From an uncultured SAR116 cluster alpha proteobacterium (lineage in GTDB: Bacteria; Pseudomonadota; Alphaproteobacteria; Puniceispirillales; Marisalimonadaceae), in assembly GCA_902537945.1 (NCBI GenBank), contig CACBDG010000001.1, positions 124,001 to 188,000 on the forward strand: a stretch of 64,000 bases of DNA. Reading direction: 5' to 3'. The position numbers and the translations under genes are program-made. The notes beneath the pieces are model-generated. The model saw nothing but the letters and a program-made list of their open reading frames with translations. It had not been told where the DNA came from and searched no databases. This document shows positions 1 to 64,000 of this stretch, piece by piece (position 1 is the first letter of the stretch; each line of letters starts with the position of its first letter).

Positions 1-467
1 TATCGGGTAAAATAGAAGATATGTTAAATACTGTTGCTAGACAAATTGGATTTCACCAATTCGAGGTTAAATTTCATGAGGCAAGGATTAAGTCTGAATT
101 AACACCTGATGAAATTAGTGATATTTGGATGGAAACACAGTCCCATGCTGTAGGTCCTCATATCAATCTTGGTGATGATTACAGGTTCTTATGGGGGTAC
201 ATTCCTCACTTTGTCCATACTCCATTTTATGTATATGCTTATGCTTTTGGAGATAGTCTAGTAAACGCACTATGGTATGCTTATCAAGAAAGCGATAAAG
301 ATTTTTTTTCAAAAAACTATATTGAAATGTTATCATCAGGAGGAACTAAAAGTCATAGTGATTTACTAAAACCTTTTAATCTAAGCGCCTACGACAGTAG
401 TTTTTGGGAAAAAGGTATTAAAATGATAACTGGTTTAATGGATGAACTAGAACTATTGGAAAATTAA
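1..467 (+). CDS. pepF: oligoendopeptidase F, C-terminal fragment (cut by left edge)
   Basis: This is the C-terminal part of an M3B-family zinc oligoendopeptidase, a cytosolic enzyme that trims short peptides. The frame is open to base 3 and reads SGKIEDMLNTVARQIGF, so the ATG at 21 is internal rather than a start. The segment HTPFYVYAYAFGDSLVNALW followed by a LLSSGGTKSHSDLLKPF-like block is the typical C-terminal helix bundle of PepF. The catalytic HExxH lies outside the window. An ABC1-kinase-like gene follows after 26 bases on the same strand. The family call is by eye from the conserved tail and is fairly secure. Confidence 0.85.
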   Translation, partial: SGKIEDMLNTVARQIGFHQFEVKFHEARIKSELTPDEISDIWMETQSHAVGPHINLGDDYRFLWGYIPHFVHTPFYVYAYAFGDSLVNALWYAYQESDKDFFSKNYIEMLSSGGTKSHSDLLKPFNLSAYDSSFWEKGIKMITGLMDELELLEN

Positions 468-493
468 TTTAATCTTTAGAGGTTTTAATTTTT

Positions 494-1858
494 ATGAGTA
501 AAGATAGTAATATACAAGATGAGCTAAATTCTTCAATCACTGGAGGAAGGTTCAAACGTTATGCAAAGGTAACCACCACGATGGGAGGACTTGCTGCAAG
601 GCTGGCAGGTGAAAGATATTTAGGAATTAAAATAAATAGAGAACAGCATGCTGCTGATTTAAGAGCTGCCCTTGGAGGTTTAAAGGGCCCACTTATGAAG
701 GTTGCTCAAATTCTCGCTACAATTCCTGATGCTCTTCCTAGAGAGTATGTGAATGAATTGTCTCACCTTCAAGCAGATGCTCCCTCAATGGGTTGGCTTT
801 TTGTAAAAAGAAGAATGAAAGCTGAGTTAGGAGAAAATTGGTTAACTCATTTTAAAGTTTTTGAAAAACAAGCTTCTGCTGCAGCATCTTTAGGTCAAGT
901 TCACTTTGCTGAAGATATCAACGGCAAAGAATTGGCATGTAAACTACAATATCCTGACATGGGTGCTGCAGTTCAAGCCGATCTTAAACAACTTAAATTT
1001 ATTTTTTCATTATATGAGAAATACGATTCAGCAATTTCAACAGAAGCTATTCATGAAGAATTATCAGATAGACTGAAAGAAGAACTTAATTATTCTCATG
1101 AAATTAAAAATTTAAAACTTTATAGACATATGTTGTCTGATCTAACCCAAATTACATTACCTGATCCAATTGATGAATTGTCAACAAATAGACTTTTAAC
1201 AATGACTAGGATTGATGGTTCAAAAATTATGGATTTTATTTCAAAAAACAGTGATATAAAAATTAGAAATAAAGTTGCTTTGAATATGTTTAAAGCTTGG
1301 TACATCCCATTTTATAAATATGGAGTGATTCATGGAGATCCCCATCTTGGAAACTATACAATACGTCCCGATGGAGGAATTAACTTAATGGATTTTGGTT
1401 GCATTAGAATTTTTAGACCTGATTTTGTAACGGGTGTCATTGAACTCTATCAAGCCTTAAGAGATGGTGATGAGGAGCAGGCGGTAAATGCATACAAAAG
1501 TTGGGGTTTTGAAAATCCTTCAAAAGAATTAATTAACGTTTTAAATATCTGGGCAAACTTTATTTATCAACCTTTATTAGAAGATAAGGTAAGATTAATT
1601 AATCCAAGTGAATCTGGTCAATATGGGAGAGAAACTGCTGAGAAAGTTCATGAAGAATTAAAAAAAATTGGAGGTGTTAAACCTCCTAGAGAATTTGTAT
1701 TAATGGATAGAGCAGCCGTAGGATTAGGCTCAGTTTTTATGCATTTAAAAGCAGAAATTAACTGGTACAGAGTTTTTCACGATTTGGTTGGCGACTTTAA
1801 TGAAAATATTTTGTCAAAGAGACAAAATAAAGCAATGAAAGTATCAGGTTTAGTTTAG
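494..1858 (+). CDS. ABC1/AarF/UbiB-family atypical kinase
   Basis: This 454-residue protein belongs to the ABC1 (AarF/UbiB/ADCK) atypical kinase family, whose members support ubiquinone biosynthesis or quinone and lipid homeostasis. The Ala-rich nucleotide loop (SAAASLGQVH, residues 128-137), the invariant Lys (K150 in ACKLQYP), the catalytic loop HGDPHLGN (280-287) and DFG (300-302) are all visible. The usual N-terminal KxGQ signature reads KVAQ (69-72), a departure from the canonical motif. No C-terminal membrane anchor like that of E. coli UbiB is obvious, so it may be an ADCK-like paralogue and I give no symbol. An AGAGG ribosome site precedes the ATG, and pntB is convergent 10 bases downstream. 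Confidence 0.85.
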   Translation: MSKDSNIQDELNSSITGGRFKRYAKVTTTMGGLAARLAGERYLGIKINREQHAADLRAALGGLKGPLMKVAQILATIPDALPREYVNELSHLQADAPSMGWLFVKRRMKAELGENWLTHFKVFEKQASAAASLGQVHFAEDINGKELACKLQYPDMGAAVQADLKQLKFIFSLYEKYDSAISTEAIHEELSDRLKEELNYSHEIKNLKLYRHMLSDLTQITLPDPIDELSTNRLLTMTRIDGSKIMDFISKNSDIKIRNKVALNMFKAWYIPFYKYGVIHGDPHLGNYTIRPDGGINLMDFGCIRIFRPDFVTGVIELYQALRDGDEEQAVNAYKSWGFENPSKELINVLNIWANFIYQPLLEDKVRLINPSESGQYGRETAEKVHEELKKIGGVKPPREFVLMDRAAVGLGSVFMHLKAEINWYRVFHDLVGDFNENILSKRQNKAMKVSGLV

Positions 1859-1868
1859 ATAAAAATAA

Positions 1869-3266
1869 TTAATTTATGCTTTTCAAAATGGTATCCAAAG
1901 ATTTTTTTGCATCACCATATACCATTCTTGAATTTTCTTTAAAGAATAACGGATTTTCAATTCCTGAATAGCCTTTTCCTTGTCCCCTTTTTGAAATAAA
2001 AACTTGTTTAGCTTTCCAAACTTCTAAAACAGGCATTCCTGCAATAGGACTGTTAGGATCTTCTTGAGCTGCAGGATTAACAATATCATTAGCCCCTAGA
2101 ATCATGACTACATCAGTATCAGGAAAATCTTCGTTAATTTCTTCCATCTCCAAAACAATATCGTATGGTACTTTAGCTTCCGCTAGTAAAACATTCATGT
2201 GACCTGGAAGTCTTCCCGCAACAGGATGAATTCCAAATCTCACCTCTTTATTTTTTGCTCTTAATCTAGAAGTTAACTCGGACACTGTACTTTGGGCTTG
2301 AGCTACTGCCATGCCATAACCAGGCACGATTATGATTTTGTTTGCATCATTTAATGCTGCCGCAACTGAATCTATATCTATTGGTTTCATTTCACCTTCT
2401 ATGTCCATTGTAGGACCTGTCACATCACCCCATCCACCTAAAATAACTGAAAGAAATTTTCGGTTCATCGCTTTACACATTATGTACGATAGAATAGCAC
2501 CAGAAGACCCAACTAAGGCACCAGTTACAATTAACAGATCATTCCCAAGCATAAAACCTGTTGCAGCTGCAGCCCATCCTGAATATGAGTTAAGCATAGA
2601 AACTACAACTGGCATATCTGCACCACCAATTGCTAACACAAGGTGAGCTCCAATAATGAAGGCAATTATAGTCATTATTATTAGTGACCAAATGCTTTCA
2701 TCATTAATTGTCTCGCTATTAAGGAACATATAACCAAGCACTAAGCATGCTAGCAACATGATCAAATTTAGAGTATGTCTGGCAGGCAAGATTAGAGCTT
2801 TTCCAGTAATAATTTCTGATAACTTACCAAATGCAATGATTGATCCTGTAAAAGTAATTGCACCAATAAAAACTCCAATAAAGACTTCCACATTGTGAAT
2901 CATGAGTTCAGATGAATTCATATCAGAATGTGGAAGTATAGCAGAATTTATTCCAATAAAAACAGCGGCCAATCCAACAAAAGAGTGAAGAGCAGCTACT
3001 AGTTGTGGCATTCCCGTCATTTGTACTTTTTGAGCTACTATTGCACCTATAATAGCCCCAATAACTATAGCTCCAATTAATAAATTGAGCCATTCAGATT
3101 TAAAAACTTCTTTTCCAAATATAGTTGCAAAAATCGCTATTGCCATGCCTACTATACCATACCATACAGCTCTTTTTGCTTTTTCTTGGTTACTTAAGCC
3201 TCCTAATGCAAGAATAAAAAGCACACTAGATGTTATGTATGAAGCAGTTAAAATACCTTCTGTCAT
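1869..3266 (-). CDS. pntB: NAD(P) transhydrogenase subunit beta
   Basis: This 465-residue subunit contributes the dII membrane domain and the C-terminal dIII NADP(H)-binding domain of the proton-translocating transhydrogenase, which makes NADPH from NADH using proton-motive force. Roughly the first 270 residues are a chain of hydrophobic helices. The soluble tail carries the dIII nucleotide motif [10 protein letters not shown] and the [19 protein letters not shown] block. Length matches the E. coli protein. It lies 15 bases downstream of pntA with a good ribosome site (AAGGATT before ATG), so the two are surely co-transcribed. Confidence 0.96.
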
Positions 3267-3281
3267 TTCTTAATCCTTTAT

Positions 3282-4844
3282 TTAACTTCTTTGAAACATT
3301 GATAACATTCTTTTTGTAACCATAAATCCTCCAACAATATTTATAGTAGCTATAAAAACAGAAACTAATGCTAGAAGACTAACAATATCATTTTCAAATC
3401 TCATTTGTAATAAAGCGCCAATTATGACAATGCTTGAGATAGCGTTTGTTATAGCCATCAAAGGAGTATGTAGAGAATGTGATACATTCCATATTACTTG
3501 ATAACCTACAAAGCATGACAGAATAAAAACTATGAAATGTTGCATAAACTCTGATGGTGCAAAAAAACCAATAAACCAAGTTAAACAAGCACCAATTGTC
3601 AAAAGAATGATTTGTAATTTTCCGGACTTTTTTTCAGCATTTATTTGTTCTAGGACTATTTCTTCAGGGGTTTTTTCTTTAGTGTTTTTAGTTTCATGTT
3701 TTGCAATAGCTACAATTTTTGGTTTTGGGGGAGGAAAAGTTATTTTACCTTCGTGGAGAACTGTAGCTCCTCTTATTACGTCATCTTCCATATTAGTAAA
3801 TGGTTTTCCATCTTTTTTAGGAGTCAACTCATCAATCATATGACGAATATTTGTAGAATATAAACTAGAAGACTGTGTAGCCATTCTACTTGGCAAATCT
3901 GTATAACCAATAACCTTTACTTTGTTTTTTGTTTCTATAATTTTATTAGGAACTGTAACCTCGCAATTTCCTCCTTGCTCAGCGGCTAAATCTACTATAA
4001 CTGAACCAGGTTTCATTAAGCTAACCATTTCCTTTGGCCATAATTTAGGTGCAGGCATCCCAGGAATAAGAGCGGTAGTAATTACAATATCAATCTCAGG
4101 AGCTTGTTTTTTAAATAATTCCATTTCTTTTTTTATAAATTCTTTTGAAGCGGGTTTGGCATAACCTCCTTCGCCAGTACCATCAGTTTTAAAATCTAAC
4201 ATTAAAAATTCTGCGCCCATTGATTCAATCTGTTCAGCAACTTCTGGCCTTACATCAAAAGCTCTAACGATAGCACCCATTGATTGTGCTGTGCCAATAG
4301 CTGCAAGTCCTGCAACACCCGCTCCTATTATAAGAATTTTTGCAGGAGGAACTTTTCCAGCTGCTGTAATTTGGCCAGTAAAAAATCTTCCAAATTGATT
4401 CCCAGCTTCAATTATTGCTCTATAACCAGCAATATTAGCCATAGAAGATAAAGCATCCATTTTCTGAGCTCTGCTAATTCTTGGTATCATGTCCATGGCT
4501 TGGACAGTAACTTTTTTCTTTTTTAAAGCATTTAGCAGAGGCTTATTTTGATTAGGCCAAATAAAACTAATAATATGTTGTTTTGATGTTATTTTTGATA
4601 ACTCTGATTTTTCTGGGCCTCTTACTTTCAGAATTATATCAGATTGTTTCCACAATTCATTTGCATCTTTAACAATTTTAACTCCAACATTTTTAAAATC
4701 TTTGTCAGAAAAATTAGAATTAGCCCCAGCTCCTTTTTCCAAAATACATTGATAGCCTAATTTTTGAAGTTGTTTGGCGCTTTCAGGTGTCATAGCAACT
4801 CGATTTTCACCTTTAAAAATTTCTTTAGGGCTTCCAATAATCAT
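3282..4844 (-). CDS. pntA: NAD(P) transhydrogenase subunit alpha (single chain)
   Basis: This is the alpha subunit: dI (the NAD(H)-binding, alanine-dehydrogenase-like domain, about residues 1-375) fused to the first membrane helices (about 410-520). The dinucleotide motif GAGVAG is at 174-179, and the RISRAQKMD loop follows PR at 121-122. At 520 residues it resembles the fused E. coli form. Many alphaproteobacteria, such as Rhodospirillum rubrum, split this part into PntAA and PntAB, so the fused arrangement is worth noting. pntB follows on the same strand. A GGAG site stands before the ATG. Confidence 0.96.
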   Translation of the reverse strand: MIIGSPKEIFKGENRVAMTPESAKQLQKLGYQCILEKGAGANSNFSDKDFKNVGVKIVKDANELWKQSDIILKVRGPEKSELSKITSKQHIISFIWPNQNKPLLNALKKKKVTVQAMDMIPRISRAQKMDALSSMANIAGYRAIIEAGNQFGRFFTGQITAAGKVPPAKILIIGAGVAGLAAIGTAQSMGAIVRAFDVRPEVAEQIESMGAEFLMLDFKTDGTGEGGYAKPASKEFIKKEMELFKKQAPEIDIVITTALIPGMPAPKLWPKEMVSLMKPGSVIVDLAAEQGGNCEVTVPNKIIETKNKVKVIGYTDLPSRMATQSSSLYSTNIRHMIDELTPKKDGKPFTNMEDDVIRGATVLHEGKITFPPPKPKIVAIAKHETKNTKEKTPEEIVLEQINAEKKSGKLQIILLTIGACLTWFIGFFAPSEFMQHFIVFILSCFVGYQVIWNVSHSLHTPLMAITNAISSIVIIGALLQMRFENDIVSLLALVSVFIATINIVGGFMVTKRMLSMFQRS

Positions 4845-4904
4845 CTAATTTACTCCAAAAATATTGATTATTTGATAATATCAAATTAAATTCATATTAA
4901 TTTT

Positions 4905-4937
4905 ATAAAAAAAAACCGCAATTAGAAAAATGCGGTT
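4905..4937 (-). terminator. Rho-independent terminator of rpsU
   Basis: Read on the minus strand, a 7-bp stem AACCGCA/TGCGGTT (4931-4937 with 4914-4920) is followed by a run of T (4905-4913). It begins about 25 bases past the rpsU stop, in the right orientation. Confidence 0.85.
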
Positions 4938-4961
4938 AATACTGTTGGTTAAAAAGTTATT

Positions 4962-5165
4962 TTAATAACCTTCTCTTTCTAACCTTTTTCTCATAAGTTT
5001 TCTAACTCTTCTTGTGCTTTCAGCCATTTCTCTAGCTCTTCTTTCAGAAGGTTTTTCATATGCTCTTCTATTTTTCATTTCCCTAAACATACCTTCTCTT
5101 TGCATTTTCTTTTTTAATACTCTAAGAGCTTGATCGACATTATTGTCACGTACGGACACATACAT
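4962..5165 (-). CDS. rpsU: 30S ribosomal protein S21
   Basis: This is a 67-residue basic small-subunit protein that binds near the 3' end of 16S rRNA and helps initiation. The sequence [21 protein letters not shown] and the Arg/Lys-rich tail are diagnostic of S21. It is transcribed away from a COQ9-family gene, an arrangement so conserved in alphaproteobacteria that the COQ9 family model was once named for it (rpsU-divergently transcribed). A strong terminator follows the gene. Confidence 0.96.
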
Positions 5166-5316
5166 ATTTCATAACCTACTAATTTAAATATAAGGAATGT
5201 CAATTAACATAATTTTTAAGGTTAATGCAAGTTATTTAATGTTTTTATTTATATTATGTTGAATTTATACATATAATAAATTAGTTATTAATCAAATATA
5301 TTTGCTGATAATAATT

Positions 5317-6045
5317 ATGAAAAATGAAAAATTAAACAAAAAAGAGATCAGATTTGATCTAATAAGAGCGATGTTACCGCATGTACCGTTTGATGGCTGG
5401 TCTTGGGAAGCGATGGAACAAGGTGCGGTAGATATAGGTTTTGAAAAGAAAAAAACATCATCTTTAAGAATAAAAATTTTCAAGGATTTATTTAAAAAAG
5501 GTTCGATTGATTTTATTGATGTTTTTTCAGAAATGATCGACTTGGAAGTCAAAGAAAACTTTGTTTTGATTGACCCTAAGCCAGAGAGAATACCAGAAAA
5601 AATCAAAAAAATTATTATGCTGAGATTAAATTTGTGTCAAAATTATAAAGAAGCAATAAGATCTTCAATTTCTTTAACCGCATTACCTATAAATGCAAAA
5701 ACATCTATAAATATTCTATATAGAACTTGTAATAGCATTTGGAGAATAGCTGGTGACAAATCTACAGATTTTTCTTTTTATACAAGAAGAATATCTTTAG
5801 CTACGGTCTATACATCTACATTATTTTTTTGGTTAAACGATAAATCTAACGATAATATTGAAACAGAGTATTTCTTGGATAGAAGATTAAGAGATATTAG
5901 TAAGATTGCAACTTTAAAAAAACCATTTTCTGAAGTGATAAAGTTTACAAATAATTTTGATAGTATAAAGAAAACTATAAATACCAAATTTATTTTTAGC
6001 TTTCTGAAAAAAGTAAATAATATTAAAAATTCAAGTATTAGTTAA
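5317..6045 (+). CDS. COQ9-family protein (ubiquinone biosynthesis)
   Basis: This is a COQ9-family protein of about 242 residues. COQ9 proteins are lipid-binding helper proteins; the eukaryotic homologue presents ubiquinone intermediates to COQ7. The hallmark is the N-terminal segment MLPHVPFDGWSWEAMEQG, followed by helical repeats. I place the start at the ATG at 5317; an upstream in-frame TTG (5302) has no better ribosome site. Its position divergent from rpsU across about 150 bases supports the assignment. The C-terminal third is Lys/Asn-rich, as is common in AT-rich genomes. Confidence 0.85.
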   Translation: MKNEKLNKKEIRFDLIRAMLPHVPFDGWSWEAMEQGAVDIGFEKKKTSSLRIKIFKDLFKKGSIDFIDVFSEMIDLEVKENFVLIDPKPERIPEKIKKIIMLRLNLCQNYKEAIRSSISLTALPINAKTSINILYRTCNSIWRIAGDKSTDFSFYTRRISLATVYTSTLFFWLNDKSNDNIETEYFLDRRLRDISKIATLKKPFSEVIKFTNNFDSIKKTINTKFIFSFLKKVNNIKNSSIS

Positions 6046-6068
6046 TTTAACTAAAGAGTTTTAATAAA

Positions 6069-6986
6069 ATGCCTATTAAAATACATGATAACTTGCCTGC
6101 CAGAAAACTTCTTCAAAACGAAATTGTGGATATAATTGATAGCAGCACAGCAGAAAAACAAGATATTAGACCTTTAAAATTTGTATTGTTAAATTTAATG
6201 CCAAAAAAACTTGAAACTGAGGTGCAATTTGCAAGGTTGCTAAGCGCATCTCCCCTTCAAATAGAACTTACTTTAATGACTACAGAAACCTATTCTCCCA
6301 AAAATACACAAAAAGAGCACCTAATTGAGTTTTATAAAACTTTAGATGATATTAAAAGTAATTTTTACGATGTTCTTATAATCACTGGTGCTCCTGTTGA
6401 AACTGTACCTTTCAATGAAGTAAAATACTGGAGTGAATTAAAAGAAATTATTTTATGGTCTTCAAGAAATGTTTTTAGAAAAATTGGTATTTGTTGGGGA
6501 GCTCAAGCTATTTTGAAAGTTATTCACGACGTTGAAAAACATTTAATGAAGAAAAAATTATTTGGTGTTTATGATCATAACTTAAATCAAGAAAAACGAT
6601 ATAGGTTAATGCAAGGTTTTATTGATCGATTTCCAATGCCAGTTTCACGTTATACAGAAAATAAAAAGAATGAAATTAAAAAAGCTGGTCTTGAGATTAT
6701 AGCCTTTTCTTCAAGTTCAGGAGTTGGAATGGTAAGATGTCCTAAAACAAAAGATTTATTTATATTAAATCACTTAGAGTATGATGCGATAACTCTTAAG
6801 GATGAATTTTTAAGAGATAAGTCACAAAATACTTATATAGACATTCCAGCTAATTATTTTCCAAATGATGATATTAATCTCGAACCAATAAACAGATGGA
6901 GACCTTACGCATTCTTATTGTTTACCAATTTTATAAACGAAGTTTATCAGGATGTTCCATTCAATTTTACAAAGAAAAAAAATTAG
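6069..6986 (+). CDS. metA: homoserine O-acyltransferase, MetA family (probably acetyl-CoA type)
   Basis: This 305-residue enzyme activates homoserine for methionine synthesis. It has a class I glutamine-amidotransferase-like fold with the nucleophile Cys142 in ICWGAQA and a conserved LNHLEYD His block. Residue 111 is Glu (TGAPVE). In characterised MetA proteins, Glu at this position goes with acetyl-CoA use, whereas the E. coli succinyl-CoA enzyme has Gly. I therefore infer homoserine O-acetyltransferase activity despite the usual succinyltransferase label. Only 23 bases separate it from the COQ9 gene, leaving no room for a SAM riboswitch. It overlaps the convergent purK by 4 bases. Confidence 0.92.
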   Translation: MPIKIHDNLPARKLLQNEIVDIIDSSTAEKQDIRPLKFVLLNLMPKKLETEVQFARLLSASPLQIELTLMTTETYSPKNTQKEHLIEFYKTLDDIKSNFYDVLIITGAPVETVPFNEVKYWSELKEIILWSSRNVFRKIGICWGAQAILKVIHDVEKHLMKKKLFGVYDHNLNQEKRYRLMQGFIDRFPMPVSRYTENKKNEIKKAGLEIIAFSSSSGVGMVRCPKTKDLFILNHLEYDAITLKDEFLRDKSQNTYIDIPANYFPNDDINLEPINRWRPYAFLLFTNFINEVYQDVPFNFTKKKN

Positions 6987-8068
6987 GAAATATTTCTATT
7001 ATAATGTCCCATTTTTCTGCCAGCTTTTATGTTTTTTTTGCCATAAATATGTAATATATAATTTTGATCTTTATAGAGATTATCATTGTTTACATCTTGG
7101 CCAATTAAATTAGTCATTTCCCATTTGCCATTACATTTAACGTCATTAACGGGTAATCCACATATTGTTCTAACTAAAATATCGAATTGGCTATTATTAC
7201 AACCATTAAGTGTCCAATGAAAAGAATTGTGTGGTCTTGGAGCAATTTCATTAAACACAATACTTCCATCAAATAATTCGAATAATTCGATAGCTAAAAC
7301 ACCATAAAGATTTAGATTTTTAGCTAATTTTTTTGCTTTTGTTTTCAAATCAATTTCAATATTCGAATCTAAATAAGCTGGTGCAGTTGTTTTTTTTAAT
7401 ATACCATTTTTATGATAATTCTCTGAAATGGGGAAAAATCCTTCAGAGCCATCAAGACTTTTGAAATACATTAATGAAATTTCTCTCTTAAACTCTATTT
7501 TTTCTTCCAAAACACATTCTACAGATCCTAAATTTTCCCAAACTTCAAAGAAATTTGAGTTTTTATTAATTGTTAATTGACCTTTTCCATCATAACCTAA
7601 AGAGTTGGTTTTGAGTATTCCTTCTGTATTGATTTTCTTAATTGATGATATTAAGTCATCTGTGTTTTTTATTAAAAACCATTTTGGAGTGTTAAAGCCA
7701 GACTTAATTGCCATTTCTTTTTCTTTAGAACGTATTTGTGCACATCTAAAGACTAAACTGCTAGGCACCACATTTGTTTTAGTAGATAATAATTCAAGTG
7801 ATTTAGATGGAATGTTTTCAAATTCAGAGGTTGCACAAAATACTTCATTAGAAAATTCAACTAATTTAGCATGATCATCCCATTGTCCATTTGTTATTTT
7901 GTCAACTACAGCTTCTGCTGGATTATCACCTTTGGGACAAAATAGATGTGTTTTATAACCAGCTTTAGATGCTGATAAAGCTATCATTTTGCCAAGTTGA
8001 CCTCCTCCAATAATACCTATTACATTTTCATCATCAGGTAATATAGGATAATTATATAGTTTTATCAT
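6983..8068 (-). CDS. purK: N5-carboxyaminoimidazole ribonucleotide synthase
   Basis: This 361-residue ATP-grasp enzyme carboxylates AIR to N5-CAIR in purine synthesis. It shows the N-terminal IGIIGGGQLGKMIALSA motif (about residues 17-33), the ATP-grasp segment KTNSLGYDGKGQ and the FNEIAPRPHNSFHWT block near residue 270. The gene overlaps purE by 17 bases, consistent with translational coupling of the two enzymes acting in sequence. Confidence 0.95.
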   Translation of the reverse strand: MIKLYNYPILPDDENVIGIIGGGQLGKMIALSASKAGYKTHLFCPKGDNPAEAVVDKITNGQWDDHAKLVEFSNEVFCATSEFENIPSKSLELLSTKTNVVPSSLVFRCAQIRSKEKEMAIKSGFNTPKWFLIKNTDDLISSIKKINTEGILKTNSLGYDGKGQLTINKNSNFFEVWENLGSVECVLEEKIEFKREISLMYFKSLDGSEGFFPISENYHKNGILKKTTAPAYLDSNIEIDLKTKAKKLAKNLNLYGVLAIELFELFDGSIVFNEIAPRPHNSFHWTLNGCNNSQFDILVRTICGLPVNDVKCNGKWEMTNLIGQDVNNDNLYKDQNYILHIYGKKNIKAGRKMGHYNRNIS

Positions 8069-8567
8069 TTTTTATATGTGGTGTAAGTGGAACTTCATCT
8101 GTCTGGGACGAAAGCCAATTTTTTAGTTTTGACTTTATTTCATCGTCAGACAAACTTAAAATTTTAGTCGCATAAACGGCTGCATTAATAGCACCAGCTT
8201 TTCCAATTGACATGGTTGCTACTGGGACTCCACCAGGCATTTGGACTATTGACAAAAGACTATCAAGGCCATTTAATGCAGAACTTTGGATAGGAACGCC
8301 TATAACTGGTAAATTAGTATGGGAAGCAACCATACCAGGTAGATGAGCAGCACCCCCAGCTCCTGCAATTATAACCTGAATTGAATTTTCTTGTGCCTTT
8401 TTCGCAAAATCAATCATCCTATCAGGAGTTCTGTGTGCAGATATAATTTTAGTAATAAAAGTAATGTTAAGTTTATTAAGAATTTCCTCTGATAACTTCA
8501 TAGTTTCCCAGTCACTTTGACTCCCCATTATAATAGCAACTGATGGTTTTATTTTCTGATCATCCAT
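8052..8567 (-). CDS. purE: N5-CAIR mutase (class I PurE)
   Basis: This 171-residue enzyme moves the carboxyl group of N5-CAIR to give CAIR. The class I signature runs through IMGSQSDWETM, the catalytic-loop SAHRTPDRM and GAGGAAHLPGM. It is the first gene of the purEK operon and its tail overlaps purK. Confidence 0.96.
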   Translation of the reverse strand: MDDQKIKPSVAIIMGSQSDWETMKLSEEILNKLNITFITKIISAHRTPDRMIDFAKKAQENSIQVIIAGAGGAAHLPGMVASHTNLPVIGVPIQSSALNGLDSLLSIVQMPGGVPVATMSIGKAGAINAAVYATKILSLSDDEIKSKLKNWLSSQTDEVPLTPHIKNDKTI

Positions 8568-8614
8568 GTTTTTTCTCTAATAATAGTGAAAAATTTTATA
8601 ATTTTTACACAAAC

Positions 8615-9175
8615 TTAATCGTTAGTGGATAAGCCTTCATCATTATGTGCATCTATTGAGCCTCCAGCTTTTATAATAGCTTTTTCTAAATCCTCTTGGG
8701 TACACAAACTTAATAAAACAGGGTGTTTAGCAGTGATATTAGAAATGTTCCAATGACTTCTTGTTCTAATTTTTTCAATTGTATCTTTTGTAGTGCCAAT
8801 TAATTTTGAAATTTGGTTATTTTTAACCTCTGGATGATTTTTGACAATCCAAGCAATTGCATTAGGTTTGTCACCTCTTCTTGCCAATGGTATATATTTA
8901 GGCCCACTATTTTTATTTTTAGTCTCAGGTAAAGAAGAATTAGATTTTGTAAGAAACAAAGATGGATCGTTACAACATTTGTTAATTTCTTCTTGTGTGA
9001 GTTGACCATTTAGTATCGGATCAAAACCAAGAATACCATTACCAACATCACCATCTGCAATTGCTTGAACTTCTAAAACATGGAGACTGCAAAACTCAGC
9101 AATTTGTTCAAAAGTTAATGTGGTATTATCTATTAACCAAACAGCTGTAGCTTTTGGCATAAGTAATAGTGTCAT
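8615..9175 (-). CDS. trcR: TrcR-like cell-cycle transcriptional regulator (DUF1013)
   Basis: This 186-residue protein matches the alphaproteobacterial DUF1013 family, named TrcR in Caulobacter and described as RNA-polymerase-associated. The N-terminal block MPKATAVWLIDNTTLTFEQI and the ADGDVGNGILGFDPI stretch are strongly conserved in that family. A second HTH-like segment (NNQISKLIGTTKDTIEKIRT) follows. It sits alone between purE (47 bases away) and ygfZ. The family call is firm; the function is carried over from family knowledge. Confidence 0.85.
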   Translation of the reverse strand: MTLLLMPKATAVWLIDNTTLTFEQIAEFCSLHVLEVQAIADGDVGNGILGFDPILNGQLTQEEINKCCNDPSLFLTKSNSSLPETKNKNSGPKYIPLARRGDKPNAIAWIVKNHPEVKNNQISKLIGTTKDTIEKIRTRSHWNISNITAKHPVLLSLCTQEDLEKAIIKAGGSIDAHNDEGLSTND

Positions 9176-9325
9176 ATTTAAACTCCAATTAGTCTTATTT
9201 CAATAAAAAATACAAACAAGAATATAATTTTTAATAACACAAATAGAAATTTGTATCAGGTTAATAATAATGCAGACTATTTTTAATAATTAAGTTTAAA
9301 CATGACATTTGTCAATCTCAGAAGT

Positions 9326-10231
9326 TTAGATTTTTCTAGGAAGTGGAAGCATATATTTAGGAAAATTAATTTTTATTTTAGAGCAAAAAAAATCACACTC
9401 TAATTGATTATTTTCTTCAAACAGATATAGGTAAGATAATTTGATTTTAGCTATTCCATACCAAATATTATCTTCTACATTTAATGACAAAGCAATTAAT
9501 TCACCAATTTTCAATGTTTTTAAATAAATTTTATTATTTATTTTATTAAAATTTGAGAATGAAAAATTCTTATTTTTAAAGTAAACGGAAACATATTTTC
9601 TTTTTACCACACCCTTGTATTTAATTCTTGCGTTTACTTCTTGACCAATAAAACATCCTTTTTCAAAACTTATTCCTCCTAATAAATCAAGATTTATTTC
9701 TAAAGGCATAGTTGCGTTAATCTCTATTTCTTTTGATCCTTCAGGAATGCAATATTTATATCTAATCAAATCGTACCAATTAGATAAAGAAACCTTATTG
9801 GCATAATTTATGTATTTATTTTTATCATAAATTCTATTAATTATAACATTGAAATTTAAAAATCTTGCATCTCTTAGTGAATTTTTAGAATTTTTTGGGT
9901 TCATCGTTACAAAAACATTATAATTAGTTTTCTCAACTTTTACTTCTTTCCTTAAGTTATACATGTTTAACTTCTTAATTAAATCATCTTCACAAAACAA
10001 ATCGTATTCAATAAGAATTGACTTTTCTTTAGAAGAGTTTTGGAAATCTAAACTTACTAGTATGTCATACATAACTCTCCCTTGAGGAGAAAGTAATGCT
10101 GAAGGTCTGGTTTCAAAAGGGATTAAACTAGAAATGTCAGATGTTAAAATATTATTTAAAAAAATAACACAATTCAATCCTGAAACTTTTAGAACTTTTC
10201 TATTTTCGAGATAAAGGTTTTCTAGAGACAT
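9326..10231 (-). CDS. ygfZ: YgfZ/GcvT-like folate-binding Fe-S maturation protein
   Basis: This 301-residue tetrahydrofolate-binding protein of the YgfZ/IBA57 family helps assemble or repair certain [4Fe-4S] proteins. The defining KGCFIGQE motif, with the functional Cys, is at residues 191-198. The N-terminal RPSALLSPQGRVMYDILV block is typical. Its start codon overlaps the leuA stop, so it is translated from the leuA transcript. An Fe-S repair protein fits a genome rich in Fe-S enzymes, but this position is generic. Confidence 0.88.
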   Translation of the reverse strand: MSLENLYLENRKVLKVSGLNCVIFLNNILTSDISSLIPFETRPSALLSPQGRVMYDILVSLDFQNSSKEKSILIEYDLFCEDDLIKKLNMYNLRKEVKVEKTNYNVFVTMNPKNSKNSLRDARFLNFNVIINRIYDKNKYINYANKVSLSNWYDLIRYKYCIPEGSKEIEINATMPLEINLDLLGGISFEKGCFIGQEVNARIKYKGVVKRKYVSVYFKNKNFSFSNFNKINNKIYLKTLKIGELIALSLNVEDNIWYGIAKIKLSYLYLFEENNQLECDFFCSKIKINFPKYMLPLPRKI

Positions 10232-11904
10232 TATTTTTTAATATTGATCTTGTTAATTGCACTTAAAACTGCAAGTACAGGCGCTAAAGTTATACTTGTA
10301 TCTATTCCGCATCCATAAATTGAGTCCCTGCCTTCATTAATTTTTAATTCAACGTAAGCCGCGGATTCAGCTTTTGAAGTTGCGCTTCGGGTATTTTGAC
10401 CAAAGTCTTCTAATGTAAAATGTAAGTTAAAATTCTCTCTTATCCCATTTACAAAAGCTGAGATTGGTCCATTGCCTTGAGATGAAAATTCATAAGGTTC
10501 ATTATTGTAATTAATCTTCGCATTGATAACTTCAAGGTTATTTTCTCTATTAGCACCGATAACTTTGAAATCAATTAATTCAAATGGTTTTTGCAAAATA
10601 AAGTTTTCATTAAATGTTTTCCATATAATATCGCTTGTAATTTCGTTACCTGTTTCATCAGCTATCTTTTGTACTTTAGATGACAATTCAACTTCTGCTC
10701 CTTTTGGCAATCTTATTTGATAGTCTGTTTCCAGTAGCCAAGCTGTACCCCCTTTCCCAGATTGGCTATTAACTCTTATTATGGCTTCATAAGTTCTTCC
10801 AATATCAGCCGGGTCAATTGGCAAATATGGAACAGCCCATTTTTTTGAGGGTGATTTTTCCATACTATCCATACCTTTTCTTATTGCATCCTGATGACTT
10901 CCAGAAAAGGCTGTATGCACTAATGTACCTGCATATGGATGTCTTTGATGAACAGGTAGTCTATTACAAAACTCAGCCGTATCAATTAAATCATTTATCT
11001 TGCTAAAATCCAAATGAGGATTGATTCCTTGAGTAAATAAATTTAGTCCAAGCGTCACAAGATCTACATTACCAGTTCTTTCACCATTACCAAATAAAGT
11101 CCCTTCAACTCTGTCTGCACCTGCCATTAATCCTAATTCAGTAGCAGCTATAGCAGTACCGCGATCATTATGAGGATGAAGGGATAATATTACTCTTTTT
11201 CTGTTACTAAAATTATTTCCCATCCACTCAATTTGATCAGCGTGAATATTTGGAGTAGACATTTCAACAGTCGCAGGAAGATTTATTATAACAGGATTTT
11301 GCTCACTTGCTTCCCAAACATCTAAAACTGACTCACAAACTTCTAGTGCATATGGCAACTCTGTTCCAGTGAAGCTCTCTGGAGAATATTGTAATCGAAT
11401 ATTAGACTTTTCTAATTTAAATAATTGATCTGAAATTATTTTAGCCCCGTCTGTTGCTATTTTTTTAACACCTTCCTTAGTTTCCTTGAAAACGACATCT
11501 CTTTGAAGGGTGCTAGTTGAATTGTAAAGATGAATTATTGCGTTATCGCAATCTTTTAAACTTTCGACAGTTTTTTCGATTAATGGTTTTCTGGATTGAG
11601 TTAAAACCTGAACAGTTACGTCATCTGGAATATGATTGTCAGTAATTAATTCTCTAACAAAATTAAAATCTGTTTCAGAGGCAGAAGGAAATCCAATTTC
11701 TATTTCCTTAAATCCTATTTTGACTAAATGTTTAAACAAGCGCATTTTTCTGATAGAATCCATTGGTTCTATCAGAGCTTGATTCCCATCTCTCAAATCT
11801 ACCGAACACCAAATTGGTGCACTAGTTATATTGTTATCAGGCCATTTTCTATTTAAAATTTCTACAGATGGATAAGCGCTGTATTTTTCATATTTATTCT
11901 TCAT
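10231..11904 (-). CDS. leuA: 2-isopropylmalate synthase (yeast-type LeuA)
   Basis: This 557-residue enzyme condenses acetyl-CoA with 2-oxoisovalerate, the committed step of leucine synthesis. The N-terminal SVDLRDGNQALIEPM motif, the metal-binding HPHNDRGTA, a VEGTLFGNGERTGN block and a C-terminal regulatory domain (roughly 430-557) place it in the LeuA subgroup that includes the yeast enzyme. A good ribosome site (AAGG) precedes the ATG. Upstream lies a candidate leader ORF with a strong hairpin, suggesting attenuation. ygfZ is coupled downstream. Confidence 0.95.
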   Translation of the reverse strand: MKNKYEKYSAYPSVEILNRKWPDNNITSAPIWCSVDLRDGNQALIEPMDSIRKMRLFKHLVKIGFKEIEIGFPSASETDFNFVRELITDNHIPDDVTVQVLTQSRKPLIEKTVESLKDCDNAIIHLYNSTSTLQRDVVFKETKEGVKKIATDGAKIISDQLFKLEKSNIRLQYSPESFTGTELPYALEVCESVLDVWEASEQNPVIINLPATVEMSTPNIHADQIEWMGNNFSNRKRVILSLHPHNDRGTAIAATELGLMAGADRVEGTLFGNGERTGNVDLVTLGLNLFTQGINPHLDFSKINDLIDTAEFCNRLPVHQRHPYAGTLVHTAFSGSHQDAIRKGMDSMEKSPSKKWAVPYLPIDPADIGRTYEAIIRVNSQSGKGGTAWLLETDYQIRLPKGAEVELSSKVQKIADETGNEITSDIIWKTFNENFILQKPFELIDFKVIGANRENNLEVINAKINYNNEPYEFSSQGNGPISAFVNGIRENFNLHFTLEDFGQNTRSATSKAESAAYVELKINEGRDSIYGCGIDTSITLAPVLAVLSAINKINIKK

Positions 11905-11944
11905 AATTCTTTACCTTGTATTTTAAGTTCAAAATTTAATTTGT

Positions 11945-12037
11945 TTATTTAGTAACAATTATCCCGGGCTCCTTAGAGCACGGGTTTCTTAATAAATTTA
12001 GAACCTCAATAGGATTTGAATTACAATTTTTACACAT
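11945..12037 (-). CDS. candidate leuA leader peptide (30 residues)
   Basis: On the minus strand, an ATG at 12037 opens a 30-codon frame ending with TAA at 11945, 40 bases before leuA. It contains a V-L-N-L-L run (codons GTT CTA AAT TTA TTA) and ends in I-I-V-T-K; it also starts with a CxxC pair (M-C-K-N-C). Branched-chain residues just ahead of a GC-rich hairpin are what a leucine attenuator would look like. There is no obvious ribosome site and the Leu run is short, so this may be chance or another kind of small protein. Confidence 0.4.
   Translation of the reverse strand: MCKNCNSNPIEVLNLLRNPCSKEPGIIVTK
11963..11984 (-). promoter_or_regulatory. GC-rich hairpin in leuA leader
   Basis: CCCGGGCTC and GAGCACGGG pair around a 4-base loop (CTTA) with one G-A mismatch. 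This is a notably GC-rich stem in AT-rich surroundings. It overlaps the end of the candidate leader frame. On the leuA strand no T run follows directly, so it would act as a pause, antiterminator or protector structure rather than a classic terminator. Confidence 0.45.
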
Positions 12038-12171
12038 AATAGATTATTATTATCAATTGTATGATTGTTTAGTCAAGTTATTAGAGTTTTCAATAGATTT
12101 TTAATATTGCAAAATAGATTTTTTAAAACTAATTTGCAGTATATATCCAAAATATTTTTTGTAGGAACTTA

Positions 12172-13974
12172 ATGACAGATATTAACCTAATAAGAAATTT
12201 TTCAATTATAGCACATATTGATCATGGTAAATCAACTCTTGCTGATAGATTAATACAAGAATGTAAGGGTTTAGCTGAGAGAGAGATGAAAGAGCAAGTT
12301 CTTGACAATATGGAAATTGAGAGGGAAAGAGGTATAACAATTAAAGCTCAGACTGTCAGGTTATTGTACAAGCACACTGATAACAAAACTTATACTTTGA
12401 ATTTAATGGACACTCCTGGTCATGTTGACTTTGCATATGAAGTATCAAGATCTCTTTCAGCGTGTGAAGGATCACTTCTTGTAGTAGATTCTTCGCAAGG
12501 GGTAGAAGCGCAAACCTTAGCAAATGTGTATCAAGCAATAGATGTAGATCATGAAATTGTAACAGTACTTAATAAAATCGACTTACCTGCTTCTGAGCCA
12601 GATAGGATTAGAAAACAGGTTCAGGATGTAATTGGTTTGCCCGGAGAGGATGGGATTGAAGTTTCAGCTAAAACAGGACAAGGAATTAAAGAGGTTTTAT
12701 CTTCGTTAGTTGAAAAATTAGCTCCTCCTCAGGGTAATCTCAACGCCCCTTTGCAAGCTCTCTTAATTGATAGTTGGTATGATCCTTATTTAGGCGTATT
12801 AACTTTAGTAAGAGTTGTTAACGGAAGCTTAAAAAAAGGTCAAAAGATACGATTTATGTCGACAAAGGTTACTCACACTATTGAAAAACTTGGTATATTT
12901 ACTCCTAAAATTGTAAATGTTGATGAACTAGGACCTGGAGAAATCGGTTTTATTACTGCTTCAGTTAAAACTGTTGCAGATTGTAAGGTAGGAGACACTA
13001 TTACCGATGAAAGAAATCCTATTGAAACTATGTTGCCTGGTTTCAAACCCTCTGTACCAGTAGTTTTTTGTGGTTTATTTCCTATGGACAATGCTCAATT
13101 TTCTGATTTAAGAGAGGCGTTAAGTAAATTATCTTTGAATGATGCCTCATTCAGTTTTGAAGCTGAAACCTCAGCAGCTTTAGGATTTGGTTTTAGATGC
13201 GGATTTTTAGGACTCTTACACATGGAAATTATCAGGGAGAGATTATCTAGGGAGTTTAATTTAGAATTAATTTCAACAGCCCCTTCTGTTGTTTATAAAG
13301 TTCACAAAAATGACAATACAAGCGAACTACTTCATAACCCTGCAGATTTACCAGATGTAAATCATATTAACTTCATTGAAGAGCCATGGATTAAAGCAAC
13401 TATTTTGGTTCCAGATGAATATGTTGGATCAGTTCTAACATTATGCACCGAAAGAAGAGGTGAACAGATAGATCTTACTTATGCTGGTACTAGAGCTATG
13501 GTGGTTTATAAATTACCATTAAATGAAGTTGTTTTTGATTTTTATGATAAATTAAAAAGTATGACATCAGGGTATGCAAGCTTTGATTATCAAATTGATA
13601 ATTATAAAAAAGGCGACCTTGTTCGTGTTTCGATCTTAGTTAATGGTGATCCTGTTGATGCTTTAGCAATGATTTCGCATAGAGATCAGGCTGAAACGAG
13701 AGGACGTGCTATCTGTACAAGATTGAAAGATCTTATACCAAGACAACTATTCAAGGTAGCATTACAAGCAGCAATTGGTGGGAAAGTTATTGCAAGAGAA
13801 ACTATATCAGCTATGAGAAAAGACGTTACCGCAAAGTGTTATGGAGGTGATATAACTAGAAAAAAGAAACTTCTTGAAAAACAAAAAGCTGGCAAAAAAA
13901 GAATGAGAGAATTTGGAAGTGTTGAGATACCTCAGAATGCTTTCTTCGAAGCACTAAAAATGGGGGATAAATAG
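12172..13974 (+). CDS. lepA: elongation factor 4 (back-translocase GTPase)
   Basis: This 600-residue ribosomal GTPase acts on stalled or mis-translocated ribosomes. G1 is [11 protein letters not shown]3 DTPGHVDF and G4 NKID. The LepA-specific C-terminal domain ends in the conserved block [20 protein letters not shown]. Length is normal for the family. A TAGGAA ribosome site stands before the ATG. It is transcribed away from leuA across about 270 bases and meets a convergent small membrane gene. Confidence 0.97.
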
Positions 13975-13993
13975 CGAATATAAGTTTTATCAC

Positions 13994-14350
13994 TCAAATT
14001 TTGTGTTTTTCTTTTTTTCTTACTGATCTTTTAAGTCCAAAAGCAATAAAAATAAAACTCAACAGGGCTAATATAGGTGCAGCAGGCATTAACAATATAG
14101 AAGAGATAAATGGATGCCAAATAAAGCCTGAACAATCCAAAATATCTAATGCCGAACAAGGATCAACATATCGGCTAACAATAGTTTCTGCAATCTGAAG
14201 GCTATTCGGTGCAAAATGAAACCAAAATTGACCTAACTGAGTAATTTCGTTTTTTCCGTCAATTAGCGAAACAACATCAAAATAATTGCTTATGAGGGTT
14301 AAAATAAATGAACATATTCCAAATAAAATTAAAACTCTTCCTATTATCAC
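13994..14350 (-). CDS. small two-helix membrane protein, unknown
   Basis: This 118-residue protein has a hydrophobic N-terminal segment (about 4-22), a central hydrophilic region with a Cys pair (DPCSALDILDCSG), a second hydrophobic stretch (about 82-108) and a basic tail. I do not recognise a named family, though short alphaproteobacterial membrane proteins of this layout exist. The central loop with two Cys would be periplasmic if the positive-inside rule holds for the basic C-terminus. It is convergent with lepA. Confidence 0.6.
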   Translation of the reverse strand: MIIGRVLILFGICSFILTLISNYFDVVSLIDGKNEITQLGQFWFHFAPNSLQIAETIVSRYVDPCSALDILDCSGFIWHPFISSILLMPAAPILALLSFIFIAFGLKRSVRKKEKHKI

Positions 14351-14430
14351 TTCATAAAACCCATTTATTACAACAATTTTAATCTAAAACTTATATTAAA
14401 TATTTCAATATAATAATTACTTATATTACC

Positions 14431-14459
14431 TTGCTCCAAAAAAAATGTTGATGTAAAAT
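14431..14459 (+). promoter_or_regulatory. possible promoter of tRNA-Ser
   Basis: TTGCTC (14431) and TAAAAT (14454) are separated by 17 bases and would start transcription just before the tRNA 5' end. The -35 match is weak, so this is tentative. Confidence 0.3.
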
Positions 14460-14469
14460 CTTATTTTTT

Positions 14470-14559
14470 GGAGGGGTGGCCGAGCGGTTTAAGGCGCACG
14501 CCTGGAAAGCGTGTTGGGGTTAACGCCTCTCAAGGGTTCGAATCCCTTCCTCTCCGCCA
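14470..14559 (+). tRNA. tRNA-Ser (anticodon GGA), CCA encoded
   Basis: A full class II tRNA can be folded. The acceptor stem GGAGGGG pairs with CCTCTCC. The D arm carries GGCCGAGCGGTTTAAGGC, the anticodon loop CTGGAAA gives anticodon GGA (reading UCC/UCU), a long variable arm follows, and the T arm is AAGGG-TTCGAAT-CCCTT. The discriminator is G and the 3' CCA is encoded (14557-14559). Apart from it, the gap 14351-14732 holds only the promoter at 14683 and otherwise AT-rich sequence in which I see nothing. Confidence 0.97.
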
Positions 14560-14682
14560 AATTTAAAATATATAATAAAATCAACTTAAAATCTAAAATT
14601 ATAATGCGTTTGCAATTTAATATTTATTTTTATTTTTATTGAATTTTTCCCAAATATAACAACAAAACCAATAGCTTTAGTA

Positions 14683-14710
14683 TTGACATAAATTTTTTAT
14701 TTCTTATATT
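14683..14710 (+). promoter_or_regulatory. sigma-70-like promoter of the radical SAM operon
   Basis: A perfect TTGACA (14683-14688), a 16-base spacer and TATATT (14705-14710) lie 22 bases before the ATG at 14733, with AAAGG as ribosome site. This predicts a very short leader. Confidence 0.6.
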
Positions 14711-14732
14711 AAGTTAATTTAAAGGTTAAAAA

Positions 14733-16256
14733 ATGCACATATGCTTGATACGTCCTCCCGCAATAGTGCCTGTAGGCGCTTATGTTGGTTCGCTAACTCC
14801 TCCGATAGGCTTGGCATATTTAGCCGGATCATTAAAAAAAAGCGGACACAAAGTAAAAATCATAGATTCTGTTGGATCTGCACTCGATTCTAAAAATTCT
14901 TATGGCGAAAAACTTTTAAGATATGGAATGGATTTCGATGAGATAATTTCTTCTGTGCCTGTTGATTGCGATATCATTGGTATATCAGGAATGTTTTCAT
15001 CTGAATGGAATGCTTTAGTTCCCCTTTATAAAATGATTTGCCAAAAATTTAAAAATAAATTTATAGTTGCTGGAGGGGAGCATTTTACAGCAGCACCAGA
15101 AATATCTATGAATTATCTTCCTGGATTGAATGCTATTGCTCTAGGTGAAGGTGAAGAAACAATAGTTCAACTTGTTGAATGTATTGAGAAAAATGGAGAT
15201 TTAAATAATGTCTCAGGTTTGTTTTTCAGAAAATCAAAAACAAAGTTCGTTAAAACTGCACCTAGACTTAGATTGAGACAAATTAATGATATTCCGTGGC
15301 CGGAATGGGATGGTATCCCTTTAGAGGAATATTTATCAAGGGGTTATAGTTATGGTGTAAATAGAGGGCGAAGTATGCCTATGATAGCATCTAGAGGTTG
15401 TCCATATTCTTGTACTTTTTGCTCAAATCCGTTGATGTGGGGTACCAGATGGGTTGCAAGAGATGTTAAAGATGTAGTGGATGAAATTGAATATTACATA
15501 TCAAAATATAAAATTACAAATGTAGATTTTTATGATCTGACAGCTATTGTCAAAAAGAAATGGATTATTGAATTTTGTGAGGAATTAATAAACAGAAAAA
15601 TTAATATTACATGGCAATTACCTAGTGGAACACGTTCCGAAGCTATTGACAAAGAAGTTACTCCATTACTCTATGAAAGCGGTTGTAGAAATATGAACTA
15701 CGCTCCTGAGTCAGGTTCAGCAAAAATACTAACGGTTATTAAGAAAAAAATAAAACTTCCTAATCTTCACAAATCTTTAATGGCTGCTAACAAATCAAAA
15801 ATTAATGTTAAAATGAACATTATTATTGGTTTGCCCCAAGAAACTCACCTTGATATATGGAAAACACTATGGTCTCTAGTAATTTATAGTTTTTATGGAG
15901 CATATGATGTTTCAATAGGTATTTTTGCGCCATATCCGGGTTCTGAATTGTATAGTCAATTAGTTGAAAAGAAAAGAATTACACATGACACAAAATTTTG
16001 GGATAAATTATCTTATGTAGACATAACTAAAGCTGAATCTTACAACGACAAGATTTCAGCTAATTGGTTGATGTTTTATAATTGGTTTGGAATAATACTC
16101 TTCTACTCATCCAATTATTTATTTAGACCTCACAGATTGATTGGAACTATTAAAAACTTAAACTCAGGAAAGCATGAATCAAGAGGTGAGATGGCATTAA
16201 GTCAAATAATATCAAGAATAAAGCTCTACACATCATCAAAAAAAATTAAAGCTTAA
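14733..16256 (+). CDS. B12-binding-domain radical SAM protein
   Basis: This 507-residue protein has an N-terminal cobalamin-binding-like domain (about 1-160; GGEH near 114-117) and a radical SAM domain with the cluster motif RGCPYSCTFC (C223, C227, C230). This architecture is typical of class B radical SAM methylases and of enzymes that modify lipids, cofactors or natural products. I cannot assign a substrate. It begins a three-gene set: the next gene starts in the last base of its stop codon. A strong promoter precedes it. Its place right after a tRNA gene fits, but does not prove, acquisition by transfer. Confidence 0.88.
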   Translation: MHICLIRPPAIVPVGAYVGSLTPPIGLAYLAGSLKKSGHKVKIIDSVGSALDSKNSYGEKLLRYGMDFDEIISSVPVDCDIIGISGMFSSEWNALVPLYKMICQKFKNKFIVAGGEHFTAAPEISMNYLPGLNAIALGEGEETIVQLVECIEKNGDLNNVSGLFFRKSKTKFVKTAPRLRLRQINDIPWPEWDGIPLEEYLSRGYSYGVNRGRSMPMIASRGCPYSCTFCSNPLMWGTRWVARDVKDVVDEIEYYISKYKITNVDFYDLTAIVKKKWIIEFCEELINRKINITWQLPSGTRSEAIDKEVTPLLYESGCRNMNYAPESGSAKILTVIKKKIKLPNLHKSLMAANKSKINVKMNIIIGLPQETHLDIWKTLWSLVIYSFYGAYDVSIGIFAPYPGSELYSQLVEKKRITHDTKFWDKLSYVDITKAESYNDKISANWLMFYNWFGIILFYSSNYLFRPHRLIGTIKNLNSGKHESRGEMALSQIISRIKLYTSSKKIKA

Positions 16257-16447
16257 TGGTTTTACCTATAAATTGTAATACCAATAATCAAGTCTGCGAG
16301 CTTTGTGGCTCATACTTTTCATGTAATTCAAAAAAAATTAAAGATTGTTGGTGCTTTAACGAACCACATGTAGTTGTAGATTATTCCATCAAGAATTGTA
16401 TTTGTAATAAATGTTTAGAAAAAAAGAAAATTTTAAAATCACAGTAG
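16256..16447 (+). CDS. cysteine-rich CWC-family small protein
   Basis: This 63-residue protein has ten Cys arranged as CELCG, FSCN, DCWC and CICNKC, the pattern of the Cys-rich CWC family (probably zinc-binding, function unknown). It overlaps the preceding radical SAM gene by one base, so it is translationally coupled to it. The short length is normal for the family. Confidence 0.8.
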   Translation: MVLPINCNTNNQVCELCGSYFSCNSKKIKDCWCFNEPHVVVDYSIKNCICNKCLEKKKILKSQ

Positions 16448-16469
16448 ACTAAAATAGGCTTATCTAAAA

Positions 16470-18605
16470 TTGTTTTTTTCATCAACTATTAAGACACTGA
16501 CATTATATATAATAGGTTTTTTAGGAGTTTGTCTTAGTGGATTAATGTTGTTTGATTATAATTTAAAACTTCATTCTTATTATAGTTTTAAATTTGAGAT
16601 TTCAACCAATGAAGTTAAATTCAAAAACACCCCACAAATTTATTTCAATAACAATTATCTTAGTCCAATAAATGGTAAAATAAAAAACAATAAAGTTACA
16701 TTCGAAAATATTCCTAAGAGTATTAATCATATTAGAATTTCATTTCAATTTTATGAACCTACTCAATTTAAAATTGGAAAAGCATTTTTTTTACATAACT
16801 GTAATACACCAAGTAATTGTACTAAATTATATGAAATTAATTCATCTAATAAGTTACAAAATTGGGATTTGCTTGGTGGAAAATTTATTGAAAATAATAT
16901 TTTTCTTACAGACGGTCCTGAGGCAATACTTCTTTGGGGAAAAACTGAATTAAATTTAAAAGATATATTTCAAAAATCAGATAAAAAGTTTATCCAAAGT
17001 CAAATTCCAAAAAATAATTTAACTCCAATTTATGTTTTTATTACATTTTCAATTATATTTCTAATATCATCTCTAATTAGAGCTACTCAAAATCAAAAAT
17101 TATTTAATAATTTATTAATAGTTTCAGGAATAAGTTTTGGTTTTTGTATTAATTTTATTTCGGCTTTTCCAGGTCACTCTAATTTTGATGAGTTTTTTTC
17201 TTTGAATGAATATTGGTCAGGAAATTTCAGTGATACTCATGCTCCTATGCAAACTCTGATATGGGCAGGTTTAATCAACATATTAAGTTTTTTAAATTTT
17301 GGTTCTGAAGTTCAAATTAGTTCATTTATGGTGTTGCATTTGATACTTGTATGGGTGTTTATTGGTATTATGTCAAGCCAATTTAAAAGTACTGTATTAA
17401 TATCATTGACACTGTTATTTTTTATAATTAATCCTTTTTTTCTTTCTTACTTTCCACATATTGGCAAGGACACTATTCTTGGTATTTATCTTTTTATATC
17501 TTGTTTTTATTTATATTCTTACCATAAAAATAATAATAAATTCGTTTTAATTTTAGGTGTTTTTTTTCTTGTTTTAGCTTTTAATTCAAGGTCTAATGCG
17601 CCTGCTGCTATTATACCAATTATTATATATTTTTCTTATGTTAAGTTTTTCCATAAAAAAAAATCGCTCCAATATATTGCTAACTCAAATATATTATTAA
17701 AGCTTAAGAGTTATGGAATTATACCATTTCTTTTCGTTACTGTTTTTGGCATATTTTTATTATTTTCTTCTTCTTTTGTTTTAAATAAAAAATTTGTAAA
17801 AAATAATTGTTGCTCTATAAAAACAGGATTATTAGTCCCAATGCACGATTTAATAGGAATTTCATATCATGTAGATAAAAATCTAATACCTAAAAAATAT
17901 TTAAAAGATTACGATAATGCTTTAAATCATATAAAAAAAACATACTATCCACCATTTAATGTCAACTTTAATAACTTACAACAAATCAGCAATGAAGATT
18001 ACTCTGAAATAATGTCGGTATGGTTAAATACTATAATTGAACATCCATGGACATATTTAAAACATAGGTTTGATATTACGAGACTTTTATTGGGGATTAC
18101 TAGTCAGACGAATAATTACACTATATTTAGTGGTTTTTTTGTATCCAAAAATAATAATATTTCAGACAAATTTGATTTTGTATATAAATTAAATTCTTTT
18201 ATTTTAAGCATAAAAGATTTGTTTAAACAGTATTGTTATTCATTTTTAAACACAATTTTCTTTAAACCTTGGTTTTATATTTTGATATTTTTAACGTCAT
18301 TAATAATTTATAATGATAAAAATCATTCTAAATTTAGGCATTTGAAAAATTATTTGTACTTAAGTTCTTTTTTTTATGTAGCTCCTTATTTCATATTGGT
18401 TAACTCAGCAAGCACAAGGTATTTGTATTGGCCAATCTTCGCATCATCAGTGATACTATTTTTGAAGTTGAACGATTTAATATCCTTAAATGTTAATAAC
18501 AAAAATAAAAAAATTATATTACAAAACAAAAATTTATTAATTTTTGTTTTTATTATAATTTTACTGACATTATTAATGCTATCTTTGCAATCATTTTTGA
18601 AATAA
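16470..18605 (+). CDS. GT-C-like polytopic membrane protein (putative glycosyltransferase)
   Basis: This 711-residue protein has one N-terminal helix (about 8-28), a soluble domain (about 30-180), then about ten hydrophobic helices. After the second helix group, FDEFFSLNEYW followed by SDTHAPMQTLIW resembles the acidic pair and D-x-H-x-P loop of GT-C glycosyltransferases (PMT/ArnT-like). That suggests transfer of a sugar from a polyprenyl donor on the periplasmic face. The start is probably the TTG at 16470 with a weak ribosome site. Very AT-rich, with Lys/Asn/Ile/Phe bias. Specific function unknown. Confidence 0.65.
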   Translation: MFFSSTIKTLTLYIIGFLGVCLSGLMLFDYNLKLHSYYSFKFEISTNEVKFKNTPQIYFNNNYLSPINGKIKNNKVTFENIPKSINHIRISFQFYEPTQFKIGKAFFLHNCNTPSNCTKLYEINSSNKLQNWDLLGGKFIENNIFLTDGPEAILLWGKTELNLKDIFQKSDKKFIQSQIPKNNLTPIYVFITFSIIFLISSLIRATQNQKLFNNLLIVSGISFGFCINFISAFPGHSNFDEFFSLNEYWSGNFSDTHAPMQTLIWAGLINILSFLNFGSEVQISSFMVLHLILVWVFIGIMSSQFKSTVLISLTLLFFIINPFFLSYFPHIGKDTILGIYLFISCFYLYSYHKNNNKFVLILGVFFLVLAFNSRSNAPAAIIPIIIYFSYVKFFHKKKSLQYIANSNILLKLKSYGIIPFLFVTVFGIFLLFSSSFVLNKKFVKNNCCSIKTGLLVPMHDLIGISYHVDKNLIPKKYLKDYDNALNHIKKTYYPPFNVNFNNLQQISNEDYSEIMSVWLNTIIEHPWTYLKHRFDITRLLLGITSQTNNYTIFSGFFVSKNNNISDKFDFVYKLNSFILSIKDLFKQYCYSFLNTIFFKPWFYILIFLTSLIIYNDKNHSKFRHLKNYLYLSSFFYVAPYFILVNSASTRYLYWPIFASSVILFLKLNDLISLNVNNKNKKIILQNKNLLIFVFIIILLTLLMLSLQSFLK

Positions 18606-18631
18606 ATAATTATTTAACTATCAAAAAATAT

Positions 18632-19522
18632 TTATTTCTTATAGTTAAATGGTTTAACTGCCACTACGTAAATTCCCGATACAATTAGGATAAGAGCAAT
18701 TATATCAAACTTAGAAAATTTCACATCAACCAAAACATAATCGACTAAAATGGCCAAAATTGGAACTGCCATTACAGATATTGAAGTAACATTAACTGAA
18801 AATTTTTGTAAAATTGTGAAATACGCCCAATATGTATAAGCACTAGATAAAAATATGCCATATAATATTATAAGAATATGTCTATAGTCTATTGATCCAA
18901 AATTATTTAAATCAAAATATAATGCAAAAGGTATAATAGGGATTATTCCAATCATTTGCTGCCACCCTGCTACAATTAATCCATCTGATTTAATACCACC
19001 ATATTTTACAATCATAGTTCCTATTGCCCAACTTAAACCTGCAGACAAGGTAATTAAAAAACCAATAAAATTCTCAAAAATATCAATTTCTAAAGATAGA
19101 AAAAATATACCAACTATTCCAAAAATTAATGAAACTATTATTGATATATTAATTTTTTCATATCCAAAAATAGAGGCAAAAATTGTTGCCCAAACTGGCA
19201 TTGTGTACGTTAAAACCGCAGCTCTTCCCCCACCAAGCATGTTTATTCCATACAGCATTAAAACCTGCCATAAAGTAACATTAAAAAAGCTAATTAATAG
19301 AAGAGGTTTGAGATCACTTTTCGGAACGTAGATTGTTTTAACTTTTTTAAATCCAATGAATAACAGTAAAGCAAACGCAGGTATCCCAATCATAACTCTA
19401 AAACTTAACGGAGGAATTGCTTCAATGGCAATTTTAAATAAAGACCATACAGAAGTCCAAACTAAGATTAGTAGAATTAATAGCAAAATTGGAAAATATT
19501 GTTTTGAAAAATTCAATCCCAT
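18632..19522 (-). CDS. EamA-family (DMT) permease
   Basis: This protein of about 296 residues has ten hydrophobic helices and two EamA repeats (for example the segment around GGGRAAVLTYTMPVWATIF in the first repeat). It is a drug/metabolite-type exporter or importer of unknown substrate. I prefer the ATG at 19522, directly after an in-frame TTG, because GAGA lies at the right distance. It is convergent with the GT-C-like gene, and a 10-bp AT-only inverted repeat (18612-18621 with 18641-18650) spans the junction. Confidence 0.88.
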   Translation of the reverse strand: MGLNFSKQYFPILLLILLILVWTSVWSLFKIAIEAIPPLSFRVMIGIPAFALLLFIGFKKVKTIYVPKSDLKPLLLISFFNVTLWQVLMLYGINMLGGGRAAVLTYTMPVWATIFASIFGYEKINISIIVSLIFGIVGIFFLSLEIDIFENFIGFLITLSAGLSWAIGTMIVKYGGIKSDGLIVAGWQQMIGIIPIIPFALYFDLNNFGSIDYRHILIILYGIFLSSAYTYWAYFTILQKFSVNVTSISVMAVPILAILVDYVLVDVKFSKFDIIALILIVSGIYVVAVKPFNYKK

Positions 19523-19653
19523 CAAAATCTCAATCTTTTTTAAATTACTTATTCATTAATTATGTAAAATAGAATTTACAATTAAGTATCTTTGGCTCAT
19601 CTAGACATTTTAATAGATATGCATTATTTTTGAAAAATATAAAGGAGATATTT

Positions 19654-20403
19654 ATGCTTGTAGTTGTTTCGCCCGCAAAAAAACTTAACATGAGTTTAGT
19701 TCAAGGTCTTAAAGTGTCGGAGCCATACTTTAAAAAAAATGTGGATGAGTTGGTAAATGTTGTTCGAGATTTAAGTGCCAAAGATTTAGAAAACTTGATG
19801 GATATTAGTTCAAAATTAGCAGAATTAAATAGAGATAGGTTCAAGGAATTTGGTAATCAACAAAAAAAAGCTGCAGCCTTTGCATTCGCTGGTGACACTT
19901 ATAAAGGTTTAAGCATAGAAAAATTAGAGAAGGAAGATTTAGATTTTGCCCAAAAACACTTGAGAATTATATCAGGTTTATATGGTTTATTAAGACCTTT
20001 AGACGAGATTGAGCCTTATCGATTAGAAATGGGAAGCAAACTTAAAGGAGCTCATGGTTCATCTTTATATGATTATTGGGGTAATAAAATTTCTGAGAAT
20101 TTAAATCAATATGCAAAAAGAATAGGAAGTCAAATTTTAGTAAATTGTGCTTCTAACGAATATTTTAGTGTCATAAATATAAAAAACTTAATATTAAAAG
20201 TGATTACACCCATTTTTATGGAACGTAAAAATGGTAAAGATAAAATAATAAGTTTTTATGCTAAAAATGCTCGAGGAGCTATGGCTCGTTTTATTATCCA
20301 AAATCGTTTGCAAAGTGAAGAAGATCTGAAGAAATTTAATTTAGACGGTTATAATTATAGCTCTGAGAAATCCAGTGAAGGTAAACTTGTCTTTCTTAGA
20401 TAA
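19654..20403 (+). CDS. yaaA: YaaA peroxide-stress protein (UPF0246)
   Basis: This protein of about 249 residues starts MLVVVSPAKKLNM, the hallmark of YaaA/UPF0246. It includes FAFAGDTYKGL, ISGLYGLLRPLDEIEPYRLEM and a C-terminal NARGAMARFII block. In E. coli YaaA limits free iron and DNA damage during peroxide stress. AAGGAGAT stands 7 bases before the ATG at 19654, so the longer in-frame TTG start is unlikely. Confidence 0.93.
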   Translation: MLVVVSPAKKLNMSLVQGLKVSEPYFKKNVDELVNVVRDLSAKDLENLMDISSKLAELNRDRFKEFGNQQKKAAAFAFAGDTYKGLSIEKLEKEDLDFAQKHLRIISGLYGLLRPLDEIEPYRLEMGSKLKGAHGSSLYDYWGNKISENLNQYAKRIGSQILVNCASNEYFSVINIKNLILKVITPIFMERKNGKDKIISFYAKNARGAMARFIIQNRLQSEEDLKKFNLDGYNYSSEKSSEGKLVFLR

Positions 20404-20496
20404 TAATTATATTATTTCATGTCTTAGCAAAATTTTTTAATTTTTTTATATTAAACTCATTTTACTTTTTTACAAAAAGATTGAGGTTTGTTTTTA

Positions 20497-21771
20497 ATGT
20501 TAAATGATAAAATTCCTTTACATGAAGAAAAATGGTTTGAAAAATTAGCTATAAAAATATTTTCAGATATTGGAAATTTGACTAGAGATAAGATTGGAAT
20601 TTCAAGAGAATCCTATGGTAGAGGGGAAACTCTAGGTATAAACTATATAATAGATTTAGCAGAAGAATTTGGTTTTTATGTTGAAAAAGACGATGCTGCA
20701 AATATAGTTCTTTCTTTGGATAAATCTATTCAAACTAATTATATTCTGGTTGGATCACATATGGATTCAGTTCCTCAAGGCGGAAACTTTGATGGTCTTG
20801 CTGGAGTGGTTGCAGGTTTTTTACTTTTAGCAAATTTAAAAGAAAAAAAAATCAAAACATCTTTACCTGTAAAGGTGTTAATATTAAGAGGTGAAGAAAG
20901 TGCTTGGTATGGTAAAAATTGTATCGGATCGAAGGCTTTATTTGGTTTGTTATCTTCAGAAGATTTGAACTCTACCCATAGAACTACAGGTAACAAGTTG
21001 TCTGAAGCTATGGATTCCTCGGGTGTAAAACTAGATCTCATAAAAAGATCTAAGTCTCTAATCAACAGTAAAAAGATAGAAGTATTTATAGAGATACATA
21101 TTGAACAAGGTCCTGTTCTTGTAGATAAAGATTGGCCAATTGCAATAGTTACTGGGATAAGAGGAAATTATCGACATCACAAAATACGATGTAAAGGTGA
21201 TGCGGGTCACTCGGGTACTATCCCTAGATATCTAAGAAAAGACGCTGTTTTTGCAGGAGCTGATTTGATAACTCGTATGGATGATCATTGGAATACAATA
21301 GAACAACATGGTGGAGACCTTGTCCTAACTTCAGGTATCTTTCACACAGATATTGAGAATCAAGCGATGTCTAGGATTCCTGGAGAAATTTTATTTAGTT
21401 TTGAATCAAGAAGCCAAGATATTTCAACTCTTGATGCATTGGAGGCTCTTTTAAGGTCTGAATGTAAAACAATAGAAAGAGAAAGGGGAGTTCAATTTAA
21501 ATTTGACAATGTGATCAAATCATATCCAGCTGAGTGTAATCAAGAAGTTGTAGAAAAACTTTTAGATGCAAGCGAATCACTCGGGTTTTCAAGGGTGTCA
21601 GTAGCAAGTGGTGCCACACATGATGCGGCGATATTTTCTAATCAAGGTGTTAAAACAGGAATGATTTTCATTAGAAATGATAAAGGTTCCCATAATCCAG
21701 ATGAGAGAATGGAGATCAAAGATTTTATGAAAAGTGTTTCAACTTTAAATAAATTTATTAATGATTATTAA
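20497..21771 (+). CDS. M20-family Zn hydrolase (allantoate / N-carbamoyl-amino-acid amidohydrolase type)
   Basis: This hydrolase of about 424 residues belongs to the M20 subgroup holding allantoate amidohydrolase, N-carbamoyl-L-amino-acid hydrolase and ureidoglycolate hydrolase. Metal-ligand blocks VGSHMDSVPQGGNFDGLAG, RGEESAWYG, EIHIEQGPVL and the late SGATHDAAIFSNQ are clear. The substrate cannot be set from sequence alone. The ATG at 20497 is favoured because TTGAGG sits ten bases upstream; a TTG at 20488 is too close to it. No pathway partner adjoins it. Confidence 0.85.
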   Translation: MLNDKIPLHEEKWFEKLAIKIFSDIGNLTRDKIGISRESYGRGETLGINYIIDLAEEFGFYVEKDDAANIVLSLDKSIQTNYILVGSHMDSVPQGGNFDGLAGVVAGFLLLANLKEKKIKTSLPVKVLILRGEESAWYGKNCIGSKALFGLLSSEDLNSTHRTTGNKLSEAMDSSGVKLDLIKRSKSLINSKKIEVFIEIHIEQGPVLVDKDWPIAIVTGIRGNYRHHKIRCKGDAGHSGTIPRYLRKDAVFAGADLITRMDDHWNTIEQHGGDLVLTSGIFHTDIENQAMSRIPGEILFSFESRSQDISTLDALEALLRSECKTIERERGVQFKFDNVIKSYPAECNQEVVEKLLDASESLGFSRVSVASGATHDAAIFSNQGVKTGMIFIRNDKGSHNPDERMEIKDFMKSVSTLNKFINDY

Positions 21772-21921
21772 TAATGTAATTTAAATATGTTTAACTCTTT
21801 TTCTGTGTTTTAATTAATCTCTAATTGGAATACTTGATATTGAATTATTGTTGAGCCAGAGTGAATGCAAAAGTGAGTTTAAAAATTTTGATCCAAAGAT
21901 GAAGATAAGGAATAATACAAA

Positions 21922-22617
21922 ATGTTTTCAACTAGTTTCCCTGAAAAAAGTGTTATATCAAGATTAACAGCTAAAATGTTAATAGAAGTTGAGGCGGTAA
22001 GATTTAGCGCAAAAGAGCCTTTTAAGTTCACTTCTGGTTGGGCAAGTCCAGTTTACATTGATTGTAGAAAACTAATTTCTTACCCAAGAGTTAGACACAC
22101 ATTAATGGATTTTGCAGCTTCTGAAATTACTAGAAACATAGGTTTTGAAAGCATTGACTCCATTGCAGGTGGTGAGACAGCTGGCATTCCTTTTGCTGCT
22201 TGGATAGCTGATAGAATGATGTTGCCTATGCAGTACGTTCGAAAAAAAGCAAAAGGTTTTGGAAGAAATGCACAAATTGAGGGTGATTTTGAAAATAATT
22301 CTCACATATTACTCGTTGAAGATTTAACAACTGATGGGAATAGTAAAATAAAATTTTGCGAAGCACTTCGTGAAGCAGGAGCAAAAGTTGATCATACTTT
22401 TGTAGTATTTTATTATGATATTTTTCCACAAACAAGAAAAGTATTAGATAACATTGGGCTTCAAATGCACTCTCTAGCAACTTGGTGGGATGTATTAAAA
22501 GTAGCAAAAGAATTTAATTATTTTGAAAATGATGAGATTGGAGAAGTCGAGAGTTTTCTTCATGATCCAATGACATGGTCTGCAGATCATGGTGGAGCCT
22601 CATCTTTATCTGGGTAA
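21922..22617 (+). CDS. pyrE: orotate phosphoribosyltransferase
   Basis: This 231-residue enzyme converts orotate and PRPP to OMP in pyrimidine synthesis. The PRPP loop reads [13 protein letters not shown], and [21 protein letters not shown] plus the [11 protein letters not shown] block are characteristic. The PRPP loop differs from the usual VTTGGS pattern as in the longer alphaproteobacterial PyrE group. A Sel1-repeat gene follows 6 bases after the stop. The 150-base gap upstream shows no clear promoter. Confidence 0.92.
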
Positions 22618-22623
22618 ATTGAA

Positions 22624-23229
22624 ATGATTAAACAAATTTTTTTCATTTTAATACTCTCATGTTCCATAACGTTTGCAAACAACGATAGACTTAAAGGATA
22701 CCAAGCTTTAGAACAAAAAGATTATAAAACTGCTCTTTATTATTTAAGTTATGATGCAAATTTGGGTGACGACAAAGCACAATACAATTTAGGTGTAATG
22801 TATAATAAAGGTTTAGGAGTTCCTATAGATAAAAATGAAGCTTTTAGTTGGTTTTTTCTTTCTGCAAATCAAGGAAATGTTCTAGCGAATTATGCATTAG
22901 GGCACGCTTATTTAAAAGGCTTAGGAATAAATAAAAATTATAAGTTAGCTTTAAAATCTTTTAAATTTTCTGCATTGAGAAATCATCCTACTTCAAGGTT
23001 AATTTTAGGGAACATGTATTTTCAAGGACAAGGTGTTAAAGTAAGTTATCCTAAAGCCTACTTATGGTGGCGCTTAGCAGAAGATCTGAATATAGAGGGT
23101 GCACGTCAAAATATTAATATGATAAAAGAAAAAATGAGCAAATATGAGTATGATGAAGGTTACTCATTATACTCAAATTGTATGAAAAACACTTTATATA
23201 ATTGTACCAAAAACATAGATGATTTTTGA
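22624..23229 (+). CDS. secreted Sel1-like repeat protein
   Basis: This 201-residue protein has a signal peptide (about 1-18, ending near TFANN) and three to four Sel1/TPR-like repeats (A-x2-YNLGVMYNKGLGV-type at about 57-70, then NYALGHAYLKGLGI and LGNMYFQGQGV). Such proteins act as periplasmic scaffolds. It sits between pyrE and an unknown gene whose start lies close to its end, so the three may be one transcript. Function unknown. Confidence 0.8.
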   Translation: MIKQIFFILILSCSITFANNDRLKGYQALEQKDYKTALYYLSYDANLGDDKAQYNLGVMYNKGLGVPIDKNEAFSWFFLSANQGNVLANYALGHAYLKGLGINKNYKLALKSFKFSALRNHPTSRLILGNMYFQGQGVKVSYPKAYLWWRLAEDLNIEGARQNINMIKEKMSKYEYDEGYSLYSNCMKNTLYNCTKNIDDF

Positions 23230-23240
23230 TAAGGACTATC

Positions 23241-23858
23241 TTGAAAAAAAAAGAACAAATTGAGTCTGAATTACGAACAATAATCAAAAATTCAAAAAAA
23301 GGGATCTTTGTAAATTTGACTTTAACCAATTTAATTGAAATTTCACGAAGAATGTATGTTATTTATGACAATTTTAAATCAGGAGAAAAATTTAAAATCA
23401 ATAATAATGACGAAAATGTTTTAATTTTAAATAATGTTTTGAAAGACTTCAAAAAATTAAATAAGAATATTGACAATATCCCAAATTATTTAAGGGAGTT
23501 AATTGACAGAAGATGGGAACAAATACCAAATACGAAAGAAAGCTTAGATGGTTCAACAAAGTTATTGCAAAAGAAACTTCAAGATTTAGAAGGAGAATTT
23601 AAGAATTTAATTAGTAGTTTTTCTAAAGACTTAAAAAATGGAACTATTAGAAATATTGATCCTGCTCCAATAGCAATCATACATAGCGCGATGATAATTT
23701 GGGAAGAAGAATTAAAAAATAAATACAATAAGAAAAATAAAAAAATTATAAATAAAAACTTACTAAAATATTTAGAACAAGTTTTTGATGCATTCTCATG
23801 TGATGCGGATATTAAATCTAATTATTATAATTGGCATAATCTTAAAAACATGTCTTAA
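23241..23858 (+). CDS. hypothetical protein, Lys-rich
   Basis: This protein of about 205 residues is highly charged (Lys, Asn, Glu) with predicted helices and no signal or membrane segment. I do not recognise a family. I prefer the TTG at 23241 because AAGGA stands about 5 bases before it; an in-frame TTG at 23226 overlaps the previous gene's stop. It is 25 bases upstream of the interrupted dioxygenase-like gene. Confidence 0.5.
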   Translation: MKKKEQIESELRTIIKNSKKGIFVNLTLTNLIEISRRMYVIYDNFKSGEKFKINNNDENVLILNNVLKDFKKLNKNIDNIPNYLRELIDRRWEQIPNTKESLDGSTKLLQKKLQDLEGEFKNLISSFSKDLKNGTIRNIDPAPIAIIHSAMIIWEEELKNKYNKKNKKIINKNLLKYLEQVFDAFSCDADIKSNYYNWHNLKNMS

Positions 23859-23883
23859 TAATTATATTTTTGGAGAATTAAAA

Positions 23884-24738
23884 ATGGCGACATATCTAAA
23901 CAAGGATCAAACTAAAAAATTTCATGAAAATGGATATGTGATTGTAAAAAATTTTTTTAATGAAGATGAAACATATCTTTTACAAAAGGCTTCTAAACAG
24001 GATCCTGCTATAAGAGATCATTTATATGAAAGAAAAGATTCCGAAGGATTAGTGACCAAAATGATGGCGTGGAACCATCCAGATGATAGCATTTATGGTG
24101 TTACTGCTAGATCAGAAAAAATTGTTGATACGATGTAAGACCTGCTTGGTGGAGAGGTTTATCATTATCATTCTAAAATCAAAGCCAAAGAACCATATGA
24201 AGGAGGAGCTTGGGAATGGCACCAAGATTATGGATATTGGTATAAAAATGGTTGCTTGTTCCCATTTATGGCCACTGTAATGATAGCTTTAGATAAATGC
24301 ACAAAAGAAAATGGATGTTTACAAGTTTTAGCTGGTTCGAATAAATTAGGAAGAGTAGATCATGCTTTGTTAGAAAGCGGTCAAGTAGGAGTTGACTTAA
24401 AAAGAGTTGAAGAGGCAAAAAAACACCTAAAGCTAGTTTATTGTGAAATGGATCCTGGAGATGCACTTTTTTTTCACTGTAATACTCTTCATAGATCTGA
24501 TAAAAATAACTCTCCTAACAGACGTTGGACACTTTTATGCTGTTACAATGCTGCAAGAAATGATACTTTTATAGATCACCATCATCCTAAGTATACCCCA
24601 TTGAAGAAATTATCTAATAATGAAATAATCAAAGCTGGAAATAAATTTTTAGTTGTTAAGGATGTAGATACCTTCCTTAAAAGGCTAACAGCTCCCCCAG
24701 AACTCTCTAAAAAGGTCGGAAAACTCTATAATACCTAG
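23884..24738 (+). pseudogene. phytanoyl-CoA dioxygenase (PhyH)-like, split by in-frame TAA
   Basis: Coding similarity runs in a single frame from the ATG at 23884 to the stop at 24738 (284 positions) but is interrupted by TAA at 24136-24138 (codon 85). After it the same frame continues at once with [13 protein letters not shown], then the Fe-binding H113-x-D115 in WHQDYG, and later [14 protein letters not shown] with the distal His. Thus the non-haem Fe(II)/2-oxoglutarate fold is intact but for one codon, which a single base change would restore. It could be a recent pseudogene, a strain variant or a sequence error. Recoding is unlikely, since neighbours use TAA as a normal stop. GGAG stands before the start. 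Confidence 0.8.
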
Positions 24739-25544
24739 TGTGAAGCCTTAACTTTGCTCTGAAGATAAAGTGACAAATTTTTATCATCAATTTTTGGTAA
24801 AGTTTCATTTTTAAAATACTTTAACACTTTAAATTTTATGGGTTTATCTAAACTTTTTCTAATTTCATACAAATATAAACTTTGTTTGAAAGTTTGATGT
24901 ATGCGTGAAGCAAACTGAAAAGCTTTAGAATTTTGACCACCAAATTTGGTAATAAGTACATCACATTTAGAGTCATTTATTAATCTACCTAGCATAGGTT
25001 TCCAGTCATCTTCTTCAACAGGCAATCCTCTTTTTCTTGCCCATGCAACTCCCCCCGCTGGGAAAATTGCAATTACACCTCCCTTTTTTAAAATTTGAAT
25101 AGCTTTTTTTCTTGTAATAACATTATCTCTCATAGCATTTTTTTTATTACTAAAATCAATTGGAAGTATATTGTCTGCTAATGTTGGTTCTTTTTGAAGA
25201 ACTCCATGGGCAATCACTCTAAAATTATCATCAAAAGTTGAAGCATACCACGATAAAAACACCCCATCTGTAACACCAAACGGATGATTGGCGGCAATAA
25301 TCAATCCCTTATTTTTTTTTCTTTTAGGAATTGGAAACAATTCAGGTGTTTTAATACCCATAGAGTTTAATGCATGTTTCCATAATTCGGTACCAGTTTT
25401 GTTTTTTGAGTTAGAAATAAATTTTTTGTAGCGTTTTTCTAAAGCAATTCTTGCTGATAATAATTCTACAGTATGAATAAAAAATTTATGATGAATTGGC
25501 AACCATGACTCAGCATATGTAATTTTAACATTAGTTTTAAACAT
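24735..25544 (-). CDS. PlsC-like acyltransferase
   Basis: This 269-residue protein shows the acyltransferase catalytic motif NHPFGVTDG (H-x4-D type, about residue 90) and the later [13 protein letters not shown] segment of the glycerol-phosphate acyltransferase superfamily. It probably acylates a lysophospholipid or related lipid. The exact acceptor is unknown, since the sequence is not a standard PlsC length or pattern. It is convergent with, and overlaps by 4 bases, the interrupted dioxygenase gene. Confidence 0.8.
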
Positions 25545-25628
25545 TTTAGTAAATCAAGTAATTTTTTTTGATATTAATATACAAATTTTAATATTTTCAA
25601 CTGTTTTTTATTTTGTCTTAAGAAGCCT

Positions 25629-27029
25629 CTAAAAGCTTGGTAAAACTGGCTCGATTTTGGGGTAATAATTTTCAAGTTCATATGCAACATTTAATAATAA
25701 ATCCTCGCGAAACTTTCTGGAAATAAATTGAACTCCTAGTGGGATTTTTTGTTTTGTTTTACTAGTTGCAAAAGATAATCCAGGTAGCCCCATATATGGA
25801 GGTGCAATTTGAGGAAGCATAGAATCAAAAACTAAATCAAATGATTCTTCTGATTCTAAATCTTTTAAATCTGGAAATGGTAAGTCTCCTGTTATAGGGC
25901 ATAATATTAATGGATATTTATCAAAAAATTTATTCCATTCTCTACTTATTCTTGCCCTGTTTTGTAATGAGTCCATAAATTTTTCTAAACCAGTATCGGG
26001 ACATCTTCTAGACATTTGACTATAAATAAAATTTGAATCTGGATCATTTTCTTTGGTAATAGCTTCCCCACCAGTTCTCCTGAATTCACCTAGCCATAAA
26101 GTTGCTTGAAAATTTGCTGCTTCTTTGAAGTTTGGTGCTTTGGGTTCTTCTACAACCCATCCCAAGTCCTCAAGTCTTTTTGCAACTAGGTTTAATTCTT
26201 TTAATATTATAGGATCAATTTTAAGACCCTCAATTTTTGTTAATAATGCTATTTTTTTTTCAGGTTTAGGCAATGAAAACGGTAATGGTGTCCACCAGGG
26301 GTCGTCATAATTTTCCTTACTCATTGCTTTTAGGGCTAATTCTAGATCTTTTATGGAACGTGCTAATGGGCCTGATACCGCCATGATTTGCCCGCCAATA
26401 TGTCTATCTGGAGTAGTGTAGTTTATCATTGGAACTCTGCCAATACTTGGTCGTAATCCGTGAATTCCACAGGCATATGCAGGGTAACGAATTGATCCAG
26501 CTATATCAGTGCCGTGACCAATTGCTCCCATTCCTGCAGCAGTTGCGGCAGCAGCACCACCAGATGATCCGCCTGGTGTAATGTTTTTATTATGTGGATT
26601 CAAAGTATGACCATGCAAACTATTTCTTGTAAACCAGTGAATGCTAAAAGCTGGTGTGTTAGTTTTTCCTAACATTAATGCATCAGAGTTTCGGAGATTT
26701 TTTACAACAGGACTATCTTCTTTTGCAACTAGATCTTTTTGTATTCGTAGACCATTTGTACTAGGATAGCCTATTTGGTCAGTATTTACTTTTATTGTAG
26801 TAGGAACTCCTGCAAGCAACCCAATATTGTCACCTTCCATAATTTTTTTATCTAAAATTTTTGCTTGCTTTTTTGCGTCCTCGAAGGTTTCTACTACTAT
26901 TGCGTTGATTTTAGGATTTATTTTTTCAATGTGTTCGATAAGGTTGTTGCATATTTCTGCAGCTGATACTTCTCTTTTATTTAATAAATCAGAAATTTCA
27001 TAACCATTAATTTTCCATAAATCTTTCAA
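25629..27029 (-). CDS. amidase (amidase-signature family)
   Basis: This amidase-signature hydrolase of about 466 residues has the Gly/Ser-rich core GGSSGGAAAATAAGMG, the Lys-bearing AGVPTTIKVN segment and DIAGSIRYPA, which supply the Ser-cisSer-Lys triad. It is not accompanied by gatB or gatC, so it is a stand-alone amidase of unknown substrate rather than GatA. GGGAG 8 bases upstream supports the TTG start at 27029; a longer in-frame TTG exists at 27044. It is divergent from the FDH-associated gene block. Confidence 0.85.
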   Translation of the reverse strand: MKDLWKINGYEISDLLNKREVSAAEICNNLIEHIEKINPKINAIVVETFEDAKKQAKILDKKIMEGDNIGLLAGVPTTIKVNTDQIGYPSTNGLRIQKDLVAKEDSPVVKNLRNSDALMLGKTNTPAFSIHWFTRNSLHGHTLNPHNKNITPGGSSGGAAAATAAGMGAIGHGTDIAGSIRYPAYACGIHGLRPSIGRVPMINYTTPDRHIGGQIMAVSGPLARSIKDLELALKAMSKENYDDPWWTPLPFSLPKPEKKIALLTKIEGLKIDPIILKELNLVAKRLEDLGWVVEEPKAPNFKEAANFQATLWLGEFRRTGGEAITKENDPDSNFIYSQMSRRCPDTGLEKFMDSLQNRARISREWNKFFDKYPLILCPITGDLPFPDLKDLESEESFDLVFDSMLPQIAPPYMGLPGLSFATSKTKQKIPLGVQFISRKFREDLLLNVAYELENYYPKIEPVLPSF

Positions 27030-27169
27030 TTTACTATCTCCCAAATAATTTAAATTTTATTTCATTATAAAAAAATAAGAAACAGTTTTTAAAAAAAGAA
27101 AAAAATTGTGTAGGCTAATTAAATTATTAAATGTATTTTGTTCTTTATATTAAGGAGATAAAGTTTAAA

Positions 27170-27472
27170 ATGGAATTACGAAAATGGCATGAGAGACCTG
27201 AGAGCTCAACTGAAAAGATTAAGGATCAAAAAGTTCTTGATGGAAAAAACTTTTTAAAATTAGCAGATCATTTTATTTCTTTTGCAAACACTAAAAATAA
27301 AACTATAAAATCAACTGATCTTAACTTCATAATGCTATACGCTGCTGCTCGATATTCGGCTCATGTTGGTAAGAACGTTTTAGAAATAGATAATCATGAA
27401 GATTATGTAAAGTATATGTCAGAACAATTTATAGATATGATACGTGAACATTTAGCTGACCCAAACTTATAA
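27170..27472 (+). CDS. DUF5076-family protein
   Basis: This protein of about 100 residues opens MELRKWHERPES. It contains the conserved segment LNFIMLYAAARYSAHVGKNV and ends in a helical FIDMIREHLADPNL block, matching DUF5076 as I know it from alphaproteobacteria. The ATG at 27170 follows AAGGAG at a slightly long spacing; upstream in-frame codons have no better site. It is the first gene of a same-strand block leading into the FDH helper genes, so it may be co-transcribed with mrp. Function unknown. Confidence 0.7.
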   Translation: MELRKWHERPESSTEKIKDQKVLDGKNFLKLADHFISFANTKNKTIKSTDLNFIMLYAAARYSAHVGKNVLEIDNHEDYVKYMSEQFIDMIREHLADPNL

Positions 27473-27511
27473 ATAGTTTTGCTTTAACAAAAATTTTTAA
27501 GGAGAAAGTTT

Positions 27512-27748
27512 ATGAGTGATAAAAAAGATATGTCAGATATGACAGCCTCAGAAATTAGTTATAGGAAATTTTTAAAAAATCTAGGTGTTACAACACATAA
27601 AGAGATTGAAAAATTGATTAATAAAAAAATAGCTGATGGTGAATTGAGTCCTAATGCTAATCTTGATATTACGGCTAATATAAAAATTGATGAGTTAGGT
27701 CTTAATCATTCAGTTTCTTCAACACTATCATTGCCAGGAAAAAAATGA
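27512..27748 (+). CDS. DUF6494-family small protein
   Basis: This 78-residue acidic/basic protein has a SYRKFLKNLGVTTHKEIEKL core and an IDELGLNHSVSSTLSL tail. These agree with the DUF6494 pattern (a helical N-half and a beta C-half). It overlaps mrp by 4 bases and has an AAGGAG ribosome site, so coupling to mrp is near certain. Role unknown; the repeated pairing with an Mrp ATPase in alphaproteobacteria is from memory, not checked here. Confidence 0.7.
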   Translation: MSDKKDMSDMTASEISYRKFLKNLGVTTHKEIEKLINKKIADGELSPNANLDITANIKIDELGLNHSVSSTLSLPGKK

Positions 27749-28830
27749 CTAACTTAAAAAAAGATTTAATATTAGATACATTAAAAAGGGTAGAGGATCC
27801 CTCACAGTCGAAAGATATTGTTACTTTAGGTTTAGTAGGTAATATTACCATTAAGGATAGTAATGTAGCGGTCACCTTAGAAGTTCCAGTTCATAGAGGG
27901 GCGTCAATGGAACCTGTTAGAAAACTAGCACAACAAAATATTTTAAAAATTGATGGTGTTACCAGTGCCACAGTTGTAGTTACTGCGCATGATAATAAAC
28001 ACAACAAAACTCCAGATAATGCAAAAACTCATAAAACTGTTGAAAAAGTTATAGAGTCCAAAGTAAGGCGATTTATCGCAGTTGGATCTGGTAAAGGTGG
28101 TGTTGGAAAATCAACTACTTCAGTAAATTTAGCCATTGCTCTAAAGCTTGAAGGGTATAATGTTGGTCTACTAGATGCTGATGTTTATGGTCCATCTCAA
28201 CCTAGGATGTTAGGAGTTAGTGGAAGACCTGCTTCAGTTGGAGGGGATATGGTGGCTCCTCTTCAAAATTATGGAATAAGTCTAATGTCCATGGGGCTCT
28301 TAGTTCCCGACGATACTGCAATGATTTGGCGTGGTCCTATGGTACAGTCAGCATTAACCCAGATGTTAAACTCAGTCGCGTGGGGAAGTCTTGACATAAT
28401 TGTGATTGATTTGCCACCAGGAACAGGAGACATTCAAATTTCTCTTGCTCAGCAAGTAAATCTAGCAGGTGCTGTTATAGTTTCCACTCCTCAAGATATA
28501 GCATTACTAGATGTTGTTAAAGCCCTAACAATGTTTCAAAAAGCAAATGTTCCAGTACTAGGAATGATTGAAAATATGTCATATTGGTCTTGTCCAGATT
28601 GTGGTAAAATAGATCATATTTTTGGAGAAGGTGGCGTAAAAGCTGAGGCAAAAAAAAGAGGGATTGAAATGTTAGGTGAAATTCCAATAAGTTCTCAGGT
28701 AAGAAAGAGCTCTGATTCAGGTATTCCTATAATAATCTCTGAGCCAAAATCAGTTCAATCTAAGAATTATAGAAATATTGCAAAGGCTATTATCAAGTCT
28801 GTTAAAATAGATGAAGAGGAGTTAGTATGA
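27745..28830 (+). CDS. mrp: Mrp/ApbC-type Fe-S cluster carrier ATPase
   Basis: This 361-residue P-loop ATPase is thought to hold and hand over [4Fe-4S] clusters. An N-terminal MIP18/DUF59-like domain (about 1-85) precedes the deviant Walker A GSGKGGVGKST (114-124). The cluster-binding pair C283-x2-C286 is in WSCPDCG. It overlaps DUF6494 upstream and the ligase-like gene downstream by 4 bases each. That coupling makes it a candidate supplier of clusters to the FdhA/FdhB and ferredoxin proteins made nearby. Confidence 0.92.
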   Translation: MTNLKKDLILDTLKRVEDPSQSKDIVTLGLVGNITIKDSNVAVTLEVPVHRGASMEPVRKLAQQNILKIDGVTSATVVVTAHDNKHNKTPDNAKTHKTVEKVIESKVRRFIAVGSGKGGVGKSTTSVNLAIALKLEGYNVGLLDADVYGPSQPRMLGVSGRPASVGGDMVAPLQNYGISLMSMGLLVPDDTAMIWRGPMVQSALTQMLNSVAWGSLDIIVIDLPPGTGDIQISLAQQVNLAGAVIVSTPQDIALLDVVKALTMFQKANVPVLGMIENMSYWSCPDCGKIDHIFGEGGVKAEAKKRGIEMLGEIPISSQVRKSSDSGIPIIISEPKSVQSKNYRNIAKAIIKSVKIDEEELV

Positions 28831-29588
28831 GTTTATATTATGAGCTTGATCCAGCAAACGATAATGACCCACCGCTTCTACCGCCAATATTAACTGCAGT
28901 TGCAGTGCCAGATAAAATCGAAGTTTTTAACAAGGCTATTTCTGCAGCTGCAAATAGTGAAGCAGGAACAGTATTTTATTCCGAGAGTACTGAGTTTGTG
29001 GAAATAGCTGTAGTTTTAAATCCAGAAGTAAAAAAAATTAAATGTAATCAAATGTTGTACGTAATGATGGTTGCAGCTGGAGACTCAATTGGAGCACTTG
29101 CACCGCCTGAAGTAGTGGTTACATATTCTTACCCAGGATTAATTTACTTGAATCAAGGTGAAGCAGGTATAGTCAAAATAGAGGTTTCTTCAGCTAATGA
29201 GGATACTATTCCAGATTGGATTGTAGTTGGATTAAAATTGAGGTTAAATAATCAACTTCAAATGGATGAAAATAATATTCAGCCAGATATAACATCTCTT
29301 GCGGATGAAGGCGCAGGTTTTGTCTCAAGAACAAGAGCTGTTGAATCTTTGTCCAGGCATTTTTTAGCTTGGATTAGTCAATGGGAAGACGAGGGCTTTA
29401 AACCTGTCGTAGATATGTGGAATGCTAGAAGAGAAAAAAATAAAAAGCTTATTTTGAAAAATCAAGAAAATGTCACTTGGGTTGGATTAGATGAAAATGG
29501 ATTAGCAATTGTCAAATCTAAAAATAAAGAAATATTCTTATCGCCAATTGAAATTACAAAAGAAATTGGAGACATTAATTTAAGATGA
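28827..29588 (+). CDS. biotin/lipoate ligase-like protein, probably non-catalytic
   Basis: This 253-residue protein resembles the biotin/lipoate protein ligase-like group of alphaproteobacterial FDH regions (PPLLPPI...AGTVFY...VVLNPE...GALAPPEVVV...DWIVVGLKL). I cannot find the biotinylation GRGR loop or an obvious catalytic Lys motif of true ligases, so it may be a binding or chaperone variant. The C-terminal part (about 150-253) carries an FLAWISQWEDEGFKPV helix. It overlaps mrp and the DUF6505 gene by 4 bases on either side. Confidence 0.65.
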   Translation: MSLYYELDPANDNDPPLLPPILTAVAVPDKIEVFNKAISAAANSEAGTVFYSESTEFVEIAVVLNPEVKKIKCNQMLYVMMVAAGDSIGALAPPEVVVTYSYPGLIYLNQGEAGIVKIEVSSANEDTIPDWIVVGLKLRLNNQLQMDENNIQPDITSLADEGAGFVSRTRAVESLSRHFLAWISQWEDEGFKPVVDMWNARREKNKKLILKNQENVTWVGLDENGLAIVKSKNKEIFLSPIEITKEIGDINLR

Positions 29589-30064
29589 AGTTTGCAAAAA
29601 CAATTCGTTTCGACAAATCTGATTTAAATATTTTTCCCTTGGCTTCTGAAGAAGGTGAGTTGGCTGTAGTTGGCACTTTTAACTTTTATAATTTAAAGCA
29701 GCAAGATTTAAATGGTAAAATAAAGCAGGCATTCTCTAATGGTTTCATGGGTTGTAATACTTTTGGCTATAGTACGTTTGTTAGTTTAGTGAATATTAGT
29801 ACAAAAGAATTACAACAACTAAAAATAGATTTAGGAAAGTATTTTGTTGATAATTTTGGTGCTCCAACAACAGAGATGGCTGAAAAAGCGGCAACAGAAG
29901 AAATAAATTTTATGCTTGATTTGTGCAAAAATCATGAAATTGGAAGTCTTTTAAGTTTGACAAGAACTTGGGAAGATGAAGGAATTAAAGAAAAATTTAG
30001 AAATCTTCCTAAAGCTGATTCTTGCTCAGAGCAAAAAATTTGGGCTTTTGTTGATGAGAGCTAA
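29585..30064 (+). CDS. DUF6505-family protein
   Basis: This 159-residue soluble protein begins KFAKTIRFDKSDLNIFP and holds the GFMGCNTFGYSTFVSLVNIS segment, matching what I know of DUF6505. Its tail includes LTRTWEDEGIKEKFR, echoing the SQWEDEGFKP segment of the preceding protein. No membrane or signal segment. It is coupled by overlap to the ligase-like gene and lies 16 bases before the DUF6352 gene. Function unknown; its context points to FDH assembly. Confidence 0.65.
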   Translation: MKFAKTIRFDKSDLNIFPLASEEGELAVVGTFNFYNLKQQDLNGKIKQAFSNGFMGCNTFGYSTFVSLVNISTKELQQLKIDLGKYFVDNFGAPTTEMAEKAATEEINFMLDLCKNHEIGSLLSLTRTWEDEGIKEKFRNLPKADSCSEQKIWAFVDES

Positions 30065-30080
30065 ATATAGGAATTGATGA

Positions 30081-31073
30081 ATGGTTCAAAATGATTTTTG
30101 GTTAACTTCTGGTTGGCATTTGTTAGATCCTAATGATGACGGTCATCTTGTTCCTACCGAAGACTTTATGCGAGCTTATTTTTATAGACCAGAAGTTGCT
30201 CCAATTGAAGAATCTTGTGAAGCTGAAATTGAACTTCACAAAAGATTGGTTGATAAACCTTTTGATATTGTTGATAAAAAGGAACTTAACCAAATTAGAG
30301 ATAAAGACGTAATTTTTAATTATGAAGTTATATTAAAGTTTAGAGATTTTTTATCAAAATATCCAACATTAGATAGTGCTTATCTTGCAATAGCAAGAGG
30401 ACAAGCTATAGACTTTCCTCCTCTTTTTGTAGATCAAATGGTTCAAATTATTTTAAGGAACATTCTCAATCAATCATCCTATGCTCTTCAAGTGAGGGCA
30501 TCAGAAATATTCTTTAGGACACAGGTTGTTACTATAGGTGAAGATGAAATAATGGTGGCAGATGAAGCTACAGTTCAACTTCAAGCTGAGAAAAAAAACA
30601 CTAAAGCTAATGATCCAAAACAATTAGAGGTTGATATAGATATTTTAAGAGAGAGCTCTGCTGACAATTATTGGGGTAGATCAGATAAATTCGATACCTC
30701 CATTGATCTTGCTTACACTAAACCAGGCTTAGATGCATTGGCACGAGTGATTGAAAAATGGGTTCATCATTTTCTTTCTATCGAGGTTTCTATAAAACCC
30801 ATGCAAAAAATTGAAGATGAGAAATGGTCATGGCATCTTGGTTTAGACAGTGACTCAAACAATATTTTAAATGATCTTTATAATGGACTTGACGTTACTG
30901 ACGAAAGACTTAAACAGATTCTATGTTTATTTCAACTTGATGCTGAAGATGGATTTGTTAAAGAAATGTATGGTAAGCCAGTGTATGTTGGATTAGCAAT
31001 GAATCATAGTTCTAAGATAAAATTCAAACCTCAAAATATATTAACAAATTTACCTTTATTAGATACTTCTTAA
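30081..31073 (+). CDS. DUF6352-family protein
   Basis: This 330-residue protein opens FWLTSGWHLLDPNDDGHLVPTE-like and has the FLRPE-equivalent YFYRPEVAPIEESC block, then an acidic middle and a long C-terminal half without metal motifs. It fits the DUF6352 group found beside alphaproteobacterial formate dehydrogenases. Soluble, no signal peptide. Last gene of the forward block, overlapping the convergent ferredoxin-like gene by 4 bases. Function unknown. Confidence 0.65.
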   Translation: MVQNDFWLTSGWHLLDPNDDGHLVPTEDFMRAYFYRPEVAPIEESCEAEIELHKRLVDKPFDIVDKKELNQIRDKDVIFNYEVILKFRDFLSKYPTLDSAYLAIARGQAIDFPPLFVDQMVQIILRNILNQSSYALQVRASEIFFRTQVVTIGEDEIMVADEATVQLQAEKKNTKANDPKQLEVDIDILRESSADNYWGRSDKFDTSIDLAYTKPGLDALARVIEKWVHHFLSIEVSIKPMQKIEDEKWSWHLGLDSDSNNILNDLYNGLDVTDERLKQILCLFQLDAEDGFVKEMYGKPVYVGLAMNHSSKIKFKPQNILTNLPLLDTS

Positions 31074-33100
31074 TTCAAGTAATCATCAGTTGTTCTTGGT
31101 TTAGGTCGGTCTTGGGCATCAAGCATTTTATCATTTTCCTTAAACATTTCCCCAACACGGCAGTCTTCACACATTTTAAGCATTTCAGTCCTGCCATCTT
31201 TTTCAAACATCGTATGAGTAGAGAGTTTTTCAATTATTCTTTCTATTGATTTAGTAGATCCAAAAGTCTTTCCACAAACAATACAATCAAAAGGTTGATC
31301 CTCAATAATAACTTTTGCTGACATTGCGTTATCGTTTAAGTTGAATTGAGAGTTAAGAGATATTGCTTTTTCGGGACATGTTGCGACACATATACCACAT
31401 TGTAAGCAAGCATCTTCTCTGAATAAAAGCTGAGGAGAGTCTGGATTGTCCTGCAATGCGCCAGCAGGGCACGCGCTTACACATGATAAACAAATAGTAC
31501 AACTATCGATGTTAACATCAACCGTTCCATAAGGTGAATTATTTGGTAATGGTATAATGTCTTTCTTATTGTTATTACTTTTTGATAGACCTTGTATTCC
31601 GGCTCTCAATATTCCCCTAGGCGCTCCAACTGCAACAAAAGAAGATGGTTTGATTTTGGTATAACCATCTTTTTCATAAAATTTATCTCCAATTTTTTCA
31701 GGATCACTTTCTTCAATTAATATAATTGAATTATTATCATTTTTTGCAACGCCAGAAAGTAAGGCATTGGTCAATTCAATTTCTTTTGGTAAGAAATCAA
31801 ATTCTTCAATTTTTTCAGGATTTAGGAGTATGAAAATTTTTTTGTATCCAATAGCTATAGAAGACACAAGAATATCGTGACCAACTCTGCCGACAGAATG
31901 CATTGAATAAGGTATTAAATTAGCTGGCAAACCACTGTCATGTCTTGAAAGAATGTTTATAACTTCATTTCCATAATCATTATCAAACAAAACTAAAGCA
32001 GGATTTTTACCACCCGCTTTGATATAATTATCATGCAGGTTTGATAAATCACCTAATAAAACTTCAAGACTTGGATAATCAGTTTGTATAGCGCCAGATG
32101 GACAAACAGATCCGCAAAAACCACAACCACCGCATATACCTGGATCTACAGAGACAACGTCACCAGATGTTTGGATGGCGCCAGCAGGGCAAACATCTAG
32201 ACATTTTGAGCATCCTGTTTTTTCATTACGTGAATGTGCGCATAAACTATCATTATAGTTTACATATATTGGTTTTTCAAACTCACCAATCATATCAATT
32301 GCTTTTGCAAAAATCTCTAGTAAATCATTTGGACTATTTGTGCTTGCTCTAAAATAACCATCACGTTTGTGATAACCAGTAAACATAGGTGTGTTTTCAC
32401 TTAGGTCAATTATTATATCGCATTCAGTATCTACTGATTTAAAAAAATCTCCAAACGTCATATTTGACTTACTACTTGGAAGTGCTTCGGAAAAATTATT
32501 TATCTCAAGTTGGAATTGAGAAAAGTAACCCTGAGCTCTGTTTATATTTCCTCTTGTTATTTTAAAATTTTGAGGCTCTAAAACTATTTCGTCCTCACAA
32601 TTAGATATCATCAGTGTTACACCAAGGTGTTTATTTATTTTTTTACAGAAATCATAAGCAATACCAAGGGAGTCATCACCATTTTTATAATTGGTATAAA
32701 CAAAGCATCTTCCTAGAGAATTTAAGGTTAAACTAGGTGTTTTTTTTGTTTCATTGACAGATGAATTTATCAAGGCGCTTATTTTAGGAACGGATTTTTT
32801 ACTCTCTTTAGACCATCCTGCATATTCTCTTATATTAAAAGTTCCAGGTGGCTGAAGATTATTTTCTTCAGCTAAATTTTCAAAAACATCTTCTTGCTGA
32901 GTACATGCAATTAGCAAATCTTTATTTTCTTTATTTCCTACTTTTAATTGATCTAAAACAACATCTAATTCCGAACCGCATAAGTTGTTATGTATTTTAC
33001 ATTTGCTTTCCAACTTGCAAGCTTTTGATAATGCTTCATCATCAATATCCATTGTTGCTTCACAATTGCAAATAAGTATTTTTTTATTATTAATTTCCAA
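31070..33100 (-). CDS. multi-cluster 4Fe-4S protein of the FDH locus
   Basis: This protein of about 676 residues has four [4Fe-4S] ferredoxin motifs in two pairs. The first pair is GCSKCLDVCPAGAI and CGGCGFCGSVCPSGAI (about 297-338); the second is CTICLSCVSACPAGAL and CLQCGICVATCPEKAI (about 534-580). A C-terminal set of two CxxC pairs (about 606-609 and 644-647) may bind zinc. The N-terminus (KILICNCEATMDID) resembles HdrA-like modules. I prefer the TTG at 33100 because GGGAGG lies 6 bases before it; an upstream TTG at 33154 has no such site. It is likely a soluble electron carrier or maturation factor for FDH, and is divergent from DUF3305. Confidence 0.82.
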   Translation of the reverse strand: MEINNKKILICNCEATMDIDDEALSKACKLESKCKIHNNLCGSELDVVLDQLKVGNKENKDLLIACTQQEDVFENLAEENNLQPPGTFNIREYAGWSKESKKSVPKISALINSSVNETKKTPSLTLNSLGRCFVYTNYKNGDDSLGIAYDFCKKINKHLGVTLMISNCEDEIVLEPQNFKITRGNINRAQGYFSQFQLEINNFSEALPSSKSNMTFGDFFKSVDTECDIIIDLSENTPMFTGYHKRDGYFRASTNSPNDLLEIFAKAIDMIGEFEKPIYVNYNDSLCAHSRNEKTGCSKCLDVCPAGAIQTSGDVVSVDPGICGGCGFCGSVCPSGAIQTDYPSLEVLLGDLSNLHDNYIKAGGKNPALVLFDNDYGNEVINILSRHDSGLPANLIPYSMHSVGRVGHDILVSSIAIGYKKIFILLNPEKIEEFDFLPKEIELTNALLSGVAKNDNNSIILIEESDPEKIGDKFYEKDGYTKIKPSSFVAVGAPRGILRAGIQGLSKSNNNKKDIIPLPNNSPYGTVDVNIDSCTICLSCVSACPAGALQDNPDSPQLLFREDACLQCGICVATCPEKAISLNSQFNLNDNAMSAKVIIEDQPFDCIVCGKTFGSTKSIERIIEKLSTHTMFEKDGRTEMLKMCEDCRVGEMFKENDKMLDAQDRPKPRTTDDYLN

Positions 33101-33245
33101 AAACAACCTCCCAAGATTGAGACAAGAACTTATTTTATTGTGGTATAATGTCAATTAATTTCTCATCACAAAAAAAAATTAGTTTGTTTTTTATTCTTAA
33201 TGTTGTTATTTAGCTCACCTGTCTAAGGTTTATAAATGAGGCATT

Positions 33246-33857
33246 ATGATAAGCTTAGAAAATAATAAGCATCTTCTATACGGTGTAAGAATCATTTTTG
33301 AAAAAAAAGAAATTGATAATCAATGGGAAAGTCATAAATGGATAGTTAATGATTTGATACCTCTTGATGTAAGAAGTGGAGAAGGGTATCCTCCAATTAA
33401 TGATGTTAAAATTTGTCCACTTTTAAATGATGTTTCTCCACAAAATAGTGATAATAAAAATTTATTTGTTGCAGATGCGTCAATTGATTTGCATCGTGCA
33501 GAGGCTGAAGGATATGCTGAAAATCTCCAATCTTCAGACCCTTCAATATATATAGTTCTAAGAGATGGAGATTTAATTGAAGAAAATGAAAAAAAAAGTG
33601 ATAAGAATAGTAATATTGACGTTCATTTAGCAGAAGTCTCACTATCTCCCTATCATATTCAAGATTATGAAGATTGTGGAGAAGATAAGGTTGAAAAAGT
33701 TCCATTATATGGACCCATTTTAGAACTTTTAAATAAGTTTGTTAGCATTCACTTTCATCCTGAGGAGTTCAAAAAAAGAAAAAGAGATAAAAAGAATATT
33801 GATGAAAATATTCATCGAGGTGGAGATCAAAGACTAAAAAAAAATTATTATAACTGA
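33246..33857 (+). CDS. DUF3305-family FDH-associated protein
   Basis: This 203-residue protein matches DUF3305: an N-terminal VGVIIERKx2ID-like strand (GVRIIFEKKEIDNQWESHKW), a middle LHRAEAEGYAENLQSSDPSIYIVLR and a C-terminal SPYHIQDYEDCGEDKVEKVP block. DUF3305 and DUF3306 commonly occur as a pair beside molybdo/tungsto formate dehydrogenases and are presumed biogenesis helpers. The tail is strongly basic. It starts the main FDH gene row and is divergent from the ferredoxin-like gene, with about 145 bases between the two chosen starts. Confidence 0.85.
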   Translation: MISLENNKHLLYGVRIIFEKKEIDNQWESHKWIVNDLIPLDVRSGEGYPPINDVKICPLLNDVSPQNSDNKNLFVADASIDLHRAEAEGYAENLQSSDPSIYIVLRDGDLIEENEKKSDKNSNIDVHLAEVSLSPYHIQDYEDCGEDKVEKVPLYGPILELLNKFVSIHFHPEEFKKRKRDKKNIDENIHRGGDQRLKKNYYN

Positions 33858-33881
33858 TAATAGATTTTTAAAGGTTAATTT

Positions 33882-34649
33882 ATGATGGAAGAAGATAAAA
33901 AAGATTTAAATGAGAACTTTCTTTCTAGATGGTCTAAGATAAAATCTAAACAAAAGTCTGAACAAGAAATTTCTAAAATAGAGTCGGCTGATTTTAATAG
34001 TTCCCAAGGTGATGAAGTCTCAAAATCTTCAACATCAGAAGCGAGTGATAACGATAAACTTAATGATGATGAATTGTTGAAGAAGTATAATTTACCAAAT
34101 CCTGAGAAAATTAAAAAAGAAAAATCTTTAGATGTGTTTTTTAAAGATGGAGTTCCTGACAGATTACGCCAAATAGCGTTGCGAAGAGTATGGAGATTAA
34201 ATCCAATAATAAGATTCGCTGACGCAGAAATTAACGATTATCATGAAGATTTTACTGATGCTGCAACAGTTATTGAAGGGATGGAAACAGCTTATAAAGT
34301 TGGAAAAGGTTATCTTTCAGATTTGATTGATGGCAAAGATGAAAAAAATGAAGTCGAATCAATAGCATACAAAGAATTATCAACAGATAAAAGCAATAAA
34401 AAAACAATTAAAAAAATTTCTAAAAGAAAAAATCAAGATAAAAATCAAGATACAAAACAAAATGATGAAATAAAACTTATTTCTGAAGAAGATAAAAAGA
34501 AGAATATCAGTGAGATTGGCGAAATAAAAAAAGATAAGACTTTAATAGAACAAACATCAACAAATACAGATGAAATTCAAAATTCCTTGCAAAATAGTAA
34601 TCAAAAAATTAAGCCCGAAACAATGGTTTTTAAACCAAAAAATCAGTAA
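33882..34649 (+). CDS. DUF3306-family FDH-associated protein
   Basis: This 255-residue protein has the DUF3306 core: FLSRWSKIKSK near the start, then DVFFKDGVPDRLRQIALRRV (about 86-105), LNPIIRFADAEINDYHEDFTDAATV and a long Lys/Glu/Asn-rich, probably disordered tail. It follows DUF3305 by 24 bases. Family members are genome-context partners of FDH; no activity is known. The disordered tail is longer and more charged than the conserved core needs. Confidence 0.85.
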   Translation: MMEEDKKDLNENFLSRWSKIKSKQKSEQEISKIESADFNSSQGDEVSKSSTSEASDNDKLNDDELLKKYNLPNPEKIKKEKSLDVFFKDGVPDRLRQIALRRVWRLNPIIRFADAEINDYHEDFTDAATVIEGMETAYKVGKGYLSDLIDGKDEKNEVESIAYKELSTDKSNKKTIKKISKRKNQDKNQDTKQNDEIKLISEEDKKKNISEIGEIKKDKTLIEQTSTNTDEIQNSLQNSNQKIKPETMVFKPKNQ

Positions 34650-34765
34650 TAATATTTGTTATTAATAGATTTAAATTTTAACATTGATTTTTTACTTAAC
34701 ACATTAATAAAAAAAAGCTTTTCTTATCCAAAATTATAGTTAATAGTGTTAATGGGAGATATAAT

Positions 34766-35383
34766 TTGAGTTCTAATAATGCCAAAATTTTAGATAATAT
34801 AAATGAAGAAGATCAGTTGCGTGCTGATATGTATTCATTTTTAGCTAATCTTTTAAGAGCAGAGCCAGACGATAAATTGGTAAAGCAATTAACACTGCTC
34901 GAATCTGATGATTCTCCCATTGGAAAATCCATAAAAACACTTTCAAAACTAGCAACTTCACTTGATCTCCCAACCATTAGAGATGAGTATGTTAGAATAT
35001 TTGTGGGTGTTGGTAGAGGTGAAATACTCCCCTTTGCTTCTTACTATTTAACTGGATTTTTAAAAGACAAGCCTTTAGCTAAGTTAAGACAGGACATGCA
35101 AAAAATAGGAATCAAGTTAGAGGATAATGTTAAAGAGCCAGAGGATCACATCGCGAGCATATTCGATATGATGTCAGGTTTAATACTTGGAAAGTTTGAT
35201 AGAAAACATTCTATTACAGAGCAAAAAGATTTTTTTAATAGGCATTTAGCCCCATGGGTTGACTTGCTTATGAGAGATATAGAAAGTTCCAAAATTGCAG
35301 TGTTTTATTCCCCAATTGGAACTATTGGAAAAGAATTTATGGAAATTGAACGAGCATCGTTCTCAATGAATGTCTCGGGGTAG
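34766..35383 (+). CDS. TorD/DmsD-family chaperone for FdhA
   Basis: This 205-residue all-helical protein is of the TorD/DmsD/NarJ type, which binds the Tat signal of molybdo- or tungsto-enzymes and holds them for cofactor loading. The segment LRDEYVRIFVGVGRGEILPFASYYLTG-like (about 70-95) and the later EPEDHIASIFDMMSGLI are the family's signature helices. The start is a TTG with GGGAG 7 bases upstream. It lies just before the Tat-exported FDH proteins, its probable clients. A small terminator-like hairpin follows. Confidence 0.87.
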   Translation: MSSNNAKILDNINEEDQLRADMYSFLANLLRAEPDDKLVKQLTLLESDDSPIGKSIKTLSKLATSLDLPTIRDEYVRIFVGVGRGEILPFASYYLTGFLKDKPLAKLRQDMQKIGIKLEDNVKEPEDHIASIFDMMSGLILGKFDRKHSITEQKDFFNRHLAPWVDLLMRDIESSKIAVFYSPIGTIGKEFMEIERASFSMNVSG

Positions 35384-35402
35384 CGATAGGCCCCTGTTTC
35401 AT

Positions 35403-35428
35403 AAGCTCATATTAAATGAGCTTTTTAT
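35403..35428 (+). terminator. hairpin with T run after torD-like gene
   Basis: AAGCTCAT and ATGAGCTT form an 8-bp stem with a 5-base loop, followed by TTTATT. It lies directly before the ribosome site of the Tat micro-subunit gene, so it may act as a partial terminator or as a 5' protector of the fdh mRNA. Confidence 0.6.
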
Positions 35429-35441
35429 TAAGGAGTGTAAA

Positions 35442-35630
35442 ATGAAGATTGATAAATCTAAGAATGGTAGGAGAGACTTTTTAAAAGGTGCCGCTATAAC
35501 AGCTGCCGCCGCTACAGTGGCTGCAACTGTAACTAAAACAGCATCCGCTAATGAGACTATGAATACTACTGGTTCAGGCTACCAGAAAACAAAGCATGTA
35601 AAAACTTATTATGAAACCGCTAGGTTCTAA
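35442..35630 (+). CDS. FDH-region small Tat-signal protein
   Basis: This 62-residue protein is almost wholly a twin-arginine signal: NGRRDFLKG at about 8-16, an Ala-rich hydrophobic run and an AxA-like cleavage region near TASANE. A short tail ends KTYYETARF. It matches the known family of formate-dehydrogenase-region Tat proteins. The ATG at 35442 follows AAGGAG at 6 bases; reading further upstream in frame would run into torD. It presumably accompanies FdhA export or forms a tiny FDH subunit. Confidence 0.87.
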   Translation: MKIDKSKNGRRDFLKGAAITAAAATVAATVTKTASANETMNTTGSGYQKTKHVKTYYETARF

Positions 35631-35660
35631 TATTAATTAATAAATTTAAGGAGGAAAACT

Positions 35661-38552
35661 ATGCTTAGAAAGAAGACGAAAGGGGTGGCGATAGGCTCCC
35701 AAACTTCATCTTTCATTGGTAAAACCTCAGAAAAAGTCGTTGATAGACGTACTTTTTTGAAAGGTTCAGGATTAGCGGTTGGGGGATTAGCCACCGCTGC
35801 AGCACTCGCAGGTTCAAATGTTAAGCCAGCAAAGGCTTCATTTTCAACCTCTGCAGTATCCATGAAGAAAACAGTTTGTACGCACTGTTCAGTAGGTTGT
35901 ACAATTATGGCTGAAGTTCAAAATGGTGTATGGACAGGTCAAGAGCCAGGTTGGGATAGTCCAATTAATTTAGGTGCTCATTGCTCTAAGGGTGCATCTG
36001 TAAGAGAAACAGCAAGTGGAGAAAGAAGATTAAAATATCCTATGAAGCTTGTTAGTGGCAAATGGACAAGAATGTCATGGGATGATGCCATAAATGAAAT
36101 CGGCGATAAGATGGAATCCATCAGAACTTCATCAGGCCCTGATTCTGTTTATTGGTTAGGTTCTGCTAAATTTAATAATGAGCAGTCATATTTATTCAGA
36201 AAATTTTATGCATATTGGGGCTCTAACAATGGAGATCACCAGGCAAGAATATGTCATTCAACAACAGTTGCAGGTGTTGCTAACACTTGGGGTTACGGTG
36301 CAATGACAAATTCTTATAATGACATTCACAATTCTAAAGCCATGTTTGTCATTGGTGGAAATCCAGCAGAGGCGCACCCAGTGTCATTAATGCACTTAAT
36401 GAAAGCAAAAGAGCAAAATAATGCTCCATTAATTGTATGTGACCCACGTTTTACAAGAACTGCAGCACATGCTGACGAATTTGTAAGATTTCGTCCAGGA
36501 TCAGACGTTGCATTGATTTGGGGAATTATGTGGCATATCTTCGAAAACAAATGGGAAGATAAAGAATTTATTAGGCAACGTGTCTATGGTATGGATGATG
36601 TTAGAGCTGAAGTAAAGAAATGGAATCCTGAGGAAACAGAAAGAGTTACTGGAGTTCCTGGATCTCAGCTAAAAAGAGTAGCTAAAATAATGGCTAACAA
36701 CAGACCTGGTACATTTATTTGGTGTATGGGTGGAACTCAGCATACTAACGGAAATAACAACACAAGAGCATATTGTGCATTCCAATTAGCTTTAGGAAAC
36801 ATGGGAACTGCAGGTGGTGGTGCCAATATATTCCGAGGCCACGATAATGTTCAAGGTGCTACTGACTTTTGTATTTTGTCCCATTCTTTACCAGGTTACT
36901 ACGGTTTATCCGCTGGTGCTTGGAAGCATTGGTCAAGAGTATGGGGAGAAGATTACAATTGGATTAAAGCAAGATTTTCTTCAATGAAAGGAAAAGACGG
37001 TAAAACCAAGAGTATGATGAACCAGAAGGGTATACCTGTATCAAGATGGATTGATGGTGTTCTTGAAAAGAGAGAAAATATAGAACAGCCAGATAATTTA
37101 AAAGCAATGGTTTTCTGGGGACATGCTCCTAACTCTCAAACTAGAATGAAGGAAATGAAAGTTGCAATGGAGAAGTTAGACCTTATGGTTGTAATTGATC
37201 CTTACCCAACAGTTTCTGCAGTTTTATCTGATAGAACAGATGGTGTTTATTTACTCCCATCTACTACTCAGTTTGAGACATATGGATCCCTTACTTCATC
37301 CAATAGATCACTTCAATGGAGAGAGAAGGTTATCGAGCCATCTTTTGACTCACTTCCTGATCATACAATCATATATAAGTTTGCAAAAAAGTTTGGGTTT
37401 GCGGACCGTATGTTCAGAAATATTAAGGTAACCAATGATGAGCCTTACATTGAAGACGTAACTAAAGAGTTCAATAGTGGTATGTGGACAATAGGTTATA
37501 CTGGTCAGTCACCAGAGAGACTTAAAGCTCACATGAAGAATCAACACGTTTTTGATAAAACCACTCTAAGAGCTGTTGGTGGTGAACTTGATGGTGATTA
37601 TTATGGTTTGCCTTGGCCTTGTTGGGGTAACCCTGATATGAAACATCCTGGCACACCATTGCTATATGATACATCAAAGCCAGTGGCAGAAGGCGGATTA
37701 TGTTTTAGAGCACGATTTGGTGTTGAGCACGAAGGTAATAATCTATTAGCTGAAGGTTCATATCCGGTTGGTTCTGAGATTAAAGACGGTTATCCACAAT
37801 TTACAATGGCAATGCTTAAAAAACTTGGCTGGGATAAAGATTTAACAGCTGATGAAAAAGCCGCAATTGATAAAGTTGCTGGAGATAAAACTAACTGGAA
37901 AGTTGACTTATCTGGTGGTATCCAAAGAGTTGCTATTAAACATGGTTGTGCTCCATTTGGAAACGCTAAGGCAAGAGTTAAGGTTTGGACATTCCCAGAT
38001 CCAATCCCATTACACAGAGAGCCACTATACACCTCTAGAAGAGACCTTGTAGCCGATTATCCTACATATTCTGATAGAATGGCATATAGACTTCCAACAT
38101 TGTATAAGTCTATTCAAGATGTGGATCACTCTGTTAAATATCCGATCATTCTAACTTCCGGTAGATTGGTTGAATATGAAGGTGGTGGAGATGAGACAAG
38201 ATCAAATCCATGGCTAGCTGAATTGCAACAAGACATGTTTGTTGAAATCAATCCATTTGATGCCAACTCTAAAGGAATTAGAAACGGTGCAATGGTTTGG
38301 GTTGCGACTCCAGAAGGAGCTAGGATTAAAGTTATGGCAATGGTAACCGAGCGTGTTGCCAAAGGTGTAGCTTTCTTACCATTCCACTTTGGTGGTCATA
38401 TGGAAGGTGAGGATCTTAGATCAAAGTATCCAGAAGGTTCAGATCCATATGTACTAGGTGAAGCAGCAAACACTGCATTTACTTATGGATATGACTCAGT
38501 AACACAGATGCAAGAGACTAAGTGCTCATTGTGTCAAATTGAACTAGCTTAA
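35661..38552 (+). CDS. fdhA: formate dehydrogenase catalytic (alpha) subunit, Tat-exported, Cys type
   Basis: This 963-residue Mo/W-bis-guanylyl-cofactor oxidoreductase converts formate to CO2 in the periplasm. A twin-arginine motif (R29-R30 in DRRTFLKG) precedes the N-terminal [4Fe-4S] site C73-x2-C76-x3-C80-x27-C108. The metal ligand, Sec in E. coli FdnG, is Cys198 (TGT at 36252) followed by the catalytic His199 in ARICHSTTVAG, so no selenocysteine is needed. The C-terminal cofactor-binding lobe (about 820-963) is complete. AAGGAGG stands before the ATG. Codon use looks more selected and less AT-extreme than the neighbours, hinting at high expression. Confidence 0.96.
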   Translation: MLRKKTKGVAIGSQTSSFIGKTSEKVVDRRTFLKGSGLAVGGLATAAALAGSNVKPAKASFSTSAVSMKKTVCTHCSVGCTIMAEVQNGVWTGQEPGWDSPINLGAHCSKGASVRETASGERRLKYPMKLVSGKWTRMSWDDAINEIGDKMESIRTSSGPDSVYWLGSAKFNNEQSYLFRKFYAYWGSNNGDHQARICHSTTVAGVANTWGYGAMTNSYNDIHNSKAMFVIGGNPAEAHPVSLMHLMKAKEQNNAPLIVCDPRFTRTAAHADEFVRFRPGSDVALIWGIMWHIFENKWEDKEFIRQRVYGMDDVRAEVKKWNPEETERVTGVPGSQLKRVAKIMANNRPGTFIWCMGGTQHTNGNNNTRAYCAFQLALGNMGTAGGGANIFRGHDNVQGATDFCILSHSLPGYYGLSAGAWKHWSRVWGEDYNWIKARFSSMKGKDGKTKSMMNQKGIPVSRWIDGVLEKRENIEQPDNLKAMVFWGHAPNSQTRMKEMKVAMEKLDLMVVIDPYPTVSAVLSDRTDGVYLLPSTTQFETYGSLTSSNRSLQWREKVIEPSFDSLPDHTIIYKFAKKFGFADRMFRNIKVTNDEPYIEDVTKEFNSGMWTIGYTGQSPERLKAHMKNQHVFDKTTLRAVGGELDGDYYGLPWPCWGNPDMKHPGTPLLYDTSKPVAEGGLCFRARFGVEHEGNNLLAEGSYPVGSEIKDGYPQFTMAMLKKLGWDKDLTADEKAAIDKVAGDKTNWKVDLSGGIQRVAIKHGCAPFGNAKARVKVWTFPDPIPLHREPLYTSRRDLVADYPTYSDRMAYRLPTLYKSIQDVDHSVKYPIILTSGRLVEYEGGGDETRSNPWLAELQQDMFVEINPFDANSKGIRNGAMVWVATPEGARIKVMAMVTERVAKGVAFLPFHFGGHMEGEDLRSKYPEGSDPYVLGEAANTAFTYGYDSVTQMQETKCSLCQIELA

Positions 38553-38568
38553 AGGAGGGCTTAAAAAA

Positions 38569-39159
38569 ATGGCACGAATGAAATTCTTATGCGATGCAGA
38601 AAGATGTATTGAGTGTAACGCCTGTGTGACAGCATGTAAGAACGAGCATGAAGTTCCATGGGGTATTAATAGAAGAAGGGTTGTAACCATTCAAGATGGT
38701 AAGCCAGGAGAAAGATCAATATCCGTAGCCTGTATGCATTGTTCAGATGCTCCTTGCATGGCTGTGTGCCCAGTTGACTGTTTTTATCAAACAGATCAGG
38801 GTGTAGTGTTACATTCTAAGGATCTATGTATAGGCTGTGGTTACTGCTTTTATGCATGTCCTTTTGGAGCACCTCAATTTCCTCAAGCTGGAAATTATGG
38901 ATCAAGAGGAAAAATGGATAAGTGTACTTTTTGCGCAGGTGGACCTGAAACTGATATGGGTGAGTTAGAGTTCCAAAAGTATGGACGTAACAGACTTGCT
39001 GAAGGTAAACTACCATCATGTGCAGAAATGTGTGCAACAAAGGCATTACTTGCTGGTGATGGAGACGAAGTAGCTGATATCTTCAGAGAGAGAGTTGTTG
39101 CTCGTGGTTTTGGTTCTGGCGCATGGGGCTGGGGTACTGCATACCAGTTAAAAGGTTAA
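38569..39159 (+). CDS. fdhB: formate dehydrogenase iron-sulfur (beta) subunit
   Basis: This 196-residue electron-transfer subunit has four [4Fe-4S] sites. The Cys groups are CIECNACVTACKNEHE, CMHCSDAPCMAVCPVDC, CIGCGYCFYACPFGAPQ and CTFCAGG with a later CAEMCATKAL. It carries electrons from FdhA to the cytochrome b. No signal peptide is seen, so it is probably exported together with FdhA by the Tat system. AAAGGAGG lies before the start, 16 bases after fdhA. A strong terminator follows. Confidence 0.95.
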   Translation: MARMKFLCDAERCIECNACVTACKNEHEVPWGINRRRVVTIQDGKPGERSISVACMHCSDAPCMAVCPVDCFYQTDQGVVLHSKDLCIGCGYCFYACPFGAPQFPQAGNYGSRGKMDKCTFCAGGPETDMGELEFQKYGRNRLAEGKLPSCAEMCATKALLAGDGDEVADIFRERVVARGFGSGAWGWGTAYQLKG

Positions 39160-39170
39160 AATTTCACTTA

Positions 39171-39196
39171 AAAAGGCGGATTTATCCGCCTTTTTT
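39171..39196 (+). terminator. Rho-independent terminator after fdhB
   Basis: AAAAGGCGGA-TTTA-TCCGCCTTTT forms a 10-bp stem with a 4-base loop and a T tract. It lies inside the fdh gene row, before the lipoprotein and fdhC, so it probably sets fdhAB expression above that of downstream genes. Confidence 0.88.
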
Positions 39197-39228
39197 GATT
39201 CTTTTATCTTTAAAATTTGGGGTAAGTA

Positions 39229-39423
39229 ATGATTAATATAAATAAAACATTTTTGATTATCTCAATCTTCCTGTCTTCGTTCTTATTAAGTTCATGTCAG
39301 GAAGAACAAGGAAGAATACTAAATTACAAAAAAGGTGTGTACTTAGGTAAAAAAGACGATATTCTAACTACAGAACAAGTAAATAAACTTAAGATGCATA
39401 CTTCTAGGCAAAGAAGTAATTAA
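39229..39423 (+). CDS. small lipoprotein of the FDH operon
   Basis: This 64-residue protein has a signal peptide and lipobox L-S-S-C with the lipidated Cys at 23. The mature part of about 42 residues contains EEQGRILNYKKGVYLGKKDD and a Lys/Arg-rich end. It sits 13 bases before fdhC. I recall similar short lipoproteins in alphaproteobacterial FDH operons but know no function. It may help anchor or assemble the periplasmic FDH complex. Confidence 0.72.
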   Translation: MININKTFLIISIFLSSFLLSSCQEEQGRILNYKKGVYLGKKDDILTTEQVNKLKMHTSRQRSN

Positions 39424-39436
39424 GAGGAGAGAATTA

Positions 39437-40498
39437 ATGTTCAGAAAACTATTCATTGCATTTACAATGGTATTTGTAATTAGTTTTACATTTTTAACAA
39501 ATTCAAATTCATCAATAGCTCAAGTTAAAGGTGAGGTGCCAGGTAATGCTCTAGGCCTGAAGTCTGACGCCGATTTATGGAGATATATTAGAACTGGCAA
39601 TGCTGGTTCGACTCAAATGAAAGATCAATTGTCTGCTGTAATGATACAATCTGAAGGTGACAATTGGAGGGCTATTAGAAATGGACCCGTTACTTTATAT
39701 GGTGGTATAGGTTTGTTAGCAATTATTGGCGTCCTTTTTGCCTTTTACATGTATAGAGGTAAAATAAAAGTAGATTCTGGATTGTCAGGTGACACTATTT
39801 TAAGGTTTGCTGCAATTGATAGATTTGCTCATTGGTTAATGGCTGGATCATTTGTTTTGTTAGCTTTAACTGGACTTAATCTTATGTATGGTAAATACAT
39901 TTTACTACCAATTTTTGGACCGGAAATATTTACTGCTATAACTATTGGAGGTAAGTATATTCACAACTACTTGGCATTTGCCTTTATGTTAGGTCTTGTT
40001 TTAGCTTTTGTTTTATGGGTAAGACATAACATTCCTAACAAAGTTGATTGGGAATGGATAAAAATGGGTGGTGGTATTTTTAAAGCTGGATTACATCCAC
40101 CTGCCAAGAAGTTCAATGCTGGTCAAAAAATGATCTTTTGGATCACAATGATTGGTGGTCTGTCAGTAAGTATGTCAGGTATAGCATTAATGTTTCCATT
40201 CCAAACAACTATGTTTGCTGATACTTTTGCTATACTTAATGTTTTAGGTTTAGGTTTACCTACAGACTTGACACTTCTTCAAGAACAGCAATTCAACCAG
40301 GTATGGCATGGAATAGTTTCTTTAGGTCTCATGATAATGATTATTGCACATATTTATATAGGATCTGTTGGAATGGAAGGTGCCCTTGATGCTATGAATA
40401 GCGGTGAAGTTGACAAAAATTGGGCAAAAGAGCATCACGGTTTGTGGGTAAAGGAAATGGAAGAAGATAAAAAATCTAAGCCAGAACCCGCAGAGTAA
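39437..40498 (+). CDS. fdhC: formate dehydrogenase cytochrome b (gamma) subunit
   Basis: This 353-residue membrane subunit anchors FDH and passes electrons to quinone through two b haems. It has a signal-like first helix, a periplasmic domain (about 30-85) and then a helix followed by four core helices. Haem-ligand His candidates are in RFAHWLMAGS, KYIHNYLAF, QVWHGIV and IIAHIYIGS. AGAGGAG precedes the ATG. The N-terminal extra domain is normal for the alphaproteobacterial type and absent from E. coli FdnI. Confidence 0.94.
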   Translation: MFRKLFIAFTMVFVISFTFLTNSNSSIAQVKGEVPGNALGLKSDADLWRYIRTGNAGSTQMKDQLSAVMIQSEGDNWRAIRNGPVTLYGGIGLLAIIGVLFAFYMYRGKIKVDSGLSGDTILRFAAIDRFAHWLMAGSFVLLALTGLNLMYGKYILLPIFGPEIFTAITIGGKYIHNYLAFAFMLGLVLAFVLWVRHNIPNKVDWEWIKMGGGIFKAGLHPPAKKFNAGQKMIFWITMIGGLSVSMSGIALMFPFQTTMFADTFAILNVLGLGLPTDLTLLQEQQFNQVWHGIVSLGLMIMIIAHIYIGSVGMEGALDAMNSGEVDKNWAKEHHGLWVKEMEEDKKSKPEPAE

Positions 40499-40512
40499 AA
40501 ATATTATAGTAA

Positions 40513-41862
40513 ATGCTACCTAAAAAAATTTTCTTAAAAGATATCATAATTATTAAATTGATTATGGTATCTTTTTTATTATTGATTAAAACTTCACATA
40601 GTATTGAGCAATATACTGCCCATGGTGGTCCTGTTAAGGGTTTAGCTGTATCTGCAAGTAATAATTTAATGGCAAGTGCTAGCTTTGATTATTCAGTTGT
40701 AATTTGGGACCTAAATCCAATTAAAGAAAGATTAACTTTGATTGGTCATGATGCGGCTGTTAACACTGTAAAATTTTCGCCAAATAATGACCTTTTAGCA
40801 TCAGGAGGGGATGACAACAATATTTTATTGTGGGCATTAAAGGATATTAATAATTTAAATGAAGAAATACAGCCAATTAAATTAGGTAATCATAAAGGTA
40901 AAATTGCAGATTTAGAATTTTCAAATAATGGTAGATATTTAATATCGGCAAGTTGGGATGGAACAGTAGGAGTATGGGATTTAAAAAAAAGAAAATTAAT
41001 TAATACTTTAGTAGGTCATAAAGGACCAGTATATGCTGTTAAATACTCTAAAGATAACAAACATATTTATAGCTCAGGATATGATGGTGATATAAAGCTT
41101 TGGAAAGCCAATAGTGGAGAATATTTAAGGCCAATCGTTAAAAATGGTTGGGGAATTTCAAAGTTTGAAGTAGATGAAAAACTTAATTTTATTGCTTTTG
41201 GTTCTACAGATGGACAAATAAAAATAAATAAATTTGATAAGGACGAAACAATTCTAAATATAAAAGAAGATAGGGTACCAATTTTATCAATGTACTACTT
41301 AGAAAATGAAAATATGATTAGTTTTGGAAATGCAAAAGGAAGAATGATCATATTAGACACGAAAAATTGGTCATTAGTTAGAGATTTCAATGCTGTTAAT
41401 GGACCAATATGGGACAATATCCTTTTTCCTAATGATTCTTCATTAATCGTAGCTGGTTTAGACGATTTCTTAACAAGGTGGCAAATATTTGACTTTCCTC
41501 CAAAATTTTTAGAGAGACCTGGGCCAGCTAGAAGATTTAACCCTGTAAAAGAGGTCAGTAACGGTGAAAAACAATTTGCCAGGAAATGCAGTGTTTGTCA
41601 TACTCTTGTAAAAAATGGGAAAAAAAGAGCAGGTCCAACACTTTATAAAATTTTTGGACGTAAGGCTGGAACATTAGAAGGATATAAATATTCAAAAGCT
41701 CTCATTAAATCTGATATAATATGGAATGAAGAAAGTATTAATAGGCTATTTGATGAGGGACCTGATAAAGTAACCCCAGGTACAAAGATGCCAATACAAA
41801 GAATGAAAAAAATACAAGACAGAAAAGATCTTGTAATGTTTTTAAAAAAAGCTACTAACTAA
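40513..41862 (+). CDS. secreted WD40 propeller fused to class I cytochrome c
   Basis: This 449-residue protein has a hydrophobic signal segment (about 12-30), then a beta-propeller of about seven WD40-like blades (35-325; for example DYSVVIWDL at 59-67, DGTVGVWDL at 149-157 and DGDIKLWKA at 191-199). A C-terminal cytochrome c follows, with haem motif CSVCH (C359, C362, H363) and a likely axial Met426 in PGTKMP. It is probably a periplasmic electron carrier docked by its propeller. It follows fdhC by 14 bases. Formate electrons could thus reach c-type acceptors, or it may serve assembly; that part is inference. Confidence 0.85.
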   Translation: MLPKKIFLKDIIIIKLIMVSFLLLIKTSHSIEQYTAHGGPVKGLAVSASNNLMASASFDYSVVIWDLNPIKERLTLIGHDAAVNTVKFSPNNDLLASGGDDNNILLWALKDINNLNEEIQPIKLGNHKGKIADLEFSNNGRYLISASWDGTVGVWDLKKRKLINTLVGHKGPVYAVKYSKDNKHIYSSGYDGDIKLWKANSGEYLRPIVKNGWGISKFEVDEKLNFIAFGSTDGQIKINKFDKDETILNIKEDRVPILSMYYLENENMISFGNAKGRMIILDTKNWSLVRDFNAVNGPIWDNILFPNDSSLIVAGLDDFLTRWQIFDFPPKFLERPGPARRFNPVKEVSNGEKQFARKCSVCHTLVKNGKKRAGPTLYKIFGRKAGTLEGYKYSKALIKSDIIWNEESINRLFDEGPDKVTPGTKMPIQRMKKIQDRKDLVMFLKKATN

Positions 41863-41877
41863 ACAAAGGAGTTTAAA

Positions 41878-42000
41878 ATGAAAATGTTTTTTACAAGTAG
41901 TGTGTTTGCGATAATAGTTGGAGTAGGTGTATACGTGATTTTAACAAGTACGGGTATGGATACTGCAAGTGTTATGTCAAGTTCAAATGTAAGATTATAG
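41878..42000 (+). CDS. 40-residue single-helix membrane protein in FDH operon
   Basis: An ATG at 41878, 6 bases after AAAGGAG, opens a 40-codon frame closed by TAG at 42000. It encodes a short start, one hydrophobic helix (about residues 9-23, AIIVGVGVYVILT) and a polar tail ending in S-S-S-N-V-R-L. It fits exactly between the cytochrome fusion (15 bases) and the protease (17 bases). It may be a small helper subunit of the FDH/cytochrome complex. Tail pattern and spacing argue that it is real; function is unknown. Confidence 0.68.
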   Translation: MKMFFTSSVFAIIVGVGVYVILTSTGMDTASVMSSSNVRL

Positions 42001-42017
42001 ACTTAATAAATCCTTAG

Positions 42018-42728
42018 ATGGTTAATAAAACTATTAAATCAGTTTTATATATAACTATATTCTTAATAAATTTTAGTACCCTTGCCCACGATTATTCTGA
42101 AGTATGGGAAAAAGGTTACAAATCAACTGTAGTTGTTTTGCCAACTTGGCCAGGATATAATAAACCCGGTTTTGGGGCTCCAGCAGGTACTGCGCCGGCT
42201 GGTACAGGATTTTATTTGTCATTGGACAAAAAGAAAAAAATGACAAACTATATACTTACAGCTGCACATGTAATTAAAAATGCAAAGATAGTAGAAATTA
42301 AAAATTATAATGACAAATCAGAGCAAGTTGACGTGATTTTGACTGATTTTAAAACTGATATAGCTATTTTAAAATCAAAAAACAAAGGCCAAAGTGTCCT
42401 AGTTACAAAGAAAAAAATAAAATATGGTAATGAAGTTTGTCTAATAGGTAATAGTTTTGGATTAGGTCAAAGCTTATCATGTGGAATAGTATCTGGACTT
42501 AATAGAACAAGATTGGGGTTCAACCCAATTGAGGACTTTATTCAAACAGATGCAGCAGTAAATCCTGGTGCTTCAGGTGCACCTTTATTAAATAAAGAAG
42601 GCCAACTGATAGGTATGGTAGACGCAATATACACCAAAGAAGCAGACATTGATGCTGGAGTTAATTTTGCAATTGACATTAAATTAATAGAAAAGTTTTT
42701 GAAAAAATATGCTAGTCAGATAAAATAG
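42018..42728 (+). CDS. periplasmic trypsin-like serine protease (no PDZ)
   Basis: This 236-residue S1C-like protease has a signal peptide (about 1-23) and triad His84 (TAAHVI), Asp114 (KTDIAIL) and Ser186 (NPGASGAPL). The Ser loop reads GASGAP rather than the common GNSGGP, a mild departure. There is no PDZ domain, unlike DegP. A short AP-GT repeat (GAPAGTAPAGTG, 53-64) sits before the first strand. It lies between the cytochrome fusion and moeA, so a quality-control or processing role for periplasmic FDH parts is possible. Confidence 0.82.
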   Translation: MVNKTIKSVLYITIFLINFSTLAHDYSEVWEKGYKSTVVVLPTWPGYNKPGFGAPAGTAPAGTGFYLSLDKKKKMTNYILTAAHVIKNAKIVEIKNYNDKSEQVDVILTDFKTDIAILKSKNKGQSVLVTKKKIKYGNEVCLIGNSFGLGQSLSCGIVSGLNRTRLGFNPIEDFIQTDAAVNPGASGAPLLNKEGQLIGMVDAIYTKEADIDAGVNFAIDIKLIEKFLKKYASQIK

Positions 42729-42734
42729 AATTGT

Positions 42735-43964
42735 ATGTCAATAACACCTACCAAATTAGAAATTGCAAGGGATCTTTTAAAAGAATCAATTGTTGAAAAA
42801 GATAAAAAGACACAATCACTTATCCATAAAGCTCAAGAACGTATAAATTATAAAACAATTAAAAGTAGGTTAAACTTACCTACAACTGCAAACTCAGCAG
42901 TTGATGGTTATGGAATTTTACATCAAACATTTTTAAGTAATCCAGAAACAGAATTTGAAATTGCTGGCATTGCGAAAGCAGGACACCCTTACAAAAAGAA
43001 AATTTTACCCCATCAGGCTATACAAATTTATACAGGTGCTATAATGCCAGAAGGTGTAGATACAATCGTAATGCATGAAAAATGTAAGAGATTAAATAAT
43101 AAAGTGATAATTAATGAAAAAGTAAAACAAAATCAAAATATGAGACCAATAGGCGAAAATTTAAAAAGGGGTGAGGTAGTTGTTAAAAAAGGAAAATTAC
43201 TTAATGCAGCTGATATTGGGCAACTTGCTGCATCTGGAAATAATGAAATTGATATATACGAAAAATTAAATGTCTCAGTAATTTCAACAGGAGATGAATT
43301 AATTTCAAGTAAAGCTAACAAAAGATTAAGAGGCCAAATATATGATTCTAATAAACCAATGTTACTTTCTTTATTAGATCATAAATTTTTAAATATACAT
43401 GATTTTGGAATAGTGAAAGATAATAGAAATGAGTTAGCAAGAAAATTTGCTGATGCCTTATCAAAGAATGACGTAGTAATTTCATCTGGAGGCGCGTCAG
43501 ATGGAATAGAAGATCATACGCAAAATGCAATTAGAGACGTTGGTGCAGAATGTTTAGTTTGGCAATTAGCTATGAAGCCTGGAAAACCTATGGCAATTGG
43601 ACGAAAGAAAAACAAATTTATTTTTTGTCTGCCAGGAAATCCAGTAGCTGCTTTTGTTTGTTCAAAGTTATTAATAAAACCACTCTTAATTAAACTAGCT
43701 GGTGGTGTTGATTTAGAACCATTAGTTGTAAAAATTCCCTCAGGTTTTGAGCATAAGAAAAGAAAAGGTAGAGCAGAGTATTTGAGAGCTAAAATTATAA
43801 ATAAAGATAATGGAGATTTTTTGAAAATCCATGGAAGAAAAGGAGCAGGTGTTATTTCTTCATTAACTGGTGCAGATGGTATAGTAGAAATACCTACAGA
43901 TTATGAAACCGTAAAAGTAGGAGAACTTCTCAAATTTTACCCATTCGAACATAGATGTTTATGA
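42735..43964 (+). CDS. moeA: molybdopterin molybdenumtransferase (MoeA)
   Basis: This 409-residue enzyme inserts molybdate (or tungstate) into adenylylated molybdopterin. It has the LPTTANSAVDGYGI block (the NSAVDG motif), GAIMPEGVDTIVMHE, the STGDEL site (about 177) and SSGGASDG, with the PGNPVA motif late and a C-terminal beta domain. It starts 6 bases after the protease gene, tying cofactor insertion to the FDH operon. It is convergent with the 2OG-oxygenase-like gene. Confidence 0.95.
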   Translation: MSITPTKLEIARDLLKESIVEKDKKTQSLIHKAQERINYKTIKSRLNLPTTANSAVDGYGILHQTFLSNPETEFEIAGIAKAGHPYKKKILPHQAIQIYTGAIMPEGVDTIVMHEKCKRLNNKVIINEKVKQNQNMRPIGENLKRGEVVVKKGKLLNAADIGQLAASGNNEIDIYEKLNVSVISTGDELISSKANKRLRGQIYDSNKPMLLSLLDHKFLNIHDFGIVKDNRNELARKFADALSKNDVVISSGGASDGIEDHTQNAIRDVGAECLVWQLAMKPGKPMAIGRKKNKFIFCLPGNPVAAFVCSKLLIKPLLIKLAGGVDLEPLVVKIPSGFEHKKRKGRAEYLRAKIINKDNGDFLKIHGRKGAGVISSLTGADGIVEIPTDYETVKVGELLKFYPFEHRCL

Positions 43965-43970
43965 TTTTAA

Positions 43971-44621
43971 CTAGTTTGGTATAAGATTTTTATCCCATTT
44001 AACAATTACATTAAAAGAAATTGATATTCTTGGAAAATCAGACATATTTGGATGTACAAGATGATGCAAGAACGCAGGCCATAAAAGTAAATCACCTGAT
44101 TTGGGCAATACTCTATGTTCAGGGTCTACTTGTTTATCACCTCTTATTGAATTCATATTTGCTTGAGGGCGTGGATCAAAAAAACTAATTGAAGCTGGGT
44201 TAAGATCAGATCTAAATATCTCAGCATCTGATTGGTCAGGAACATTTATATAATAGGTTCCTGACAACCAAGAATGTGGATGGTTATGAAGATTATGATA
44301 ATCTCCTTTCATATTAACATTACCCCAGCCTTGGATAGACCAGTTTAATTCATAATTTACTCCTGATTGTTGTGCATAATCATATACAGCCCTATCAATA
44401 CATTGTTTTAGCCAAAACATAGCAGGATGATCCATTTCTAAAATATTTTGAGATATATAATTTTCTGTCATATTCTCTTGAGCAGCATTGTTTGAGAGGA
44501 CTATATCAGCAATTACAGAATTTGCGTTTTTATGTCCAGGTAATGACATTTCCATAAACTGAGTTGGCCAAAGATTCAAAAATTTTGGCTTTGCAATATT
44601 ATTATTGTCAGTTTTAGACAT
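43971..44621 (-). CDS. putative 2OG-Fe(II) oxygenase (TIGR02466-type)
   Basis: This 216-residue protein has the motif NLHNHPHSWLSGTYYIN (about 114-130) typical of the TIGR02466/PF13759 oxygenase-like family. A later GDLLLWPAFLHHLVHPN carries the distal His. These supply the facial triad for Fe(II) and 2-oxoglutarate. The substrate is unknown. It is the last gene of the minus-strand modE-like/fdhD/mobAB row and starts 18 bases after mobAB, though its link to cofactor synthesis is unclear. Confidence 0.8.
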   Translation of the reverse strand: MSKTDNNNIAKPKFLNLWPTQFMEMSLPGHKNANSVIADIVLSNNAAQENMTENYISQNILEMDHPAMFWLKQCIDRAVYDYAQQSGVNYELNWSIQGWGNVNMKGDYHNLHNHPHSWLSGTYYINVPDQSDAEIFRSDLNPASISFFDPRPQANMNSIRGDKQVDPEHRVLPKSGDLLLWPAFLHHLVHPNMSDFPRISISFNVIVKWDKNLIPN

Positions 44622-44639
44622 TTTTTGCTCCGTCTGTAT

Positions 44640-45788
44640 TTAAGCAATTTCAAACTTTTTAATTAATAGGTCAGTTACACTACTTATATTGTTTAAATCT
44701 AAAGAAGGTATATCCGTATTTAACTTCTCATCTGAAGCTATAGCAAAAATATTAGTATCATCTTTATGTAAAAATGTTTTCCCAATTTCACGTCTAAACA
44801 CTTCTAGTTTTGGAATTTTTTCGTTTTTATAACCTTCGACTATAATTACATCACATTTATTCAAAGGACTTTTGGCAAAAATTTCTAACATTTCAAATAA
44901 ACTTTTTTCTTCTTCATTGTCATTTTCTTGAACAAGAGCAAACCTTTCTTTAGATGAAATAATCATTGGTCGAGCCCCAGCTTTCCTAAGGTTGTAAGAA
45001 TCTTTACCTGGTTTATCGATATCAAATTTATGATGAGCGTGTTTAAGTGTTCCTACATTAATTCCAATTTTTGTGAAATTTTCTATTAATTTAGCACATA
45101 ACGTTGTTTTTCCAGAGCCAGACCAACCAGCGAGACCAAAAATGGGTGGCAGTTTCCCAAGTATTTGCATTGCAATAATTAAATCTTTAGGCGAATTTAG
45201 ATTTGTAAAAGGATCATATTTTGATTCGTCAATTTCATCAAAATTTACATGAGCAGTTTTAAGTTGAGAAGTAAAAATATCAATTTTTCTAATTCCTTCT
45301 TCAATTGCTTTTTTTAATATTAAATTATTGTCAGTCTTCCATAATGCTATGACAGGATGTTTAAATCCTCTTGATTTTGCTACAACTAGATCTACATCTG
45401 GATTTTCATTTTTTGCTTTCAAAAGATACTCAATTAAATTTTGAGGTATAAAAGGTGTATCACATGGTAAAGTAAGAACCCACTTTTGCTTAATATTTTT
45501 TGCCCAATTCAAGGAAGCCAGAATGCCAACTAATGGACCTAGATGTCCTTTAAGCGGATCCTCAAGAATTTCGTATCCAAAATTTTTAAATTTTTCAAAG
45601 TTCGTATTAATATTTAATGCAATGGGAGCTGCTTTTCCCGAAACTTTCTCTAAAACATAAGAGATGAGTGGTCTGTCAAGGAGATTAATTAGACCTTTTT
45701 CTTTCCCACCCATTCTTCTTCCTTTTCCTCCTGCAAGGATAACACATGGGATAATGTCATTAATATTTTTCAAATTTGATAGCCTCAA
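44640..45788 (-). CDS. mobAB: MobA-MobB fusion (cofactor guanylyltransferase plus GTPase)
   Basis: This 382-residue fusion has two parts. The MobA half (about 1-200) carries LAGGKGRRMGGKEKG and adds GMP to molybdopterin, giving the bis-guanylyl cofactor used by FDH. The MobB half (about 215-382) has a P-loop GWSGSGKTTL and the LKHAHH segment. Both domains look complete. It overlaps fdhD by 4 bases. Such fusions are known elsewhere; here it places the last cofactor step beside its user. Confidence 0.92.
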   Translation of the reverse strand: MRLSNLKNINDIIPCVILAGGKGRRMGGKEKGLINLLDRPLISYVLEKVSGKAAPIALNINTNFEKFKNFGYEILEDPLKGHLGPLVGILASLNWAKNIKQKWVLTLPCDTPFIPQNLIEYLLKAKNENPDVDLVVAKSRGFKHPVIALWKTDNNLILKKAIEEGIRKIDIFTSQLKTAHVNFDEIDESKYDPFTNLNSPKDLIIAMQILGKLPPIFGLAGWSGSGKTTLCAKLIENFTKIGINVGTLKHAHHKFDIDKPGKDSYNLRKAGARPMIISSKERFALVQENDNEEEKSLFEMLEIFAKSPLNKCDVIIVEGYKNEKIPKLEVFRREIGKTFLHKDDTNIFAIASDEKLNTDIPSLDLNNISSVTDLLIKKFEIA

Positions 45789-46663
45789 CTAATTATAGAT
45801 CTTTGTGCTGATACCACATCTTCATTTTTTACCGATTTTACATCACTATCGAAAATAACTCTTTCAATACCATTAGCAATAATCATTCTTTTCCCTTTTG
45901 CTCTTCCTATCAATGTTAGACCGGCTTGTTTCGCAAGTGTAACACCTGACTCTGTGAAGCCTGACCTAGAAATTAAAATAGGAATACCCATTTGAACAGT
46001 TTTAATTACCATTTCTGAGGTGAGTCTACCAGTAGTATAAAAAATTTTATCACTGGTATTTTCATTATTTAAAAAAATCCACCCTGCAATTTTATCTACA
46101 GCATTATGTCTTCCAACATCTTCAACATAAACTAGGGGGATGTCATTTCTACATAAAACACATCCATGTAACGCTCCAGCTTTGAGATAAAGACTTGGTC
46201 TAGTATTAACTTTTTTGGAAATCGAATAAATCCAAGAGGTTTTAATTTTAGTTGTTTTATTAAGATTTATAGACGTGAAATCATCCATTATATCTCCATA
46301 CACTGTTCCAACAGCACAACCACTTGTCCTTATTTTCTTTTCCATTTTTTCTTCATAATTTGTTTTTCTTTTTGTCCTTACTATTACAACTTGTAAGTCA
46401 GCATCGTATGTAACTTCAGAAATTACATCATTTTTTTTGAGCATATTTTGGTTTAATAAATATCCGACTGCAAGTAGATCAGGCATGTCACCAAGTGTCA
46501 TTGCAGTGACTATTTCCTGTTTGTTTAAATAAATTGTTAAAGGTATTTCTTTAACTACGGGAAGTTTTATACTTTCTCCGGCTTCGTTAATTCCTTCAAT
46601 CTCTTTTGTTAAATTATCATTCTCTAAATCTGGTGATATTAGAAATTCTTTACTATTTTTCAT
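45785..46663 (-). CDS. fdhD: FdhD sulfur carrier for formate dehydrogenase
   Basis: This 292-residue protein passes sulfur from a cysteine desulfurase to the Mo/W cofactor of FDH. The blocks EIPLTIYLNKQEIVTAMT, YTTGRLTSEMVIK and VEDVGRHNAVDKI are typical. The CxxC of E. coli FdhD is here S-G-C116-A-V-G-T, with only one Cys, so the sulfur relay would use a single thiol; C116 remains. It lies between the ModE-like and mobAB genes on one transcript. Confidence 0.94.
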   Translation of the reverse strand: MKNSKEFLISPDLENDNLTKEIEGINEAGESIKLPVVKEIPLTIYLNKQEIVTAMTLGDMPDLLAVGYLLNQNMLKKNDVISEVTYDADLQVVIVRTKRKTNYEEKMEKKIRTSGCAVGTVYGDIMDDFTSINLNKTTKIKTSWIYSISKKVNTRPSLYLKAGALHGCVLCRNDIPLVYVEDVGRHNAVDKIAGWIFLNNENTSDKIFYTTGRLTSEMVIKTVQMGIPILISRSGFTESGVTLAKQAGLTLIGRAKGKRMIIANGIERVIFDSDVKSVKNEDVVSAQRSIIS

Positions 46664-46678
46664 TTTTAAACCTAATTT

Positions 46679-47065
46679 TTAACGTTGTTTAGAAGTTGCC
46701 CACTGAATAAAATTTTCCGCTTCATCTGATAGATGTTTATTTAAGCTTAAATATTTTGTTAATAATTCTTTACCAAAAGATGTTAAAAGTGTTCCCTTAT
46801 TTCCTTTTTGCTTTTCTAAAATAGGAGTTGGAAATGCTTCTTCTATAGTGTTGAGCAAAAGTTTTGCGCGCTTGGTACTCATGCCCATGAAATTTGCTGC
46901 AGCCCTTACTGATCCTTTTTGATGAACTAAATGGAAAAGTTCCATCTTACCAGCACCAATCATGTGGCCCTGAATATATACTTTAATCCGAATACCATTT
47001 TCATTTTCTTTTACCAAGTTGGGTGGTAAGGAAGAACGCTTTATGTTTGTTGATCTACTTTTCAT
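46679..47065 (-). CDS. ModE-like winged-helix regulator (DNA-binding domain only)
   Basis: This 128-residue protein has the ModE/LysR-type winged helix: GKMELFHLVHQKGSVRAAAN, then MSTKRAKLLLNTIEEAF, with a wing at ILEKQKGNKGT. The molybdate-binding TOBE domains of full ModE are missing, so oxyanion sensing must come from elsewhere. It is first in the fdhD-mobAB row and is divergent (57 bases) from an HTH-PBP fusion that could be its sensing partner. Confidence 0.85.
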   Translation of the reverse strand: MKSRSTNIKRSSLPPNLVKENENGIRIKVYIQGHMIGAGKMELFHLVHQKGSVRAAANFMGMSTKRAKLLLNTIEEAFPTPILEKQKGNKGTLLTSFGKELLTKYLSLNKHLSDEAENFIQWATSKQR

Positions 47066-47071
47066 TAACTG

Positions 47072-47086
47072 ATTATAGAATATAAT
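47072..47086. promoter_or_regulatory. palindrome with divergent -10-like boxes
   Basis: ATTATA-GAA-TATAAT (6-3-6) lies in the 57-base gap between the ModE-like and HTH-PBP genes. Each arm reads TATAAT outward on its own strand. It could be an operator overlapping two -10 boxes. AT-rich palindromes also arise by chance, so this is tentative. Confidence 0.35.
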
Positions 47087-47122
47087 GCTAAAATAAACTA
47101 AATATTTTTATGGTATAAACAT

Positions 47123-47995
47123 TTGTCTGATTATTTTACAACTGATGAATTAGCAGAGTTTCTTAGAGTTAAACCAAGAAAAATTTATGATCTAGTTTCT
47201 AAAGAAGAAGTGCCATTTTCGAGAGTAATGGGCAAATTATTATTTTCTAAAGAAGAAGTGGCTAACTGGATAGCTGGCAATAATAACTCTGTCGAAAATA
47301 AAAATTATTTACCAGATGTAATTTTAGGAAGTCATGATCCTCTCCTTGAATATGCAATAAAAAAATCTGGATCAGGTATAGCTTTATCTTTTGATGGTAG
47401 TAATAAGGGGCTTGAAAGGTTTAAATTAAACCAGGGAATTGCATCAGGACTTCATGTTTATGATTTTAGTTCAAAAAAATGGAATATTCCTAGTGTTGAA
47501 AAATATTTAAATGATAAAGATTTTGTTCTTATGGAATGGGCAAAAAGAGAAAGAGGTTTGATATTTCAACCCCATAACGAATCAAAAAAGAGCATAACAG
47601 ATTTTAAAGGTCTAAGACTAGTCACTAGACAACCTGGTTCAGGTGCGGATAATTATTTAAAGAATTTGTTAAAAAGTGAAAATTTAAATTTATCAGATTT
47701 TGTTAAAACAGAAATTGTTTATTCTGAAATTGACGCAGTTTCATTGGTTTTGTCTGGTCAAGCTGATGTAACTCTAGGTATAGCCTCTGAGGCAGAAAAG
47801 TATAAACTTAAATTTATTCCAGTAGTTAAAGAAAGATTTGATTTAGTAATTGACAGATTTTGTTGGTTTGAAGCTCCGTTCCAAAAACTTTTACAATTTT
47901 CTCAAACGACGGAGTTTTTTGATGTCGCTTCTAGATTAAAGGGTTATAATATAAAAGATCTTGGTGTAATACACTTTAATAGTAAACAGGTATAA
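47123..47995 (+). CDS. HTH-PBP fusion, putative molybdate/tungstate sensor-regulator
   Basis: This 290-residue protein has an N-terminal excisionase/MerR-like HTH (about 3-48: TTDELAEFLRVKPRKIYDLV then LLFSKEEVANWI). A periplasmic-binding-protein-like domain (about 62-285) follows, with LSFDGSNKGL and LVTRQPGSGADNYL, as in PBP_like domains found with MoeA or regulators. No signal peptide, so it senses ligands in the cytoplasm. The start is TTG, since the only nearby upstream ATG (47110) runs into TAA. Regulation of the FDH/tup genes by oxyanion is inferred. Confidence 0.83.
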   Translation: MSDYFTTDELAEFLRVKPRKIYDLVSKEEVPFSRVMGKLLFSKEEVANWIAGNNNSVENKNYLPDVILGSHDPLLEYAIKKSGSGIALSFDGSNKGLERFKLNQGIASGLHVYDFSSKKWNIPSVEKYLNDKDFVLMEWAKRERGLIFQPHNESKKSITDFKGLRLVTRQPGSGADNYLKNLLKSENLNLSDFVKTEIVYSEIDAVSLVLSGQADVTLGIASEAEKYKLKFIPVVKERFDLVIDRFCWFEAPFQKLLQFSQTTEFFDVASRLKGYNIKDLGVIHFNSKQV

Positions 47996-47998
47996 TTA

Positions 47999-48103
47999 AT
48001 GTTTAAAGAAATAGGAATGGGGTTATTAGGTGTTTTAATAATTATAACTCTATTTTTTTTCTTTTTAGGTCTTAAGACTTTTTTGTTTTCGATTGCTTAC
48101 TAA
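47999..48103 (+). CDS. 34-residue single-helix membrane protein
   Basis: An ATG at 47999, three bases after the HTH-PBP stop, opens 34 codons to TAA at 48103. It encodes one hydrophobic helix (about 6-24) with a small LGLKTFLFSIAY tail. The ribosome site is weak (ACAGG). The tight fit between its neighbours (5 bases to the convergent dehydrogenase) favours a real gene, but short AT-rich sequence makes such frames easy to find. Confidence 0.42.
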   Translation: MFKEIGMGLLGVLIIITLFFFFLGLKTFLFSIAY

Positions 48104-48107
48104 ATCT

Positions 48108-49139
48108 TTAAAAAGCTAGTTGAACTTTCATACTTTTTTTATTGTTATTCATTGCAAGTTCAAAACCATCTGTTGCGTATTTAAAGTCTATTTTATGAGT
48201 GATTAATGGATTTACGTCTATTAATTTTTTCTTCATCATATTAACAGCTAGTTCAAACTCTGAATGAAATCTAAATGAACCTCTTAAATTTAGCTCCTTT
48301 GTTGTAACTGATACAAGTGGTATCAGCACATCTCCTCCAAGCCCAAGTTGTATCAAGGTCCCCTTAGGTTTGAGACAATTTATTGCGTCGCTTATACCTT
48401 GTGCAGATCCTGAGCATTCAATGGCTATATCAAAATACCCCTTATTAGATTGATAGTTTTTTAGTCTATCATGTTCTTCAAGGACATTTATAACTTTATC
48501 TGCACCTACAGAATCTGAAAACGTCAGAGCATTTGTAGAAATATCTGTAACTATTATCTCTTCTGCTCCTGCTCTTCTGGCAGCTGCTACGCACAATGTA
48601 CCTATAGGTCCTGATCCAGTAATTAAAACTTTTTGTCCAAAAATTTTCTCTGTTTGTTTTATAGCATGAAGACATACAGCAAGTGGCTCTGCCATTGCAG
48701 CTTCTTCAGAAGAAAGGCCATCAGCTGAAACACATTGATAATCTTCAACTATTAATATTTCTCTAAATGCACCTTGTATATGTGGAAATGGCATTGCAGA
48801 GCCATAAAATTTCATATTAATGCATTGGATTTGATTTCCGTTTAAGCAAAAAACACATTTATTACATGGCCTTGATGGTGATACAGAAACTAATTGTCCA
48901 ATTGATAAGTTTTCTACATTTGATCCAATTTTTGAAATAAATCCGGAAACTTCGTGACCTAATATCATTGGTTCCCGTAACTTAATTTGTCCAAATCCAC
49001 CATGTTTATAATAATGCAGATCTGTTCCACAAATACCACCAATGGCAATCTTGATTTCAACTTGATTAGGTTTCAAATTATCTACTGGATAATCTTCTAT
49101 TCTTAAATCTAATGGACCATGAATCTTTAGAGATTTCAT
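48108..49139 (-). CDS. idnD: zinc alcohol dehydrogenase, probably L-idonate 5-dehydrogenase
   Basis: This 343-residue medium-chain dehydrogenase has catalytic-zinc CGTDLHYYKHGGFG and GHEVSG, structural-zinc Cys in CNKCVFCLNGNQIQC and the GSGPIGTLC Rossmann loop. The KHGGFGQIKLREPMILGHE block matches L-idonate 5-dehydrogenases. Next to it, divergent, is a gluconate-5-dehydrogenase-like SDR; the pair would turn L-idonate through 5-keto-gluconate to gluconate. Exact polyol specificity is not certain. Confidence 0.82.
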   Translation of the reverse strand: MKSLKIHGPLDLRIEDYPVDNLKPNQVEIKIAIGGICGTDLHYYKHGGFGQIKLREPMILGHEVSGFISKIGSNVENLSIGQLVSVSPSRPCNKCVFCLNGNQIQCINMKFYGSAMPFPHIQGAFREILIVEDYQCVSADGLSSEEAAMAEPLAVCLHAIKQTEKIFGQKVLITGSGPIGTLCVAAARRAGAEEIIVTDISTNALTFSDSVGADKVINVLEEHDRLKNYQSNKGYFDIAIECSGSAQGISDAINCLKPKGTLIQLGLGGDVLIPLVSVTTKELNLRGSFRFHSEFELAVNMMKKKLIDVNPLITHKIDFKYATDGFELAMNNNKKSMKVQLAF

Positions 49140-49246
49140 AAATTAAACCTTTGTCAATTTAGATTGTAAAACTTAAATTCTATAAAGATAATTAGCAATC
49201 TTTTTATTATTGATGTACTTTTACATAATCTTAAATTGGAAAAGAA

Positions 49247-50017
49247 ATGGTTTCAGGATTAAAATTATTTGACCTAAAGGGTAAAACTGCTCTTATAACT
49301 GGTTCATCACAAGGAATTGGATACGCTTTAGCTGAGGGTATGGCCGAAGCAGGTTGTGATATAATTCTAAATGGTAGAAATATTAAAAAGTTAAGAAAAT
49401 CAGCTGAATTAGTTAATACTAAGCAAGAGATCTATCAATTATGCTTTGATGTTACTGATTATGAACAAATTAAGCTGTCCATTGATAAATTTGAAAAAGA
49501 AATTAGTCCAATTGATATTTTGATTAATAATGCTGGAATGCAATTTAGAACTGCATTAGAAGACTTCCCACGAGAAAAGTTTGAGGAATTGTTAAAGACA
49601 AATGTCTCTTCAGTTTTTAATGTAAGTCAAGTTGTTGCAAAATATATGATTAAAAGAGGCGAAGGTAAGATTATAAATATAGCAAGTGTTCAAACATCTC
49701 TTGCTAGACCAGGTATTGCTCCCTATACAGCGACTAAGGGTGCTGTAGGAAACATCACAAAAGGTATGGCAACAGATTGGGCGAAATATGGTATTCAATG
49801 CAATGCTATTGCTCCAGGCTATTTTGATACACCTTTAAACGCTGCTCTTGTTTCTGATAGTGAGTTTACAGCTTGGTTAAAAAAAAGAACTCCAGCTGGA
49901 AGATGGGGTGAGGTTCATGAATTAGTAGGCGCTAGTATATTTTTAAGTTCTGCTGCCTCAAATTTTGTAAATGGTCATACTCTTTATGTTGATGGTGGAA
50001 TAACTGCATCACTGTAG
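49247..50017 (+). CDS. idnO: SDR, probably gluconate 5-dehydrogenase
   Basis: This 256-residue short-chain dehydrogenase has TGSSQGIGYALAEGMAEAG (about 17-35), NNAG, the active-site Ser in IASVQTSLARPG, YTATKGA (Tyr-x3-Lys) and PGYFDTPLN. The FDLKGKTALITG opening is typical of gluconate 5-dehydrogenases. It is divergent from idnD across 107 bases that likely hold both promoters. The assignment rests partly on that pairing. Confidence 0.85.
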   Translation: MVSGLKLFDLKGKTALITGSSQGIGYALAEGMAEAGCDIILNGRNIKKLRKSAELVNTKQEIYQLCFDVTDYEQIKLSIDKFEKEISPIDILINNAGMQFRTALEDFPREKFEELLKTNVSSVFNVSQVVAKYMIKRGEGKIINIASVQTSLARPGIAPYTATKGAVGNITKGMATDWAKYGIQCNAIAPGYFDTPLNAALVSDSEFTAWLKKRTPAGRWGEVHELVGASIFLSSAASNFVNGHTLYVDGGITASL

Positions 50018-50111
50018 ATAAATATTCTTAAAATTAAAAAAATTAATTGATTATCATAAAATATTTCTCTATATATCTTTATATAAGAAAAATTTTCTTT
50101 TAGAGGTTGCT

Positions 50112-50582
50112 TTGTTAGATGATATTGATATCAAAATATTAAATGTCGTTCAAAAAAATGCTGGATTACCCTTGTCTGAAATTTCTAAAAGAGTAGGTGT
50201 GTCTCCAACCCCGTGTTGGAACAGAATAAAAAAAATGGAAGAAGTAGGTGTCATTTCTGCGAGAACAATTGTCCTTAATAGAAAAGCCATCAACTTATCA
50301 ATTGTTATTTTTTTATCAATTAGAGTAAGTCATCATTCAAAAGACTGGATAGATAGATTTCAAAATATAATTAACAAGTATGACGAAATAATTGAAACTC
50401 ATAGACTTACAGGTTCAGATACGGATTATATGCTAAAGATTGTTGCTCCAAGTATAGAAGAGTATGATAATTTTCAACAGAAGTTAATTGGTGAGCTTGA
50501 ATTTAATAAAATGTCTTCTAGTATATCCCTCCAGGAAATGAAAAACTCTCATATTTTACCTCTTAATCAACTTCAAAATTAA
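50112..50582 (+). CDS. Lrp/AsnC-family transcriptional regulator
   Basis: This 156-residue regulator has an N-terminal HTH (DIDIKILNVVQKNAGLPLSE, then VGVSPTPCWNRIKKMEEVGVI) and a C-terminal RAM ligand domain (TGSDTDYMLKIVAP). It starts at TTG with AGAGG upstream. It lies after the dehydrogenase pair and is convergent with tupA, overlapping it by 4 bases. Its target may be the idn pair or the amino-acid-derivative genes further on; neither can be shown here. Confidence 0.9.
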   Translation: MLDDIDIKILNVVQKNAGLPLSEISKRVGVSPTPCWNRIKKMEEVGVISARTIVLNRKAINLSIVIFLSIRVSHHSKDWIDRFQNIINKYDEIIETHRLTGSDTDYMLKIVAPSIEEYDNFQQKLIGELEFNKMSSSISLQEMKNSHILPLNQLQN

Positions 50583-51394
50583 TTAGCATTTGGGAAAAAT
50601 AATTGCTCACCTTTCACTTTAAATGCCTTTATTTTGTTTTGTCCTTCAAAGGACGTAAGCCATTTAATAAACTTATTGGCAATACCAAATTTTACATTTG
50701 GGCATTTAGCTGGGTTTACTAGTGTAATTCCATACTGATTAAATAAAATATCGCTTTTTTCGGTAAACATTTTCAATTCATCTTTATTATTAAAATTTAT
50801 CCATGATGCTCTATCTGTAATTGTGTAGGCTCCCATACCATTGGCTAGATTTAGAGTTGCTCCCATTCCAGATCCAGCTTCTCTGTACCATCTACCAGAA
50901 AATTTTAATGGATTTAATTTAGTTCTTTCCCAGATACTCATTTCTTTAAAATGAGTGCCTGAATCATCACCGCGTGAAACGAAGATAGATGATGTTTTAA
51001 ATATTTTTTTAAATGCTTCTAATGGACTGTCTTTATCATTTATTTGCGCAGGGTTTTCTTTAGGTCCAATAATTATGAAATCATTGTACATAAGGTCTTT
51101 TCTATTTATGCCAAAGCCTTTTTTAACAAAATCTAATTCTCTTTCTTTTGCATGAACTATTACAACATCACCATCACAATTACTGGCGTTTTTTAATGCT
51201 GCACCAGTGCCAACAGATACCACATGCGCTTCCACATTAATTTTTGATTTTACTATTGGGAGTATATAATTATAAAAACCAGAATTATAAGTAGAGGTTG
51301 TTGATTGAATAATTAATGACTCATTACCAAAGCTAAGCTTTGGAAGAAAAAATAATAAAAGTAATAAAAATAAATTTTTAAATAAAAGAAACAT
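50579..51394 (-). CDS. tupA: tungstate ABC transporter substrate-binding protein
   Basis: This periplasmic binding protein of about 271 residues has a signal peptide (about 1-23). It shows the TupA-type anion site TTSTYNSGFY, the SVGTGAAL and GDVVIVHAKERELDFVKKGFG segments and SRGDDSGTH. TupA proteins bind tungstate far better than molybdate, so W supply to the adjacent FDH is likely. I prefer the ATG at 51394, right after an in-frame TTG. It is divergent from tupBC across about 80 bases, whereas it is often in one operon. Confidence 0.9.
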   Translation of the reverse strand: MFLLFKNLFLLLLLFFLPKLSFGNESLIIQSTTSTYNSGFYNYILPIVKSKINVEAHVVSVGTGAALKNASNCDGDVVIVHAKERELDFVKKGFGINRKDLMYNDFIIIGPKENPAQINDKDSPLEAFKKIFKTSSIFVSRGDDSGTHFKEMSIWERTKLNPLKFSGRWYREAGSGMGATLNLANGMGAYTITDRASWINFNNKDELKMFTEKSDILFNQYGITLVNPAKCPNVKFGIANKFIKWLTSFEGQNKIKAFKVKGEQLFFPNAN

Positions 51395-51417
51395 CAAATA
51401 GGTAAATTCATTGCATA

Positions 51418-51436
51418 TTATGTAAATTTCACATAA
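51418..51436. promoter_or_regulatory. inverted repeat between tupA and tupB
   Basis: TTATGT-AAATTTC-ACATAA (6-7-6) lies centrally in the divergent tupA/tupBC gap and could bind a dimeric regulator. A related half-site-like ACATA occurs just downstream. Tentative, because the region is very AT-rich. Confidence 0.4.
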
Positions 51437-51475
51437 ATTAACATATTAAAACATAAATAATCAAGGTAATTATAT

Positions 51476-52177
51476 ATGATATTAGAATCATTTACACATG
51501 CATTTGATTTGGTTTTAACATTAGACAAAGACTTTTTTGAGATTCTTCTACTTTCAATGAAAGTTAGTTTTCTTTCATTACTCCTATCTTGTTTAATGGG
51601 TTTACCCTTAGGAACATACTTGGCTATTAAAAATTTTTGGGGTAGAGATACTATTTTAATTATATTTAATGCCATGATGGGTTTACCTCCAGTTGTTGTA
51701 GGATTAATTGTATATTTGTTAATTTCACGATCTGGTCCATTTGGTTGGTTAGGTATTTTATACACACCTACGGCTATGATTATTGCTCAAATGATTTTGA
51801 TTATACCTATAATTGTCTCATTAACAGCTCAAATAATCGAAGAAATTAATGAAGAATATAAAGACCTTTTTAAATCTCTTGTTATTTCATCTCATAAAGC
51901 TCTTATCGCATGTTTGTATGATGCTAGATATTCAATTTTAACAGTAATTCTTGCTGGGTTTGGTAGAGCTGTTTCTGAAGTTGGCGCTGTAATAATTGTA
52001 GGTGGTAATATAGATCACTTAACAAGAGTTATGACGACAACTATTGCTTTGGAAACGTCTAAAGGGAATTTATCTTTGGCTTTAGCTTTAGGTATAATCC
52101 TTTTACTGATTGCTCTAATCATAAACCTAATTTTAATTAGTTTAAAAACAAGAGCAAAAAGGAGAATGTATGTTTGA
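51476..52177 (+). CDS. tupB: tungstate ABC transporter permease
   Basis: This 233-residue inner-membrane permease has about five helices. The ABC-permease cytoplasmic loop is in LYDARYSILTVILAGFGRAVSEVGAVIIVGG. The MGLPPVVVGLIVYLLISRSGPFGWLG segment is typical of TupB. It overlaps tupC by 8 bases, so the two are coupled. The importer is completed by the divergent tupA. Confidence 0.9.
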   Translation: MILESFTHAFDLVLTLDKDFFEILLLSMKVSFLSLLLSCLMGLPLGTYLAIKNFWGRDTILIIFNAMMGLPPVVVGLIVYLLISRSGPFGWLGILYTPTAMIIAQMILIIPIIVSLTAQIIEEINEEYKDLFKSLVISSHKALIACLYDARYSILTVILAGFGRAVSEVGAVIIVGGNIDHLTRVMTTTIALETSKGNLSLALALGIILLLIALIINLILISLKTRAKRRMYV

Positions 52178-52901
52178 TAACCCAAAAAAATCAAAATTGT
52201 TAACTCCTATAGTTGTATCTAATTTATCTCTTTTATTAGGTAAAACTAAAATTTTGGATAAAATTAAATGTAAAATTCATAATGAAACAATTGTTGCAGT
52301 TTTAGGCCCAAATGGAGCTGGCAAGAGTATGTTTCTTAAAACTATTAACGGATTAATTGGAGTTGAGTCTCGAAAAATTAATTTTAATTCAATAGAAATT
52401 AACGATTACATAAGAAAAGAGATAGCAATGGTCTTTCAAAAGCCTATACTTTTAAGAAGGTCTGTTTTTGAGAATATGCAATTTGTTTTAGAGAATAAAA
52501 ACAAGTTATCTAATCTTGAAATTATGAAACTTTTACAAAGAGTAAGTTTAGATACTTTCAAGGACAAACCCGCTAGATTATTGTCTGGTGGAGAACAACA
52601 AAGATTATCTCTTGCGAGGGCTTTGTTAATTAATCCTTCCCTATTACTTTTAGACGAGCCTACCGCTAATTTAGACCCTTATAGTTTAAATTTAATTGAA
52701 GAAATAATTTTAGATGAAAACAAAAAAGGTAAGACTATAATATTAACAACGCATGATATGGGCCAAGCAAAAAGATTAGCCAAGGAAATACTTTTTTTTA
52801 ATAAAGGTAAACTCCTTGAACAAACAAAGGCCGTAAACTTTTTTAAAAAGCCAAAGACTAAAGAAGCTCAAAGTTATATAAATGGGAAAATTCTCTTGTG
52901 A
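52170..52901 (+). CDS. tupC: tungstate ABC transporter ATP-binding protein
   Basis: This 243-residue ATPase has Walker A GPNGAGKS (46-53; the next residue is Met rather than the usual Thr), Q-loop FQKPILL, signature LSGGEQQRLSLARAL, Walker B LLLLDEPTANLD and the H-loop TTHDM. It powers TupABC. It is convergent with an M20 amidohydrolase gene 3 bases away. Confidence 0.92.
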   Translation: MFDNPKKSKLLTPIVVSNLSLLLGKTKILDKIKCKIHNETIVAVLGPNGAGKSMFLKTINGLIGVESRKINFNSIEINDYIRKEIAMVFQKPILLRRSVFENMQFVLENKNKLSNLEIMKLLQRVSLDTFKDKPARLLSGGEQQRLSLARALLINPSLLLLDEPTANLDPYSLNLIEEIILDENKKGKTIILTTHDMGQAKRLAKEILFFNKGKLLEQTKAVNFFKKPKTKEAQSYINGKILL

Positions 52902-52904
52902 ACT

Positions 52905-54077
52905 TTATTCTACCAGAATATTTTCAGCTAGATCTGTCCAGTATTGGGCTCCAATGGGTAAAAGCTCATCATTAAAATCGTAAAAGGGACTATGTAGCTT
53001 TTCTGAGTTTGTTCCAGCGCCGAGCCATATATATGCTCCTGGTTTTTTCTCAAGCATGTAAGAAAAGTCCTCTGAACCCATTGTTGGTGTTTCTTTTAAA
53101 TTAATTGAGTTGTCACCATAAGTTTTTTTAAAAATTTTAGAAGCGAGTTTAGCGCATTTCTTGTTATTTATAGTTGGTGGATATCCAGGACGGATTTCAA
53201 TACTCACTTCACAATTACTAATTGCACAACTATTAGACGCAACCTTTTTTATTTTATCTAGCATTTCATTTCTATTTTTTTGATCAGTAGATCTAAGTGT
53301 TCCACCAATAGTTACTGTGTCAGGGATTACATTAAATGCAGATCCACCTTCAATTTTTGTTATAGATAAGACAGCACTTTTAAAAGGATCTAATTGTCTT
53401 GATATTAAACTTTGAAGTGCAGTGATAGTTAATCCAGCAGCTATCATAGGATCATTTGCATATTGAGGTTGTGCTGCATGTCCACCTTTACCTTTTACTT
53501 CAATTACAATTATATCACCTCCGGCCATAGCAAAACCCTCATGAATAACTGCTTCACCAACTGGAATACCTGGCCAGTTATGAATTCCCCAAACACTATC
53601 GATTTTAAATTTATTAAAAAGACCATCATCAATCATTGCTTTAGCCCCTGCATTACCACCTTCTTCAGCGGGTTGAAAAACACAATAAACTTTTCCATAA
53701 AAATTTTTTGTTTCTGACAAGTATTTTGCAGCTCCTAATAACATTGTAGAATGTCCATCATGCCCACAAGCATGCATTGCTCCTTCATTTTTTGAAGAAT
53801 ACGGCAAATTAGTCTTTTCAGTCATTGGAAGTGCATCCATATCTGCTCGAATCGCAATAGATTTTTCATGTCCTTTATTTTCTTTTCCTTGAATAATTCC
53901 TACAACACCTGTTTCACCAAATTCTTCAATTACTTCTAAACCAAAATCTTTTAATTTATTGGCAATAAATTTAGATGTAACTTTTTCTTGATATGCTATT
54001 TCTGGTTTCTCATGTATTTGATGTCTCCATTCCGTCATTTCTGGAACTATATCTTTAATTTTTTGCTTGATATTCAT
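52905..54077 (-). CDS. M20-family amidohydrolase (hippurate/N-acyl-amino-acid type)
   Basis: This metalloenzyme of about 390 residues cleaves N-acyl amino acids. It has ADMDALPMTEKTNLPY, the metal site HACGHDGHSTML, EEGGNAGAKAMI, a VKGKGGHAAQP dimer region and the late TMGSEDFSYML. I prefer the ATG at 54077 over an in-frame TTG at 54092. It is divergent from an N-formylglutamate amidohydrolase-like gene, and the whole area is rich in deacylases. Its acyl specificity is unknown. Confidence 0.88.
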   Translation of the reverse strand: MNIKQKIKDIVPEMTEWRHQIHEKPEIAYQEKVTSKFIANKLKDFGLEVIEEFGETGVVGIIQGKENKGHEKSIAIRADMDALPMTEKTNLPYSSKNEGAMHACGHDGHSTMLLGAAKYLSETKNFYGKVYCVFQPAEEGGNAGAKAMIDDGLFNKFKIDSVWGIHNWPGIPVGEAVIHEGFAMAGGDIIVIEVKGKGGHAAQPQYANDPMIAAGLTITALQSLISRQLDPFKSAVLSITKIEGGSAFNVIPDTVTIGGTLRSTDQKNRNEMLDKIKKVASNSCAISNCEVSIEIRPGYPPTINNKKCAKLASKIFKKTYGDNSINLKETPTMGSEDFSYMLEKKPGAYIWLGAGTNSEKLHSPFYDFNDELLPIGAQYWTDLAENILVE

Positions 54078-54127
54078 TGTTACTACACTCAATAATATTT
54101 ATACATTTTGAAAATAAGGAATTCATT

Positions 54128-54994
54128 TTGTTAGATATGATTTTAAACGTTGATGGAGTAGAAGGTCAATCTATTCCTTTATTAGTTGATTCTCCTCATA
54201 GTGGAGTTATTTATCCATCTGATTTTAATCATCAAGCTGAATTTTCAAAGTTAAGACAAGCAGAAGACTCTTATGTTGATGAATTATATAATTATGTTTC
54301 TGAAATAGGTGGTGTAATTCTAAATGCTAATTTTCCTAGATCTTATATAGATCCCAACAGAGCAGAAACTGATTTTCCAAGTGAAGAACTTATTGACGTT
54401 GAAGTCGAGAAAGAAAAAATTTTATTCAATCCTACAATTAAGAGTGAATTAGGTATTGGTTTAATTTGGTTGCGAATTCCTCCAAATGGAGAGCCTATGT
54501 ATGCAAATAAAATAAAATTCGGCGAATTCATCCATAGGGTAAAAAATTATCATAGACCTTACCATAAAAAACTAAAAGAAATTATGAGTAGTACTTATCA
54601 AAATTTTGGAAAATTTTATCACATAAACGCTCATTCTATGCAAAATCAAGCTACAGCAATGTCAGATCAAGAAAAAGGTACTAGAAGACCAGATTTTGTT
54701 ATTGGAGATAGAGATGGAACATCTTGTAAAAGAGAATTTACTGATCTTATTGTAGATTTTTTAAGAAGTTTAAAATACTCTGTTGACATAAATGACCCAT
54801 ATAAAGGTATGGAACTTACAGATGCTTATAGTAATCCAAAAATAAATAAGAATTCAGTACAAATTGAAGTTAATAGAAAATTATATATGGATGAAATAAC
54901 AAGAATAAAATCAGACAATTTTGATCTTCTAAAAACAAATATTGGAAGTTTGTTAAATGAGATTAAATTACAGATTGAAACAGGTATTTTATGA
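54128..54994 (+). CDS. N-formylglutamate amidohydrolase-like
   Basis: This protein of about 288 residues matches the FGase family: LVDSPHSGVIYPSDF at the metal site, a VLNANFPRSYIDPNR-like loop, then YHINAHSM and a conserved EVNRKLYMD. It would remove the formyl (or similar) group from an amino acid. No hut genes are nearby, so histidine breakdown is not implied. AAGGA sits 7 bases before the TTG at 54128; a frame reaching upstream to 54077 would overlap the divergent gene. It overlaps the ABC ATPase gene by 4 bases. Confidence 0.83.
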   Translation: MLDMILNVDGVEGQSIPLLVDSPHSGVIYPSDFNHQAEFSKLRQAEDSYVDELYNYVSEIGGVILNANFPRSYIDPNRAETDFPSEELIDVEVEKEKILFNPTIKSELGIGLIWLRIPPNGEPMYANKIKFGEFIHRVKNYHRPYHKKLKEIMSSTYQNFGKFYHINAHSMQNQATAMSDQEKGTRRPDFVIGDRDGTSCKREFTDLIVDFLRSLKYSVDINDPYKGMELTDAYSNPKINKNSVQIEVNRKLYMDEITRIKSDNFDLLKTNIGSLLNEIKLQIETGIL

Positions 54995-56895
54995 ATAAAA
55001 GTAATTTGAAAACTAAAAATAAAACTCCTGTATCAGTTGTTGAAGTAAAAGATCTTAAAGTTCAATTTCAATTAAAAGATAAAGTTGTAAAAGCTGTTGA
55101 TGGCATTTCTTTTAACATCAATAAAGGTGAGACTATTGCAATAGTAGGTGAATCAGGCTCAGGTAAGTCTGTTACGGCTTTATCTTTAATGAGGCTTACT
55201 GATTATTCTGGAGGTAGAATAGTTTCTGGCGAAATAAATCTCCAATCAAAAAACAATCTTAATCTAAATCTAACCCAGCTTGATCAGGAAAAAATGAGAG
55301 ATATCAGAGGTAATGACATGTCAATGATTTTTCAAGAACCTATGACATCACTTAATCCAGTGTTTACAATTGGTATGCAAATTACTGAAACAATTATTAA
55401 GCATCAAGGAAAAACAAAAAAAGAAGCTTTTGAAATTGCGCTTGAAATGATCAAGTTGGTAAGAATACCTGAACCAGAAAAAAGGTTAAATCAATATCCA
55501 CATGAACTCTCTGGTGGAATGAGACAAAGAGTTATGATTGCAATGGCATTAAGTTGCAAGCCGTCACTATTAATTGCAGATGAACCTACAACAGCATTGG
55601 ACGTAACAATACAAGCACAAATATTGGATTTGATAAAAATGTTACAAAGAGACATTGGTATGTCAGTAATGTTCATAACTCATGATATGGGAGTTGTTGC
55701 AGAGGTGGCTGACAGAGTTGTTGTTATGTTTGCAGGTAAAAAAGTTGAAGAAGGTACAGCTGTTGAAATATTTCAAAATCCTAAACATCCATACACTAGG
55801 TCTTTATTAGCAGCTGTTCCAAAACTTGGTAGTATGGTTGGTAAAAAACTACCTGCAAAATTTATTAACCTTGATGTCAAATCTTCTGATGATCCCAAAA
55901 ACAAAGGGAAAATTTCGACAAAAAAAGTTGTTGAAATGAAAGATACTGTTAATAGAACTTCTTCTCCATTGCTTGAAGTTAAAGGCTTAACAACAAGGTT
56001 TTTGATCAAGCAAGATTTTGGAAGAGCAGGTGGAAATATTCATGCAGTTGAAAATATAAGTTTTACTTTGCAACCAGGCGAAACACTTGGACTAGTTGGT
56101 GAGAGTGGTTGTGGAAAGTCCACAACAGGTAGAAGTATAATAGGATTAACTTCACCAACAAGAGGTGAAGTTTTTTTTGAAGGGGTAGACTTAACTGATT
56201 TAAATAACAAAGAAATGATACAATATAGAAAAAAGATGCAAATGATTTTCCAAGATCCTTTTGCTTCTTTAAATCCAAGAATGACTGTTGGTCAAATTAT
56301 AGCTGAACCAATAATGGTGCATGGATTAGAGCCTAAGTTGGGATCTAATAGTAGGGTAATAAAATTATTAAATCGTGTTGGACTTGATGAACAATATTAC
56401 TCTAGATATCCACATGAACTCTCTGGAGGACAGAGACAAAGAATTGGGATAGCCAGAGCTCTGGCATTAGAACCTAAGTTAATAATAGCTGATGAAGCAG
56501 TTTCAGCACTAGATGTCTCTATTCAAGCTCAAGTAGTAAACTTGATGATGGAACTACAAGAAGAATTTGGTTTAACATATCTATTCATAAGCCATGATAT
56601 GGCTGTAATTGAGAGAGTAAGTCATAGAATAGGTGTAATGTATCTGGGTGAAATAGTTGAAATTGGACTTAGAAGCCAAATTTTTGAAAATCCTCAACAC
56701 CCTTACACAAAAAAATTGATGGCAGCAGTTCCAATTGCAGATCCAACCAAAAGAAAAAAGAAGTTAAACTTAATGAATGATGAAATTCCGAGTTTGTTAA
56801 AGCCAATAGGTTATGAACCTGAATATGTTCAAATGATTAAACTTGGAGAGGATCACTACGTAAAACCATTTGATGGAATGAAGCTCCAAAATTAA
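54991..56895 (+). CDS. double ATPase of Dpp/Opp-type importer (DppD-DppF fusion)
   Basis: This 634-residue protein carries two full ABC ATPases. Domain 1 (about 15-270) has GESGSGKS, LSGGMRQRVMIAMAL and LLIADEPTTALD. Domain 2 (about 330-600) has GESGCGKST, LSGGQRQRIGIARAL and LIIADEAVSALD. Each ends in an oligopeptide-type C-terminal segment (NPKHPYTRSLLAAVP; NPQHPYTKKLMAAVP). As in GsiA, one chain serves as both ATPases for the DppABC proteins encoded on the opposite strand. The FGase gene overlaps it upstream and an aspartoacylase-like gene follows. Confidence 0.92.
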   Translation: MNKSNLKTKNKTPVSVVEVKDLKVQFQLKDKVVKAVDGISFNINKGETIAIVGESGSGKSVTALSLMRLTDYSGGRIVSGEINLQSKNNLNLNLTQLDQEKMRDIRGNDMSMIFQEPMTSLNPVFTIGMQITETIIKHQGKTKKEAFEIALEMIKLVRIPEPEKRLNQYPHELSGGMRQRVMIAMALSCKPSLLIADEPTTALDVTIQAQILDLIKMLQRDIGMSVMFITHDMGVVAEVADRVVVMFAGKKVEEGTAVEIFQNPKHPYTRSLLAAVPKLGSMVGKKLPAKFINLDVKSSDDPKNKGKISTKKVVEMKDTVNRTSSPLLEVKGLTTRFLIKQDFGRAGGNIHAVENISFTLQPGETLGLVGESGCGKSTTGRSIIGLTSPTRGEVFFEGVDLTDLNNKEMIQYRKKMQMIFQDPFASLNPRMTVGQIIAEPIMVHGLEPKLGSNSRVIKLLNRVGLDEQYYSRYPHELSGGQRQRIGIARALALEPKLIIADEAVSALDVSIQAQVVNLMMELQEEFGLTYLFISHDMAVIERVSHRIGVMYLGEIVEIGLRSQIFENPQHPYTKKLMAAVPIADPTKRKKKLNLMNDEIPSLLKPIGYEPEYVQMIKLGEDHYVKPFDGMKLQN

Positions 56896-56900
56896 AAGCT

Positions 56901-57890
56901 ATGAATGACCCTAAATTAGATTATAAAAATGAATTTCCTGTTGAATTAGTTAATCCTGACATTTCACCTTATAAAAATTCTAACACAGGTATTGACTATG
57001 TTATTACATTAGATAGTGGTTTAAGTGGTCCACATGTTTTTATATCATCAATTGTACATGGTAATGAACCTTGTGGGGCACTTGCTATAGAATGGTTTCT
57101 TAAAAATGACTATAGGCCATTAAGTGGAAAATTAACACTAGGTTTTATGAATATTGAGGCTTATTTAGCATTTGATCCTCTTAATCCAAATAGAACAAGA
57201 TGGGTTGAAGAGGATTTTAATAGATTATGGGCAGAAGGCGTTCTAGAAGATCCCAAAAGAAAAAGAACTAGTGAATTTTTAAGAGCTAATGAAGTTAAAA
57301 ATATCGTCTCTCAAGTCGATTATTTGTTGGATATACATTCAATGCAAAAACCTTGCGTACCTCTTATGATGGCTGGCATGTTAAAAAAAGGTATTGATTT
57401 CGCTCGCGATGTAGGCATGCAAATGCCAATAATATCTGATTCCGGACATAATGAAGGAATAAGAATGAGAGACTATTTTGGCTTTTCTAATAAAGAAAGT
57501 CAAAAAAATGCTCTTCTAGTTGAATGTGGGCAACATTGGGCAAAGTCATCTGAAATTGTTGCAATTGAGACTATGATAAGATTTTTACGAACTACTTCAA
57601 TAATGGATGAAAATTTTGCAGATGATTTTATCTATAAAAATAAAGCATTAAACTTTCAAAATGATGTTTATAAAGTTGGAAAAATTATAACTATCAAAAG
57701 TGAAAATTTTAAATTTGATCAAGATTGGCAAGGTTTTGAAACCTTAAAAAAGGGAGTGTTGATTGGGAAAGATGACAATGAAGAAGTATATGCTCCCTTC
57801 GAAGAAACTATTTTAATTATGCCTTCTAAAAGATTATTTCCAGGTAAAACAGCAGTAAGACTTGCATATAAATTAAGTGATTATAATTAG
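56901..57890 (+). CDS. succinylglutamate desuccinylase/aspartoacylase-family hydrolase
   Basis: This 329-residue zinc hydrolase has the M14-like metal site SIVHGNEPCGALAIEW (H and E ligands), DIHSMQKP and LLVECGQHW, as in AstE and aspartoacylase. It removes an acyl group from an N-acyl amino acid. No other ast genes adjoin, so the substrate may be an imported N-acyl amino acid. It starts 5 bases after the double ATPase. dppC is convergent. Confidence 0.85.
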   Translation: MNDPKLDYKNEFPVELVNPDISPYKNSNTGIDYVITLDSGLSGPHVFISSIVHGNEPCGALAIEWFLKNDYRPLSGKLTLGFMNIEAYLAFDPLNPNRTRWVEEDFNRLWAEGVLEDPKRKRTSEFLRANEVKNIVSQVDYLLDIHSMQKPCVPLMMAGMLKKGIDFARDVGMQMPIISDSGHNEGIRMRDYFGFSNKESQKNALLVECGQHWAKSSEIVAIETMIRFLRTTSIMDENFADDFIYKNKALNFQNDVYKVGKIITIKSENFKFDQDWQGFETLKKGVLIGKDDNEEVYAPFEETILIMPSKRLFPGKTAVRLAYKLSDYN

Positions 57891-57895
57891 AAATT

Positions 57896-58774
57896 TTAGT
57901 GAAGTCTTGGGTTAAACATGTCCCTCAAATGATCTCCGACTAAATTTATAGAAGCTACTGTTATAAGTAATGCAACGCCTGGGAATATACTAATCCAAAA
58001 GTCGCCACTATACATATATTCAAAACCATTTCCTATTAGAAGACCTAAAGAAGGTTCTGTTATGGGAAGACCTAAACCCAAAAAACTGAGTGTTGCCTCT
58101 AAAGAAATTGCATGTGCTGTTTGTAAAGTGCCAACAACAATTAACGGAGCCATGCAGTTGGGCAATATGTGTTTAAACATAATTCGTGTGTTTCCGAATG
58201 CTAAACATCTAGCAGCATCTACATATTCCTTATTTATTTCAACCAGAGCACTCGATCGAGCTGTTCTAGCGTAATAAGCCCACTGTACTAAAATTAGTGC
58301 AATAATAGTTTTTTCAACACCTTTTCCAAAAGCAGCCAGAATAATTAAAGCAACTAAAATAGATGGAAAGCTAAGTTGAATGTCTACAATTCTCATAATT
58401 ATTGACTCGTATCTACCCCCAAAAAAAGCTGCAGAAATTCCAAAAAATGAACCTATTATTAAAGCAAAAATACCTGATAGAACGCCAACTCCTAAACTTA
58501 CCCTCAATCCATAAAATATTGCTGAAACCATGTCCCTACCTGCACCATCAGTTCCAAGTAAAAAATAATTACCAGAGAAGTCTTCTGAAAATGGTGGTAA
58601 TCTACTATTCATAATACTCACAGTATTGAGGTCGTAAGGATTAGTCGGAGATACTAAAGGTGCAAATATTGCTACGAATAGAATAAGTAAAAAAATAAAA
58701 AAAGCGACTAGAGCAACCTTGTTTGAAGAAAAATCTTTACAGAATTCAAGGAATTTTCTTAATTTTGGGCTCAT
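57896..58774 (-). CDS. dppC: Dpp/Opp-type ABC permease (DppC-like)
   Basis: This 292-residue inner-membrane permease has an N-terminal OppC-type helix, the FAPLVSPTNPYDLN loop, about six helices and the ATPase-docking loop with EYVDAARCLAFGNTRIMFKHILPN. It pairs with dppB, overlapping it by 4 bases. Substrate may be peptides or peptide-like acyl amino acids. The gene symbol reflects family rather than proven substrate. Confidence 0.9.
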   Translation of the reverse strand: MSPKLRKFLEFCKDFSSNKVALVAFFIFLLILFVAIFAPLVSPTNPYDLNTVSIMNSRLPPFSEDFSGNYFLLGTDGAGRDMVSAIFYGLRVSLGVGVLSGIFALIIGSFFGISAAFFGGRYESIIMRIVDIQLSFPSILVALIILAAFGKGVEKTIIALILVQWAYYARTARSSALVEINKEYVDAARCLAFGNTRIMFKHILPNCMAPLIVVGTLQTAHAISLEATLSFLGLGLPITEPSLGLLIGNGFEYMYSGDFWISIFPGVALLITVASINLVGDHLRDMFNPRLH

Positions 58775-59748
58775 TGATGATCCCCTTTAATTCTTACTCG
58801 AGGATCTAAGAATGTATAAATTATATCGACAATTAAGTTTAAAAATACGAAAAATGTTACAATGATCATTAAGTATGCAACAATAACTGGGCGATCAAGA
58901 TTGTAAATTGAATCAATTATTAACTTTCCCATACCTGGCCATGCGAACACAGTTTCAGTAACTGTTGAGAAAGCGATTAAGGAACCAAATTCAAGACCCA
59001 CAACAGTGACAATTGGAATTAAAATATTTTTTAAAACATGTATTAAAACAACTCTTTTTTCTGAAATCCCTTTAGATCTTGCAAATGTAATATAATCTTG
59101 AAGAATTATTTCTCTTGTTCCGGCTCGTGTTAAACGTATGACAGAAGAAATTTTAAATAACGCCAAATTTAGTGCAGGTAAAAAAACATGGGATAGTCCA
59201 TTTAGAGTAAACAAAGAACTATTTATGCCCATAAAGGTCCCAATCTCACCTCTACCAGTTGATGGTAACCATCCAAGTTGAACAGCAAATATCATGATAA
59301 ATATAATACCAACCCAAAATGTTGGCATAGAAAAGCCTAAGATAGAACCTGCCATAATAACCTTACTTGCTTTGCTGTCAGGGTTATATCCTGCGTATAT
59401 ACCTAACGGTATTGCTATGATTAACGATATAAATAATGAGAACAAGGCCAGTTCTAATGTGGCGGGCATTCTCTGGATTATCAACTTCAGGGCAGATTCT
59501 CCAAAAATAAATGAGCTTCCTAAATCCCCTTTAAAAGCGTTTACTAAAAAATACCAATACTGTTCTGTTACAGGTCTATCTAGTCCAAGTTCACGGATAA
59601 CTCTTTCTACTTCGGCTTGATCAGCTTCAGGATTAATTAGCATTTCTACAGGATCACCTACTAGATTTACACCTCCAAAAACCAACAGAGACATAATAAA
59701 TAAAACAAGTATACTTTGAGCGAATCTTGTACAAATAAATGCTGTCAT
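58771..59748 (-). CDS. dppB: Dpp/Opp-type ABC permease (DppB-like)
   Basis: This 325-residue permease has six helices, the typical ELGLDRPVTEQYW periplasmic segment (about 53-65), and the EAA loop at about 230 (ITFARSKGISEKRVVLIHVLKN). It lies about 60 bases after dppA, and a strong hairpin with a T run intervenes, so dppBC is probably expressed less than dppA. Confidence 0.92.
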   Translation of the reverse strand: MTAFICTRFAQSILVLFIMSLLVFGGVNLVGDPVEMLINPEADQAEVERVIRELGLDRPVTEQYWYFLVNAFKGDLGSSFIFGESALKLIIQRMPATLELALFSLFISLIIAIPLGIYAGYNPDSKASKVIMAGSILGFSMPTFWVGIIFIMIFAVQLGWLPSTGRGEIGTFMGINSSLFTLNGLSHVFLPALNLALFKISSVIRLTRAGTREIILQDYITFARSKGISEKRVVLIHVLKNILIPIVTVVGLEFGSLIAFSTVTETVFAWPGMGKLIIDSIYNLDRPVIVAYLMIIVTFFVFLNLIVDIIYTFLDPRVRIKGDHQ

Positions 59749-59762
59749 TTAAGAATTCTTTA

Positions 59763-59797
59763 ATAAAAAGAACCAGAGCAAACTTGCTCTGGTTCTT
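59763..59797 (-). terminator. Rho-independent terminator between dppA and dppB
   Basis: On the minus strand a perfect stem of 12 to 14 pairs (59784-59797 with 59768-59781) with a tiny AT loop is followed by TTTTTATTA. It would stop most transcripts after dppA while letting some through to dppBC. Confidence 0.88.
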
Positions 59798-59807
59798 AGG
59801 TTATAAC

Positions 59808-61397
59808 TTATTTACAATTTAAATATGTTGCTATTGTTCTTTCATCAGTTCTTGGAGTATAGCTACAAGAAGATTTTGCAGCCCAAGTATTCATTTGATA
59901 ATGAATTGGAATAACACCATAGTTTTTACCAACTGCTACCTCGGTAGCTTCAGCTAAAAGTTTACCTCTGGCGTCTGAATCAACTGTTCCAAGTGCCTTT
60001 TGAATTAGCTTATCAACAACTGGATCAGAATGTCTTCCTCTATTCGCTCTACCCATACCAATAGATTTGTCATAAGTATGTAATAAAGCTCTTAATGGAG
60101 ATGATGCTTCTCCAGAACCAGCACCCCAACCAAGGACCATAAAACTAAATTCAGGGCTCTTATTTGGACCACCTCTTGATGCTCTTTTGAAGTAAACAGC
60201 TTTTGGCATTGTTTCAACTTTTGCTTTAATACCTATCCTTGAGAACATCTGCGCAAGAGCCTCAGCAATTTTTGCATCATTGATGTATCTATCATTTGGA
60301 CCATGAATAGTCATTTCAAAACCGTTTCCATAACCAGCATCTGCTAATAACTTTTTTGCAGCTTCTGGATCATATGGATCTGGTTTCATTTTATCTGAGA
60401 CACCATGGAAACCTGCTGGTAATAATTGGCCTGCCTTTACAGCAATACCTTCCATCACTTTTGAAACCATTGCATCACGATTAATTGCTAAAGAAAGAGC
60501 TTTTCTTACCCTGACATCCATTAGAGGGTTTTTAATTTTACCACCACCTATTGCTGTAATATGAGGTGAATCCTCTCTAAATTGGTCCATATGAAGATAA
60601 ATCACTCTATTAGAAGATCCGCTATTTAACTTAATAGTTGGATTTTTTTTCATTTTTGCAACATTTAAAGGAGGTACATTATCTATAAAATCTACATCCT
60701 TAGCTAATAGTGCTGCAATTCTTGCAGGACCAGATTTAATTGGTTTAAATAAAATATTTTTGTATTTAGGCGCTCCAGTGCCTGCACCATGATAATTTTC
60801 GTTAGCTTTTAATACTATTTTATCTCCTGGCACCCACTCCACAAACTTATAAGGACCAGTACCAATTGCTGCTTTACCACTATTATAGTCAGCTGTGGTT
60901 GCGCCTTCTCCATTTTTCTTTGATATAATTTTAACTGTCATAATATCATTTGGCATCAAAGGATAGGGTTTTTTTGTTTTTATGTGAATTGTATGACTAT
61001 CAATTTTAATAAATTCCTTGCCTTTTAAATAAGTACCAAAACCTGATGGAGATTTTGGAACATTTTGTGCTCTTTGAGCCGTAAAGAGAACATCATCTGC
61101 AGTAAAATCACTTCCGTCATGAAACTTTACACCTTTTCTGAGCTTAAATTCCCAAGTGGTGTCATTGATTGGTTTCCACGAAGTAGCTAAATCTGGATAA
61201 TGTTGTTGATTTTCGTCTGACCCAACTAATGTCCCATAAATATGGGTTGCAAATGCATTATTTGGACCAAGATTATGATAATGTGGATCAATAGAGCTGG
61301 GCTCTGATTTCAATCCAACAGTAAGGTCTTTTGCCAGTGCAACACTTGACAAAAGACAACTTATCAAAATAATAAAAAGTCTGTTGATTAATTTCAT
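59808..61397 (-). CDS. dppA: family 5 ABC substrate-binding protein (DppA-like)
   Basis: This 529-residue periplasmic binding protein has a signal peptide (about 1-22, ending SVALA). It has SEPSSIDPHYHNLGPNNA, TWEFKLRKGVKFHDGSDFTADDV (the family 5 signature), and a late LNCK end with a second Cys (S-S-C) that could form a disulfide. It binds peptides or other large polar ligands; specificity is not readable. It is the first and probably most expressed gene of the dppABC row. Confidence 0.92.
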   Translation of the reverse strand: MKLINRLFIILISCLLSSVALAKDLTVGLKSEPSSIDPHYHNLGPNNAFATHIYGTLVGSDENQQHYPDLATSWKPINDTTWEFKLRKGVKFHDGSDFTADDVLFTAQRAQNVPKSPSGFGTYLKGKEFIKIDSHTIHIKTKKPYPLMPNDIMTVKIISKKNGEGATTADYNSGKAAIGTGPYKFVEWVPGDKIVLKANENYHGAGTGAPKYKNILFKPIKSGPARIAALLAKDVDFIDNVPPLNVAKMKKNPTIKLNSGSSNRVIYLHMDQFREDSPHITAIGGGKIKNPLMDVRVRKALSLAINRDAMVSKVMEGIAVKAGQLLPAGFHGVSDKMKPDPYDPEAAKKLLADAGYGNGFEMTIHGPNDRYINDAKIAEALAQMFSRIGIKAKVETMPKAVYFKRASRGGPNKSPEFSFMVLGWGAGSGEASSPLRALLHTYDKSIGMGRANRGRHSDPVVDKLIQKALGTVDSDARGKLLAEATEVAVGKNYGVIPIHYQMNTWAAKSSCSYTPRTDERTIATYLNCK

Positions 61398-61528
61398 TTT
61401 ACTCTCCTAAAATATCCTTATAAAAAACATTGAATTAAAAATAACTCAGAGTCAAAAGATAAAAAAGTTTTATATAATTAAATATTTTTGTTTTTTTTTA
61501 TTATAAAAAGTAATTACAGGAGAAGATA

Positions 61529-62356
61529 TTGAACCACTTAGAAATTTTGAAAAAACTTCCCAAATTACAAATATTTAGTGATAAAGTGTATGATTTGAAT
61601 ATATCTTTCAGGCACAATAAATTTGATGATAATTTACCTATTGTATTCTTGCATGGTTTTAACGGGAATAGCAAAAGTTGGGCTTTTCAATTTTTATATT
61701 TTAGAGATAAAAGGTCAGTAATTGCAATTGATGCACCTGGTTTTGGAAAATCAGATGCTGCGGATTTAAATATGTTTGAGATTGCAAAGCTAGTGAATAA
61801 CTTACTAACAAATTTAGGAATTAATAAATTTGACTTAGTAGGTCACTCGATGGGTGGCATGTTAGCTCAAATTGTTTCAGCTGACTTTTCCGATAGTGTA
61901 AATAAATTAGTTTTGTCATGTACTCATAAAGGTTACGCATTACCGCCTCAGAGCCCTTTAAGGAAACCCTATAGTCAAAGACTTGAAGAAAGAAAAAAGT
62001 TGTCTAATGAAGAATTTGGTAAATTAAGAATTAAAAAGATGTTGCCTGAATTGAAAGATAAAGAAATATTCAGTTTCTTATCTATTATTAGTGAAGAAAT
62101 TACAGAAGGTTCCATAATGTCAGGTGGAATGGCTATGCAAACACTTGATACTTCAACTAGTTTGTTAAAAGTTGATCAACCATGTCTTATATTAAAAGGT
62201 TCAAAAGATATTGTTGTATCAAACGATCGTTCTAATAGATTACAACAATCATTACCTCATGCAAAAGTATTAGAGCTTTCAAATGTTGGCCACGCACCTT
62301 ATTGTGAAAACTCATCTGACTTTAACGAAGCTATAGAAACTTTTTTTAATTCATGA
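61529..62356 (+). CDS. alpha/beta-hydrolase fold protein
   Basis: This 275-residue hydrolase has the oxyanion-loop FLHGFNGNSKSW, nucleophile GHSMGGM (Ser about 111), late Asp in ILKGSKDIVVS and His in GHAPYCENS. It resembles enol-lactonase and ester hydrolases; the substrate is unknown. It starts at TTG with AGGAG 6 bases upstream. It overlaps the MFS gene by 4 bases, so the two work from one transcript. Confidence 0.88.
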   Translation: MNHLEILKKLPKLQIFSDKVYDLNISFRHNKFDDNLPIVFLHGFNGNSKSWAFQFLYFRDKRSVIAIDAPGFGKSDAADLNMFEIAKLVNNLLTNLGINKFDLVGHSMGGMLAQIVSADFSDSVNKLVLSCTHKGYALPPQSPLRKPYSQRLEERKKLSNEEFGKLRIKKMLPELKDKEIFSFLSIISEEITEGSIMSGGMAMQTLDTSTSLLKVDQPCLILKGSKDIVVSNDRSNRLQQSLPHAKVLELSNVGHAPYCENSSDFNEAIETFFNS

Positions 62357-63555
62357 ATGCGTTATCAAATAGATCATTTAGCTTATATTTTTTTAGTAAT
62401 ACGGTTTCTCTTTTTGGGCTCTGGATACAAAAAATTGGAGTTGGTTGGCTTACTTGGGAAATTACAGAATCTACATTTTGGACAAGTTTTGTAACTTTAG
62501 CTCTTATGGCACCTGCAGGAGTGTTAGGACCATTTTTTGCTGTATTTGCAGAAAATTGGAATATGAGGGTAGCAAGTGTAATATTAAAAATATTAATGTT
62601 TTTAATTGGAATATTAATTTGGTTCTTACAATATTTAGATCAACATACACTATTTACTTTAGCTTTTTTGTCTGTTTTACAAGGTTTATTAAGTGCTTGT
62701 TATCACCCTGTAAGATTGGTTTTTGTCTCTATTGTTGTTCCAAAAAATTTACTCTCTAGTGCTGTAGGTCTAAATTCTGCATCCTTTAATGGATCAAGAG
62801 TTGTTGGTCCTGCTTTTGCTGGAGGATTGATAGCTTTTTTTAATCTTGAAGTAACTTTTTTGATTGCTGCATTAACTTATCTTCCATTGATTCCAATCTT
62901 AATTTATATGCCCTTAAGAACAAGGATTAAGAAAGAAGTTTTACAAGGAAATTTTTTTCATAGATTTTTGGAAGGTGGAAAATTTGCGTTAAGGACCCCC
63001 ATTATTCTAAAAAGTTTATTTGTTGTTTTTGTAAGCGCCTTTTTTGTCAGAGGGATGCTTGAAATTCAACCAACAATTGCGGGAGAAATATTAAAACAAG
63101 GGAGTTTTGGATTATCTTTAATTACAACTACTGCGGGTATTGGGGCCTTATTGGCGTCAATTTGGATAGGTTTTAGAAATAGTAATAAAAGTAAAATTGA
63201 AACTAAATTAGTATCAATGTTAATGCTTGGTCTGATAATAAGCTGCATTATTGGCTTTTTTTCAGAAGTTTATACAATGGCAATATTTTTTACAGTTGTC
63301 GGTTTTACTACAACTGCAGTTGGTATTGGAACTCAAACAATTATCCAATTAGAAGTAGAAGAAGTTTATAGGGCTAGAGTCTTAACTTGGTGGTCAAGCA
63401 TTTCTTTTGGATCATTAACAGTTGGAGGTATAATTTTAGGATTTGTGGGTGAATTCACTCCTTTAAGTAATGGTCTTATAATAATGCCAATTATTGGTTA
63501 TTTCATATTTAAATTGATTTTATACTTTAAATTTAAAAATAATTTATTTAATTGA
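62353..63555 (+). CDS. MFS transporter (MFS_3/EntS-like)
   Basis: This 400-residue membrane protein has about twelve helices and the motif pattern of the MFS_3 (enterobactin-exporter-like) group: FSLYFFSNTVSLFGLWIQKIG at the start, GWLTWEIT, and NSASFNGSRVVGPAFAGGLI about residue 140. The substrate is unknown. It overlaps the hydrolase gene upstream and the convergent EamA gene by 12 bases. Confidence 0.85.
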   Translation: MNALSNRSFSLYFFSNTVSLFGLWIQKIGVGWLTWEITESTFWTSFVTLALMAPAGVLGPFFAVFAENWNMRVASVILKILMFLIGILIWFLQYLDQHTLFTLAFLSVLQGLLSACYHPVRLVFVSIVVPKNLLSSAVGLNSASFNGSRVVGPAFAGGLIAFFNLEVTFLIAALTYLPLIPILIYMPLRTRIKKEVLQGNFFHRFLEGGKFALRTPIILKSLFVVFVSAFFVRGMLEIQPTIAGEILKQGSFGLSLITTTAGIGALLASIWIGFRNSNKSKIETKLVSMLMLGLIISCIIGFFSEVYTMAIFFTVVGFTTTAVGIGTQTIIQLEVEEVYRARVLTWWSSISFGSLTVGGIILGFVGEFTPLSNGLIIMPIIGYFIFKLILYFKFKNNLFN

Positions 63556-64000
63556 TTTTATTATAGCCTCTCTTTTGAAGATATATATACCTGAAATTGT
63601 TATAATGAATCCTCCTACAATTGTAGAAATTATTGGATGCGAGTTCCATATCAAGTAATCAAAAATAATTGCCCATACAATTCCTGTATAATTAAATGGA
63701 CTTACAATTGAAGCAGGTGCTTTTTGTAATGCGTAAGTCATTAACAATTGTGTTAAAAAAGCTGATACACCTAGTCCAATAAATAACAAAATGACTCTTA
63801 ATGAAGGTTCTTTCCACAAAAATGGTTGAAAAAAAGAAGTTAGAATAAAACTCACTAACATAAAGTAAAAGACTGTTTTCACAGGATGTTCAGTTGTCCC
63901 TAGTAATCTTAAAAAAATAATAGTAGTAGACCACATTAAAGTGCCAATTAAGGCATAAATTGAAGCAATTGCTATGGAGCCAGTTGGATTTATTGCAATT
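63544..64000 (-). CDS. EamA-family permease, partial (cut by right edge)
   Basis: The minus-strand frame is open to the right edge: codons before the ATG at 63936 read PTGSIAIASIYALIGTL, a membrane helix typical of the second EamA repeat. Thus at least 151 residues of the C-terminal half are present and the true start lies outside the window. A closing basic tail (KREAIIKSIK) marks the C-terminus. Substrate unknown. It is convergent with the MFS gene. Confidence 0.83.
   Translation of the reverse strand, partial: IAINPTGSIAIASIYALIGTLMWSTTIIFLRLLGTTEHPVKTVFYFMLVSFILTSFFQPFLWKEPSLRVILLFIGLGVSAFLTQLLMTYALQKAPASIVSPFNYTGIVWAIIFDYLIWNSHPIISTIVGGFIITISGIYIFKREAIIKSIK

Follow-up and report, generated by a model that had tools for sequence, protein, structure and literature searches.

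CydX/CbdX and CcoM are single-helix membrane proteins of about 35 to 45 residues encoded in respiratory-enzyme operons, and NapE/TorE are small proteins with one helix, the genes of which accompany those of periplasmic molybdoenzymes. In FDH-N, the C-terminal helix of FdnH (Form-deh_trans) is part of the beta subunit, runs from the periplasm to the cytoplasm, and connects the iron-sulfur and cytochrome b subunits. The available part of PMC10117765 presents CydX as a small respiratory subunit and suggests that S. meliloti SEP20, a small one-helix protein of a respiratory operon, acts together with the adjoining enzyme; CcoM appears, in the excerpt available, as a 36-aa subunit. The closest solved structure to the formate dehydrogenase (FDH) studied here is Shewanella FdhAB (9VAP), which the available part of PMC13397495 describes as alpha plus beta only; the same excerpt places metal-dependent FDHs under study for CO2 reduction. 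No small membrane protein of an FDH locus is described in the available parts of PMC13397495, PMC10117765, and PMC4464133, and none was found described by a literature search run mostly outside subscription journals.

Here, we analyzed a window, a stretch of 64,000 nucleotides from the 74.96% complete genome (G000) of an uncultured SAR116 cluster alphaproteobacterium, in which a 40-aa protein is encoded at an FDH3 locus. The protein resembles CydX/CbdX and CcoM in its size, single helix, and placement in a respiratory operon, but its partner is a molybdopterin formate dehydrogenase, its V-R-L end is its most conserved part, and no CydX/CbdX, CcoM, FixQ/CcoQ, or NapE/TorE model is among the hmmscan matches of 50 family members at E ≤ 0.1. 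This last point also sets it apart from NapE/TorE, which it otherwise matches in size, helix, and molybdoenzyme operon. SEP20, likened to it by description and not by sequence, is encoded among cytochrome c oxidase genes instead of at an FDH locus. In contrast to the FdnH helix, it is a separate protein and is predicted to take the opposite orientation. Its association with FDH genes across genomes suggests that it probably serves formate dehydrogenase as a small subunit, so far unnamed, or as an assembly helper.

Organization of the FDH3 locus

The FDH3 genes of the window are arranged in the order TorD-like chaperone, TIGR02811, alpha, beta, a 64-aa lipoprotein-like ORF, and cytochrome b gamma, and maturation-type genes (TorD-like and MoeA) surround the locus. 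We assigned it to FDH3 because beta exceeds the NF038355 cut-off and its gene adjoins those of alpha and cytochrome b gamma. The molybdopterin catalytic subunit alpha (35661..38552, + strand) gave 462.8 bits with TIGR01591, below the cut-off of 666, matches 9vap_A over residues 27-961, and by sequence reading carries a twin-arginine motif, RRTFLKG, near its N terminus. The iron-sulfur subunit beta (38569..39159, +; 196 aa) scored 338.1 bits with NF038355 against a cut-off of 240; its alignment to 1kqf_B is confined to residues 77-200 of the 294 in that chain, and Form-deh_trans, the FDH-N membrane-helix family, is absent from its 13 Pfam matches. For the cytochrome b subunit gamma (39437..40498, +), TIGR01583 gave 141.6 bits against a cut-off of 115.85, and residues 120-348 align to 1kqf_C 6-211, with approximately 114 additional N-terminal residues compared with E. 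coli FdnI.

Gamma is followed by a gene for a WD40 beta-propeller fused to a cytochrome c with a CxxCH motif (40513..41862, +; Pfam WD40), the product of which matches an NCBIfam cytochrome c-550-like model over residues 347-444 at 57 bits, below the 240 cut-off. Then come the 40-aa ORF and, as the next gene downstream, one for an HtrA/trypsin-like protease domain protein (42018..42728, +; Trypsin_2, E = 3.9e-23). The FdhX-like protein TIGR02811 (35370-35630, upstream of fdhA) is likewise a small conserved protein of FDH loci, but it is a Tat-signal protein of a different sequence kind.

A conserved short gene downstream of the WD40-cytochrome c gene

The frame at 41878..42000 (+) runs from ATG 41878 to TAG 42000 and specifies 40 residues, MKMFFTSSVFAIIVGVGVYVILTSTGMDTASVMSSSNVRL, with an M-K start, a helix at about residues 4-24, and a V-R-L tail. 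Its AAAGGAG ribosome-binding site (41865..41871, +), which the first-pass annotation had described as well spaced, indeed lies 6 nt before ATG 41878, and a GGAG site precedes the ATG in all 15 close copies of the ORF. That annotation had also stated that the ORF fills the gap between two genes exactly; it does sit between them, but spacers of 15 nt upstream (gene stop at 41862) and 17 nt downstream (ATG at 42018) remain, so that the wording was slightly generous. The proposed single hydrophobic helix is borne out by a best 19-residue Kyte-Doolittle mean of 2.32 and by the AlphaFold2 model, in which one helix spans residues 2-24 and a second, short helix spans 29-33. The pLDDT averages about 90 for residues 1-20 and 62 for the last ten, the tail being poorly determined.

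Since 85 ORFs of at least 30 aa overlap the 34- to 50-kb part of the window, an ORF as short as this one is uninformative alone; as judged from comparison among genomes, it is conservation and not length that raises it above chance. Protein copies of 98 to 100% identity are encoded in 14 other genomes of the window's genus. The 15 close copies comprise 7 distinct DNA sequences with 12 variable sites, of which 9 are third and 3 are first codon positions. Pooled pN/pS was 0.048 for these 7 sequences and 0.222 for 12 distinct sequences with identity down to 63%, and stops occur in both other forward frames of the four sequences inspected. The start and tail of the protein are kept among close copies, and the flanking spacers differ in length and sequence.

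Within the genus, the ORF was found in 17 of the 37 genomes searched. The 20 genomes that do not carry it gave no FDH3-beta when tested. Ten that do carry it were also tested, and nine of these have FDH3-beta, eight over the cut-off and one as a contig-end fragment scoring 222.8 bits; the contig of the remaining genome ends 513 nt from the ORF. Because the genomes without the ORF also lack FDH3-beta, the absences reflect a missing locus or gaps in incomplete assemblies (completeness of 52-90%), not loss of the frame. Frame loss or random substitution in close relatives, named beforehand as what would speak against a gene, was thus not seen. By its substitution pattern, 41878-42000 reads as a genuine conserved gene under purifying selection.

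A family of small proteins ending in V-R-L

A sequence search of the window's order gave matches in 65 of 136 genomes (E ≤ 1, the weak end of which includes chance matches), and members from this order only made up profile A1. Alignment A4 holds 50 members, the window protein and 49 of 78 listed; 26 near-duplicates were left out, together with L147, L164, and L168 for weak or cut tails. Of the loci matched with A1 in the class, L057, L059, L060, L062, L063, and L065-L068 had been left out of alignment A2 for want of a full match with the tail, and L065 returned as L168.

The A4 members are 40 to 47 aa long, and their best 19-residue hydropathy mean is at least 1.71 in 50/50. K2 is present in 45/50, and residues 1-6 carry a net charge of +1 in 46/50. 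The first-pass annotation had suggested that the SSSNVRL end is a conserved tail, and this held for its last residues, with V38 in 48, R39 in 50, and L40 in 48 of the 50 members, counts that are somewhat flattered as rows were partly chosen for VRL-like ends. The column entropy averages 0.56 bits over the end (residues 37-40), compared with 2.12 over residues 4-24 and 2.34 over residues 25-36, and V-R-L is the best-conserved stretch after the M-K start. The window protein belongs to the family, with 40 aa, an M-K start, one hydrophobic helix, an NVRL end, and FDH3-beta in its own genome. One-helix relatives, nearly always with a V-R-L end, were found in SAR116, in roseobacters and other Alphaproteobacteria, and, beyond this class, in Litoricola-type bacteria and one more genus. 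In several plasmid members, the tail varies to NARL, SVRV, NVQL, and AARL, and the protein extends beyond V-R-L in some lineages.

An hmmscan search with the 50 members listed 15 Pfam and 10 NCBIfam families at E ≤ 0.1, none of them a convincing match; no Pfam family was common to more than 2 of the 50, and Form-deh_trans was not among the Pfam matches. The best Pfam match of the window protein, SHR3_chaperone (E = 0.019, below the cut-off), was judged a chance helix match. A profile search of solved chains revealed no convincing relative either, since its matches (p75 receptor, complex I B3, light-harvesting chains, and Frizzled-7; best E = 0.0085) were judged to be chance matches of hydrophobic helices. 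On these comparisons the family, of about 41 aa with a V-R-L tail, is new, without name or model so far, and it is ready to receive both.

A longer, more distant form with an STSGARV-like tail and an extension was observed near FDH3 genes in L242, L243, L244, L245, and L224, and these proteins may be a second branch of the family. L230, L231, and L232 are weak candidates (E of 0.019-0.11) from FDH3 genomes otherwise without a small protein, and they end in ARVGTHVRL or ARVGTDVRL. One FDH3 locus is labelled uncultured Flavobacteriales (L111), and its small protein is the same as that of an alphaproteobacterial bin (L113); the label is perhaps a binning error.

Annotation in plasmid records

Twelve regions were examined out of 96 plasmid records with FDH3-beta, and eight contain a member at E < 1e-3 (L216, L217, L218, L222, L224, L225, L226, and L227). 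All eight members coincide with annotated RefSeq coding sequences named 'hypothetical protein'. The first-pass view of the gene as overlooked, being short enough to be missed by automated annotation, is therefore only partly right, and a miss is not supported by the plasmid records: the coding sequence is called in 8/8, but only under that name. Pipelines can call the small gene; a name and a function are what it lacks. No member at E < 1e-3 was found in the other four regions, from the Betaproteobacteria Variovorax and Diaphorobacter (L219 and L223) and from Sinorhizobium and Bradyrhizobium (L220 and L221).

Co-occurrence with FDH3 across genomes

FDH3 genes were found in SAR116, roseobacters, Azospirillum, Sinorhizobium, and other plasmid-bearing bacteria. 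In a sample of 385 genomes of the class, FDH3-beta was called with NF038355 and the small gene at E ≤ 1e-3. FDH3-beta was present in 56 genomes. Using A4, we found both genes in 46 genomes, the small gene only in 5, FDH3 only in 10, and neither in 324, so that the small gene occurs in 46/56 genomes with FDH3-beta versus 5/329 without, although A4 includes class-sample rows that match by construction. Profile A1, the class result of which is free of this effect except for the order members, matched 16 of the 385 genomes at E ≤ 1e-3, 13 of them outside the window's order, and FDH3-beta is present in all 16.

A draw of 299 genomes from the phylum, which shares some class genomes with the class sample, gave members in 20 of 21 FDH3-bearing genomes of the class, in 3 of 20 FDH3-bearing genomes outside it (all of one genus; the other 17 have none at E ≤ 1e-3), and in 1 of 258 genomes without FDH3. 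Fourteen matching genomes were new in this draw, and FDH3-beta is over the cut-off in 13 of them. The tie to formate dehydrogenase in the first-pass annotation is supported, as presence tracks FDH3 genome by genome (46/56 versus 5/329 in the class sample; 9/10 versus 0/20 in the genus).

Exceptions are found on both sides. G240 and G511 have FDH3, well-covered flanks, and the WD40-cytochrome gene and no small gene; these look like true absences, and the small gene seems dispensable there. Among the other genomes with FDH3 and no clear member, the region of G136 ends inside fdhB, G500 has no fdhG on the contig, G445 has only a 52-aa piece of fdhG, and in G199 the contig stops roughly 0.5 kb beyond fdhG. 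Three genomes (G210, G419, and G496) have a similar but weakly matching ORF (E of 0.019-0.11), and G362 has FDH genes with no candidate small gene. Conversely, five genomes with a small-gene match gave no FDH3-beta over the cut-off, also upon re-search. The matches lie close to contig ends in G142 and G261; G361 carries fdhG and the WD40-cytochrome gene on the same contig; the contig of G444 is 9.4 kb long and has no FDH gene; and the match in G274 is weak, partial, and inside a 255-aa frame. In L159 and L240, no FDH gene was found in the region examined, and FDH3 lies elsewhere in those genomes. Since FDH3 genomes and plasmid regions without a member exist, the small protein cannot be a catalytic component common to all FDH3 enzymes; from this distribution, it is to be read as an accessory part, not a catalytic one.

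Gene neighborhood and the WD40-cytochrome c

In 42 of the 46 class genomes with both genes, the small gene shares a contig with fdhB and follows 1.2-4.8 kb beyond it, on the same strand in 27 and on the opposite one in 15; in the remaining four it is on another contig (two), 12.8 kb away, or more than 400 kb away. We also assembled 80 named loci (kept out of 324) that were found through the WD40-cytochrome gene. The small gene is present in 72 of them (weakest E = 0.011), and 70 of these 72 hold an FDH gene, the two remaining contigs beginning inside the WD40-cytochrome gene.

Within the 72 loci, which are biased by having been found through that very gene, the small gene directly follows the WD40-cytochrome gene in 56, which could mean that the small protein partners the WD40-cytochrome c or helps to assemble it, holding this periplasmic cytochrome at the membrane or at FDH. 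L156 and L160 agree with this, as in each of them the two genes keep together while the FDH genes are on the other strand, and so does Sagittula, in which a strong member overlaps a c-type cytochrome gene by 4 nt. A weak member (E = 9.7e-4) in Loktanella overlaps the gamma gene fdhG, also by 4 nt, and the two overlaps, as sequences, resemble translational coupling. Many of the first class-wide matches also adjoin CxxCH genes.

However, in 15 of the 72 loci the small gene is found on the gamma-facing side of the cytochrome gene (Gamma proteobacterium HIMB30, Litoricola, and several alphaproteobacterial bins); it is on the opposite strand in one. The eight named loci without the small gene (L121, L127, L130-L133, L135, and L143) hold no FDH gene; the sequence upstream extends for 4.9 kb or more in six of them and is short in L133 and L143. 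Conversely, in L165, L216, L222, L224, L225, and L227 the small gene accompanies FDH genes, and the region gave no WD40-cytochrome match. Among the eight plasmid regions with a member, such a match was obtained in three (L217, L218, and L226) and in none of the other five, and in L222 the small gene is upstream of a TorD-like gene. The WD40-cytochrome c is thus a frequent, non-obligatory neighbor. Because WD40-cytochrome loci without FDH lack the small gene and FDH loci without the cytochrome have it, the constant element is FDH3, not the cytochrome, and we consider a role as cytochrome partner unlikely. Three of the eight FDH-less WD40-cytochrome c genes adjoin an HtrA-like gene.

Proposed role of the small protein

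In this enzyme class the catalytic part is periplasmic and held to gamma, and that of FDH3 should be so in the window's enzyme as well, because alpha carries a twin-arginine motif and beta is without a membrane helix of the FDH-N type. The small protein would insert as a single helix with its M-K N terminus in the cytoplasm and its short tail in the periplasm, a topology proposed because the N terminus is positively charged and the net charge of the tail is zero or negative in 42 of the 50 members. Its conserved V-R-L end may dock on the catalytic alpha-beta part or on the interface of that part with the cytochrome b subunit, and docking would stabilize the FDH3 complex or aid its assembly. 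Stabilizing or assembling the contact between the catalytic part and the membrane would be the simplest reading of its role. We consider it fairly likely that the ORF product is an accessory subunit of a membrane-bound, periplasm-facing FDH3 that stabilizes the complex or helps assemble it. A plain replacement of the helix missing from FDH3 beta is not put forward, since the predicted orientation is opposite and the N-terminal extension of gamma could supply a helix.

A factor for FDH3 assembly or maturation (heme, Tat, or membrane insertion) that stays outside the finished enzyme would fit the genetic association equally, and a helper suits the occasional separation from the operon, the loss in some genomes, and the TorD-like and MoeA genes around the locus; but small one-helix proteins of respiratory operons, such as CydX and CcoM, have often proved to be subunits, and we regard such a factor as improbable, slightly more so than a cytochrome partner. 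It is highly improbable that the frame arose by accident or that it marks non-coding DNA such as a spacer or leader: short as it is, and in AT-rich local DNA, its substitution pattern strongly opposes this, frame and tail are conserved over a class, and the unit is found intact at other operon positions.

The accessory-subunit reading may be taken further. With somewhat less than an even chance, in our estimate, FDH3 of the Alphaproteobacteria and a few other lineages would be a four-part enzyme, in which the V-R-L microprotein couples the catalytic part to cytochrome b and, where present, to the WD40-cytochrome c. Set against Shewanella FdhAB, alpha plus beta only as far as the available part of its description goes, the proposed fourth subunit would be a lineage-specific addition. 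If the one-helix subunit is real, expression constructs with only alpha, beta, and gamma would be incomplete for lineages carrying the small gene.

Other short ORFs in the window

The 64-aa lipoprotein-like ORF (39229-39423, +), with an LLSSC motif, lies between fdhB and fdhG. It has no Pfam match at E ≤ 0.1 and no PDB match; tblastn gave matches to it in most SAR116 named loci and in several distant loci, and Variovorax and Diaphorobacter carry longer annotated 'hypothetical' ORFs at its position. A 34-aa hydrophobic ORF (47999-48103, +), without an NCBIfam match at E ≤ 0.1, directly follows the ORF at 47123-47995.
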